Below are positions 1 to 64,000 of a DNA stretch of 64,000 nucleotides, one piece after another. The translations under genes were made by a program, and so were the position numbers. The notes under the pieces were generated by a model, which ran no database searches, was not told the DNA's origin, and saw nothing but the letters and a program-made list of their open reading frames with translations. The stretch is from Acephala macrosclerotiorum. Taxonomy: Eukaryota; Ascomycota; Leotiomycetes; Helotiales; Mollisiaceae. The DNA lies in contig MU119274.1 of NCBI GenBank assembly GCA_014904845.1, positions 1 through 64,000 on the forward strand, read 5' to 3'. Each line of letters opens with the position of its first letter. The stretch's first letter is position 1.

Positions 1-1690
1 AAAAATAAAATAAAAAATTTTTTTTTTTTATATTATATTTTAAAAGTTTTATTATTTGATTTATAAAATTAAAAAAAAAAAAATTACTTTAATTTCGACG
101 ATTATAATTTTCGACGAATTACGAAAATAATATTAATTCGCTAGTATTATTTTTAAAGTTTTATTATATAATTTTTATATTAAAATATTAACGAGTTTTA
201 TATATTAATAAATTACGATAAAAAAAAATATATATATATTTTTTTTTTATTTAATTAAATTAATTTAATTTTCGTTACAAAAAAAAATTATTAATATAAA
301 TATAATAATAATTTAATAATTATATACAATATTAATTTTAAACGAATTAACGTTGTTTTATTAAAATTATTTTATATTTTCGTTTTTAATTTATTATTAA
401 TAATAAATATTTTTAATAAAAATATTATTTATAATATATAATATTTATTATAATATTATATTTTATAAATATTTTAATAATAAATAATAATTAAATAATT
501 AAATTACTATTATTATATATCGAATTAATATTAAAATATTTAAAATAAATATATAATATTAAATTAATAAATATTATATTATAAAAACGATAAAAATATA
601 TATTTTTAAATATTAATTAAAAAAAATATTTTATATTTTTATATATTTAAAATATATTTTTATTCTTCGAATAATATTTATATTTATTTTTATTTTTATT
701 ATAATTTATTTAAAAAAAAAATTAATACGTAATAAATTTTTTTCGTTTTTTTTAATAATAATATTGAATATATACTTTAAAATTTTTAAAAAAAATTTTA
801 ATAAAATTAAAATCCGAAAAAAAAAAAAAAAATCGAATTTATATATTTTTAATTCGATATATTTTTTTTATAATTTCAATATTCGAATAATAAATAAAAA
901 TATTATTTATAATAATAATAAATTTTAATTTAAAATAAATATTATAAAAAAAAAAATCGTTAATTATAAAATTTTTAAATAATTATTTAATATTCGTATT
1001 TTTAAATATAATAATTATAATATAATCGTTTAAAAAATAAATCGAAAAAATAAAAATTTTAATTTTATTTTAAAATTATTATTAAATAATAATTTTAATT
1101 TTTTTATTTATTTAATTAAATTAACGATTTCTCGTTTTATTATTATTTTTTAATTTATCGATAAAAATTAATTAATTTATTTTAAATTCTTAAAATCGAT
1201 TTTATTAATCGAATTATAATATAAAGTTTTTTTAAATTATTTTAATTTACAAATTTTTTCGAGTAATTTTTATACGTTATAAAATAAAAAATATAATTTA
1301 TCGATATATATTTACATTAAATATATTAAATAAAAAAACTTATAATTCGTTTTAATATATTTAAAATTTTTTATTTAAAATAATTTTTATAATTTATTTT
1401 ATTTTTTATATAATAATTTTTTTAAAATTTTTTAATCGACGAATTATAAATAATTTTATTTAAATTCGAGTTTTATATCGATAAATTATCGATATATAAT
1501 ATTTATAATTTACTACGAGCTATATATAATAAATGCAAATAATTAATACTTCGAAATCGAAAAACGAGTTTTCAATAGTAATTATAACGCTTAAAAACAA
1601 TTACTCGAATATAATAAATATTTAAATTTATTATATATTAATAAATTATTATTATTTTTTTATTTGAATTATTTACCTTATAAATTAAAC
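1..1690. repeat. AT-rich, RIP-like decayed block (left edge)
   Basis: Almost pure A/T sequence with no credible reading frame. The few remaining C and G bases are mostly in CpG pairs. Composition changes abruptly to ordinary GC content near 1690. This is the texture of repeated DNA mutated by RIP (C to T on either strand). No terminal repeat is visible at the right edge, and the left edge lies outside the window, so the element type is unknown. Confidence 0.8.
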
Positions 1691-2304
1691 GTAAAATGAT
1701 TGAGTTATAGCGCGCTTGGTTTATATAGTGGATCGCGTCGCGATCTTCGAACATAAAAAGTCCGCTCCGGTTAAAATCCGGCGTTTCGCACTAGTTAGTT
1801 GCAACGCTGTAGTTGTTGTGAGATACAAGCGAAAACCAGGGGTCTCCACGTGACTAAGGGGGATATCTGACCCGCATGGTTCCATGGAAGCTGTGTTAAT
1901 TGCAAATAAAACTCGAAAAATATCCACAAAACGTTTTACCACGAGGTTTTCATGTTTTACGGGATACGAGTGTATTTTCGTTTGTACAACCAATGTACAT
2001 TTTTCATGCACACGTAGAGAGAGTGAGGTATGGTTTTGTGCATGGTTTAAGCAAGGGTATGCGTTTCATTATGCGCGCACGTCGTCGCCTGGAACAGGCA
2101 GCTTTCTTTCGGACTTTAAAGTTGCCCGGACCCCACTTCCTCCTCCGCCGAATCCTCGCGATATCCAAGACAACCATCGACTACCTGCTGGCATCTGCAC
2201 CTAGTCTTCCTTTGCAGCACTGACATCTCGCTTCTCGTTCATCGACGGCTCGGGCCTTAACTTACCCTGAGAGATCTTGGTTGGATTTTTGCTACTCCTT
2301 TGCT
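1691..2304. other. Intergenic stretch upstream of the Zn2Cys6 gene
   Basis: Normal-composition DNA between the AT-rich block and the first gene. Short overlapping open frames here have no recognisable domain. It presumably contains the promoter of the transcription factor that starts at 2305. No other feature seen. Confidence 0.5.
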
Positions 2305-5019
2305 ATGCCTAGAATCTTGGCCTGTGTTCTATGCCAGCAGAGGAAGGTACGGTGTGACCGAAAGAGCCCTTGTGAGTTTGACCCTCTATTGTATTCCCCC
2401 AGGTTGTTGTCCTCATTACCCCTCGTTGTCTTTACCCCTCCATATCTTGTTTACCCCTCCTCGATATCATCTCAACCCCTCTCTAAAACCCTCCATTGTC
2501 ATCCCACGTTCAGTGACGCATGGGATGGATTGATGTTTTTTCATCTGATTAATTGGATTTCACCTGCACGCGCGGGAAGACCTATCCTCATGCCATGCAG
2601 GCGCCAATTGCATTAAAGCCCAGGTATGTAAATGATATAATAGTAAGAATAATAAATAATCAAAGCCTAGGCCGAATGCGTGCCTTCATCCCTGCAACCT
2701 CGTCGACGCCGAAGGCAATTCCCAGAAAGCGATCTTCTAGAACGTCTCCGGCAATATGAGGATATCCTACGTCAGAAGGGAGTCAAGGTTGAGGCTCTCG
2801 GACCCCCAGGCCCAAATGCCAGTGCCGGTCGGTCACCTGCTGCCGATGCACATGATGCTTCGGACTCTGAGGGTGACTATGAGAAAGTCAGCAAGAAAAG
2901 TCATGCTGGTCTAGACAGGCCATCTCCTGGAACAGAGACATCGCAAGAACCAGGGACGAGAAGGCAAGTTTGTAATATCTTGATGTGCGATCTTGCTCAC
3001 ATACAGCCCTAGGACATTTTGGCGTGCTATCAATCAGGGAGTATGCAAAGCTGCCTTGTCATGAAGTTTGTTTGTCTAACTCGTTATAGTTTCGAGCGAC
3101 AAGGGAGTACGAATATGACTCTGACGAGTTCGAAGAGTCCACCATCCAGAGTGCGTGGGATCAGATGTATGACAACAATGACCACATCCTGTTTGGTTCC
3201 GGAATGGAGCCGAAGAACCTCACACTGTTGCATCCTGATCCCGTCCATATTTTCAGGCTATGGCACGTGTACATGGATAATGTGAACCCCATCTTCAAGG
3301 TCACGCATAGTCCCACTGTTCAGCAGCAGATTATTGAGGCGAGCAGCAATCTTAGAGAGCTCAGCCCAGCCTTGGAGGCGCTGATGTTTGGAATCTACTC
3401 TTCGGCTATCCTGTCTATGTCGGATGATGATGAATGCTTTCGAATATTTGGTGAAGATAGGGACACTTTGATATTGAGGTACCGAAATGGCTGTCAGCAA
3501 GCTCTCATCAATGCGGGTTTCTTACGGACTTCTGATTTGCAAGTGTTGACAGCACTTTTCTTGTACTTGGTGAGTACTCCCCCTGAACCAACTTGGACCC
3601 CGCTAACCTCTGCTAGATTTCTATTCGTCATGTAATGTCGATCACATGTTCCCCTTTTACCGTACTAACTTGTAGAAGAATATTGATCCAAGATCTCTCT
3701 CAACCATGATTGGCATGGCTATCCGCATCGCACAGAGAATGGGTCTCCACTCCGAAGCTCACAACAAAGAATACCCTCCTTTCGAAGCAGAGATGCGTCG
3801 TAGACTATGGTGGCAAATAGTTCTCTTCGACAGCAGAATCGGCGAGATGGCAGGAAGCAAAGATTCAAGTACGCATCCAACCTCCTCTCCCCCACTCATG
3901 CTAACAACACCAGCTCTCACACCAGCCTGGGACTGCTCCCTCCCCGCCAACGTCAACGATGCCGACCTCTACCCACACCTCAAGGAACCTCCAGCCCCGC
4001 GTGATGGAGCAACCGAATGCCTCTTCATCATGCTCCGCTGCGAAATAGCCGACTGGATCCGCCATGCCCCCTTCTTCCTCGACTTCGTGTCTCCCTTCCT
4101 GAAATCACTTGCTCGCCAACCCTCTCCCGGCCAACCCCAGTCCTTGGATGAAGTCGAAGAGATGATCGAAGCAAAGTATCTCAAACACTGCGATCTGCAA
4201 ATCCCGCTCCACTTCATATCCTCATGCATGAGTCGGTCGTTCGTCGGAAAATGGCGCCTGGGAGAATGCATAGCCCAACATTCGAACTCCACCACCGGCC
4301 ACCCACAACCATACCGCAACAAAATCACCGATAACGCAGTCAGGATGATTGAACTCGATACATTAGTGCAAACATGCCCATTGACAAAAGGATACCTGTG
4401 GTTGGCAAATTTCCACTTCCCATTCCCAGCATACGTATACCTAGTGCAAGAACTTCGTCGTTCCACAATCGGACCCCTCGTCGATCGTGCGTGGGAAGCT
4501 ATAACCGTCAATTATGAAGAAAGGAAATTAGCGATGATGGCAAGTCGATCTCAGCTGTACAGAATGTTTTCGGGGCTGTTGATTAAGGCTTGGGAGGCGA
4601 GGGAGGCTGCTTTGGAAAGGATTGATGGACAGCCGTTGCATTTGTCGGAACCGCAGTTTATTATTGATGTTAGGGAGAAGATCGGGAAGAGTAAGAAGGT
4701 TGAGGATTTGGTGCAGGGATTATCGCTTACGACGCCGCCGGTGCAGTATGTGCAGACGCCGGAGATGGGGATGGATGTTAATTCGGATTTCTTCCTTGGT
4801 GGGGGACAGGGTATGGATTTTGGTGGCATGGGAATGGGTGCGGGTATGGGTGAATTGGGATTGGGGGTCGGGATGGGAACGATGGGTGGTGATCAGTTGG
4901 GATTGTGGAACATGGATTTCAGTATGCTTGGGGACGTGGGTGCTGGGGATGGGGCCTATGGAAATGAGTTGTTTCCTGGGGTGCAGGATATGGGAACCGG
5001 AGCGTTGGGCAACTGGTGA
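2305..5019 (+). CDS. Zn(II)2Cys6 fungal transcription factor
   Basis: Nuclear DNA-binding regulator. I read six exons: 2305 to about 2372, about 2573-2595 (end of the zinc cluster), 2671-2967, 3090-3569, 3676-3868 and 3914-5019. The first exon starts MPRILACVLCQQRKVRC. Splicing restores a complete C-X2-C-X6-C-X5-C-X2-C-X6-C cluster, followed by an Arg-rich linker (PRRRRRQ) and a coiled-coil-like stretch (LLERLRQYEDILRQKG). The middle holds the fungal-specific TF domain: FRLWHVYMDNVNPIFKVTH, then KNIDPRSLSTMIGMAIRIAQ followed by RMGLH, then RRLWWQIVLFDSR. The C-terminus is strikingly Gly/Met-rich (about 4795-4900). The intron at 3869-3913 is only 45 nt. It converges on the Dal5-like permease gene, which it might regulate; that is inference from position only. 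Targets are unknown. Confidence 0.88.
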
Positions 5020-5347
5020 TGCACCATAGGTCACTTCGGGTTAGTCGACATCAAATGAGGCTCAGGATTCGGGATGATCGACCCCACCGAGGACATTGGG
5101 ATGCATTTTCCGGGACAGAAAGAAAATAGGAGGACGATTTCGTTGATATATCTTGTCTTTGCTTACTGATTTATACCCTCAAATACAATCTTTGCTTCAC
5201 TTGTCTTTCGCTTTACTTGAAAGGGGGCGAGTGCGGGGTAATGAGGGGTAGTACGATCATATATTCATTCATTATCATCCCCCCTTCTCCTTCCTAAGCC
5301 CTCCTCTAGCTCTATTTATCTATCTCGAACCAACTCCCCTGTTAATT

Positions 5348-6965
5348 CTAGTAAGAATACCTAAAGGCTCTGTTCTCGACATCCGTGATATCCAGCAACT
5401 CAGCATCATCTCCTCCCTCCTCTCCAACTTGACCTGCTGCTGAATCCCTCTTTTTGTTCCTGCTGATCAGCACCAACCTGAGTGTCACCAAGATGGCAAT
5501 CTGTCCGGCTACACAACCAATGATGGTCTTACATCCAGTCTGGTAAACCGGAGCTTCGTTAGACAGGAAGGCATGCGGTCCGATGATATTTCCTGCGCAA
5601 TAAGCTAGGAACACTAAGGCTGTAGCGGTAACGCGCTTTGTGTAGCCTCCTAGGTTACCGGCTGGCATCTGAAGAGCGATGACTAGAGACCCAACGAATG
5701 AGGAGCTCTGCGGACGATGTTAGTATCTAGTGTTGGAATAACAGAGAGAAGAGGCTTACGATATAATAAGCCATTAACAACCCATTTTTATTAGTCCTCT
5801 CCAACTTCAACAAACAAATCGCCCCAATCAACGTAGGCAAAACCCAAATTCCCATAACTAACGTCCTCGCGTTCTTAAACCTACTCGCACACCACGGTCC
5901 TGTAAACACAAAAAATGCAGACCACGCTCCTTGCGGAATCCCATAAGCAGTCGTCAAAAATGCATCCTTAGTAAATCCCTTCACAATCAACTTTCCGAAA
6001 TTGGCAATGCCGCCATTGACGACTTCGTTTAGAAGGACGAAGAAGAAGAGGAGCCAGACCTGGGTGTCGCAGAATGCTTCTTTGATTTGATATACTTTGA
6101 TCTTGCGACTGAAGACTCCTGTTTTTCCGGACTGGGTGCGGGCGATTAAGACGGCTTTTTGTTCTGTGCTGAAGCGTTTTGCGGACAAGATGTTGTCGGG
6201 AAGGAACAGGTAGAGGATGATGCCCCAACAGACGGTCAAGCCGCCACTAAGAATGAAGATTATGCGCCAGACGTCGAAGCCTTTTGCTTGTCCGACGGCA
6301 TAGAAGAGGATTCCTCCAACCATAGACCCGACGCCGTTGAAGCAGTAGAAAGTCCCAGCTCGGGAGGGAGCTTCTTTGCGCGTGTACCACATACTGATGG
6401 TCATCATGAAGCATGGCGTGATTACAGCTTCAAAGACTCCGAGCAGGAAACGACAGACTGCTAACCCGGTAAAGTTCTGGCAGGCAGCGGTACATGTGAG
6501 GATTGTGCCCCAGCAGATGACACAGAGAGAGACAACTTTTCCGGTTGGGTAGTGCTGTGCCATGTAGCTGGCTGGCCATTCAGCAACAAGATAGGCGAAG
6601 TAGAAGATTGAAGCCATCCATGAGTATTGATCGTTGGTCATTCCAGTCGAAGTGAAGAGGTCGAAGACTGCGCCGTAACCGAGAGCTTGCTTATCGATGT
6701 ATTGCAGGAGGTATGTGCCACAGAGCAGAGGCATCAAGCTCCAGTCGACGCGTCGCATGAGCTTTTTCTCAGCTTCCTTGTCCTCGAGAAGTTCGGTAAG
6801 GTGGGCGTGTGAGATGCCATTTTCTTGTAGGAAGAGCTCGGCTTCGTCGAGGATCTCGACATCGCCAGCTTTCAGGGAGATGTCATTGTTGATAGACGGC
6901 TGCTTTTCTCCGATCTCCATGTCCTCCGCTCTCTTCTCATGGCTAGCAGACACTTCGCTGGCCAT
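5348..6965 (-). CDS. MFS transporter, Dal5/allantoate-permease type
   Basis: Plasma-membrane transporter of the anion:cation symporter (Dal5/TNA1-like) branch of the major facilitator superfamily. Two exons on the minus strand (6965-5760 and 5707-5348) joined by a 52-nt intron give 521 residues, the usual family length. The ATG at 6965 begins MASEVSASHEK. The open frame extends further upstream only through non-ATG codons. Visible features are a hydrophilic N-terminal tail of about 90 residues, TM1 with LLCGTYLLQYIDKQALGYG, the WMASIFYFAYLVAEWPASY region, CRFLLGVFEAVITPCF, and about twelve hydrophobic segments. No breaks seen. Substrates in this family include allantoate, nicotinate, vitamins and small carboxylates; which applies here cannot be told. 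It is divergent from the esterase at 7757 and shares about 790 bp of upstream DNA with it. Confidence 0.9.
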
Positions 6966-7756
6966 TTTGACGTCTGCAAGGTTTGTGGTGGGTGAACAGC
7001 AATTGGGGAGGGAAAATCGGACAATAGAGGGCAGGAAAGATAGACTTGTGCCATGAAAGCGGTATATATGAAATCTTCGTCGGGACAAGCCCACTTTACC
7101 ACGCTTGCAGCCAACATGATGCCAATATCGCGGGCAACATCTGGCCTTGGATTCTTGGCGGAGCGTTTGCCATTATCATGCTTCCCCACAAGATAACATT
7201 GATTGAAGTGGGGTACGAGAATAACGGAAAACCCAAAGATGGGGAATAAGAGAGATGGAGAACAGAATCCTAAAGCGATGGAAACGGAAAACTTTATGAA
7301 GAGGTTGGGGTTCCACGTGATCAGCTCGTAGCCGAAAAGACCCCTCACGTTTCACTCTGTTTTTCCTTTTCTTCTCTTCTTCAATACAAACAGCAGCTTC
7401 ACAAAAACCTCTAATTCCATAAATCATTCAGCAGCAACCACAATGCTGGAAACGGGAAACTCTACCCTTATCGTTGCCCGACGGCGACTGCGCTTGGCAG
7501 CTTGGCAGTGGTCAACGCTGAAGAGTGGGATGGAATCGTCCGAGATCAGGGGCCATATCACGATAACGGCGATACATTTTCTACCGAATTATCTCTGTCA
7601 TTTCCCATCACATAGTTTTCCGTGTCGAAAGTCTTGTTCCCCATCTTTGAAGATGGCATTGTTGTTTTATTTGCAGACGCGAAGTCGTGTTGCGATGCCC
7701 TCAATTGAAGCCACAACCAACCCTCAATTCAACCACATGCCAAATTGAGAATTGAG
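6966..7756. promoter_or_regulatory. Divergent intergenic region between permease and esterase
   Basis: About 790 bp between the two start codons, containing only short unsupported open frames. It must hold both promoters, so co-regulation of the permease and the esterase is plausible. No specific binding site could be assigned. Confidence 0.4.
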
Positions 7757-9631
7757 ATGGCAGGAATTGGAATATCATGGCGCTGGGTGCTCATCACCCC
7801 CATTTTTACAGCTGCATTGTTCCTTTATTTGCCGGACATTAGACAGCAAGCTCTAGGTATCCTAGGACTGTCGACGACTCACAAATTCACATACCAACCT
7901 TCAGTTAAGATCGCACAAGGTACAGTTGTTGGCAGACTTGTTGATGATGGCACCTTCCCTGAACCATTGGAGGGCTTTCCAGGCATCCCATACGCTTTGC
8001 CACCGATTGGGGACCTTCGATTCCGACCTGCTATTCCAGTTCCAGATTCGAATCAAACTATTGAAGCTTTCTATCTTGGCCCTAGGTCAGTCGGCTCCTC
8101 CGCCCCTCATAAACCCTCTGACAGTTCCCAGATGTCCAGGGAAACAACTTGTGCCATTCACCGGCGATGAATGGCTCGGCCCAGACCACGAAGACGAATC
8201 CTGCCTCACAATCTCCGTCTACCGTCCCAAGAACCACACCTCCTCCTCCAAGCCCCTCCCAGTCGCGATGCTTATTCCCGGCAGAGCCGTGGCGCACAAC
8301 GAATGCACAACACGGCCTCAATGCTAGCCTGGTCTGCTCAACCCTGGATTGGAGTCTCGATGCAATACCGAATTGGAGTATTTGGAGGACTGAATACTGA
8401 GTTGACTGAGAAGGAGTGTTTGTTGAATCTGGGGTTGAGGGATATTTATGTGGCGCTTGAGTGGGTGCAAAAGAATATTGCGGCCTTTGGAGGAGATCCG
8501 GGAGATGTTACGATCATGGGATTGAGTGCCGCAGCTCATGCTGTACGTCCTCTTTCTAATCACCCACAAAAGCGGAGGAACTAACAGGATTAAGATCGGC
8601 CACCTGATAATGGACATCAACCAACCCCGCCCCCTCTTTCACAAAGCAATCGTGGACTCTGGCGCACACACCGCCCCCGTCGTCCACCCCACCTTCTCCG
8701 CCTTGAACACCGCACACTTCAACGAGCTGCTCACCCTAACAAACTGCTCCAACCTCCCAGACAACGCAACTCTCCCCTGCCTCAGAGCTCTTCCCTCGGA
8801 AACAATCATCAAAGCGGGTCAATCCATATTCGACGCCTCCGAACCCTCTGTCCGCTGGGCCTGGCAACCCGTTCTCGACACCTCCCCCACCGGAATCATC
8901 TCCCGCCGCCCAATCGATGCCTGGAGATCTGGGAAATGGAATAAGATTCCCATTTTGACTGGGTCGACGCATAATGAAGGAGCTATGTACGTTCCTAAGT
9001 CCGCTTCGACTTCTTTCGACTTTGTGGATTTCTTCAGTACTCTGTTGCCGCACTTTTCGGCTGAGGATCTGATTGAGCTCAATAACCTCTACCCTGATCC
9101 CGCGAAATTCCCGGAGTCAGAATACGTTGAGACAAGGGCTATCGAGGGGGTAGGAACCCAGTATAAGAGGTTAGAAGCAGCATACGGACACTACGCATAT
9201 ACATGCCCCGTGCGCCAAACGGCCGTTTTAGGCTCGAAAGACGCGGATCAACCACCTATATACATCTATCATTGGGCTTTGAATAAAACAATCCTTTATG
9301 GTGCGAATCATGGGGATCAGATGAGGTATCAAACATACAACCTGAAGTTCGTTCAATAAGTCCCGCTCAAGATGAGGTGGCCGGGTTTATGAACGCCTAT
9401 TCTACGAGTTTCATTGTTTCTGGAGATCCGAATAAAGTGAAAGGCAGATGGCCTGAGAGGCCAGATTGGCTGGCATGGAAGGACGTGAAGAAGACGATAG
9501 TGTTTGGAGAAGGTAATGATGAGCGAGCGGGAGGAACTGACGTTGGAGTCTCAGCCGACTTCCGCGAGTGCAAATGGGCGGAGAAGGAGTGTGAATTCTG
9601 GTGGAAGCACACTGAAAGTTTTGAGGACTGA
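7757..9631 (+). pseudogene. Type-B carboxylesterase, frameshifted (likely pseudogene)
   Basis: Alpha/beta-hydrolase of the carboxylesterase/lipase family, read across three exons (7757-8085, 8132-8542, 8595-9631). The N-terminus (WRWVLITPIFTAALFLYLP) looks like a signal anchor. Family landmarks are GFPGIPYALPPIGDLRFRPA, DESCLTISVYRP, MQYRIGVFGG, AFGGDPGDVTIMG, the acid region THNEGAMY, the catalytic-His region GANHGDQMRY, and a C-terminal FIVSGDPNKVKGRWPERP. Two reading-frame changes, each equal to a net loss of one base, occur near 8280-8315 and near 9335-9345. The first destroys the His-Gly-Gly oxyanion segment, which reads IPGRA here. The nucleophile motif reads G-L-S-A-A instead of G-x-S-x-G. 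It is either a pseudogene or an active-site-altered gene with indel errors in the assembly. Confidence 0.8.
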
Positions 9632-10778
9632 ATGAGCACCTGCTCTCTGTTCTTAGTGGACCAAAGTGCTGTCGAGACAGACTCGTTCAGATCCACGAGG
9701 GCAAGAATGCTCGTGGGGGCATACTTGTTGGCGTTGAGGTTCAAACGTTATTCGAAATACAAAAGCAGGATCAAATGTTTTACAGCACTGTTAGTAATTT
9801 CAAGTCAGTCGTTGAAGCAGCTCAAGAAACGGAGACACGGACCTCGATTACGTGCAAGGAGACCAAAAGGATATCCTTTTGGGGGCCATGCAAGTCGCAT
9901 TTTTGTTATTTATAAAATTCGTATGGCTTTTCTTCCTTTCTTGTTCCTTTTACATCTGCATTCCGGAAATCTTCCTCGTATCTTTTCATACCATTGATCC
10001 GGCTTGACGTTCACGATCTATCCCTTCTCAAGTTCCTTCATCCTTCATTCATATTCTCAATTTCCAGCCCTCTCTATTTCCAACTCTCCGCCATTCTGCT
10101 GCCCTACGGCGCACGCACGCACACACATCGTAAGCTGATAGACCCCCAACCAAGCCCGAGTTCATTCGCCCCCACCTGCTCCTCCACAGCGGCACAGCCC
10201 GCTCGCTTACTATGTTATTTTTGAAGCTAAGCGATAGACGGGATGACATGTATCACGGCCGAATATATCTCGCCCTTCAATTTCGTTTGGAGTTTCTGCT
10301 CTCGCTTGAATACGGTTTTCGAAACGACGATGGATGTGAAGTTTGCTGAGCCACTGCTAGGCAGATTCCTAGGCCGTCCTGTCCAACCTCCCAGGATCAT
10401 TGTTATGAATGTAATGTCCTCACGGAGGCGAGTGAGTGATTGGAAGTTTGTCGAGCATGAGAAAATTATCATATTTCAAACTCTAGACAGGAATGTAGAG
10501 AAGTTGGGGGTGATTTGGTGAATTGGAAATTCTTATTACTGCAACGCTCAATTCTTCTGGGTAGGTAGGTGAAAAGCCGTGCCATCGGTATCTCTATCGT
10601 AAGTAAGTAAACTTCAACGCAATCTGAAAGGCAAAGTCTCCATGCAACTCCTCACCTTCCTTTCTGGTATTTATAGTTTCATTTCTCATCTCGACAAAGG
10701 AAAGTCCCCCCACTCCTAATCTTCCTCCCAAAGTATGTAGGCAGGTTGGCAGAAGGGTGATGGCGGAGAAGAGCGGCT
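9632..10778. other. Intergenic, no gene recognised
   Basis: Normal-composition DNA between the esterase and the small open frame at 10779. Several short open frames on both strands show no domain or coding-like conservation that I recognise. Nothing supportable seen. Confidence 0.45.
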
Positions 10779-10916
10779 CTACTCCTCAGCAGCAGCATCA
10801 TGAGCAGCCGCCGCCGAAGGATCATCGGCAGTCGTCTCAGCATGCGCATCACTAGTCGCCTGGTCACCCTTCTGATATTTCCTCGAGATCTCCTTCTTCG
10901 CCATACCAAGCTTCAT
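10779..10916 (-). CDS. Possible small protein or 3' exon (hypothetical)
   Basis: A 45-codon minus-strand open frame starting MKLGMAKKEISRKYQKGDQ, with an Ala/Asp/Glu-rich end. It is not recognised. An open stretch just upstream (GLQKAWKSAT) preceded by an acceptor-like TGACAG suggests it could instead be the last exon of a longer minus-strand transcript. A GTAAAG donor-like sequence overlaps the stop of the flavin reductase at 11058, but joining there ends in another frame. It could equally be chance. Confidence 0.22.
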   Translation of the reverse strand: MKLGMAKKEISRKYQKGDQATSDAHAETTADDPSAAAAHDAAAEE

Positions 10917-11057
10917 AGTTGCTGATTTCCAGGCTTTTTGGAGACCCTGTCATCACAGCAACTATTAGCTTCAATTCTAGCAGAAGAAGAGAAGAGGAAG
11001 AGAGAAAGAAAGGGAGAAGGAAAGGCAGAGGTAAAAATAAACGCTCTGCTCTAACCT

Positions 11058-11797
11058 TTACTGCTCGCCATTCGTCTCGGGCTTCGTGCTTACATTTGCA
11101 CCCGCAATCTTCAACAGCTCATTATACGCTTTTGCAATCTGCTCCCTCTCTGCTCCCGACCACGTCGCGTCCGCCTTTCCACTCCCATCAAGTTCAAGAT
11201 TCTTCCCCCGAGCAGCCTTAACCGTAAACTCCCTTCCGGGAAAAGAGAGCTCCACTCCCGTAGCGGTAGGAATCATATTCACCCCACAAAGCACCTGTCG
11301 CAACTGCGCATTACACTTTCCACCCCCATGACCACCATAGCTCACAACCATAGCGGCTTTGCCCTTCCACTCATGATAAAGATAATCAATCGCGTTCTTG
11401 ACGACAGCGGGATAACCCCAGTTGTATTGTGGGACGACGAAGATGAATGCGTCGTAGCGGAGGACTTCTTGGGCCCAGGCGCGGGTATGTGCGTGGTCGT
11501 ATTTGGTGGGGTCGTGGACTTGGGAGGGGACGTCGGATTCGTCGAACATGGGGAGGTTCCATTCTGCGAGGTCGATGGTGGTGAGGATTGTGTTGTTTAT
11601 GCGGTCGCCTTTTAGGGGGAGACTTATTTTCGAGAGAGTTAGTTTGGTTGAAGAGTGAAGGGGGTGGGAAGAGGAGGGAGGGGGACTGACGAGTTGATGG
11701 TGTCGATTATGAATTGGACAATTTGGGGGCATGCTCTTGGCTTGCGAGAGGAGCAGACGATGACGCCGATTTTGGCGGCGGTGTGAGTTCCGACCAT
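11058..11797 (-). CDS. NADPH-dependent FMN reductase (flavodoxin-like fold)
   Basis: Soluble flavoprotein of the NADPH-dependent FMN reductase / quinone-reductase-like family. Two minus-strand exons (11797-11691 and 11622-11058) with a 68-nt intron give 223 residues. The N-terminal beta strand and phosphate-binding loop read KIGVIVCSSRKPRACPQIV. The FMN-ring region reads FIFVVPQYNWGYPAVVKNAI, followed by DYLYHEWKGKAAMVVSYGGH. The start ATG at 11797 fits the fold beginning (MVGTHTAAKIGV). No break seen. Likely role is two-electron reduction of flavin, quinone or azo-type substrates in the cytosol. Close relatives are often stress-induced, but nothing here shows regulation. Confidence 0.88.
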
Positions 11798-14418
11798 TTT
11801 GGCGGTTAGAGAGGTCGTGAATTTATTCGTAGGTTGTAGGTCTGAAAGAAGAGAGGAGGTGGACAAGTTGTGTGTTGTAGGAAAATTGTTTGACGCGAGG
11901 CTGTCAATTGTCGATTGTCGATAAGAGGGGCCAAGGAAGCACCAAGACTTTGAGATCAGGAGCTCTTCAAAGGTGAATAATCTACAGAATATCCTCTTTA
12001 AATCACTGAGGGAATCGTAAGATATAGACTTTTTGTATCGAGGCTGTAGGAGGTGAATGGCTGTATACTATTTGAAATGTTCAGCGGGGTAAGCACAGCC
12101 TTGTTATTTATCTTGAACGCCGTAGCCCCCAGACTCCGCGGCAGCCCAATCAAACCCGCAAGGTCCGAGTGGCCCGTCCGCTTAGGGGCTTCCAGGTACC
12201 GAAATGGTAACATGGCGTTCCACGGGCTTTTTTATCTCCCGTCACCAACATCTTCACCCATTCACGACCAAGCATTGAGGTTTGAGTCGCATTCACACAG
12301 AATCCGAAACAGGAGACCTACGCAATCAACATATGTGTTTCTTGGGATATACGTTGACTGTGGCAATTTGTGGTTGTTGTTCTCCGGGGCCGAAGACGTG
12401 CTTTGGTTGTGTGCGAATCTCCCAAGATGAATCCCGTGCCTGTGCGACCATCCATACCTTGTTCTGCTGCACGTGATGAGATGTGCTGTACTGTACTCTA
12501 TCAAGGTTTTCTTTCAACTTCGTACTGGAGTATTTCTATTCTCTCATCTTTCTTCTACTGTTCCAGCCACCACAAGTCCCTATCATCAAAACTATCAGTC
12601 CTTCCGTTCTCACCACAGCTGTGCTTCACGAATATTTCTGTGCCTTAAACCAGGATCAAGGGCCTGACAGTGTTCATTTTCAGGGGTCAAACAAAGTTTT
12701 CGCCCTCCGATTCGCAGCGCTTACAGCGTGCATGAAACGCGCAGACGCGAGATTTCGGCTTTGGGGTACTGAATCATGGTGGTTGTGGCAGTGAAGAAGC
12801 ATCTTGACTCAGCGGGAAGACCCGACATCTTATCAGCCATAGTATATTATCTCTTCCTCTTAACTTCCCTACCAAGATTCTTACTCGTTCGTCTCAACTT
12901 GTCATCTTCCTTTTGCTCCTTTCTTATGCTTTGCTTGCCGGATTTCGGATTTCGGATAACGGAGCGGTTAAAGATGGTGGACGGAAGGTTGGACTTATGT
13001 AAGGACGTGAGGTGATACAGATCAGAGAAGGCCAACCGCGCCTCACGCCACCATCTTGGCACGGGAGATTGGGGGTGACAAGCAATGTCCAAGACCAACA
13101 CAAGCAAATTCCAAGAAATACGGCGTTTTCTTGGAGATGCTTGTCTGTAGTTGACGCTTTGATGTGCTTCAAGTAAAGTTGTATTGCAGCGCGTCGTCCC
13201 CACCAATTGATTCCCCACTCGTGTCAATCTCCCATCTGATAACCCAATATGACTTTGGAAGTGTTACGAGCCACCCAATGATCTTTCTTCTAAACCGCGT
13301 CAAACCCCTTTCAAACGCCCAACGAAGTCAAAGCACCAATGAGGCACAGTCTCCCTAACTCATCCTCACCTAAACCCTCTCACCCCCAATCAAACCTCTC
13401 CTTTCCACACCCAAACGAGCTCCACTTGGAACGAATGATTCAGCGCACTGTAGGCGGCCCCCTCATGCAAAGCCCCTTCCTCCACGGAAGCTCCACGGCC
13501 TGTGTCGACGTGTCCTCTCTCTCATCGAAACCGGGATCTACAGATCTAGACTCTGGAGACTCCACGGAAGGGTTTTCGGTGTTTAATCTGAGTGGTTCGC
13601 CTGGAAGTAGATGAGAGATAATTGGCGAGAAGTACGACGTGGGGGGCAGATTCACGTGAGCACAGGCACTGCCGCAAAGATCAATGGTTCGTGATGACTA
13701 CGGTCGATCATTATTGATGTGCATGTCAACTTATTGCATTCTTCATCACGGGTTCAACAATGGCGAGATTATGGTTTGTGGGCTCGTGGTGGACTTTTCC
13801 TTCAACGACTTCATTTCAACACGTGCTCACGAGGCGAGGTTCGGAAAATAATTTACCAGAATTCTTCGAGGCTGAGTTGAGGTTGAAGATTGGAGATGGC
13901 GGGGTATTTCAGCCCGGAAGCCTTCAAGCCACATACAAAATCTCGTCAACGGCGCTTTCGGACCAGTTACCGACGCCTGCTTGCCGAAATCAGATTCAGA
14001 TTCAGATTCAGGTTCAGATTGTGGCATTTCTTGTCAGCGAACGAAATCCAAAGCTCACGTGCAAGCCTCTTCTGCAAACAATGGCTGTGCTGTCACCCTG
14101 AGAAAGCATGCTCCAGACTTTTATTCAAAAAAACAGGTGAGAGCGCAGACAGCTGAGGAGGGGTGCCAATCCCTACTTTTGACGATTACCGGCATGATAG
14201 AGTTAGGCTTCACGAAGCGTACATCAAAAATATAGAACTCATCCGAGATACTTGTACAAAGCATTACTACTCTCGAACTATCGCTTCTACTAGATAGCTC
14301 TTATGGCTCTGAAAGCGTTCAAAGGTTTTACACAACAATGAGATTCTAAATGGCGTCTAGTATATTATACATTCATCCCAACCAAGTACCATGCCCTATC
14401 GAGAACTGTTTCAGACAT
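11798..14418. other. Long intergenic region, no gene recognised
   Basis: About 2.6 kb of normal-composition DNA with only short, mutually overlapping open frames (for example near 13339-13614) that show no domain. Apart from a short hexamer microsatellite near 13990 I see nothing supportable. Confidence 0.4.
13989..14020. repeat. TTCAGA hexamer microsatellite
   Basis: About five imperfect tandem copies of the hexamer TTCAGA in an intergenic region, one copy with A to G. Length is about 32 bp. Confidence 0.8.
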
Positions 14419-15354
14419 TTAGCTAATAACTTCGCTGGTCGCAATTTTATACTCAGAACACCACCTCTCCACCTCATCCATCCTGTCCTGTTGCCATCTT
14501 TGGACTTGGTGATAACCCAACGGCTTATCATACCATATCGATTCCACCGAGAAGGTCTTTGCGACTTCGAGGCTTGGAAGCCGTGCCGCCGGCTTCCCTC
14601 GATCCGGCAGCTCCTTCATCTTCTTGTAAAACCACTGATCCTCGTACTGCACACTGGGTTGTCGTTTGTCGTCTGCACGATCGAACTCTTTGCTCCAATT
14701 AAATTCGGAGATGATGTCCAAGACCATGGAGCGGTTTCGCAATGAGAGGCCTCCGTTATAGCCCTCGCCATACGCGGGGTCAATCGGCGCGCCGACAAAG
14801 TCGTATTCGAGAAAGTCGTCGACTTTGAGCGTTGAGCTGGAACAGAGGATACTGTCGGATTGGAACATCATGACGTGTCCCGCGGGCGAGAGCTGTTCCC
14901 ACATCCAAGGCTCGGTGATGAACCGGGACACGTCGAGGCGGTTTTTGAAGTTCACATTTGGTGGCAAGAATCGTACTACTATCCGACGTTCATTGATGAG
15001 TCGTTTAAAGGGAGCTGACAGCGGAATATCATTCTGCGATGAGGTGAAGAGAAAGATGGGCCATTCGGGGCCGAGAACGGAGGAGAAGTGCAGCAATAGC
15101 GGCATTAATCGATCGAGAGGACGGTTGTCGATGATTGCCGCTACATTACTCGTGATGGTATAATCTAACAAAGAAGTCGTCAAACTCCAAGGTTGGGATG
15201 TCAAAGCAGAAATCTCAGAAGTCTCAAAGCCACTGTAGAAAGAGCGCAGTTGAAAAAAAGATAAGTAGAGGAGAATGATCGTAACAATGCTAAAAGTAAA
15301 AGAAACGATAAAGCGCTGAGTCTGTTGTGCTCGATGCATCATCATTGATAGCAT
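14419..15354 (-). CDS. DUF5672-type glycosyltransferase, membrane-anchored
   Basis: Intronless minus-strand gene of 311 residues, started at the ATG at 15354 (MLSMMMHRAQQTQRF); the frame beyond it has no ATG. Residues about 15-35 (FIVSFTFSIVTIILLYLSFF) form a single N-terminal membrane segment, giving a type II Golgi-type topology. The lumenal part matches the fungal DUF5672 family: NVAAIIDNRPLDRLMPLLLH, GPEWPIFLFTS, HVMMFQSDSILC, DFLEYDFVGAPIDPAYGEGY, then NGGLSLRNRSM, and EDQWFYKKM. The SDS and GGLSLRN segments occupy the places where such enzymes bind the nucleotide sugar. The acceptor is unknown. No damage seen. The nearest genes are far away and unrelated. Confidence 0.82.
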   Translation of the reverse strand: MLSMMMHRAQQTQRFIVSFTFSIVTIILLYLSFFQLRSFYSGFETSEISALTSQPWSLTTSLLDYTITSNVAAIIDNRPLDRLMPLLLHFSSVLGPEWPIFLFTSSQNDIPLSAPFKRLINERRIVVRFLPPNVNFKNRLDVSRFITEPWMWEQLSPAGHVMMFQSDSILCSSSTLKVDDFLEYDFVGAPIDPAYGEGYNGGLSLRNRSMVLDIISEFNWSKEFDRADDKRQPSVQYEDQWFYKKMKELPDRGKPAARLPSLEVAKTFSVESIWYDKPLGYHQVQRWQQDRMDEVERWCSEYKIATSEVIS

Positions 15355-15462
15355 CTGGATCAACCTGATGCTATCTTGGCTACTAAACCAAATAATTTGG
15401 TGAGATGAGCACTTGCTTATAACACTTCTCAGAACTCAAGGCGCCACGGAAATAGAAACGGC

Positions 15463-16068
15463 GTAGCACCCAGCGTAATCAAAAAAAACCACGTTAATCA
15501 ATTCAAATCATGATAAACTTGATTAGATTAAATTAGATTATAATTAACGCATTTTCGAAAAAATCTAAATTACCGATAAAAACCTTAATCGCCATACAAA
15601 ATAATCATGATTATAATCAAACAATTAAATTAGATTATAATTACGCCAAAATCTTGATGATTAAATTATGATCAAGGCCTTATAATTTAATTAATCTAAC
15701 ATCTGTATAGTCAAATTTCGATCTTAAAATAATGTTCCAACATATCGGACCGGGTATTGCAATAGCCACGATTGATACAAAAGGCTGCATACGCGATTAT
15801 TAAAACGAGCCAGTTACAACGGTCAAATTTTTCTAAGCGCCCAATCCCACACGCGTGCGCCTTATCTCACCGCATTGTGAAACCCCAACTTTTCATTCCT
15901 AGCCTACGAAATTTTCTAGACATTGGGTCAAGGCCTTTATATAGTTATGCGATCAAGTTTCATGCCCGAGCTTAGCATACGAAATTTTCCCCAAAATACC
16001 ACCTACAGAATGAATCTAAAGCCAACTTGACCAGACCTGTCGGGTCAGGCTCTGATGTTGGGTGCTAC
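15463..16068. mobile_element. Possible small TIR element (MITE-like) with TA duplication
   Basis: A perfect 10-bp inverted pair, GTAGCACCCA at 15463-15472 and TGGGTGCTAC at 16059-16068, brackets about 600 bp whose left half is AT-rich. Each arm contains a TA at its outer end, as for mariner/Tc1-type TA insertions. The 10-mer CCAGCGTAAT also occurs in direct orientation at both ends (15470-15479 and 16068-16077), which a simple MITE does not explain. No transposase. Could be coincidence or a rearranged element. Confidence 0.35.
15480..15700. repeat. AT-rich segment with internal near-repeats
   Basis: AT-rich stretch with two copies of an approximately 22-bp sequence (attaaattagattataatta core, near 15527 and 15628) and palindromic patches such as AATCATGATT. 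It resembles lightly RIP-mutated repeat DNA and lies in the left half of the putative small TIR element. Confidence 0.4.
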
Positions 16069-16700
16069 CAGCGTAATAAATGCTTAACCTAGTGGGATAT
16101 GTCTGCAATTATACTCCGCTATTGCTTAGTGTTGGAGTTTGGAATCAAGGCTCCCTAATTTACTGTGGGAGCTGCAAGAAACATTTATGTATCCCTTTGG
16201 TGTCTATCTTTTGTACATTGCAATTCTCAACTTCTCAAGAAAACCATGTTCATCATCTCTAATCTATTTTCCCCCTTGATTTCTTGTCTCTCTCATATAT
16301 GTCGACACAATCCCAAGCTTCCCAGTTGCAGAGCTCGAGTATGACCACAAATACTCGCCCTCCCGAGACTAACAGCGGAATCGTTACATCATGGCTAGCA
16401 GTGACTTCCGCTTGGCCCTTAGTCTGACAATGCTCTACGGAGATCTACTCCCAGGCCGGAAACGTTGAGGGCCTCGCAGCTATTGCATTTGATCCATTTT
16501 TCGGAGAGTCGATCAGCACACAGTTCCTTGCCTCCCATCCATCGCAACATCATGGTAGAATCAAGTGCGTCAAACTCCCTTACAGACCGTCACCAGCATT
16601 GGACCTCTAGTCTGTCCCCAATTATACACAACAGCAAGAACAAGCGCTCTCAACCCCGCGAGCACATTCGTCGCTCGCTGTCCATCGTAAGCTCAATTTC

Positions 16701-17819
16701 TTAAATCATCATACCAACGATAGCGATTGGTTCTCTCGCTGGGGTAGCCATCTTATCTTGGTTATTGAGATTAACGAAATCATCGATGGTAGCCTCGACC
16801 TTGGTCTCAATTTTCAGACTAGAGGCCAAACTACCCGCAGAGGGTGTAGGACCAAATGCCTTGATTGCCCAGTCGGACTCCCCGGTAGCAGCGACGTATT
16901 GTGCACAGCTAGTAGATTTTGTTGCTGAATAGATATTTTTCGAACCATCGACGATCTTGGAGATGTTCTCTTGTGAGTACAAATGAGGGGCATGGTAAGG
17001 AGTGTAGATTGGAAGATGTTGACGGAAGGTCTTTGGTCGGTTGGAGCTCAACCAGTTGTCAATGTTGACCAAGGTAGTTGGAGGACCCTGGACTGTGACT
17101 GCCTTGCGAAATGAGGCGCTGACGTACGCCTTCTTCCGCTCTAGGGCAGCCTGCGGAATTGTTAGCATGTGGTTAGACTGCGGGATCAAGTCTATCTTAC
17201 AGTCTCATGGATGGTCTCCAGTTCGTTGCCAATCTCCGTTGGGACGGTCATTGCCCAGGTCTCAGATGGACTGCTCTGCTGCTCCAATTCGTTTCTGATC
17301 TCGGTCGCAGTCACACTAGTTCTGAAAGCTATCCGGACCGACTCCACGGCAAGAGGAATCAACTCTACCAAGCTCCTCGCTTGGCTGACTGCGATTGCAG
17401 AAAGTTGACCAACACATAGTCCCACCGTGATGGCGACCTCTGAGCTTGGGTATGGCTCCTCTGGTCGCGCTTCATAGTAGCTTTACAAAAATGTCAGCAG
17501 CAGCTGGACTCGAAAAGGTTGTTAAAAATCTCACCTGATGAATTGTCCCAATTGAATGATGACAAGTATAGCCGGTGCTAGGCATTGGTGATCTAGCGGT
17601 GCACCCACCCTCTTGGATCAAAGCCTCCAATTCTGCCAAATCTGGCATGCCCTTCCTGTCAGGCACGGGGATCTTGGTTATCTCATACTGAAGTGCGAGT
17701 CTTGCACGAGCGAGGAAGGTGGAAAGAAGGGAATTGTCTTTGCGACTTTGGAGCACCCGCTGGTATGATGGGTGCAGGCAGAGAGAGCCATCACCAAAAA
17801 AGTGGATTGGAGAAGCTAT
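16701..17819 (-). pseudogene. Relic of a non-reducing polyketide synthase: SAT domain only
   Basis: Minus-strand remnant of the starter-unit:ACP transacylase (SAT) domain that opens non-reducing PKSs. Three exons can be followed: 17819-17535, 17480-17201 and 17150-16701. Landmarks are IHFFGDGSLCLHPSYQRVLQ, LLSTFLARARLALQYEITKI, the nucleophile segment VGLCVGQLSAIAVSQA (G-x-C-x-G kept), GPPTTL, and LPIYTPYHAPHLYSQ near the end of SAT. It then reads through a linker to IAIVGM, the first strand of the KS domain, and stops. KS, AT, PT, ACP and TE are absent. Damage: the expected initiator codon at 17817-17819 reads ATA; a frame change lies near 17575-17585; a stretch between SAT and linker is deleted. 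Intact NR-PKSs exceed 1,700 residues. Confidence 0.85.
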
Positions 17820-20800
17820 TATGATGCTGGATCATATGCCTCAAGTAATACAAAGGGGATAAACAGGAAGTGATAGACGCAAGTGATTGATGAGAGTGAG
17901 AGAATGAGGGTATAGTATGTAGATATGGTATCACTAGATACATGAACGTGATATGTTGAAGCATATTTGCTCGTCCCGGCGAATTGATATGGAGGCTGAC
18001 GGATGGTGGTTGCTCGCTAAATTTTGAACTCGTAGGGGCATTTCCGGCTGTCAGTGCTATTTTTACCACCAAGCAGGGCTGAGCAGGAGGATTGTATCTC
18101 TGTACTGGCTCAAAGCAAATATTCTAATTGATTATGGAGCAATTAGTTCTATCTCCGGAGTGAGGCAGAGCTTACTGATCTGATTTCTGGAGTTATCGCG
18201 AAGCGTCATGGTGTATTTCTTCCACCAGGCGGCTCAGCGCAACGTGTGTCGCGGCGATAATTTGACACTCACGATTGCGGCGAGGGAAAATTCCGCGCGA
18301 CTGTTGAAGAACAATTCTCCGTACAGAATCTAGCGTGTGCATCGTATATAAGACTGGCACGATGGCCAATTTGGTGATCAACAGAGTGTTGATAAAGGAC
18401 TGGATGAGATGAAAATATGAGGACGGGCTCAACACGCTAGAAGGTACGCTAACCGAATACACTAAAGCTCCTCCTCTGCACTTAAGGAGATGAGCTACTT
18501 GGAGTTATGTAGAATATGCAGAATGCAAATTGTCCCCAAGGCACGAGATCTCAATTTCTGGCACTTCATAACGTCAGTCTAGTCACGAGCTTCACCTTCT
18601 GAGAGATCTGCTGACGCTCTGATTATAGATGTAGCTAGACAGATGTTGATTTCAAGAACTTGTCGGTCGTTTAGATGAAGGAAAGATATTAATTTCTGAG
18701 GAAGTTGAAGATTCTGAGAATTATCTGCTTGATGGGTCGTGCGCGTATAACAACTAACCGTTAGCAAGGCTTCCACGTTCAGGACTTCAGCTTGCTTGAA
18801 GTAAACCCTCATTACAGGAAGTCATCTTGGCTCGGGATCTCTCCTCATAAGTACACACCTTCCCAATTTAGTGGTAGTTTCAAGTCAGGATGCAAGAAGA
18901 TTCCTAACCCCTCGCTCGGGATCATTCACGTGATTCACCCCCCTTTAGCAAGATTCAGCTATTCTCGGAGTGTTAGCAGCTATTGCTATATTTTCAAGAA
19001 GCTTACTTTTATAATGAGCCCGCCCATGCATTTCTATATTTATCTTCTTTGCTTTGAAAAGCCATGCGAAAGTATCGTGGTCTCTATCACCATTTCTCGT
19101 CTAAGTTGCTACTTCCCTCCTACAACCCTTGCCTTCTAGCACTGAGATCGAAGTGACTATTTCCATTCTTACCATGAAATATTAGCAATAGCCACAACTT
19201 CCCCCCAAAGTATCTCCTGTCGCATCGTATGCCATCACTTGACAATGATATCCCCAAAATTCAGCGCTTTCGCACGGGTCAGCGACCTTGGCAATCTTTC
19301 CTCCGCACCCTGCGCAGTATAGATAGCTCCAGGTACACATTTAGATGTTCGGGGATAGTTGGTGTAGTTGGTCTAGGTAGGGCCCGAAACTTGGCTTAAG
19401 GCGAAAGGTATGTTGTGATATGATGGTAAGTTTGAGCGTTGTGGGGAGGGAAAGGATGTTCTCAAGTACTAAAGAATGTGGGATGTTGAATCAGAGTAAA
19501 CATAAGATGATTCTCTTGACAAGAATGAATGTTGGTAATACTTCAACACCATGATTGATTTCCGCATCACTTAAGGAGTGAGTATATGCCATTCCATCTG
19601 CGGTAACTCACTCGCTTAATGTGTCTCAACGCAATCAAATGCCACGACTTTGTGCACACTTACACAAACATAAGTTCAAAATTTGTCTATTTGTTTTTGG
19701 AAGCTATGCAAAAGCAACATTTCTCGTCTCCCCTTAAAACTTCGCACCACTTGCACACCTCATGTTGCTCAACCCCACAGACCCTACCATCTCACCCCCA
19801 TCCATTTAAAGCTTCGATATTCTCGCACAGGACAAACAAACTCCGTAATATAAATCCATTTCCTTCACATATATATCTCCTGTACAGGGGCGATTGCCTG
19901 GATTGCATGGTTCAAGGTAATCCTTATCAAGCCCGACCCCGCATCTGCGGCAGCGTATCCAGCGAAAGTAGCACATTTTTGGTGGCCGCTGAATGTTTAT
20001 AAGGTTGGCAAATCGTTTTAATTTGGTTTGACTTGGTAAGAGGATATGGAAATGAAGATGTTTGTATGGTGGTCGAGAAGGTTGTGTTGATGAGATGAGG
20101 GGGAAGAGAGAGAGTTGCCTTTAAATTATTGGGATCTGGACGTCTTGAACCATGTTCTGAGCATACGTCTTCATTCAAGATTCTTCTTGTGTTTCCAAGG
20201 TATTGTAAACCTATCATCGTATGAATTGATACAAGTGAAGTGCCCGAGATCTCGAGCCCAGTGATTGCCAAACCTCCTACCTCCTGCTCTCGACTTTGAA
20301 ACCCCTCTTTACTGCATACAAGCCACAGAAGAGGACTTAAAATATTTTCTCGTTACCATAGCATAATACTCTAGAGTTCTATTCAACTTGCTCGATGTCG
20401 ATCAAGTTTAATATATTAGACAGGTTATATGATCCACCCCCTGTTTTGCCCCTTTCTATTGAATCGAACGTCTAAGTTGATTGAAAGGATAGCGAGACAA
20501 CCTTGTGGCTTGTAGATTCAAAACTGATGTGATGTCTAGGCTGTTTCAAACATGCTCGAGCATCCCGTTTGTTTCCTACAGCCCGCTATCCTCGTCAGAA
20601 CATAAATCGCGCAGCCCCCAAGTCCAATTCCACGATTTTCGCTTGCTCATATAAATTCACCACAGCTTTCGCTAGAGTATCATTCAAAGCAACAGTGAAC
20701 TTTCCCACTTGCAATTCGACAGCGACGATCCTACCTTGTTTCATACATACTCCTGGCGAAGGGATTCACTTCAAGAACATACATAGGCTTCTAGTCCGTT

Positions 20801-20842
20801 CAACTAGCTCACAAAACGCCTGAATTTGACCTCAACTCGAGT
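17820..20842. other. Intergenic flank left of the large insertion
   Basis: About 3 kb of moderately AT-biased DNA with no recognisable gene. Short open frames (for example on the minus strand at 18193-18462 and 19927-20271) show no domains. It may contain eroded sequence from the former PKS locus, but I cannot align any of it by eye. Confidence 0.4.
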
Positions 20843-20850
20843 CTCACTAG
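20843..20850. repeat. Target-site duplication, left copy
   Basis: The octamer CTCACTAG directly precedes the left terminal inverted repeat. An identical octamer follows the right one at 31513-31520. Eight-base duplications are typical of hAT-superfamily insertions. Confidence 0.88.
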
Positions 20851-20865
20851 CAGAGTGGTCATTAA
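20851..20865 (+). repeat. Left terminal inverted repeat
   Basis: CAGAGTGGTCATTAA, a perfect inverted match to 31498-31512. It is immediately preceded by the octamer duplication. Confidence 0.88.
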
Positions 20866-20886
20866 GTCAGCTAGCTGATGTCAATA

Positions 20887-20908
20887 CTGATAACTGATCA
20901 GTTATCAG
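20887..20908. repeat. 22-bp perfect palindrome near the left terminus
   Basis: A perfect palindrome centred on TGATCA, beginning CTGATAACTG, located 36 bp inside the left end of the insertion. Subterminal palindromes can serve as transposase-binding sites, but no copy is seen at the right end. Confidence 0.6.
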
Positions 20909-23900
20909 CCATTTAATTGCCTAGTTTTTCAACTAATAGCCATTCAATTAATAGATTCTCGAATGATATAATTAATTAGTTTTATAATTAGATTTTTGGG
21001 ATTTTAAAGTTATAATTTTAGTGTTTTATTATAGTGTTTTAATAAAGAGTTAAAGCGGAAAAACTTAATAAAAAGTCTTTAATTAATTATAATTAAACGA
21101 ATTAAAGTACTATAAACTATTTTTTATTTCTTTAATGAATTTAAATTTTTAAATATTAATATTATTATTATTATTTTATTCAAAATACGACGATTTTATT
21201 TATTATTATATTAGAATTATTTTTAGTACTTTTTATTTTCGAATTTACGTTATTTCAAGTAAATTCTACGGTTTTTATAGCTAATATTTTTAATCGAATA
21301 AAAACTAATACTTTCAACTCGAATACTATTATTGAACGCGATAAGTATTCTCGATTTATTTTTATATATAACGATTATTACAATTTTTATAATTCTCCTT
21401 ATAAAAATTTACTTAAAAAATACTCGCTATATACAATTAAATAATCGTTATTCGATGATCGATTTACTATTTTATTGCGCTTTAAAAAATAATATATTTT
21501 TATTAAAATATAATCATTAAAATACGCAATTAATAATTATACGAAAACGACAAAATGAAATACTATTTTAATATAAATATATAAACATTATAAATAATTA
21601 TTTTATTTTCGATTTATATTTAAATACTAATTTATAAATTACTATAATTCGAACTTTTTTTAGTATAAAAACTTTTATTTCGATTCGAATACGCTCGCGA
21701 ATATTATTAATTATTTTTTTAAAATATATTATTTCGATGAAAATAATAATATTTAACGATTATAAGCGAACGAGATAAAAGTATAATTATTAAAATATAT
21801 TAATAGAAATTACCATATAATTATTTTATTTTACTAATAAAAGTTTATAAATACTTTTATTAAATAAATAGTTTTTAATAATATTAAATACAAAAAAATA
21901 ATTTTTAAACGTTTTTTTCGATTGTTTAAAATTACTAATAAAAACGTTATTATTACGATATTTACGTTTTACGTTACGATCGAAAATTGGATTTATAAAT
22001 ATTTTATTTATTTCGAACTTTATATTATCGAAAAAATTTAACGCTTTAAATCGAAAATATTTATATTTTTCGACGATTAAAAATCGAAACGAGAAAAAAT
22101 ATTTTTTTTTAATATTATAATACATTTTATTAATAAATTTAATATTATTATAATACGATTAATCGATTTATTAAAATTATTGAAATATAAAAAAACAAAT
22201 ATCGATATATTTAATTAATTTTTTTATATTTTAACGATATATCGATATATTAAATTATAATAAATATATTATTAAATTTAAAATAATATTTTTTTAATAT
22301 TTTTAAATATAAAATAATATTTAATATATATTTTAATATTATATAATATAATATATTATTTTATACTTTTTTTTTAAACGATTTAAAATTATTAACGAAA
22401 ATTTAAATTATTTTATTTTTAATAATATAGTAAATAATAATATTATATTTATTAAATTTATAAAAAAAAAAAATTAATTTTAAAAAACGCTGTTTTTATT
22501 ATTTCGATTATATTTTTAATTTTATCGTCGAATTTTACTTTTTTAATTAAAACGAGAAATTATATAAAAAGTAAATAAACGTAATAAAACTATAAAAACG
22601 AAGAAAATTATAATAATAACGTGAAAAACTAAAAAAGTTTTATAATTTTTAAAAAATGTAACGATTTTTTTATCGCGTTATAAACTACTAGAGTTTTAGC
22701 GACGTTTCGCGCTTTTTAATATATTAAAAAAACAAATAAAAATTTAATTTTATAATTATTTTTATTAAAAAAATTTAATTTAAAATTATTTTAAAAAATT
22801 GAAAATTAAAAAAAATTAAAAAATTAAAAAACTCGCTTAAACCTCGCTTAAACCTCGCTTATTTTTAATTAATTTTTATAATATATCAAATTTTATTATT
22901 TAATTATATTAAAATTATATATAAAATTAAATAAAAATTTAATAAAAAATTATTTCAAATTTAATAAAAATTAAATATTATATAAAAAAAAATTATTATA
23001 TAATAATTAATATATTAAATTTTAAAAATAATATTATATTTTATTTTTATAAATTAAATAATTATAATATAAAAAAAAATTTGAATTTTTTTTTAAATTC
23101 TTTTAATATTTATATAATTAATAAATATATTAATTATAATAAAATAAAAAATAAAATAAAAATTATAAATTTTTTAAAAATAATATTTAATTTTAATAAT
23201 AAATTTAATATAAATTTTTTTTTTAAATTATTATATTTATTATTTTTTAAAAAATAAAAAATAAAAATATAATTAAAAATATATTAATATTTAAAAGAAA
23301 TTAATAATATATTATTTTATTTATTAAATAAATATTTTTATATAATTTATTATAAAAATTTTAAATAAATTTATTAAACGTATATTAAAATATTTATTAT
23401 TAATAATTTATAAATATAATATTAAATTTAATTAAAATTAACGTTATTTATATTAAATTTAAAATTTATAATTAATTAATAATTTATTTATTTATTTCGT
23501 TTTTAATTTATTATTAATAATAAATATTAATTAATTATAAAATAATTTTAAATTTATATTAAAAACGAATTTTTAAACTTTGTATTTTTATTTATTATTT
23601 AATTAAAAACGTATAAAAATTAATAATAATATTTATTTAAATTCGAAATAAATTTTTTAATTTTTTTATTATTTATTATATAATTATTTTTTAATATAAT
23701 AAATTTATTTAAAATTAAATTTTTTTTTATAATAAAAATAAATAAAAAAAAATTTTGTTTTTATAAATAAAACTTTTTTTTAATAAAATAATATTAAATA
23801 AATATATTTTTTATTATTTTAAAATATAAAAAAAATATATATATTTTAATTATAATTTATAAATAAATATTAAAAAAAATTATTAATTAATTAAAAAATA

Positions 23901-26900
23901 ATAAAAAATGATAATTTTATATTTTATAAATTTATAAATATTTTTAAAAATATATATATTAAATTACGTTTTATTATTAATATTATAATACGTTTATAAA
24001 AAATATAATAATATTATATAAAATTTAATTATAATTAAAAAAATAAAAACTAATATAATAAATATAAAAGTTTTTTTTTTTATAATAAATATTATAAAAA
24101 ACGAAAATATTAAAAAAAAATTTATATTTATAATAAATAAAAATATTAATTAATAAAATATATAATAAATTTATAATAATAAATTAAAAATTAAAAATTA
24201 AAATTAAATTAATTATTTATAAATTTTAAATTAAAAAATTTAAAAAAATTAATAATATATAAATAATAATTATTTTAAATAATTAATTTATTTATTATAT
24301 AATTATAAAAAAAAAATTATTATTTTAATATTATAATTAAAATTATTTAAATTAAATTAATATTTATTTTTTATTTTTAAAAAATTATATTAAATAATAA
24401 AATCGTTCGAAATTTAATTTAATAAAAATATTATTTTATAAATATATATTTTTTATTTAAATTTTAAATTTTAATAATTTTAAAACGTTTTAATTTAAAA
24501 AAATAAAATTATTTTAATTATTTATAAATAAAACTATATATGAATATTATTATATTAATTAAATAATTATTAAAAAAGTTTTAATAAATTAATTATAATA
24601 TAAATATTAAATATATAATTAATTATTTAAAAATTTAAATTTATTTTATAAAATAATTAAAAATTTAATTATTTAATTATTATTAATATTTTATATTTAA
24701 ATAATAAATTAATTTTACAAATAATAATTTAATTTATAAAAAATATATTTATAAAAATAATATAAAATATTTTTTATATATATTAAATTAATACGTATTA
24801 AAAACCGTTTAATTATATTATTTATAATATTAAAAAAATAAAAATATATATATAATTATTTAAAACGAATTAATTATTAAATTAATTAATAAAAAAATAA
24901 TATTATTTTTATTTTATTAATTTTTAAAATTTATTTTAAAAAAATTATTAAAAAAATTAAAATAATTCGTATTATTATTAAAAACAATTTAAATATAAAA
25001 TTTATTAATTATATTTAATATAAAAATTTAATATAAAAATAAAAATAATTATATAAATTATTAATAATTAATAAAAAAATAAATATAATTAATAAATTTT
25101 CGTTTTATAATAATTAAATTTTATTATATAAAAAAGAAAAAATTTTATTTTAATTTTTTTTATTTAATAAATTAAATAATAAATTAATTAAATATTAAAA
25201 ATAAAAATAATTAAAGAAATCGCGTAATCGTAAATATTTTATTAAAATTATTAATAATAAAAAATTTAATAACGTTTTTACGATTATAATTTAAAAAAAT
25301 ATATATAATATTTATATTTTTTATAATAAATATAAAAAAGATTAAAATTAATTTTAAAATTATATTAAAAAAATATTATTATAATTTTTAAATATTTATT
25401 TAAAAAATTTTAAAAATAAAAAACGAAAAATTTAATTATAAAAAAAAAAGAATTTTATAAAATTTTATTATATTAAATATATTAAAATTTTTTTTTTATT
25501 TAAAATTAATTAATAAAATTAAAAATAAAATTATTAATAATTTTTATAAAAAATTAAAATTTATAATTTAAATTTATAATAATAAAAATAAATAAATAAT
25601 AATATTAAAAATTAATTAATAATTTATTTTAATTTAATTTTTAAATAAAAAAATTAAAATATAATTTTAAAATATTATTTAAATTTATATTTAATTTATA
25701 ATAATTTTTTAATATTTTATATTAATAAAATTATATAAAAAAAATATTATTTATATTCGTTTAATATTATTATAATTATTTTAAAATTATTATATAATAT
25801 TATTAAAAAATTATATATTATATTAATATATAATTTTTATTTATTAAAATTTAATAAAAAAATAAACACGTAATTAAAAACGTATTAATATATAAAATTT
25901 ATAATATAATAAAAAAAATTAATATAATTATATAATAATTCGAATTTTTTATTATTTTTATAATTATTTATTATATAAATATTTAATTAAATTAAAAATT
26001 ATTAAAAAAACGTTTTATAATTAATATTAAAATTTTATATTAATTATATAAATATTAAAATTTATAAAAAATTTAATAAAAATTTAAAAAAATATATAAA
26101 TATTAATTATATTATAATACGAATAAAAAAATAAATTAAAAATAAAAAAAATATAAATAAAAAAATATTTTTTATATTATATTTTAAATGTTATAATTAT
26201 TTAATTTATAAAATTAAAAAAATTAAAATTTTTCAAAATAATATTATTTTTAAATTTTTATTATATAATTTTTATGTATTAATAAATTATAATAAAAACA
26301 AATTTAATTTAATTAAATTAAATTAATAATATAAATATAATATTATTTTAATAATTATATATAATATTAAATTTATTTAAAATTAAAATTTTTAATTTTT
26401 ATATATTTATTAAATTTAAAATTTATAATTAAATAATTATACAAAAAATAAATTAATTTAAATTTATATTTATTACGTTTTATATAATAAATTTTTATTA
26501 AATTTTTATATATTAATTTAAAAATAATTTTTTATATATTTTATAAAAATTTTATTATAAATAATAAATATTTTTTTTATTAATATTATAAAAATTTATT
26601 TTAAATAATAAATTTTTAAATTATATTAATTTTATATAAATAATTAATAATTTATTTTTAAATTAAAATTTAAAAAACGATTTTATAATTATTAAATATT
26701 ATATAATTTTAAATTAAAATTAAAAACATTATAAATTAATTTAATATTAATATTTTTTTATTATATTAAAAATTTATTATTATTAATTTAAATAAAGAAA
26801 ATAAAATAAAAAATTAAAAAATATATAATTAAATTTTCAAAATAATATTATTTTTAAAAAATTTAAATTTAAATAATAATTTATAAAATAAATATAATAT

Positions 26901-29424
26901 TCTAATTATAATTATAATTATTTATTATTAAATTATAATATTAATATAATAATAATTATTATATATTTTAATTAAAAAAAATTAATATAAAATTTAAAAA
27001 TATATTTATATTTTAAATTTCAAATTTAAATTTTTAAATAATTAATAATTTTTATATTTAATATATAAAAATTATAATTATTAAATATATTATATTAATA
27101 TATTTAAATATTTCAATATTTAATTTTATTAATTAAATATAAAATAATAAAATTTAAATCAAAAAAAACTTTTATATATAATATTAAAAATTTAAAAAAA
27201 AAATTTATTAAAATTTTAATTACGTTTTTTTAATTTATATTTATTACGTATAATAAAAAAATTTATTATAAAAATTAAAACGATAATAAATATTATATAT
27301 TACGATTTTTTTTTAAAAAATAATAAATTTTTACGTTATTTAAAACGTATTTATATTATAATTAATTTAAATTTTTATTTTTATTTTTATTTTATATATA
27401 AATTTATAAATTAATATTTAAAATATTTTTTTTTTTTTAAAATATTTTTTTATTATTTAATAATAAATATAAAAAATAAATTAATTATAAATATAAAATA
27501 AATAAAAATTATAATAATAAATATAATTAAAAATAATTATTTTTAAAAAAAAATATTATATTTATAAAATATTTTTTAAATAAAAAATAAAAAATATATA
27601 AAAAAATTTAATTATAAAAAATAAAAATAAAATAATTTATAACGTTAAAAAAAATTTATATTTATAAAATTTAAATAATAAATAAAAATCGTAATAATAA
27701 AAATAAAATAAATTTATAATAATAAATAAATTTTATTATATATAAATTAAATAATATATTAATAATATTTTAATAATTATAAATTTATTTATTAATTTTA
27801 ATATTTAAATTTTTAAAAAATATAAAAAATAATTTTTTTTTAAATTAATTATAATTAAATTATATTTTTAAAAATAATAAATTATTTAAAAAAACGAAAA
27901 ACGAAAAATAATAAAAATATTATAAAAATATAAAAATTAAAATAATAATAATAATAATAATTAATATTATATAAATAAAAAAAATATTATTAATATAATT
28001 TATATAATAAATAAAAAAACAAATATAAAATTTATAAATAAATTATAAAAGAAAATATTAATAAAAAAGATTTTTAAATTTATATAATATAATTTAATTA
28101 TATATAAAAAAAATTTAATTTTTAAATTTAAATTAATTTATAAAATTAAAAATAAAATAATAAATAAAATATATAAAAAAATAAAATTTATAATTTAAAA
28201 TTTTAATAATAAATTAAAAAAAGAATTTTTATATAAATTTTTATTATTTAATAAATAAATTAATAAATTATAATTTTATAATATTATTATAAAACGTTAT
28301 ATAAATATATATATAATTATAAATTTTAATTTAATAAATAATTTTTATTATTTTATTTTAAAAAAACGATTATAATTATAAATTTTTTATATAAATTTAT
28401 ATAAATAAATATATATTATAAATAAAAAAATATTTAATAATAAAATTATAATTTAAATAAAAAAATCGAATTTATTAATTTAAATATTATAAATTATTTT
28501 AATTAATATTGAAAATAATAAATTTATAAAATATATATTATATTTATTTATTATATAATATTAAATTTTAATTAATATAAATATAATAATTTTAAATAAA
28601 AAATTAAAATAATAATAAAATAATTTATTATAAAATATTAATTATATTTTAATTAATATAAAAATAATTAAAATATTTATATTTATAAATAATTTATATT
28701 TTAATAATATTAATTTAAAATCGTAAATTAAATATATAATTATAATAATTAATAAAATTTATATAAAAAAACGTTTTATAATTAATATTATAATTTTAAA
28801 ATAATTATATAAACGTAAAAAATCATAAAAAAATATAATAAATTTAATTTAAATAAAATATTATAAACGTTTATTAATATAAATAATTTTATAATAAAAA
28901 TAAAAAAATAAAAATAAAAATAAAAATAAATTTTAAATTAAATAAATTAATTTATTTTAAATTAAATTTTTAAAAATATAAAAATATAATTAATTATTAT
29001 TAATTAATTATATAAATTATTTATTAAATTTATAATAAATTAAAAAATTATTAATATTAAAATATATATACGTATTTATTACGTATTTTAATTAAAAAAA
29101 AATTAATATAAAATTTAAAAATATATTTATATTTTTAATTTTTAATTTAATTTTTTAAATAATTAATAATTTTTATATTTAATATATAAAAATTATAATT
29201 ATTAAACGTAATATATTAATATATTTAAATATTTTTTTAATATATTTTATAAAAAAAATTTAAAATTCATTTTAATAATTAATTAAAAAAAAATATATAT
29301 ATTATAATTTATAAATTTTTTTAATTAATTATAAAATAATATTAATTTTTTAAAATATAAATTAATTATTTAATTATATATTTTAATATTATTTAAAATT
29401 AAAAAATTTCGTGAAATCAAAAAT

Positions 29425-29496
29425 GCCTAAGGCAACAAGTAATAAGCGAGCTGCGTATCGGCCTAAGGCAACTAGTATAAGCGAGCTGCATATCGT
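29425..29496. repeat. Two tandem copies of an approximately 36-bp unit
   Basis: Two adjacent near-identical copies beginning GCCTAAGGCAAC and continuing through AGCGAGCTGC, at about 29425-29460 and 29461-29496. They form the left end of the GC-normal island inside the AT-rich insertion. Confidence 0.7.
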
Positions 29497-29533
29497 AGCA
29501 CGGAGAGGGATATCGCAGTACTAAGTAATTATT

Positions 29534-29629
29534 AGCAAGCGAATATTATAGCACGCGAATATTATAGCACGCGAATATTGTAGCACGCGAATATCGTAGC
29601 ACGGAAATATTATAGCACGGAGTATATTT
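29534..29629. repeat. 16-bp tandem repeat, about six copies
   Basis: Tandem array of AGCACGCGAATATTAT with one to several substitutions per copy (starts at 29534, 29550, 29566, 29582, 29598, 29614). It sits inside the GC island and is not A/T-degraded like its surroundings. Confidence 0.85.
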
Positions 29630-31497
29630 CAGCACGAGTTTATTTGAGTACGCTATATATTTCAGAACGGCTGCTTTTTGCCTTACGCATTAGGCACCAA
29701 TTTCAATTGTATGCCATTTTTATACTACGCACCATATGAACACTCTGCACAGCGCAGAGCAGACGTCTCTAGATCAAACTTTCGACGTAGAATCGAATGG
29801 TGCTAATTATAATATTGCGACGTTGCTAGTTATCGAGATATAAGAGATTCGAGGATTGAATAGAGTTTTGGTGTTCTTGCCGGAACGGGAAAATTATTAG
29901 CCTAGCTCAATGCTTAGCTTAATGCCTAGCTCAATGCCTAAGGCTGCTAATTACCGGGCCATGTGATTACAAATTTGCTATTACGCTGCGACTTGAATTG
30001 CTTGATTTCTACCGGTCGCAATAGAAATCTGTTTTATAGAAAGATGAATCTCAATTAAATCTACGATTTGCCGTTCTCGCATTTAAATTATCTTTTAAAT
30101 TAGTGATTTTAAATAGATTTCCGTAGAATTGTAATATTGAAGTTCTTATGGAGCCGGCAGAATCACGCTACGACCAATCACAAGCGCGGTACCAGCGCCA
30201 AAACAGCCAAATTAGGAAAAGTCCGCACTTAAGCGAGTCATTCTCATCCACTCGGGGCTTCAAAGCGGTAAAAATATCACCATATGAACATTAGATATAT
30301 AACGTCGAGATTATTATTAATAAAACTTAAAAATTTGTTTTTAATAGTAGTATACGTTAAAACGCGTTTTACGTTATAATTAATTATATTCTCGAATTAA
30401 AAAAAGTTTTATAAGAGTATACTTTAAAATTACGAGTTTCTAAAAATAATTTCGATCGCGAAATTAGTAAATAAAATTATTTTAACGAAAATAAATAAAT
30501 TATTTTAAAATTAATTAAAAATCAATTAAAGTTTTTTTTTTTTATAATTAAAAGCTTTAAAAATAATATCGATATACAAAATAATACTTATAAAACTTTT
30601 TATAGTTTTTTATAGAAATTAATATTTAGTTTTAATTTTTTTTTTTAATTATTTTGAAAATCTCGAAATACGTATTAAAATTAGCGAATTTAAAAATTAT
30701 TTCAATATTTAAAATCCGATTATTTTTATTTAAAATACTATAAAAAATTAGTATTTTAAAATAAATATTTCGATCGCGTAAATAGTAATAATTATTTTAT
30801 ACTTTTATATAAAGTAAAAATATTTTGAAAATAATTAAAAAAAAGTTTTAAAACTCTCGAAAATAATCGCTTTTTTTCGAATAAAACTAAAAAAAACTAT
30901 AAATCGATAAATATAAAAAAGCGTTTACAAAACGAATAAACAATTTATTACTAGTGCTAAAAAAACTACTTTTAAAATTAGACTTTTTCGAGAATTTTTT
31001 AAATCGCGTTATACTAACGACAAAAAACGAAAATAAACTTATTACGCTAATAACTTAGTATAACTAATTATAATACTATTTAAACGAGCTTTTTAATACG
31101 AAAAAAAAAGTTTTTAAATACTAAAAATCTAAAAAAACTAAATAATTTCAATTTGCGTAAATAGTATATAATTTTTTTATTATTCCAACTATAAATTCTA
31201 AATATAAACGCGTTTTTTTTTATTACAAAACAAACTACATAAAAAAGTATTAATTTAATAAGAGAATTATTATAGTATTAAAAGTATTTAAATAATTAAT
31301 AAAGAAAAAAAGTAATTCAAATAAAACGAGCGTTTAAAGCAGTTTTATTAGACTTTAATAAAAAATAGTAATATATTTTCATTTTTACTCGAACTAATTA
31401 GTAATTAATCAACAAATCATTTAAACTATTTAGCGGTCTCTCTTATTATCAACCATTCAATTGTTTATTTTGCTCGAATGATTAAAGGCTGACTGGT

Positions 31498-31512
31498 TTA
31501 ATGACCACTCTG
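31498..31512 (-). repeat. Right terminal inverted repeat
   Basis: TTAATGACCACTCTG, the exact reverse complement of the left arm at 20851-20865, followed directly by the octamer duplication. Confidence 0.88.
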
Positions 31513-31520
31513 CTCACTAG
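31513..31520. repeat. Target-site duplication, right copy
   Basis: Octamer CTCACTAG, identical to 20843-20850. Confidence 0.88.
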
Positions 31521-32683
31521 CGATCAAGCATTAAATCCACTCATGAAATATGGTCCCAAAACTCTTTTCGATTCGCTTCAAACAACTAGTTTGTATTGCT
31601 GCAGATGGGGACGTAGATTGCATCACAATTGTATGCGAAAAAAACAAAGATAGACGTTAGAAAAATAGTGCGAGACATAAAAAGCAGTCCAGAAAGCCAT
31701 TCGCGAGCTTCTGCGTCTCGTTGAGGGCAATGAAATTGAAGTCGTTCGAGTAGCTTCTAACTCATCTAGACCTTCAACTCAACATTTTAATCGACTACCC
31801 TTGCTGTTATTGCACTTGTAATTTTGAAGTCCAACAAAGAAATCGAAAGGGGGGGCTCTGCACTGGAAGGCATCCATTCTGAGCTCGCGATAGCCGACAT
31901 TGCCAAAGTTCAGGGCTCGGAGAAAGACGGGTTTAGATCACACGTGTATCGATTCGTTCGCAAAGAGATTTATTCCCTCTCCAAACCCAGCAAAACCAGT
32001 GCTTCTATGTCTGGAGCCTGGATACGGACCTAGAACGAGATAACTTCACTTGAGTTGCTGCTACCTCTTCTAAGCGTAGAATCTCTACCGCATATACCGA
32101 GGCAAGTCTGGCTATGATTCATTAAAAGCTGAAATATTGCAAGTATTAATTCATCTGTAGATGTTTCACTGTGTAAATTAACTTACCGAATCAAGTTAAA
32201 TGAATAGACTTTAATAGTGCCTAAGATTGCCTTACATCTTGCTAGTCAAAAACCTCGTAGAACCGACCATACATTTAAAGCTTCCTGAAAAGACATCAGT
32301 CCTAACTGTCGTAGATCTGTAGGTGAGTCCTTGAAAGCCAAGTGCAACACTCATGTATATCAAATATGTCACGTGTGCTCACCCCCTTTCGAACTTGTTG
32401 CCGAAGCGTGGTCAGGTTGAATAAACGGCCTCCAGAACACGCAGTTTTGCATTCCAAAGCTTATGTCTTCTGCTTTGCAGCTTGGTTAGATTCTGAGAAA
32501 GTTCTCACACAGTTTCATTGGCTCGTTCAAATCATGCTGCATGCGCGCATGCATATGTGGCGTTCTTAGGCAACAAAGTTGAAAATATTTTCTCGTGTTT
32601 GGATTTATATCCTCATATCCTCATATTGACTCCATTTGAACTTTGAGACACTCACCAAGTCAAACCCCGACGCTCCCCAGACT
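31521..32683. other. Upstream region of the HET-otubain gene
   Basis: About 1.2 kb of normal composition between the insertion and the HET start codon. A 69-codon open frame at 31824-32033 has no recognised domain. It presumably carries the HET gene promoter. Confidence 0.4.
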
Positions 32684-35167
32684 ATGCGTATTTTCCGCGA
32701 GGAAATGGAAACGGACAACTTGTATGCGAGGGCTCCCCTTGACCTCGCAGTTCAACACATAAGGCTGGTCGAGATCCAGCCTGGCGACGAATCCGAAACT
32801 ATTCAATGCAAATTTCATCGGTTCCCACTTTCAGAATGCCCGGAATACATTGCGCTTTCATACACGTGGGGACCACCGAAGGTTTACAAGCAAATCCTCG
32901 TGGACGATGCGCCATTTCCTCTCCGGAGGAACCTTTGGTGGTTCCTGTACTACACGAGGCTGCAGAACCAGAACCAAAACCAACTATTCTGGATCGACGC
33001 AATGTGTATTAATCAATTGAATAACCAGGAGCGGAATCACCAGGTTCGGTTGATGGGACAGATTTATAGCATGGCTAAGTCCGTGGCCGTCTGGCTCGGG
33101 GAAGCACAAGATGACAGTGATCTTGCCATGGACTTCGTGGAAACGAAAGGCCTAGCCCCCCTCAAAGCCAAGTCAGGCCGTTTTCAACCAATTTGGAACT
33201 GGTCACAGGGCAAGGCACTGCTACAATTATGCGAAAGGAGCTACTGGAGCCGGGTCTGGGTGGTCCAAGAGATTATGCATGCCCAAGACTTGACAGTGTT
33301 TTCTAGCAGCAAGAGTTTCCATTGGCAAAACCTCAAGCAGATCTTCCAGAAGCTGAGAGAAATTGAGAGCAATGGTCACATCGTTCACCATCCGAATGCA
33401 GCAGCGGTTTTAGCCAGTCCTGCCAGCGTTCTCATTGAAGCAAAGTCTGCTTGGGCTGGGAAACATGTTCCCTTGATATCACTTCTTTCAACTTATCGAA
33501 ATCTCCAAAGTTCGGACATTCGCGACAAAGTGATTGGCTTGCTGAGTCTCGCATCAGACAGCAAATTAGTGGTAGTGGACTACTCCTTATCACTTGATAG
33601 CTTCTTCTGGAGCGTGGTGACAGGAATATGGGAAATGGATTGCTCTGGTAAGGGCGTCGAAATGATGAAGGTTGCAGAGATCTTGAAGGAGACTTTAAAA
33701 TTACACGTGTCCAACGTGGAACTCGCAAGTAAGATTTATAAGGTCACAGGGGTTCCGCACGACGAGCTGAATACGCCATGGTCCCCGAGAAAGAGGATAG
33801 AGGCGCAGCAGAAGCTGAGTCAGGAATTTGATTCACTGTTTGAGAATCCAACTTCTAGTCGCGTCGCCTCAAACGTCGACTGCCAAAGAGTGGCGCAGAG
33901 CGATCTCGCGGTTCAGGAATGGTTCGCTGAGGAAGTCCAGCCTGCATTGAAGGTAGATCCAAGACACGGAGCGAGATGTGATCAATGCTAACGCGGCAAT
34001 AGGTTCGCTTGGTAGGAAAGAAAAGAGACAGCCTGGAGATCAAGGAGGAGTATTCAAAGAGCGACTCAAGATACTACGCACAAACCGCTGTGAGTATAAC
34101 CACCTGTGCTCGTTCATATCAAGTCATGGCCTCTGATGCTTTGCAAGGCTCTACCCCTGAAATATTCACATTATCGGCCAATAAAAAGTGACACAAGCAA
34201 TGGATGGCGCGGTAAGTGCAATAGGTCCCTCCTGAAATCAACAAATGCTCCTTCAATACGCCCTATTTGCTGGCAAAATCTACAGCAATCAGGAGCTAAT
34301 GCCGTTTCAGCCGTTGGCTTTGCATACTTTGAAGCCCTGTTGAACTTTCGGAAAACGAGTCCTTTAGAAGAGGAAATCCGGCGCATCACCTCTATGAATG
34401 ATCTACTAAGAAATTTTGGAGGCTTCGCAACCTGGATGTTTGGGGATATGGTGGAAGTGACGACGAACCTACTAAAGGCACTTGCAGAAAAGTTGCAATC
34501 GTCATTCAGAGATGCGAAGCACTTGCTACGCCAGCGATTCAATGAACCCCGCATCTCAAAGTCGATCACTCAACACCTCAGATTACTCGCAAGCTCATTC
34601 ATGAGGGTTAACCCAGATTTATATCAAGTTGCGTTACCAGATGGACTGGGGATCGATCGATACGCTAAAGATTTTATTGAATCACCAAGTCAGGAAATCG
34701 ATCATCTGGGTATGGCCCTTCTCGTGGAAGTTTTGCTCAAGCCAATTCAATTTGACTTGCAGATCAAATACGTAAATGGGGGGAAAGACCGCGCACTGGC
34801 ATCCAAAGGCCCTCCCAAGACGTTCCAAGAAGACTCCTTTAGTGGTTGCTCCAAGAATGTTGGTCTTCAAACAATTTATCTGTTATATCGACCAGGGCAT
34901 TACGACATTCTCTACAAAGCCCCAGTCAAATCTTCACCTGTCAACTCCTCGCCCGTACAGTATAAAAGAGATCCCAACAAACGAGTACGCCATAGGGGCG
35001 AGAAAGCCGTCGCACCGCAACAAGTATCACACCACCTTGACTCCCCACCAACTATTGAAAGGCCCATACTTCAATTCAGCCAACATAATATCGCGCACTA
35101 CAAACACCCCGATTTCCAGCCCGAGCAATGGACCCCTGAGCCTCAAACCGCGCTGACTTGGAGGTAA
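32684..35167 (+). CDS. HET domain fused to catalytically altered otubain-like domain
   Basis: Four exons (32684-33952, 34003-34089, 34148-34211, 34311-35167) give 758 residues. All junctions are GT-AG and in phase; intron 1 (50 nt) has a textbook branch site GCTAAC. Residues about 55-200 form an intact HET domain: YIALSYTWG (55-63), WIDAMCINQ (103-111), QVRLMGQIYSMAKSVAVWLG and RVWVVQE (190-196). From about residue 405 (LAVQEWFAEEVQPALK) the protein follows the otubain family (peptidase C65): LVGKKRDSLEIKEEYSKSD, KYSHYRPIK, GWRAVGFAYFEALL, EIDHLGMALLVEVL and YRPGHYDILY. The catalytic loop D-G-N-C reads D467-T-S-N470, so Cys is Asn, while the His (H670) is kept. HET domains trigger allorecognition death; otubains cleave ubiquitin. 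I infer a ubiquitin-binding sensor or decoy. Alternatives: two neighbouring genes, or decay. Confidence 0.78.
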
Positions 35168-35429
35168 CTATAGCACGGCGCACCAGTCTCAATTAGACCC
35201 GAAAGAGAAAGGTAAAGAATAATGAACATCTTGACAGGCTTGACTCAAGGCACTCTCACCACCGTTCACTCGAAGGAGTCTGTGTTTCTTTGACAGGGCA
35301 AAACTCCGAAGATGCCAAAGCAGGTGGACAAATAAAACTTGATTTAAGATCTAAAATACCACCAACCTCACGCAATCATCATCCTCCTTCCCCCTTCCTC
35401 TTCATCTCCCTCCCCACCCCCTCGCACCC

Positions 35430-36981
35430 TCAAGCCATCCCCTCCAACGCCTTACTAGAAGCATTCAACACATTATGACTAAAGGCATGTGCCGTCCTCT
35501 CCGCAAACGTGCTCGGAACCTTCTGTTCTGGCTCAGCGAATTGCTTGACCTATCCAACGATTAGCCTCCTGTCTATCACCCCTCAACTATCACTCCTCAT
35601 CTCCTATCCTTCATCCCCACCGTCACTCGAATAGAAAATAAAAGAAGCAAAATGGGAAACCTACCTCATCTTCAATCTCCCCTTCTCCTTCCCAACACGG
35701 ACTTTAGATAGGGTTTGGATGAGCGAAGCACGCTTTATACGCACTTTCTCAAAAGCAGCGAGACGAGAAGTGAATTCGTCGGGTGTGGAGGTTGAGGAGA
35801 TGCCAGTCAACAAATACCCCAAAGCCCCTGCATCCTCAATAGCCTAATTCGCGCCCTGACCACCGAACGGCAACATAGGATGAGCGGCATCGCCAATCAA
35901 CACCATTTTCCCCTTGACCCAGGTCTTGAGAGGGTCGTGGATGTTGAGAGGCCAGCAGGAGACGTTGTCTGCGATGGAGATTACTTTCTTGATGTCGGGA
36001 TGGTAGGTTGAGAAATCTTCTAGTATTGCGGATTTGAAATCTGGTGTGGAGTTAGCGGAAATATTTAGGTGAGGAAGAGGGGAGGAATGGGGAGGGAAGG
36101 GGGTTGGGTACCTTGAGCTCCGTCTTCTGCGACTAGGATGGGACGAGAGGGGTGGACGCCGACGAACTTTTGGACGTGTCCGCTATTTCCACCAATGTCT
36201 GAAAGTCTTTGAGGAGAGTGAACACTTACTCTTGACATTCATACCACATCATATGGCGCTCAGGACAAGGATCTTTAGGGTCAGCGAGCGTGCTGGCTCC
36301 GGGAGACTTCCGCTTCATCAACGCGTCGAGCTCGGGGTTTGAAGTTAATCTCTCGGTCGGAACCAAGAATCCGAATGCGCTCAATCCGGTGGACTTTGGC
36401 TTGACAGCATCACGACCGATGACCATTAGCTTGATCACAGAATGAATCCCATCGGCTCCAACGATCAGATCAGCGAAATTCTTGCTCCCATCCTCAAGCT
36501 GGATCCATCCCTCCTCGGCACTCCCATCCACCACTTTGCTTGAAAGCTTAAGTTCGACGGGCCTGAGGTCTCCTTCTGGTTCTGGAGCAAGTCGCAACAG
36601 CTCGTGATGCATATCAACCCTATGAACAGCAAAAGTCTCCAGCCCAAATTTCTTCGCAGACTCAGTCAAATCCATAGAGTTGAGAACGGGCAAAGGGATA
36701 TCATCAGTGATGTCCCAGATGCGGATTGAGCGCGCGCGGGCGCGTTCGAAGGCGAAGCCGAGGGTTTTGAGGACTTGGGCGCCGTTGGGGGTGAGGCCGA
36801 GGGCGGCGCCGACTTCAGCTACGAATTTGGACTTTCGAATATCTGGGAAGTGGGTTAGAAGTTGTGAGGGGATGGGAGGGGAGGGAGGACTCACACGGAC
36901 TTCGTGGCTGGCTTGGCGGAGGGAGGTGGCGGCTGTGAGGCCTGCAAGGCCGGCACCGACGACTATGATGTTGAGATCCAT
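35430..36981 (-). pseudogene. FAD-dependent monooxygenase (salicylate-hydroxylase-like), broken
   Basis: Class A flavoprotein monooxygenase. Minus-strand exons are 36981-36897, 36842-36230, 36182-36112, 36040-35665 and 35549-35430. MDLNIIVVGAGLAGLTAATS is the dinucleotide-binding Rossmann motif. LIVGADGIHS is the DG motif. VLIGDAAHPMLPFGGQGAN is the GD/FAD-ribityl motif. It is followed at once by TAG where the family has Gln (normally ...GANQAIEDA), consistent with CAG to TAG. A second problem lies near 35670-35685, where exon 4 must lose one base in a G run to join the C-terminal exon (FAEPEQKVPSTFAERTAHAF). The first intron boundary (GTGTGA donor) is my best guess. The substrate would be an aromatic compound; unknown. 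It converges with the HET-otubain gene. Readthrough or assembly error cannot be excluded. Confidence 0.8.
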
Positions 36982-38805
36982 GATGAATGGTACCTTGATT
37001 ATTTCCAAAGAAGGGGAGAAGGAGATACAGCAATAAGATTCGCGGAAACGCAGAACTTACTAATGAAAAGAGATCCTAGTCACGTGAAAGGGATATATAT
37101 AAAAAGGAGAACTCTCAAGTCTTGAAATGAAAAGTACAACCCAAATACTAAACGACGAAATCTTGCACTACGCCCGGAAACTAAACGTGGTACGATTGCT
37201 ATCTTCTAGAGAATTCAGATAAATTGACAGTCAGTTCATCTCAACTCACTGTGGTTTGATCGTGTGAAGGAAGCTAGCGGTGGATTTCTGGAAAGGTTTC
37301 TGAGTCTCGGATCGATCTGCAGCTACTTTGTGACTCGCTGGAGGCTCTGCTTGCTGCAAGATGCAAATCCCCATGGAGAATAAGGGAGCCAATGAGAAAA
37401 TGTACCGTGGTGATAGGTCTTAGATCCTTCGGCATAAGAGAAAATGTGCCGGAAAATGCTCCGTGAAGGAAATATTGAAAGATGGAACCGAAAGGCTTCA
37501 TTGTATGAATTAGTGTTGAAGAGGCTGTGTGATCACTTGCGAGTGCAATGCTCATTCGCTGTCGAGGAGATGGTTGCCCTGCCGAACCTGCTGAAGAATT
37601 GGTCGCGTGTCGTCACGAGCCGGGAGGCGCGAAAGGAACTCGATGTCACTGCACGAAAACCATCGACCCGTCGCTCTCCCTTGTAGTCCTTAGTTGGTTC
37701 ATCTCGAGATGTATCATGGGAAGAGACGCGGATTCTGTTCTGAAAATGGTTGAGGAGTGAGGAAAGTAGGTGAAGAGATGAGGTTCCTCGCCTCTGAGAC
37801 ACTGAACGCCAATCGCGCTGGGCTTGACGCTAACCCTAATTAGTATTCAACAACACTACTCATCTCAGTCCTCGAGAACTGGAAATCTTCATACTGATTT
37901 CCTTAATTATCATATTCCATGATGCGCTTCTTACAATAAAGATCTTTCATATTGCTCCGATCAGTGTGGGACGTTCAAACCTGCAAAGAACTCGACTCTC
38001 AATTTTACCAATTTGCATGTATCGATCAAACGGTGGCGCATTAGGCCAAATTTCCTCCCCTTCCTTTAGCGATGAGCACTGCGCGATTTGTATATTTCCT
38101 ACCACGCTCTCGGGATTGGTCCGACGGCTCGGGTGCAATTCTCTTTCCTTGTCTCCTTCCTGTCTTCATCGTGGCTTTTGAGGATACAAATTGCTCGGAT
38201 CATCGCTCCGTTGTTATTCGTCTGTTGTACCCTATCAAACTGCTGGTGGCTGGAGAGATCCGTAAAATTAGGCTCGTTCAGGAAGCTCAGGGATGTTGTT
38301 CTCTTATCACCTTCCCCGCATCTAGAGTTGCGTAACGATGGGACAAAGCTTCCCGGCCCTGTTTATTTCGCATACGAAAGATAAGCTCACGGGAGCAGGA
38401 CATGCCAATGTGAGACAAGAAACGGCCACCTGCTCAGATTGAAAAGGGGCTTCGCTTGGCGATCGCTTGGCTGCAACATCAAGTTGATTTTGTGGCATCT
38501 GAAGAACAACATCAGAATATATAAATTATTATACTTTGAGGATAAAATTGCATGCTGCGCAATGATGAGATCCCCACCACTTATCGCATTGTGCCTGAAC
38601 GGTTCCCTGCCTGTTCCTGGTTAAACTGGTACTTGCCTTCCTGATCCAGTCAAGCGTAGTAGCTACCCCTGTAGGTTAAACCTCAGATCGACATGCAGCT
38701 TCCCATTTCGTGCTCAAGCTCTCTGTTTCCCAGAATAAAATAAATGAAAACGCGTCCCCGCGTCTTTCTTTACCTTCCTCGACAGCCTCGCATTCATTCT
38801 CGAAG
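36982..38805. other. Intergenic region between FAD monooxygenase and sedolisin
   Basis: About 1.8 kb of normal composition separating two divergent genes. Short open frames on both strands without domains. It presumably contains both promoters; no specific site assigned. Confidence 0.4.
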
Positions 38806-41029
38806 ATGTTCATCAAGTTGTCGATTCTTTCGGCGCTCGCCGCTCTCATCAATGCTGCTCCTGCTCCCATGAAGCATGTTCTTCATGAGGAGAGAGCCAT
38901 TGCAAGCAGAGATTGGGTGAAGAGTGCGCGCATGGAGAAGGATGCGATTGTCCCAATGAAAATTGGTTTGACGCAGACCAATTTGGAGAAGGGTTATGCC
39001 TACCTCATGGAAGTGTAAGTGCTCTAAAGCACATTTCACTCGGTTCAATTCCATCAGATGCCAATTGGAGATGCTCACGCTGAATTCTCTTAACCAGGTC
39101 TGATCCTACCTCTGAAAACTACGGCAAGCATTGGACTCCCCAGGAGGTCCACGATGCTTTTGCCCCAGAAGAGGAGACAATCGCAAAGATCAAGGAATGG
39201 CTCATTGACTTTGGCATCCATAACTCTCGCATCATGCACTACGAGAACAAGGGGTGGATCGCAGCAGACGTCACTGTCGCGGAAGCTGAGGCATTGCTTC
39301 TGACCGAGTTCCACGAGCATGAGCACAAGCTGACCTCCAAGATCCGTGTTGGAGCTGACAAGTATGAGCCGCCTACGTTCCTAAAGACGTCCAGCTGACA
39401 GAGAATAGGTACCATGTCCCCGAGCATCTCGCGTCTCACATTGACTACATCACTCCCGGTATCAAACTCACTCCTGTGGTCAAGCGTACTGTCAAACATA
39501 GCGTCGAGAAGCGCCACGCCGTGAAGGCACCTGTCCACTTGAGCGTTCCAGCAGAGAGCGAAGCCATCTCAGCGGCTGCTGCTGCCCTCCCACCTGCACT
39601 CCAAAATTGCAGCACGAACATCACACCAGACTGCATCCGAGCCCTCTACGGCATTCCTGCAAACCCTGTGGCTGTACCTGGCAACTCTCTCGGACTCTAC
39701 CAGCAAGGCTCCTACTTTGCCGAATCTGATGTCAACCTTTTCTTTGAAAAGTACGCCTCATACGTTCCTCAGAACACTTTCCCCATCAATGCCAGTATCG
39801 ATGGCGGATCATACTCCGTGCCTGCGAGTAGCGACCTGAACTCTGGTGAAGCTAACATTGACATTGAGATGGCGTAAGTAACTCTCCACCCAGCCGACAC
39901 AGAGACACCACTAACATGATGTAGAACTTCTCTGATCTACCCTCAGACCGTCACCCTTTACCAGACCGACGACGACGTCTACGAACCACAAGAGGTTGCC
40001 ACGACAAACCTTTTCAATACCTTCCTCGACGCACTCGATGGATCATACTGCAACTACACCTCCGACGGCGAGACTGGTGATGACCCATCAATTGACCCTG
40101 TCTACCCCCACAAAGTCCCAGGCGGCTACAATGGAACTCGTCAATGCGGCGTCTACAAGGTGTGTTGTGACCCAAACTAGTGCATCGTTTCATACTAACG
40201 GAAGTAGCCTACACAAGTCATCTCTGCTTCGTACGGCCAAGCCGAAGCTGATTTGCCAGCACCATACGTCCGCCGCCAATGCAATGAGTTCATGAAACTT
40301 GGCCTTCAGGGTGTCTCCATTCTCTTTGCAGCTGGTGATTATGGTGTCGCTTCCTTCCCAGGCGATGGCTCTGCTTCAGGATGTCTCGGCCCCGAGCAGA
40401 TTATCTTTAACCCTCAATACCCATCTGGCTGCCCATACGTCACATCCGTTGGCGGTTCCCAACTCGCACCGAATGGCACAGTCTACGATCCAGAGGTCGT
40501 CATGGCTGACAACCTCGGGGAATCTGCTGTCAACTTCTCGTCAGCCGGTGGTTTCTCCAACTACTTCTCCCGCCCCACCTACCAGGATGGACACGTCCAG
40601 ACATACTTCCATCGTGCCCACTTGACCTACCCATACTACTCCGAATTGAACGCTAATGTCAACACAACCACTGGTATCTACAACAGAATCGGCCGTGCCT
40701 ACCCAGATGTCTCTGCCAACGGAGCACGCTTCCCCTCCTACTTGGATTCCACTCTCGACCACTTTTACGGCTCCTCGTTGGCTTCTCCACTCTTCGCCTC
40801 TGTCTTGACTCTCTTGAACCAAGAACGTGCTGCCGTCGGAAAGGGACCTATTGGCTTCGTCAACCCAGTTTTATACAGCAATGACGATGTCTTGAACGAT
40901 GTCACTGAGGGTACAAACCTTGGTTGTGGTACGCAGGGTTTCCATGCTGTTGAGGGTTGGGATCCTGTTACTGGTCTTGGAACGCCAAATTATCCTAAGA
41001 TGAAGGATTTGTTCTTATCTCTTCCATAG
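38806..41029 (+). CDS. Secreted sedolisin-type tripeptidyl peptidase (S53)
   Basis: Acid serine peptidase of the sedolisin family, exported and self-processed. Five exons (38806-39014, 39098-39361, 39409-39873, 39925-40159, 40208-41029) join in phase to give 664 residues. The start at 38806 gives a signal peptide MFIKLSILSALAALINAAPA. The pro-domain (Pro-kumamolisin) follows, with SDPTSENYGKHWTPQEVHDA. The peptidase unit shows the catalytic Glu/Asp pair in SGEANIDIEMA, the oxyanion Asp in GVSILFAAGDYGVAS, and the nucleophile Ser in YGSSLASPLFASVL (family G-T/S-S-x-S/A-x-P). The C-terminal calcium-site region is GWDPVTGLGTPNYPKM. No break seen. Expected to release tripeptides from extracellular protein at low pH. 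It lies between the dead monooxygenase and the dead FAS genes, but looks fully functional. Confidence 0.93.
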
Positions 41030-41680
41030 ATGAGTGATGACTTGGAGAATATGGGGATCATACCTTGCTAGATGTTGTTGTGATCGAGATGTACATACAT
41101 ATTGCTGCTTGCAATACACGCTAGCTTACCTTAATGTATTAATGATGAATGACCAAACTCTCTTCCGAATCGTGCGTGACACTTTTGTCTAGATTAAGTC
41201 GCATGGAATGCATGCCTTGATCGCCAAAGGTTCCTTGCCAAAATATACGAAAGAGGGATATCCTGTCCCTAATTTGACTCAGATAGATGGATCACATTAA
41301 TCAAGGAGTGCTTCCTTGTCCCGTAGCCATCTAAAATCACAAGGCATCAAAACCTGAAGGAGCACCTGAACGCGAAACTGAGAAATTGTATCTGTGATGA
41401 ATACGCTCTATTTTCATCCCATGCCATACTTCAATCAATGAAATGAAACCGAACGTTGAAAATCAATACATGCTTCATGCAATACACACAAAATATAACT
41501 TGAGGACTGCAACAGGGACATAAGAACTATATGCTCGTCTGGACCCAAAACAATAACATGTTTCCTGTACGCCATACACCCAACCCAAATCCAAGGAAAT
41601 CGCAGACATGAATCATGAGATGAGAGGAACAAGATCAGAAACGGAAATCAAAACGTAATATTCCCGAGGATCTTGGACAC

Positions 41681-43526
41681 TCAGTACTTCAAACTCTTAG
41701 CCGCCAGTGCAACAACCGTAACCGTCTCTCCAGAATGCGGAATACTAATCTGAACATTCGTGGTCCTCTCCGCCTCTGCGATTTCTTTTGCTCTGCTGTG
41801 GAACTATCAACTTATCAGGCTCTATCCTTTTTTTTCAAGCCCCTCCATTTATCCTCCCCATCAAACGCCAAAGAGAGATGGGCAAGGGGAGGGTGGGATA
41901 AGGAGGGGAAAGTAATTACCTGGACACGATAAACACCACCATACTCAAAATCTCAATATTCCTCATCCCCGCCCCTGGTCCTTGAGATGGGACTTGGAGC
42001 GGTTTAAACACGGCTTCTTTCACGGACTAGCGGCCTGCGAATGAGGCTCGTGGATTTACTGCTTTTTCGTGATACTTGCGCTGTGATGGGGGTTAGTATC
42101 TGTTTCGATCAAGCGGAAAGAGGAAAGGGAAAGATGGATGGAAGGATACAACTCGCGCAGGGAAGGAGGGGCTTACCTCAGCATCAGTGAAGTTCCTCTC
42201 AGGGAAGACATCATTCTTGATGTTGACTGAGGAAATTGTTTCAACGTCTACACCAACGGAAGTTGAAAGCGAGGGGGTGGATTCTAGGGTTAGAGGGAGA
42301 GGGAAGGGTGGATTCAAGCATATTCTGCACCATGCCACTCAATAATCCCGTCTCTGAGATATCCATTAACGACCTATGAATACTGCTGCTCGAACTGCTT
42401 CTCGACAATCTGAAGATTGGACAGATGAGAGATGGATCTTTAGGGATAGAGGCAGAAGGATCGTTGATCTTGAACTCGTTGAGGATGTTTGCGTTTGAGG
42501 CGCGAGCATGGGGTCTAGTAGGGCTTTGGTTAAAGCTGCATCGCCGGAATCACAGGGTGAGTGGTGTTTTGCTTTGAATGCTATTCGCCATCAATCCCTT
42601 CACGAACGCATTATTCGCTTTCCATTGTCGTTTGGTGACTCTTTGACGGTATTCTTTATACACATCTGCAGTGATGACGGTATACAGATATTTGGGATGA
42701 ATCGCAATCGTAATCCACCTTTCTGTCCGAAGCCAAAGGAAGTCAACATCGTGGCGCGAACTTCAGACATGTGGATAGCGTCCCGAGGGTAAACGATGTG
42801 TTCAAATTCTCGCAGGTGGTCGTCGATATTATCCGCGCTCCAGTTCCCAGGTACGATTCCTGTTTGAAGCATCTGCATGCATCCATTGAATTGTCATGCC
42901 CCTGCTGCGCCTTGGGATGCCCAGTCAGGGATTTTTGACAGACGGCGAGAAGAGGGTTTCCGGGTTTTCGGCCGAGGTAAGCCATCTGTTTGTTGATTAT
43001 ATCGGCTTCGTTGGTGTCGTTTGCTTTTGTCGAGGTACCGTGCATGGAACAGACGCCGATGTCGTTTATGGTTAATCCCCAGGTTGCGAGTGAGGCTTGA
43101 GGGGTCCGATAGTAGGGTCTTGGAGTCTGATGTTGTTGCCCCACATTTGTTGTGCGAGTTTCAGCTTGCAGGCTGTGGCGGATTCGATTTCGTGGAGCAT
43201 TTTTTCGGAGTAAGAGGGGTGGGATTGGATTTGCGCTAGGCGAGCTTGATGCGATTTTTTGATCTGAGCAACGGATTCTTTGAGATGGCGACGGCGGAAT
43301 TCGAGATAGAGAAGATTGGAGTCGAATACGGCTTCTGCTTCTTTGGCTGCGGTCAAGATACCTTGGCTAGGTAAGGGAATTGAACGGCCGATTTTGTCGG
43401 AGGCCATCTGGGTGTATGCGACGATGCCGTAGATGGGGAGTCCCATTTCGAGCGCAACTTCAGCAGATATGATGATTTGAGCACCGCAGCCAGCTGACTC
43501 GACGAATCCGGATCGAGAAATTATAG
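41681..43526 (-). pseudogene. Fatty acid synthase alpha subunit, C-terminal remnant
   Basis: Minus-strand remnant of the fungal type I FAS alpha chain. Starting at the break near 43526 it reads SRSGFVESAGCGAQII and EMGLPIYGIVAYTQMASDKI (ketoacyl synthase, after the lost catalytic Cys). [20 protein letters not shown] and LTGHPK (KS His/Lys loops) follow, then [10 protein letters not shown]. It ends in the phosphopantetheinyl transferase domain: VGVDVETISSVNIKNDVFPE, then RNFTDAE, PRASFAGR, SVKEAVFK, with a stop at 41681. Damage: single-base deletions near 43085 and near 42913; Trp to TGA near 42900; Trp to TAG in PPT (AGR-stop-SVKEAVFK) near 42031. Only about 1.8 kb of the usual 5.6 kb remains: the MPT half, ACP and KR are gone. 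It faces the FAS beta relic head to head. Confidence 0.88.
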
Positions 43527-43532
43527 ATGGAC

Positions 43533-43876
43533 GAAATATTTCGAATAAATGAAATATTTCGAATAAACGTAATATTTCAAATAAACGTAATATTTCGAAT
43601 AAATATAATATTTCAAAAAAATATAATATTTTAAATAAACGTAATATTTCGAAAAAATATAATATTTTAAATAAATATTATATTTCGAATAAATAAAATA
43701 TTTCAAAAAAATATAATATTTTAAATAAACGTAATATTTTAAAAAAAACGTAATATTTCGAGAAAGTATAATATTTTAAAAAAACGCAATATTTTAAATA
43801 AATATAATATTTTAAAAAAACGTAATATTTCGAATAAATATAATATTTCAAAAAAACGTAATATTTTAAATAAACG
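43533..43876. repeat. 18-bp AT-rich minisatellite, about 19 copies
   Basis: Tandem array with unit close to TAATATTTCGAATAAACG, about 19 imperfect copies. Variation is nearly all C/T or G/A (CG, CA or TA at the same two places), as expected if tandem copies were RIP-mutated. It lies exactly at the breakpoint where the 5' two thirds of the FAS alpha gene and the divergent promoter should be, and is followed by about 100 bp more AT-rich sequence. Confidence 0.9.
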
Positions 43877-44004
43877 AATTTTTAATAATTAAATCGTTTT
43901 AATCTTTTAAAAGAGAATTCTTAATCGATATAAACATTTATCTTCTTTTTATCCAATTACAAGCCAATTCCAACGTAAAACGATTATTATTCAAAATATA
44001 CTTC

Positions 44005-47000
44005 ACAGCATGGTCAAGCTGTGGGGCATCTAACACGGAGAACGCACTGTTCGAGTCTGCTGAACATAGTCAGGCACGAATATTCACCGTCTTTGGTGGC
44101 CAGGGTACATCGAGTCCGGTATGCGCTAAGGAATTGTTTGAACTCTATGCCACATACACACCACTCCTGCAGGACCTAGTAGCCGCCACGGCGCTTCTCC
44201 TGCACGAGCTATCGCGGCTGTCAGCAACCCGTGACTACTATTATGGTCGCTACATCGATGTCGAGGCATGGATGAAGAACGCAAACACAATACCAGATCG
44301 AGACTTTGTCTCGACAGCAGCGGTGAGCTTCCGTATCCTCGGACTGTTGGGTCTCACACACTACGCAGTCCAATGCAAAGTGTTGGGCAAGACACTGGGT
44401 GAAATGAGATCTCTCAACGGTACCACTGGACATTCTCAGGGTATCGTTGTCGCAGCTGCTATCGCACTTTCCGACTTTTGGGAATCATTCTATGATGCTG
44501 CGAAATGGCAGTCGAGATTCTCTTCTGGATTGGATATGAATCTCACCAGAGATCTCCAAGATCATCAATCCCAGCGGACCTCACTCGAGAATGTCTGGAG
44601 AACGGTGAAGGACGACCTTCATGCATGTTATCTGTTCAAAGACACAAATCGAAGCCATCATCACCAAAACCAACAAGACTTTAGCCAACCACGAGAAGCT
44701 TTATCTCCCACTTGCAAATACTCGTGACAACTTTGTCGTTGCTGGCCCTACAAGCTCACTTGTGTATCTCAACAGCCTCTTCCGCTCTTTGAAAGCGGAT
44801 GCCGACCTCGACCAGGACAAGATACCCCACAGCAAGCGCAAGCCAGTCATTAACCACCAATTCCTTCCCATCAGTGCCCCATTCCACACAAGTCATCTCA
44901 AGAATGCTGCCATCAGGATCAAGAGGACTTGGCATCCAAGTCCATCAACGCAGAGCAACTCATGATTCCAAGCACGACCGGCAGAGATCTTAGGGAGCTC
45001 GGTAACACGAATGTTGTTAACATCTTAGTTGATGCCATCACCTGTGAGCTTGGCGACTGGCCCACCGCAATTGACTGTCCGAATGCGACACACATTATCG
45101 CTCTCGCAGGAGGTAGAATTGGAGAGCTAACTTTCAAGAATAAGGATGGTCATGGTGTTCAAGTTATTATCGGTAGTGAGTTCGAGGTTCACGACAAGGA
45201 GATTGGCAGCAAGTCTGATCTCTTCTCTCCTCGCCTGCTTGCTTCGTCGACTGAGTTGGAGAGCTGGGGCAGGAAGTTCCAGCCGGTAATCATACAGTCA
45301 GACTTGGGTGAGGCCATGCTCGACACAAGATTGAGCAGACTCCTTGGGACACCACCTAGTATGTCTTTCCCTGTATTATTCCCCTCCTTTCACCACCACT
45401 AACACCGACCAGTCATGGTCGGAGGTATGACCCCCACAACTGTTCCTTGGGACTTCGTCTCGTCCGTCATGAACGCAGGATACCACATTGAGATGGCTGG
45501 AGGCGGCTATCACAGCGCAGAGTCTATGTCTGCCGCCATCACCAAGGTCGTCGCCAGCGTCCCCGCGGACGAGGCATCACCTCCAACCTGATCTATGCCA
45601 GCCCCCATACTTTGGCTTGGCAAATTTCCATGTTGAAGACGTTCGCCCAGAGCGGCAGCGGTATTCCAATCGACGGTATTCCAATCGAGGCCGGTGTCCC
45701 ATCGCCTGTCATTGTGTCCGAGTATATCAGCAGCTTAGGATTGAAGCACATCGCCTTCAAGCCAGCAATCGCGCCGTCAACCAGGTCATTGACATCGCGC
45801 AGGCCCACCCCGAATTCCCCATCCTCCTCCAATGGACCGGCGGACGAGGTAGCGGTCACCACTCCTATGAAGACTTCCATGCGCCGATTCTGTCGATGTA
45901 CAGTGCTATGCGTAAGTGCAACAATTTAATTCTCGTCGCTGGAAGTGGTTTCGGAGGTAGCGATGATACTCATCTGTATCTGACTAGAACGTGGTCGCAG
46001 AAATTATTCGGTGGAATGACACCATTGATGCCTTTCGATGGAGTGTTGCTTGGCAGTCGCATGATGGTTGCCCGTGAAGCACACATACTTCGCTACAAGC
46101 AAAAGAGTTGATTTATGAAGCTCTGGGTGTTGTCGATGAAGATTGGGAGGGTACCTATAGTGGGCCCACAAGTGGAGTTATCACCGTAATCTCCGAAATG
46201 GGACAAGTAAGTCTGGGATGTCCCATGCCTCGTGGAGCATTCAATTCTCTCAATACCAAGATCTGTACTGACTTTGAGCGTACGGCCAATTCATAAGATT
46301 GCGAATCGAGGCGCATTGCTGGGCAGAACTCGACAAAGCCATCTTGTGTCTCCCACGCAAAGACCGCGTTGCAAAGCTCAAGCAGAAGCGTGAGTACATT
46401 ATCAGCAAGCTCAATGCCGACTACGCCAAACCATGGTTCGGCCAAGATGCCGATGGGGAGGTGGTTAACTTAGAGGACATGACCTATGGAGAAGTCCTGG
46501 CCCGTCTGGTTGATTTGATGTATGTTGCCCACCAGAGGCGATGGGTTGATGCATCGTACTGCAGGTTTGTTACCAACTTCGCTGCGCGCGTCTTGGTCGA
46601 TCGAAATCCCAGCATCGACTCTCGAAGACCCCTTCACATTCCTGAGCGACTTCTTTGCAGCTTGCCCCGAGGCCGAGGACAATATCCAGAATCCTGAGGA
46701 TGTCACCTTCTTGCACAGATGCAAGGCACGAGGATCTAAGCCTGTGAACTTTGTTCCTGCTTTGGACGACGATTTCGAGACATACCTCAAGAAGGACTCT
46801 GGCAGTGTGAGGATGTCGATGCAGTTATTGGACAAGATGCTGGCAGAGTCTGTATCTTGCACGGCCCTGTCGCTGCTCGATATTCGAAGATGGGCAAGAC
46901 TGATGAATCTGCGAAGGACATCCTCGACGGCATTGCGAAGGCACACGTCGAGATGATCCGACGTGAATTCTATCCCAAATCTGGAGCCTGCACCCCATGC

Positions 47001-49564
47001 TCCGAGGGTTCGGAAATGTCTCTCATTTCATGGTCACTAGCCACGCCAAAGTCTGTCTAAGTGTTATTCTCTGACAAGTTTGTGCTTCAGGGTCATGATC
47101 GAAAGCCAAGTCTGTTTGCTCGTCTCTTGCAGGACAGTTCAGAGGGAACTTCTCTCTTGCACTTCGATCAGGATACAAACACACTCTCGCGAACTTTGGA
47201 GGATGGCACTGGTGCTCAATCCCATGAAGATTGAGGTGACTCGGGATGACAAGATCACCGCCGAGCCCCACCAGCCAAGCGCGTACAGCTCATCCCCCGT
47301 CGTTCTTGAGTTCAGATACAATTACAGCCCTCTCATGACACCCTTCGGATTGAGCGAGGTCATGGATCAATGCAACCTTCGCATCAAGTCTTTCTACAGC
47401 AAACTATGGTTTGGTGAGGACATTGACCGATCCCTCGACGTCCACTCCCGCCTTCAGGGCCAAGGGGCAACGCTCACTCGCAAAATGCTCCTAGACTTAG
47501 TGTCTACTGTTGGCTTGTCATACCCTCATAGTGAGACTATGTTCTCCAGCGGTGACGTCTTCCCTATCAGCATCAGTATCGTCGTTGCTTGGGACGTTAT
47601 GACAAAGCCCCTCGTCCTCAAGGACATTGATGGCGACCTTCTGCGTCTGGTCCATCAATCCAACACCTTCCGATACTGTGATGGTGCCTAGCCTCTTCGC
47701 GTTGGGGACGTCGTTTCCGCACACTCCAAGGTCAAGGCTGTCTACATTGAAGATGCGGGCAAATATGTGGTTGTCGAAGCTTCAATCGAGTGTTCTGGTA
47801 AGTCAGTTATGACTGTCACTTCCACATTCCTTTTCAGGGTCTCTTTCAACGATTTCCATTCCACTTTCAAGCAGACCCAAGAGCCAGGGATGCTTCTCCA
47901 GATCACCTCGGCTCAAGAGGATGCCGTCCTCCGCAACCGCAACTGGTTCGTGCCAAAGGACTCCTCGGAATCACTTGTCGGCAAGTCCTTCCTCCAGACC
48001 TCAGACAAACGTTTCTTGGAAGGGCGGGAATGAATTCAGGAGCATTGCTGTCACCGGACCTGCCTTCGAGAAGTATGGCAACGACGAACTACATGAGATT
48101 GGTGCAATCAAGTTCATGACTGGCGAATGCTTCGGCAACCCGGTCATGGATTTCCTCGATCGCAAGGGAACGTCCACCATCGCCCGCACCAGTCTCAAGA
48201 ACCCTGGTTGGTCTGGAGACTCTTCTCTTGAGGTACAAGTCCCAGGCAGCAACGAGATGTACGCTGTGTCTCCAAGGATTACAAGGCCATCCACGTCTCA
48301 CCAATCTTTTCCGAATGTGTTGAACTTCCAGGTACGATTACTCACGGCATGTATACCTCAGCTATCGCAGCCAGTATCTTAGAGCGTCTTAGAGGCGATA
48401 ACGACCGACTTCGATTCCGCCAATTCTCTGCCACCTTCACAGGTATGGTCTTGCTTTCGAATAGGCTCACCGTCCGTTTCAGACATACTGGCATGATTGA
48501 GGGTCGCATGATCTTCAAGATCCGAGAAAACTACCTGCCATGACCATCGATGTACCCCAGCCAGATGGATCTTTGGTCACAAAGCAGATCCTCCAAGGTC
48601 TAACTCGTAAGTCGAGATCTTATACCTCCTCTGAGGCTCGTGGTCTCCTCTTCTCCACCCAGTTCGCTCAGCCATCCATCCTTCTCTTGCAAAAGGCTAC
48701 TTTCGAGGACATGCGATCCAAGGGTGTCATCTAAGATACCGCAGTGTATACTGGTCACTCACTCGGCGAGTACGGTTCGCTTTCTATTTCTCTGGTTTCA
48801 TGTCGATCAAGACTTTGATGGACGTCGTCTTCTACCGCGGTCTTACTATGCAAGTCTCCATAGAGAGAGACGAGTTTGGCGAGACCAACTTCTCCATGGC
48901 AGCAGTCAACCCCAAGCGTGTCGGCAAGTGTAAGCATCCTACCTCCTCACATTCATCAAATCTATCTAACACACTTGCAGTCTTCGACGACCGAGCTCTC
49001 CGCCCATTGGTCAAGATGATCGCCGACGAAAGCGGTGTCCTCGAGATCGTCAACTTCAACGTCGAGGGTGAACAATACGTCTGCGCCGTCAGTCTGCAGA
49101 ATCTCTACGTGATGGGCGAGATCCTCGACCACCTCTCCAAAGCTACCAACCGGGCAGAGCTAGTCAGCGAAGTCTTCTCTTCAGATGAACCATGCGACAC
49201 CGAGCTCGGTGACTTGATTGCTACTTTCATCGTTCAATCCAACAAGCTCCACCAGCCACTTCAACTTGCTCGCGGCATCGCAACGATTCCACTCAAGGGC
49301 ATCGATGTGCCGTTCCACTCTACTCATCTTAGACGGTGTGGTTTCGTACCGCAAGTCCTTAGAGCAGAGGATCGACTTGCTGGGAGATGGGTGCCAAACG
49401 TGATGGCGAAGCCGTTCTCGTTACAGGATGAGTACTTGGAGGCGTTCAGACTTACTCAGAGCCCGCCCTTAAGGAGATGCTGGAGGGTATTACTGTATAA
49501 TTTGCATGAGTACAAAGTTGTTATGATGGGTATGATTGGATGTGGGGCGTTGGGATTTTGTTGA
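44005..49564 (+). pseudogene. Fatty acid synthase beta subunit, nearly full length but ruined
   Basis: Plus-strand relic of the fungal FAS beta chain, all domains in order but spread over many frames. Acetyltransferase: FTVFGGQGTSSP, then TGHSQGIVVAAAIALSD (Ser kept). Enoyl reductase: [85 protein letters not shown]. Dehydratase: DVEDPFTFL-type region near 46630, FRYNYSPLM, KSFYSKLWFGEDIDR, DIDGDLLRLVH followed by a stop, then GNPVMDF. Malonyl/palmitoyl transferase: TGHSLGEYG, DVVFYRGLTMQVSIERDE, LKGIDVPFHSTHLR. At least ten frame changes and in-frame stops (near 47690 and 48733). The N-terminal approximately 150 residues are lost at the minisatellite. A dedicated FAS pair next to PKS remains suggests secondary metabolism rather than housekeeping lipid synthesis. 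Confidence 0.88.
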
Positions 49565-51367
<1,803 letters not shown>

Positions 51368-51798
51368 ATTGAGAGATGTTGGTGTGGGGTAATGTTATGG
51401 GGTGAGTGCCGTGTCTGTTTGGGAGGTGGATATCACTAATTTTAAGGTTACCCGATGCAGGGTTCAATTGGTGGTTTCGCCTCGTGTTTGAAGGAAAAAG
51501 CAATTTAGTTGTTCTCGTCTAGAACGCTATTTCCCGCTAAGAGAAATTTACGGCCAGTGCCGGTCCACTCATCAACGTCCGATTGTTCAATTGCGTTTAT
51601 TTATGGTCACTGCTCCCGTGGGGTAAATTTTTGGCGTTCGGGTGGCGTTCAGGTGGCGTTCAGCTAAACGCCCCAGGGTGCCAGCTCAGGAGAAAGCCGG
51701 CTGAGTCAGGGGGAAAATCTCTAAATCATTGCAATCTTGTCATTTCTTACTGTGTTCGCACGCTCTCGCGCTCCTTGTCTTTTCGTGACTATTTGACG
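51368..51798. other. Intergenic upstream of the acyltransferase
   Basis: About 430 bp; the acyltransferase frame extends upstream here to 51583 without an ATG that fits a domain. No other feature. Confidence 0.35.
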
Positions 51799-53565
51799 AT
51801 GGTCGACAATCAAGATAAGGAGCTTCGTTTGAAAGTGGATCGAAAAAGTTACGAGGGGGATGTTTCTTTACTTGAAGAGTTCTATTCTGACACCGATCCT
51901 ACGACTCTTTCCTCCTCTCGAGACTCGAGCTTTGACGATGTCTACGCGAAACCACCATCGCAGAGCTGTCGTCTTTTCTTATATTTTCTGCTGCGGCAAT
52001 TCTTAAATATTTTCACCTCGATATTGCTGGCGATATTCGATACGATCCTTCCAAGTTTTATCACACGATGGGGCTCGTTACCAAAACAAAAATCCAACAG
52101 GATGCATTCTCAGACAGCATATCTAGATGGACTCCGAGGGATCGCAACCCTGATCGTATATCTTGTGCACTTTGTCGTCAATTGGTTTCCAGTCTTGAAA
52201 AACAAATATGGGGCAGCGCCGGGCGAAACCTACTTCCTACAATTGCCAATAATTCGAGTCTTCTTCTCAGGACATGCGGCTGTTGCATGCTTTTTTGTCG
52301 TGTCAGGCTACGCTTTATCATACAGCGCGTTGACGAAGATACGGAAAGAAAAGAAGATGGAAGCCTTCGAGACCCTGTCTAGCTCGACCTTTCGAAGATG
52401 TATGAGGCTGTACTTGCCTTGTGCTGCGGCTACATTAATTTGTATGCTGCTTTCCTACAACGATCTCTTCACCCAGGATCCTCTATTCTGGGACACGCTT
52501 CCGCCACAACTTCCGACTTTCAACTTGCAATTTCGAGACTGGTGGAACCATCAAAAGGATTTCATGTATCCTTTCATCTTCGTCGAAGGGGTTCCGTACA
52601 GTCCACCATATAATGGACATCTGTGGACTATCCCACTTGAAGTTCGAGGATCGTGGGTCACGTACGGGACAGTTTTGGCTTCTGCAAATTTGAGTCCTGT
52701 ATGGAGAATGGCGTTCTTGATTGCCTGGGACAGCTATCTATGGTACATGGGGAAGTGGGATCTATTCCTCTTCGTTAGCGGGATTCTGATCGCCAACATG
52801 GATATTCCACGACATATCGCGGCCGCCAACAAGACTCTTGATAACGAGGTCTGCCTTCCAACAGACGAGTCAGCAATGATTGAGCTGGCCATCCGCTCTA
52901 GCAACGAGGCAAGTCCTTGGTCAAGCAACGTCCAGTACACACGAAATCGATCAATGCAACTTCTCAACACCATATCTCCCTTATCTAACTTCATCAGAGG
53001 CATATGGCCATATTTCCTCTTCATCCTTGCCATGTATCTCCTCTCATTCGAGAAAGTTCCCTGGGGCGTCGACTTCCTCATTTCCTGGACACCAGACTAC
53101 TGGGACACACTCGACCCCTTCCACGGCAAGAAACCCCAAGCATGGCGCTGCATAGGCGCCGCACTCCTCGCCTACTCGCTCTCCCTCTCCGCTGGCTCCT
53201 CCCCATCCTCAACCTTCCTCCGCCCCTTCTCCTCCTCCCGCTTCCGAAACATCAACCTTCAATCCCTCTTCACAAACACCTTCTCCCAGTACCTAGGCCG
53301 TATTTCATTCGGTCTCTACCTCATGCATGGTCCCGTCCTTTTTACCATAGGCACGAAACTCCTAGTCCCGGCTTGGGCGACGTGGGATGCTGAAGCGCCG
53401 GATCCAGATGTGGGAAAATATGTGAGGGCTTTTTGCTGGGCAGCTGTGTGTAATACAATAGTGGCGTTTTGGGCAGCAGACATCTTTACAAGGGTGATTG
53501 ATGAGAGGAGTGTTAGGTTTGCAAATAGGATAGCAAAGCTCATGAGCGCCAAGGCTGTGAAATAG
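51799..53565 (+). CDS. Acyltransferase-3 family integral membrane protein
   Basis: Intronless gene of 588 residues, started at the ATG at 51799 (MVDNQDKELRLKVDRK); the open frame continues upstream but this start follows a normal leader. After a hydrophilic head of about 55 residues come multiple membrane segments and the acyltransferase-3 signature: AYLDGLRGIATLIVYLVHF (with the key His), FFSGHAAVACFFVVSGYALS, GHLWTIPLEVRGS, and the late segment TFSQYLGRISFGLYLMHGPV. These enzymes O-acylate sugars, lipids or secondary metabolites from acyl-CoA at membranes. It is intact although genes on both sides (FAS pair, old yellow enzyme, FAD hydroxylase) are broken. It may therefore have an independent role, or be the last survivor of the cluster. 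Confidence 0.88.
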   Translation: MVDNQDKELRLKVDRKSYEGDVSLLEEFYSDTDPTTLSSSRDSSFDDVYAKPPSQSCRLFLYFLLRQFLNIFTSILLAIFDTILPSFITRWGSLPKQKSNRMHSQTAYLDGLRGIATLIVYLVHFVVNWFPVLKNKYGAAPGETYFLQLPIIRVFFSGHAAVACFFVVSGYALSYSALTKIRKEKKMEAFETLSSSTFRRCMRLYLPCAAATLICMLLSYNDLFTQDPLFWDTLPPQLPTFNLQFRDWWNHQKDFMYPFIFVEGVPYSPPYNGHLWTIPLEVRGSWVTYGTVLASANLSPVWRMAFLIAWDSYLWYMGKWDLFLFVSGILIANMDIPRHIAAANKTLDNEVCLPTDESAMIELAIRSSNEASPWSSNVQYTRNRSMQLLNTISPLSNFIRGIWPYFLFILAMYLLSFEKVPWGVDFLISWTPDYWDTLDPFHGKKPQAWRCIGAALLAYSLSLSAGSSPSSTFLRPFSSSRFRNINLQSLFTNTFSQYLGRISFGLYLMHGPVLFTIGTKLLVPAWATWDAEAPDPDVGKYVRAFCWAAVCNTIVAFWAADIFTRVIDERSVRFANRIAKLMSAKAVK

Positions 53566-54799
53566 GGAAGAATTGACGGGTCTTCGGAGTGTATAGGATA
53601 TTCTGGAAAAGGTTTCAAGTTTGGATTCGAAGGAGTTTGGGTGTATATATGAGCATTTTCATTATTGTCACATATTTGTAGGCATGGAACAGAAGGGCCT
53701 TCATCGTCAGTTCACTTGAAATTATTGATAACTTAATACCCCTATTCGAGCGAGCAGCGATACTTTAGCAGAAAATGATACTAAGATCTCATTCCGCAAA
53801 TGTTTGATTCGAATTTGAACGTTTCTCGACGAGAAATAGTCCTTTGGTTGACCAACATTACAGAGTCAAACCCCAAGGCCATTAAGATGGCCCCTAAGTC
53901 ACGGGCTCTTTGGCGACATCGACCCCCTAAAGCCTCAGGGCCTGATCGATAACTGGGCATCGACCCACACCCCAAGCCGATGTTTTTCAAGGGTCTCCAA
54001 GTGATCTTTCAGGCGGTTACGCTATGCCCGTACTTACCACATAGGTTTCAAATTTTGAGAGGAAACTTCTAGCTGCAAATTCCGCTCAGGAGACACCTCG
54101 ATTCAGATAATGATGTAATTTCCGTTAAAATTCGAGATGTCAGTATGAAAGTCTCATTGCACTTGTTTTTTTTTTCTTTTTCCCGCTCATTCACGTGACT
54201 GCCCTAATTTCACTGCCACGAAATCTCCTCGGTCGCGATTTTTTCTCTCTCGTCGTCGTCAATCACGATCATCGAATCTCGACATCCACGACGCAGGAGC
54301 ATAGTTGCTTTACGTGTAAGCCATCATGAGCCTCAGATCAAATACCTCTAAGTATAGCAGGTCATCGCAGCTTCCACTGAGTCGTTGGCGCAGTGCACGA
54401 TATGCTCCGTCGGGGTAATATTTTGTTTGCTGGCTGGGGCAGCTCAGCACTCCGCCCTACACCCAGAACGATTGCAAAGCAACACTTCACAATTTTTGAC
54501 CGCTAAAGGATCGCGGTCAATTCTCTCGGTTTTCTAAATATGCCTTCTCAGTACCATGGAGAATATTTTAACAGTGATATGGGGTGACCTTCCTCTGAAA
54601 ACTGACGATTCAACACAGCAACATCAGTTTGATATTCATCAGGAGCAGATACCCAAGCGCTGGTTGTTTGCGCTGAATTTATATAATATCGATTGATCGC
54701 TGTGTTGCCAAAGCATCATCATAGCATCACATCCAAGATACTTCTCTTTCACCGAACAGCAGAAACATCTTAACTCCACAGCGAAACCAAATCCTCAAA
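53566..54799. other. Intergenic, no gene recognised
   Basis: About 1.2 kb of normal composition between the acyltransferase and the FAD hydroxylase relic. Only short unsupported open frames. Confidence 0.4.
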
Positions 54800-56678
54800 A
54801 TGGTCGCATCGGCACCAATCATCAATATCCCAGTGGTGATCATTGGAGGGGGAGGAGTCGGTCTCACTCTTTCTTGTTTCTTGTCTGATGAAGAGGTGAA
54901 ACACGTTCTCTTCGAGAAGGCACCCTAACACTTCCATCCTCCCCAAGACTCACTACATCAACCAACGCACTCTCGAGATCTTCCGTCAACATGGCCTCGA
55001 TGAGCCAATCGAAGAGCAAGGATACCCAATCGAGAACATGGGTTGTGTAGAGTGGAGAACAAGCTTAGGTGGTGACGGCTAATTTGATGGCAGACAACTT
55101 GGCTCGGTCAGCGCTGCTGGAGGAATCCCAGGGACTGAGCAGGCTCAGATATACTGGCGAAATTGAACATGCGCTTTATCCTAAAACCTCTTGCTAATAT
55201 TGCTTCAGACATGACTCCCTTTCCATGGCGTCTAATTTGCTACTCCTGAAAATGGAGCCCGTATTCAAGAGCATTGCTGAGGAGCGAAACCCAGGCAACA
55301 TCTTCAGCACCACCGTTGATCATTTCGAGGAAGTTGGCGACCACGTTATTGTCCGTGTCAAGATGGCTGATGGGCAAATTGTGAAATACCGTGCACAATA
55401 CGTTGTCTGTTGCGATGCTGGCAAGCTTTCAACGCCCAAGCTTGGCAAGGCCGTCTTCTCCAAGTACTGGGATCCGCACTCTCGTCACCCACTTCATCAA
55501 CCCAGAGGGAGGATCCATGGCTCACCTCGACTGTGGTACTCTCATGCAGATGGGTCCCACCTGGGGCAAACACTCCGAGGAATGGATTCTGACTTTCGGT
55601 TTCCCAGCAGAAGCCAGCATGATGCCCTTGTACCCCGCATTCGCCAACTCCTCAAGCTCCCAGATCTCGAAATGGAGGTTCTCCACATCTCTCATGAGTC
55701 TTGGACCGAGTTGGCCGTGTCTTTATTCTGGAGACGCTGCTCAGCGTCGTCCTCCCACCACTGGTCTTGGACTCAACACAGGTATTGAAGATGCTGCCAA
55801 TATCGCCTGGAAGCTCGGACAAGTTGTCAATGGCAAGGCTTCAGTTGCTCTCATGGACTCCTACGAGGCCAAGCGTCGACCAGTCGGTATCCGCAACAGC
55901 GACCGGGCTTTCTTCACTTTCGGAACATGCAAATCCTCTCTGTTGGTGTCGGTCTGATCCCAGGTCAACAAGAATTTACCAACGCTTCGTGAACATCTTT
56001 TCCGACACCAACATCGGCCGCTCTTCTCTCGCACACGTCAAGCGCGTCATTAGCACCCAGAACATCGAGTACTCAGCCCACGAAATCGAACCCGGATTCT
56101 CCTACCCAGAATGGTGCCTGTGTTGATAACGGTACTGAGGGACCAGCTCCAGATACCTCAGGACAGGTCTACATTCCTACCACCCGTCCTGGCCACAGAC
56201 TGCCCCACACTTGGGTTGAGAAGGATGGCAAGAAGATCTCCACCCACGACCTCATCTACAGCAGTGACTACGACTACCTGCTTATTACCGACGAGGATAG
56301 ATTTAAGTGGGCTGAGGCGGCTAAGCGCATCTCCAAGCTTCCAACCTCAACCTCGGTGCTGCTCAAATTCGCGCTCGTCCTCACTCTCGCCAAGAAGGTC
56401 TTCTCGGCGATCTTGAGGATCGATGGATTAACCTCCGTGAGGTCAAGAATGGCGGCGCTATCTTGGTTCGAAAGGATAACTTCGTTGCTTGGAAAGGTGC
56501 AATCTTAGCTGCCGGGCCTGAGAAGACTCTTCGTTCTGCCCTCGAGGTTCTCCTGAAGCAAGCTCCAGTTCCTACTTTCCGCGTGAATAGTTATACCAAT
56601 AGCGGTGTCAAGGTATCAAAGGTTGAGAAGGGTAACGGTGTTGTCGCAGAGGTTGTTGAAGTGACTTCGATTGCTTGA
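54800..56678 (+). pseudogene. Aromatic-ring FAD hydroxylase (phenol-hydroxylase/TetX type), ruined
   Basis: Relic of a class A flavin hydroxylase acting on phenolic rings. It starts MVASAPIINIPVVIIGGGGV (FAD Rossmann motif GGGGVG). A one-base loss near 54925 ends the frame, and it resumes as TSILPKTHYINQRTLEIFRQ, a landmark of this family. A stop occurs near 55080. Later pieces in changing frames are FINPEGGSMAHLDCGTLMQM, EEWILTFGFPAEAS, GDAAQRRPPTTGLGLNTGIE with DAANIAWKL, SYEAKRRPVGIRNSD, and a C-terminal thioredoxin-fold part (RPGHRLPHTWVEKDG, KDNFVAWKG). The GD motif carries Gln where GDAAH is usual. At least five frame changes or stops. It fits a tailoring oxygenase of an aromatic polyketide pathway; the substrate cannot be inferred. 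Confidence 0.85.
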
Positions 56679-57382
56679 ATTCAAGAACCTTCTTGCTTTT
56701 GATGAGTTGGAGTTCCATTTGTCGAGCGTATCTAGGTTAACATTGCATTGGAGGCGCTTGTAAATTGAAGCATCTCTTACTATCCATCTATGGTTCTTAT
56801 CTTTCTTGAAGTCTTTGATACAGTGCTTACTTCCGCCTCCCTTGAAGGCAGCTACTGAAATCTACCAATTCTCCGGACAGTTCTACCAATCCGGTCAAAG
56901 CACTACTTCAGTATCCAGCATTCTCAATATACCAGCATTGACAGGATGATCGAGGTGGCCATGCCAGGCCGAGAGGTTGTCAGCAACAACTCGATGGTGG
57001 TCGAATCCAAGAATCACGTGCCATGCCTCGTCGGCGCGCTAAATCGACGCGAGCAGCTTCCAACGGAACGATGCCTACCTTGTCAATTACCACATTTTTG
57101 CACATTGTACAACACCTTCCCATAACCCTACCTCCTCAGTGGTTCGACTGCATACATATCTCTGAATGCAGAGTTCTTCCACATTCACACCACTTTGCGC
57201 CAGACCAGGAGACGACTTTTCGCATTCAGCAACACAGTCTCATCTTCCGCCCGTTGAGCGTATCTCGTTCGCCTTTATTCTTTCTGTAAGTTCTGCCTCG
57301 GATTCACTATCAATGTCGTGGATCTTCAATCGGCGATCGCTGACAAAATTTCGCAACAGGTCGTCTCATAGAACTGCATCTA
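56679..57382. other. Intergenic upstream of 2EXR gene
   Basis: About 700 bp, no gene recognised. Short open frames at 57023-57289 and 57166-57507 lack domains and overlap the 2EXR start. Confidence 0.35.
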
Positions 57383-58159
57383 ATGTCTTCTACAATGGGC
57401 TACTACAACGAAATCCTGAGGACCTTCCTCGAAGAGCTCCCGGACCCTGGGATTCTTCTCTATACCCAAAGACTCCCGGAATTCGACAAGTTCGAGCTCT
57501 TTCCTAGGCTACCCATTGAGCTACGCCTCCTCGTTTGGAAGATGACTCTTGAGCCACGCAAGATCTCCATTTCTCCCATCTACGATACAGGCAAAGACTG
57601 GGGTGGGAAGCGACACGTAATCGGGCTGAAATCTGGAGCGCCTGCGCCGGCTGTTCTACATATCACTCAGGAGAGTCGCTCGTTTGGACTCTCACACTAT
57701 TATACCCTCCTCCAGGACTACCGATTGATGAACAGGGTCGTCTATGCCGAACCCAAACTTGGCACCGTCGACTTCAACCGAAACGGCAAATACGATGACT
57801 GGAGCGCATCCCGCCACTTTCTCTCTACACGCTTGTGGGCTTCAATGCAACAGATCCAGCGCTTGGAAATACACGGTGTTTGGTTGAGTTCAGAACTTTG
57901 CGAGGCATTTAGAGGGATTAGCAACGATGTCGAGGCGATCAATAAATGGCTACTTAATAAGCTTTTCTTCACCCGATTAACAGGCCTTCGAAAGCTGTAC
58001 TTGATGCAAAGTCTGGAAGTGGATCTGCGCCAAGGTTCTGAAGGATTCAGTACCGAGGAAGGTCAAACGGATGTGAAAGAGTCAATCAAAGCCTGGTTTG
58101 CGCGACGAGCGATCAAGTTCCCAGAAACAAAGACTCCAGAGATCATTCTAATTCTTTGA
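57383..58159 (+). CDS. 2EXR-domain fungal protein of unknown function
   Basis: Intronless, 258 residues, starting MSSTMGYYNEILRTFLEELP. Residues about 35-60 (FDKFELFPRLPIELRLLVWK followed by MTLEPR) carry the hallmark of the 2EXR family, a lineage-expanded, F-box-like domain set in Pezizomycotina. AVLHITQESRSFGLSHYYTL is the second conserved element. No catalytic residues are known for the family; partners are unknown. No damage is apparent. A second, distinct family member lies at the right edge of the window. Confidence 0.78.
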   Translation: MSSTMGYYNEILRTFLEELPDPGILLYTQRLPEFDKFELFPRLPIELRLLVWKMTLEPRKISISPIYDTGKDWGGKRHVIGLKSGAPAPAVLHITQESRSFGLSHYYTLLQDYRLMNRVVYAEPKLGTVDFNRNGKYDDWSASRHFLSTRLWASMQQIQRLEIHGVWLSSELCEAFRGISNDVEAINKWLLNKLFFTRLTGLRKLYLMQSLEVDLRQGSEGFSTEEGQTDVKESIKAWFARRAIKFPETKTPEIILIL

Positions 58160-59388
58160 CTCAAATATATTGATGGTTCGGTAGCTCGGTGGAGAAGATA
58201 GTATGTAGGGAGTGAAAGTTTAGGAAGGTTGTGTTCGGCAGTGCTCGAGTTATGGAGCATATGGAGCAGGTACTTGTAAGAAAATTTGAAATAGTTACAA
58301 ATTGACCCTTCGACTTTTTCATCAACATGCTCAAGTGGTGAGATTCTGATGAGCATTTCAGGCGTGGATCTCCTGTGATAAGTTGGAAGCCAAGCATGGT
58401 TTACCCTTGGCACGAAAAATTTGCTAGATCGACTTGCATAGCTGGCGCCGAATATAGACGAGGACGGAGGAACAATACATGAATGATTTGAGGATCTATG
58501 CAGAGTAGTAGCGGTAGACCGCGCAGGGCTTGTCGGGACTTTGAACATATATATGCGACTAGGACAATAATGCTGGTCTCCACAGCGCTTATGGACGCAG
58601 GGCAGATACGGTAGCCAATGGCGAGGGAAGCATGTACCCGGATATTGCACTTGCAATATGGGAAAATCGAGTTCCTAGCATACTGTGACATTCGTGGGTT
58701 ACGAGGGTAGCAATAATAAAAGTATTGAATGCAGAATCCCTCACACAATGTGATAGCTACCTAATGAACAAGCCCCAGCGAGCCCACCCCCCAGCACACC
58801 CCGCACCTAAACGCGATAATCGCCCCTGAGCCTCATGCATCAAGAATCGTATGACAGCTATTATGGAGAGATGGTACCCACTGCTCTGCCATCGGAGCCC
58901 GTCAACCGAGGGTATTCGACTCTTTCTTTGTTGAGATGCTCATGGTCGGTCCGAAACTCCAGCCGTCTCCATCTGTGCAGAATGATCTCTGGTACCAAGA
59001 ACACCCGAATATATCTCCTTAGGTCGGCCTTATTTCGTAAATTAAGTTCAGGTGCGCAATCTCTTTTGAGTTTGGCCCACTGTTTTAGGTACAACGTCTC
59101 GCTAACTTGGGCCGCTGCTTTAATAGAAATGTGCTTGAGTCAGGTAGAGCCTTGACCAATCAATTATTTATATTACGCTCTTTGATTTGTGCACTTTACC
59201 TGGTTTGTATACACGACTTTGGTTTGCACACGCCACTTAGTTTGCACACAACACCTGGTTTTGTAGGCACTGTTTATTTTCTACACTCTGTCTGGTTTGC
59301 AAACAATTCGGTTTCTGAGGGGAATGAAAACAAACAAGAAAACAGCAATGAGATAACAGCCTAGTCTTCAAGAGCAATGGGTTTGAAT
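58160..59388. other. Intergenic between 2EXR gene and MFS exporter
   Basis: About 1.2 kb. Minus-strand open frames near 58063-58748 are short, overlap the 2EXR 3' end and have no domain. Around 59190-59300 there is a short imperfect repetition of a TTTG-CACAC-like motif. Nothing else seen. Confidence 0.4.
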
Positions 59389-61136
59389 CTAATCGACAGA
59401 GCCACCTTTTGCTCTCATGCTCGCTCCAAATCTGTGGAGACAGATCAAAATCGCCAATGCGATGGCGACCAGCACAGCTTGAACGCCGAAAGAAACACCG
59501 TATCCATCCTTCTCGCCCCACGGTTGCTGAAAGTACCCAACGGTGAAGCCTCCGCAAACGCGAGCAAAGTTAAGGAAGCAAGAAACTTCTCCAGATCTTG
59601 TTGGGTACGAGTCCAAAGCATAAGTTGTGATTGCCACAGATGCTAACATGACCCCAAAAACGTACATTCCCCATCCCATAACAATGGCCGAGTAGTGCAG
59701 GTGCTTTTCCAGTGCTTGGCCAACAATTATGAGGCCAGGGATCATCAAAAATGTAGCGATATAATTAGTCCAGAGTCGTGCCTCGGGCTTGAAGATTCCA
59801 TGATGCTTTCGGATGTATCGATTTGCGAGGAAATCGTTGAAGAAATGGCCAAAGAGCTCGCCCAGAGAAACACCGACGATGGGTGTCAGGTACAGAAACC
59901 CAAGGGATTTGGCGTCGAAGCCATACCCCCCGACTACTTTGGGGGTCGCAAATAGAATGGATGAAGTAATATTAATACCAACGGACCACATGAAGCTTAG
60001 CATCCTGCGATTTCACAAATTAGTGCCACGAACAAATCCAAGGGGCAGATTGAATTCTTACTGATAAATCATGGTTGGAACAATGATGGGCTTGATAAAA
60101 ACGGACCACAAGCGAAGGTAGGCAGTGCTGAGGGGTAGGAAGTAACCATCATGCACCTGAATTTGCCAGAATCCAACTAGTCGGGATAATCTGCCACCTC
60201 TTGAAGGCTGATCCGCTTGGGCGATGTCCCGTCTGTACCACGATTCATCGGCGAAGAGAATAATAAGAACGAGATCAAAGCAACAGATGGCGAAAACGAG
60301 CCAGAACACATCTCTCCATGATCCAGTGCCGTTGATGATAAAATTCCCAAACATCGGCCCGCAGTACGGAGACAGCAAGAACAGACCTGCCCAAAGGCCG
60401 ATTTTACGCGCATGCTCGTGGAAGTAGAACATGTCTTTGATATATGCCAGGCCGATTGTCTGGCCTGCTGTAAGCGTAAATCCTTGGAGTGCCCGTAGAC
60501 CGTAGAAGACCGAGAAGTTTGTCGCGAGACAGCAGCCTAATGTGAAGAAGGTCCCCGCCAGTACTGTCCAGAATAGAACTGGTGCGCGACCCCAGAAGTA
60601 GACGCACGGGATCCACCAAATGCCACCAATTCCACTGTGAATTGACCGTCAGTGATAGTGTCGCGGGAAAATGAATACACAGGCATGACACAATACTCAC
60701 AGCATGATCACATTCAAATTTCCTGCGTAATTGACCTTGTTAGGGTCCATATTCCACTCCACTCCTTGCGGAAAGATGCAGGGTATTCCAGCACCGGAAC
60801 TGAAATCTCCACAGAAAGCTGATAAGGCTACGATGAATAAAATCATATGCTTCTTGGACCACGACCAATTGAGAGGGTCCTCAGGATCATCTGATGGCTG
60901 TGGGATTAGGACAGTCTATGTATATTATCAGCACCAGAAATTTCGAGACTTTCTGTGGTGTTTTGGAGACATACGTGCCTATCCTTGGCTAACTTAAGTG
61001 AGCCTGCATCTCCTTTCTCATCGTCCACTCCGATATCGAGCAGCACTGCATTATTTCCTTGGTCAATCTCCCGCACGTGATGAGAATGAATAACTTCATT
61101 CTCGACATGGAGGCTGTGGGCTTTGGTGTCTGACAT
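59389..61136 (-). CDS. MFS transporter, multidrug/HOL-type exporter
   Basis: Twelve-TM major facilitator of the drug:H+ antiporter group. Four minus-strand exons (61136-60975, 60915-60701, 60634-60062, 60004-59389) join in phase to 521 residues. The N-terminal cytosolic tail is His/Asp/Glu-rich, then PSDDPEDPLNWSWSKKHMIL marks entry to TM1. LRALQGFTLTAGQTIGLAYI corresponds to motif C/TM4-5. FLLSPYCGPMFGNFIINGTG, then SWRDVFWLVF, is typical of this branch. The central loop has ADESWYRRD. The late half includes GFLYLTPIVGVSLGELFGHF. No damage seen. A plausible exporter for a metabolite made nearby, but distance and an intervening 2EXR gene make this weak. Other members carry polyamines or xenobiotics. 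Confidence 0.9.
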
Positions 61137-63552
61137 AATGAAGTAAAGTGCTGAATGCCAATGTCTGCTGATGGAGGAATATGGGATTCGTAGGCCTAGT
61201 TATAACAGGCACTGACTTACCTGCTTCACATGAATTTATTCCAGAGCGCGGCAGATTTCAGTGAATTAATATGTGAACCCGGCAACTAAGAACTCAGTTG
61301 CCATGTAACCCACGTAGAAAACGGAACGAAAACAGTGTTTTTCAGACCTCTCCAGGCTGCACACTCGGGGCAGGAGTCAATCTGCGACATGTCTCCTTCC
61401 AGCGAAGCGCTCTTGGCAACCCCTTCAAGAATCACGTCCTTCTTCAAACTCTCTTCTTACAGCGCCTCGCCAGCCACTTTTTGTCGGCACTTCTGTCACT
61501 CGTCAATGAGAGCCTTTTCCAACGTTTATGCTTTTCTCAACCCCAGATACTCCGCGTTTTATGTGCCGCTTCGGCAATGAAGTTCGGCAATTATCGACAG
61601 CAGGTGTGAAACTAGCATCACAACAGGTGTGCGCTCTTTTGGGGATAATCGTCGCATAAAACAGCGACCAAACCCGCTAAATTCGACGACTATCACACCT
61701 GAACATTGCGTTTAACTGTAAAAGCTTCTAATTTGTGAGACAGCTTCTTCCAGATCCAACAATTCATCTGCCAGGTAGTCTCCGCAACAAGGCACCAAGT
61801 GTGGCGTTTTCAATTTCGGGAAGATGTCCAATGCTGCCGCGAGGCTTATATTAGCGGCCCAAGTTCCTGAGAGGGATACCAGATGAAGTTTCGTAACTCC
61901 AAGTGTCAGTTGAGACCTCGTGTTCAGGTGATATTGGTGGAGAATGCACTAAGACAATGTTCGATGTGGGAATGAGGTCTCACGCTCGATCGAGCATCGG
62001 CTTATATGGGTTGTCTCAGCTGGACTGGATGCACTGGTGAATTTACTTATTAAGGGAACATTCCCACTTAGCTAGATGGGCAGATTAGACATCACAATAC
62101 CACTCCTTTTGCCCTCTCAACTTATACCAAGGTTGTGATAGATGCAAACCAATCGGGGTTTTGTGAGAAGAGCATTTCGAATCCTTGGTAGTCGTGTCCA
62201 TAGGTGAAAACAGACATATCAAGGTAAACTAAATTAACCCTAGATCCAACATCAGTCGACCCGTTCTCACAAAGTTCAAGAGCCGGAAAAAAAGTACAAG
62301 GAGACGTGCAACATTCATATGCGCGGGGTGGTGCCTTAAGTCTCTTGAAACCTCGACTAAAGGGGATTGGTATTGCTTGGAAATGATGAATTACTTGGGA
62401 TTGATACAGATTGCCCTTGACTTGTGGAGATCGTAGGACAGATTACTCTGCTAATAAGGTGCTTGTCTCTCGAAGACGGTGTAGTAAGATTCCAGCGTAT
62501 ACGCTCGGCTCTCTTGGTTCACACAGTGATCGGAAGGCGCGGCCCGCATGATCGTCGTCTCCAGGTTGCGAACACGTCGTGGCTTTTCTGATAGGCTTGA
62601 TGCGCTGAGAGGTCGATAAGACGTCAACCAGGAAGTACAAAATGCCATATTTGGAGACGTAGCTCGATTGGTAATTCAGGGAAGCATGTGAACATCTTGT
62701 TTCTGTTGAGATCCGGAGCTTGCTGGATGAGGCTCTGTTCCGGATCGGAGAGCTCGAGAAGGGGCCGCAAGAACTTTTGCTGATTCTTCGGGTGTGTACG
62801 TGCTTGGATCTAATGCTTGTTAGCTTTCGCGGTCGACAAAAAGTGCAAGGTCAATTTCCGAATTTTGATGGCCTGAGGGACTTGTGCATGTACACAGCGT
62901 ATTCCAGTTTGCTCGAGCTCGACAGAATGAGGCACCCGTCGTGCCACATCAGCGTGGTTTGATGCATGGGATATCGTTTGCCGCTTTCAGAGCACAGATA
63001 CCTTTGAGGATGTAGGAAGTAGGGTAGCAAGCTGTTGCTAAAGTTGAAGGAAATAAGACACGAAAGTGAAGGTCTGCGACGCTAGTGACGCTGAAGGCTA
63101 GCCTAATTAATTTAGGTATGGCAACTTGTACACGTGATCAAACCTGGTCTGGAGGGTTCTTGAAATCAAGTTTTGGGCTGTCAATGACCCAGGATGCGAA
63201 GGAAATTTGGGTACTGATTCAAAAATGTAGTCCTCCTTTAAAAGGTGGGTGTTGTTGGTATGGCCGCTTGCATTTTGAAGTGGGTGCCGTCAGGTGCCTT
63301 CCGCTTCGCGACTTCCTCGTTTGAAAATCAAACACCGCTACAGATCTCGCGACATCTGATCCTTCTTCTCCATATCTTCCTCCTCAAGACACCTTCCTAC
63401 TGCCCAGGAACATGTTCTCATCACGATTGTAATCTCCCAGGATGTACCAGACAACCTTGAAGTGGACGAGCAGTGGCTTGACGCTGAAGAAGAGATACGG
63501 TATGCCTTTCCCCAATCACCCAAGACATGTCAAATACTCACCCAAATCACAG
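61137..63552. other. Long intergenic region, no gene recognised
   Basis: About 2.4 kb of normal composition. Open frames at 61298-61609, 62443-62648 and 62720-62962 have no domains. The last part (after about 63360) may contain the 5' exon of the 2EXR gene at the right edge. Confidence 0.4.
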
Positions 63553-64000
63553 ATCCAAAAGCGTACACCACAGAAGAAGCCATAAAGTCCCTCGCCCTCC
63601 TGACGTTCGAGCTTCCCGATTTCAATCAAGGTCTCGCAGTACAATCAACCCCTCTCAATTCTCCGACCACCTTCCACCGTTTCTCCGAATTACCCTTCGA
63701 AATTCGTACAATGATATGGAAACTCTGTCTCCCCAGCCGGCGCACCATAGACCTCGCGCCCTACTCCCTCGCTGCCTGCGACCCCGAATGCCCAGGCTGC
63801 AACAAAGACTGGGACTTCCGGCCCCGCGGACCACCTCCCCCAATCACTTTATCTATCAACCAAGAATCTCGGACCCTTACTCTAGAGAAATATTTCGTCA
63901 TATTCCAAAAAGATACGGGATACGTGAAGACAGATACACGCGGGAACTTCGTGCCAACTGAGCGAGCTCTGATCATCAACCCGGAAATGGACCATGTCTG
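63553..64000 (+). CDS. 2EXR-domain protein, partial at right edge
   Basis: Open to the end of the window. From about 63670 it reads HRFSELPFEIRTMIWKLCLP, the 2EXR signature. A Cys-containing insert (CDPECPGC) and ITLSINQESRTLTLEKYF (second conserved element) follow. The 3' part is outside the window. The 5' end is uncertain: the frame runs back without a stop to about 63358 (including an acidic stretch LEVDEQWLDAEEEI) but has no good ATG, and a possible intron (GTATGC donor near 63500, acceptor at 63552) would make 63553 the start of an internal exon. Confidence 0.65.

Follow-up and report, generated by a model that had tools for sequence, protein, structure and literature searches.

A HET domain joined to an otubain copy without its catalytic cysteine in Acephala macrosclerotiorum, a candidate integrated decoy

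Introduction

Some plant immune receptors, the NLRs with integrated domains, carry decoy copies of the plant's own proteins. The phrase "integrated decoy" is also used in two papers on fungal NLRs (PMC5485727 and PMC5658179). The best case in fungal NLRs is that of Sordariales NLRs carrying a kinase derived from CHK-2, according to the accessible text of PMC12258605. The fungal HET domain is described as TIR-like and sufficient for cell death (PMC12881547 and PMC10890737, partial texts). The available part of the latter counts 132, 94, and 65 HET-domain genes in three species, with only 4, 3, and 4 of them tied to allorecognition, and describes the product of Podospora anserina het-B, named BH, as a HET domain with a HAD domain and a C-terminal lectin fold.

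For the otubain OTUB1, the accessible text of PMC10803509 gives a catalytic triad of C91, H265, and D267, with D88 formerly thought to be catalytic. C91 mutants keep the non-catalytic function in most cases; the D88A exchange breaks E2 binding and, in most scenarios, the non-catalytic function, being without effect for the two targets RAPTOR and c-Maf. Deletion of the N-terminal helix also abolishes the non-catalytic function (PMC10803509, same part).

Results

Gene model and domain architecture

The window, the whole stretch of 64,000 nucleotides of Acephala macrosclerotiorum DNA that we analysed, contains a gene with four predicted coding exons (Table 1). The fungus is a helotialean of the family Mollisiaceae. 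An earlier interpretation of the DNA, made without database searches and called here the sequence-only reading, had proposed that a HET frame runs without a break into an otubain-like sequence and continues through three in-phase GT-AG introns. Both points hold: the exons join in frame into a protein of 758 residues with two Pfam domains, HET (Pfam ID PF06985, positions 1-146 of 146, 102.8 bits against a cut-off of 22.5, E 2.7e-29) and Peptidase_C65 (Pfam ID PF10275, positions 5-243 of 243, 163.2 bits against 24.3, E 9.9e-48), and the same three introns are found in the NCBI model P0001 and, by position, in two further genes of this genome, C165 and C89. The Pfam search of the 758 residues gives no other domain at E values up to 1, and the traits of fungal NLRs (NACHT, NB-ARC, and repeats) are absent.

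The gene model was picked by homology, many alternative splice combinations also being open. Keeping intron 1 as given in the earlier interpretation, we enumerated the in-phase GT-AG combinations for the other two introns, and the chosen combination, which NCBI uses too, reads ALPLKYSHYRPIKSDTSNGWRAVGFAYFEALL opposite the canonical ALPQKYSHYRPILGDGNCGWRAAGFSYFETLI without a gap. Because the introns of C165 and C89 lie at the same three places, the frame and introns of the window gene are not attributable to chance.

Table 1. Positions of the gene, its domains, and neighbouring low-GC blocks in the window
Feature	Position	Strand	Remark
HET-otubain fusion gene, 758 aa, four coding exons	32684..35167	+	stop TAA 35165-35167; Acephala macrosclerotiorum
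Exon 1: HET domain, helical extension, linker, otubain start (aa 1-423)	32684..33952	+	
HET domain, PF06985 positions 1-146 (aa 55-196)	32846..33271	+	Pfam
Met328, where the public 431-aa model P0001 starts	33665..33667	+	within HET-conserved sequence; Ser in C89
Linker from HET extension to otubain (aa about 352-404)	33737..33895	+	barely alignable to C89
Intron 1, GTAGAT..AATAG	33953..34002	+	retention gives a stop at 33991, HET-only, 435 aa
Exon 2 (aa 424-452)	34003..34089	+	
Intron 2, GTGAGT..GCAAG	34090..34147	+	
Exon 3 with pseudo-active-site loop D-T-S-N-G-W-R	34148..34211	+	
Asp467, equivalent of OTUB1 D88 (E2-binding residue), kept	34190..34192	+	alignment
Asn470, replacing the nucleophile Cys (OTUB1 C91)	34199..34201	+	alignment
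Intron 3, GTAAGT..TTTCAG	34212..34310	+	TTTCAG end at 34310, same in P0001
Exon 4: remaining otubain domain and C-terminal tail	34311..35167	+	
Otubain domain, PF10275 positions 5-243 (aa 423-676)	33950..34918	+	span includes introns
His670-Tyr-Asp672, equivalents of OTUB1 triad H265 and D267, both kept	34898..34906	+	alignment
Tail with HNIAHYKHPDFQPEQWTPE, corresponding to the end of canonical fungal otubains	35072..35164	+	alignment
Low-GC block upstream of the gene	30201..31400		200-base bins
Larger low-GC block	21001-29400		GC about 2% over 23-29 kb

Among database proteins, the otubain part is matched best by P0001, named "cysteine proteinase [Acephala macrosclerotiorum]", which is 100% identical. 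This 431-residue model corresponds exactly to residues 328-758, with the three introns identical and the HET part omitted. Transcripts with a separate otubain start had been named beforehand as a sign against the fusion, and P0001, a gene model, presents such a start at Met328. If the locus held two overlapping genes, one for a HET protein with its stop at 33991 and one for an otubain-like protein beginning at Met328 (33665) or at some other point, this would account for the start of P0001 and for the HET-only frame that results when intron 1 is kept. Against two genes, Met328 is just the nearest upstream ATG, with no other Met between it and the otubain domain, and it sits in a helical extension (residues 300-350) that can be aligned with C89, where the residue is Ser, and with HET proteins that have no otubain. 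Residues 321-350 of the extension are predicted with pLDDT values of 83-96. Furthermore, C89 is annotated as fused, and no separate HET model of the window locus is present among the best 120 of 263 HET matches (candidates of 417-1326 residues). We consider two genes very unlikely. Since its start is the nearest ATG, belongs to a stretch conserved among HET proteins, and has no counterpart in C89, P0001 is judged to be a truncated artefact, which counts against the fusion until RNA is seen.

A second fusion and the resident otubain

We searched the A. macrosclerotiorum genome (69.7 Mb, 778 contigs), which has at least 150 HET matches above the Pfam cut-off (150 scored among 620 candidates). 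The PF10275 search gave four matches at three places, being the window, C165, and C89. C165 is the resident canonical otubain, a separate gene with the DGNC motif. C89 (L013, minus strand) lies on a separate contig; its HET frame runs into an otubain likewise, and its HET part is 64% identical to that of the window over residues 8-353. NCBI annotates it as one "HET-domain-containing protein" of 693 residues (P0121, with PF06985 and PF10275), one residue longer than our model, at the second intron. That the same architecture occurs again on a different contig, annotated as a single protein, argues that the fusion is no assembly error.

A search for further HET plus Peptidase_C65 architectures, suggested by the sequence-only reading, thus brought up a second case, from the same species: P0121 is the only HET relative with a C65 domain among the best 120 of 263, and no HET domain occurs on the otubain relatives among the best 120 of 223. 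The matches listed include no HET-otubain fusion from other species, of which some may be hidden among unlisted matches or by split gene models.

The window gene, C89, and C165 have the three intron positions in common, and the unusual donor GTTCGT of intron 2 is common to the canonical C165 and C89. The fusion therefore derives from an otubain gene at the level of genomic DNA rather than from a processed transcript. In the window, the fused copy retains the C-terminal tail of canonical fungal otubains; C89 has neither this conserved tail nor the EIDHLGM block.

The HET tree described below fits one gain of the otubain tail with a later swap as well as two separate gains. The similar fusion borders and the introns in common lean towards one gain, but the pairwise otubain identities do not, being 49.2% for window and canonical (254 codons), 41.9% for C89 and canonical (222), and 36.7% for window and C89 (221). 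In the otubain tree, the two fused copies are not joined and both form long, unplaced branches; the window copy is placed apart from the starred clade that unites the resident otubain with P0010 and P0012, a position made unsure by the long branches. Neither the identities, by which each fused otubain is closer to the canonical one than to the other, nor the tree gives support for a single origin.

Active site

The active-site alignment contains 120 reference rows, namely the 119 other listed otubain matches and the C165 protein. The nucleophile column holds Cys in 107 of the 120. The other 13 rows, 8 of them gapped and 5 with W, V, or L, look like models without that exon; the window has Asn and C89 has Ser. 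All 120 reference rows have the His and, two residues later, the Asp, and the triad positions read Asn, His, Asp in the window and Ser, His, Cys in C89. C89 has KYSHYRPVSGHHSGWR against KYSHYRPILGDGNCGWR in C165, and HYC against HYD.

Aligned to OTUB1, D467 of the window protein corresponds to D88, N470 to C91, H670 to H265, and D672 to D267. H670 had been rightly named as the catalytic His, while the choice of D467 as the catalytic Asp was wrong: it is the D88 equivalent, outside the triad, and the triad Asp is D672 in GHYD, which is kept. Of the proposed change from D-G-N-C to D-T-S-N, the absence of Cys from the loop stands, but G and N are altered too and "C to N" depends on the alignment. 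At the codon level, AAT could alternatively descend from the former Asn codon, the one for Cys having disappeared, and the loop is without Cys either way.

An active C65 peptidase has the Cys nucleophile of D-G-N-C, and Asn470 takes its place here. It is extremely improbable that the fused otubain is a deubiquitinase still active with another nucleophile: the triad His and Asp are kept, but the otubain has just two Cys in it or nearby, C400 ahead of the domain and C653 within a variable loop predicted with low confidence, and Asn is not known as an OTU nucleophile. Judged from sequence, the window copy, in which the EIDHLGM block is kept, resembles OTUB1 altered at C91 plus the two preceding residues. 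C89 is more damaged: the D88 position, the EIDHLGM block, and the Asp of the triad are gone, and of the triad it keeps the His alone. With the D88 equivalent and the triad His and Asp in place, the window copy may still hold ubiquitin or E2~ubiquitin; the counterpart of the OTUB1 N-terminal helix is predicted with low confidence only.

Predicted structures

The otubain part was predicted with AlphaFold from P0001 and 36 relatives (37 rows), and the HET exon was predicted separately. The P0001 model has pLDDT means per ten-residue block of 85-98 for its residues 141-300 and about 80 for residues 331-350, and is low elsewhere (mean 67). The otubain fold expected by the sequence-only reading is predicted: the best Foldseek match is OTUB1 (PDB ID 2zfy, E 1.6e-12, TM 0.80 by target), and the best 29 matches are otubains from human, worm, and rice or a named deubiquitinase of that set. 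FAM105A (PDB ID 6drm) is matched at E 1.6e-4. FAM105A (OTULINL) is an OTU pseudoenzyme of the OTULIN branch, membrane-bound and not fused to a death domain, and the window protein resembles it in having an OTU fold without a working nucleophile. The window otubain thus shares with OTUB1 and OTUB2 (C65, PF10275) the predicted fold, the triad His and Asp, and the D88 position, and with canonical fungal otubains the conserved fungal tail; unlike OTUB1 and OTUB2, it lacks the nucleophile Cys and is fused to a HET domain.

The HET exon model has a mean pLDDT of 87. Foldseek gives no match for it at E <= 0.001, and VIA-align gives weak TIR matches only, the resemblance to the SARM1 TIR domain being weak. 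A mixed alignment (A3) of HET-only rows, otubain-only rows, and P0121 was dropped, since it seemed to superpose both domains, with the otubain rows at 11-18% identity.

Constraint and genomic surroundings

Sixty-five columns reach a conservation of 95% or more among the reference rows, and of these the window otubain keeps 52 and C89 keeps 35; for the 30 columns conserved at 99% or more, the counts are 27 and 16. Reference rows that fill more than 90% of the 65 columns (109 rows) keep a median of 98% and a minimum of 88%. Between the two fusions, identical residues per 50 number 26-37 over residues 1-350 and 5-21 over residues 351-750 (24-50 aligned in each), and dN (NG86) is 0.25 for the HET part and 0.64 for the otubain part. 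The dS values for HET and otubain are 2.4 and 3.9 (NG86) or 1.2 and 1.9 (LWL85), exceeding 1 by all methods that give estimates, so that with dS saturated the dN/dS rates are rough. In the otubain tree, the end branches of the fused copies measure 1.39 and 4.06 against a median of 0.17.

The indels between the two fusion frames stay in frame. In a neutral simulation of a 255-codon otubain stretch (2000 runs), no run was stop-free at 0.5 or more substitutions per site, and 4% were at 0.1. Together with the high divergence, the open frames and the simulation indicate that the frames are held while the otubain part changes faster, and this faster change may reflect relaxed constraint, not adaptation.

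The gene had been described as lying 1.2 kb from a transposon boundary. A boundary is indeed nearby, with 1.28 kb between the start codon and position 31400, but the edge that was measured is the end of a low-GC block. C89 has low-GC blocks on both sides, and there are none in the 7 kb around the canonical C165. That both fusions lie beside low-GC blocks is only a correlation with a transposon origin, and these settings would fit rearrangement in a TE-rich, RIP-like compartment. One could go further and see the fusion as a roleless by-product of rearrangement in TE-rich islands, a chance fusion that was duplicated once and whose otubain end is slowly decaying. Besides the low-GC neighbourhood of both genes, the loss of 30 of the 65 conserved columns and of the tail in C89 speaks for such a by-product, but the open frames and in-frame indels at this divergence, and the 27 of 30 most conserved columns kept in the window (16 in C89), speak against it, and we regard it as quite unlikely.

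Related HET proteins with other tails

A tree built from 21 HET domains unites the window, C89, P0122, and P0123 in a starred clade (99/96), in which C89 pairs with P0123 at 100/99 with 73.6% identity. Neither P0122 nor P0123 carries an otubain, although their HET parts are closely related. P0123 ends in a basic region, ISDLAERRRIQNRMAQRNYRQ, which matches Acephala exons at 77% (E 5.7e-11) and 74% (E 3.5e-9); a third match in the Acephala genome has 56% (E 0.005). Both of the best-matching frames end at or just past NYR, at a donor-like GTAAGT or GTTAGT as seen by eye, and the likeness of P0123 to these exons stops at the same NYR point. It is this match to exons of the Acephala genome from which we regard the P0123 tail as host-gene-like. 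Neither a PDB search nor a whole-protein Pfam scan detects a bZIP in P0123, its 45-residue tail gives bZIP_1 at E 0.01 only, below the cut-off, and the first exon of L028 alone has no Pfam match. The tail is labelled bZIP-like here for its basic-region motif and for a zipper-like KKLKMRLENLERMA, seen by eye, in L028 past the donor-like GTTAGT.

P0128 belongs to a starred clade of seven that is weakly joined to the first one (69/20), and carries a GATA_AreA domain (Pfam ID PF08550, E 3.7e-10). Its tail is 54% identical over 90 residues (E 2.8e-28) to an Acephala gene that itself has PF08550. Beyond LNW the resemblance is lost; the frames of L031 and L032 stop at this point as well, and that of L030 continues for six residues.

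The 11 rows of both clades have an otubain tail twice, and a bZIP-like and a GATA_AreA tail once each. Of the seven further rows (P0122, P0124, P0125, P0135, P0155, P0156, and P0164), the own-genome tail search covered P0122, P0124, and P0135. The P0122 tail finds only itself in the protein database (E <= 0.01) and nothing in the Acephala genome, and the P0124 and P0135 tails also find nothing in that genome (the P0124 query was approximate, with four altered residues at its start). In the ten next-nearest HET loci of the same genome (L017-L026), no host-gene tail was recognised by eye.

P0123 is placed with C89 inside the otubain-bearing set of the HET tree, and its source is read assemblies.

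Discussion

The sequence-only reading had seen a HET effector with a dead module that possibly binds ubiquitin. A dead otubain acting as a decoy or as a ubiquitin-linked sensor is still the leading interpretation, but the losses in C89 weaken ubiquitin sensing. We think it moderately probable that the protein is a HET executioner that carries a catalytically dead, integrated decoy of the resident otubain as its recognition module. An integrated decoy duplicates, in fused form, a gene that the genome also has on its own, as it has C165 with its DGNC motif and the same three introns, and the decoy has lost its enzymatic role, which is indicated here by sequence only through the missing nucleophile in both copies. 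The decoy interpretation is strengthened by the second, likewise nucleophile-less fusion, by the introns shared with the resident otubain, and by the host-gene-like tails on two related HET proteins.

Mechanistically, one mRNA would span both parts, the HET part would act as the executioner, the role it has in het genes already known, and recognition would fall to the dead otubain as a mimic of the resident enzyme. A foreign factor (from a mycoparasite, a bacterium, a mycovirus, or an incompatible strain) or an altered E2~ubiquitin state would engage the pseudo-otubain, upon which the HET part would be released or clustered and cell death would follow.

The main rival is a cis-regulatory tether, in which the dead otubain would bind ubiquitin or E2~ubiquitin present in healthy cells and thereby set the stability, place, or resting state of the HET part, with no foreign-factor decoy involved. 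The tether suits the window copy, which keeps D467, H670, D672, and the EIDHLGM block, and OTUB1 with a mutated C91 still works non-catalytically, according to the available part of PMC10803509. It does not suit C89, where the absence of the D88 position, of the triad Asp, and of the EIDHLGM block should prevent this mode of action. The unrelated tails on two related HET proteins also disagree with it, making the tether unlikely overall. As C89 keeps only the triad His, target mimicry is likelier than ubiquitin sensing as the role common to both copies, and the shared feature of the two appears to be the otubain-like domain rather than an intact ubiquitin site.

Like BH in the accessible text of PMC10890737, the window protein is no NLR and has an N-terminal HET domain followed by a C-terminal domain that diverges faster than the HET domain. 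The C-terminal domain of BH sets specificity (same part of PMC10890737); its place is taken in the window protein by a dead otubain related to a resident gene, and not by an FB-lectin fold of the BH type. With plant NLRs with integrated domains and the Sordariales CHK-2 NLRs (PMC12258605, partial text), it has in common a host-gene copy on an immune-type receptor as a putative decoy. Unlike those NLRs, it is a bare HET protein without NACHT, NB-ARC, or repeats.

We found no description of a fusion between a HET domain and an otubain or OTU domain in the open-licence full-text literature; a search there for HET domains and deubiquitin brought up no such fusion in the titles and abstract starts. 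Integrated decoys for HET proteins without an NLR core were likewise not proposed in the titles and abstract starts of the papers listed on the subject.

We put forward tentatively, and with more doubt than for the decoy itself, that the fungal counterpart of NLRs with integrated domains could be a class of non-NLR receptors, in which bare HET executioners repeatedly gain, at the C-terminus, intron-bearing copies of the fungus's own regulators that lose their original function and serve as exchangeable decoys. The integrated-decoy idea would then reach beyond NLRs. What most fungal HET genes sense is unknown, and an inactivated copy of a host enzyme names a candidate for the guarded process, here ubiquitin signalling via otubain. 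If related HET proteins truly swap host-gene tails, the tails would be a readable list of the targets of fungal attackers, as integrated domains are in plants. The tails concerned are the otubain, seen twice, and the bZIP-like and GATA_AreA-type tails of two related HET proteins.

A further feature of the window gene concerns its first intron, the retention of which, giving a HET-only protein, could act as a switch.

C-terminal regions of related HET proteins

The HET protein nearest to the second HET-otubain fusion of Acephala macrosclerotiorum, on contig C89, is P0123 (73.6% identity), which carries a bZIP-like basic region at its C-terminus (residues about 377 to 411). This basic region is 77% and 74% identical to two Acephala exons (L027 and L028), and the exon end is similar between the P0123 tail and both exons. 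Going by these alignments, P0123 is likely a HET-bZIP fusion.

A GATA_AreA tail (Pfam ID PF08550) is found on the HET protein P0128, at residues about 345 to 447, and matches a gene of the same Acephala genome (among the loci L030 to L033) with 54% identity over 90 residues, the likeness stopping near a common LNW exon edge. The tail resembles Reg1-type regulators.

By eye, the C-terminal regions of the HET relatives P0124, P0125, and P0164 are Cys/His-rich (FECLFWYL.CSY and similar), and Pfam scans of these three proteins gave HET as the sole family over the cut-off.

Gene model, intron 1, and surroundings

The NCBI model P0001 begins at Met328, inside the HET exon, which hides the HET domain in a public model that appears truncated. 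Read conceptually, retention of intron 1 would lead to a stop at 33991 and a HET-only protein, and in the C89 gene likewise to a stop soon past the intron-1 donor, a possible splice switch.

Features in the window
Feature	Position	Strand	Remark
NCBI model P0001	33665-35167	+	
Intron 1	33953-34002	+	
Extreme low-GC blocks	21001-29400 and 30201-31400		GC about 2% over 23-29 kb
Neighbouring frame	36226-37056	-	FAD/NAD-binding Rossmann matches

The extreme low-GC blocks could stem from RIP, and the C89 fusion gene is likewise flanked by low-GC blocks. The neighbouring frame is probably a FAD-dependent oxidoreductase exon.
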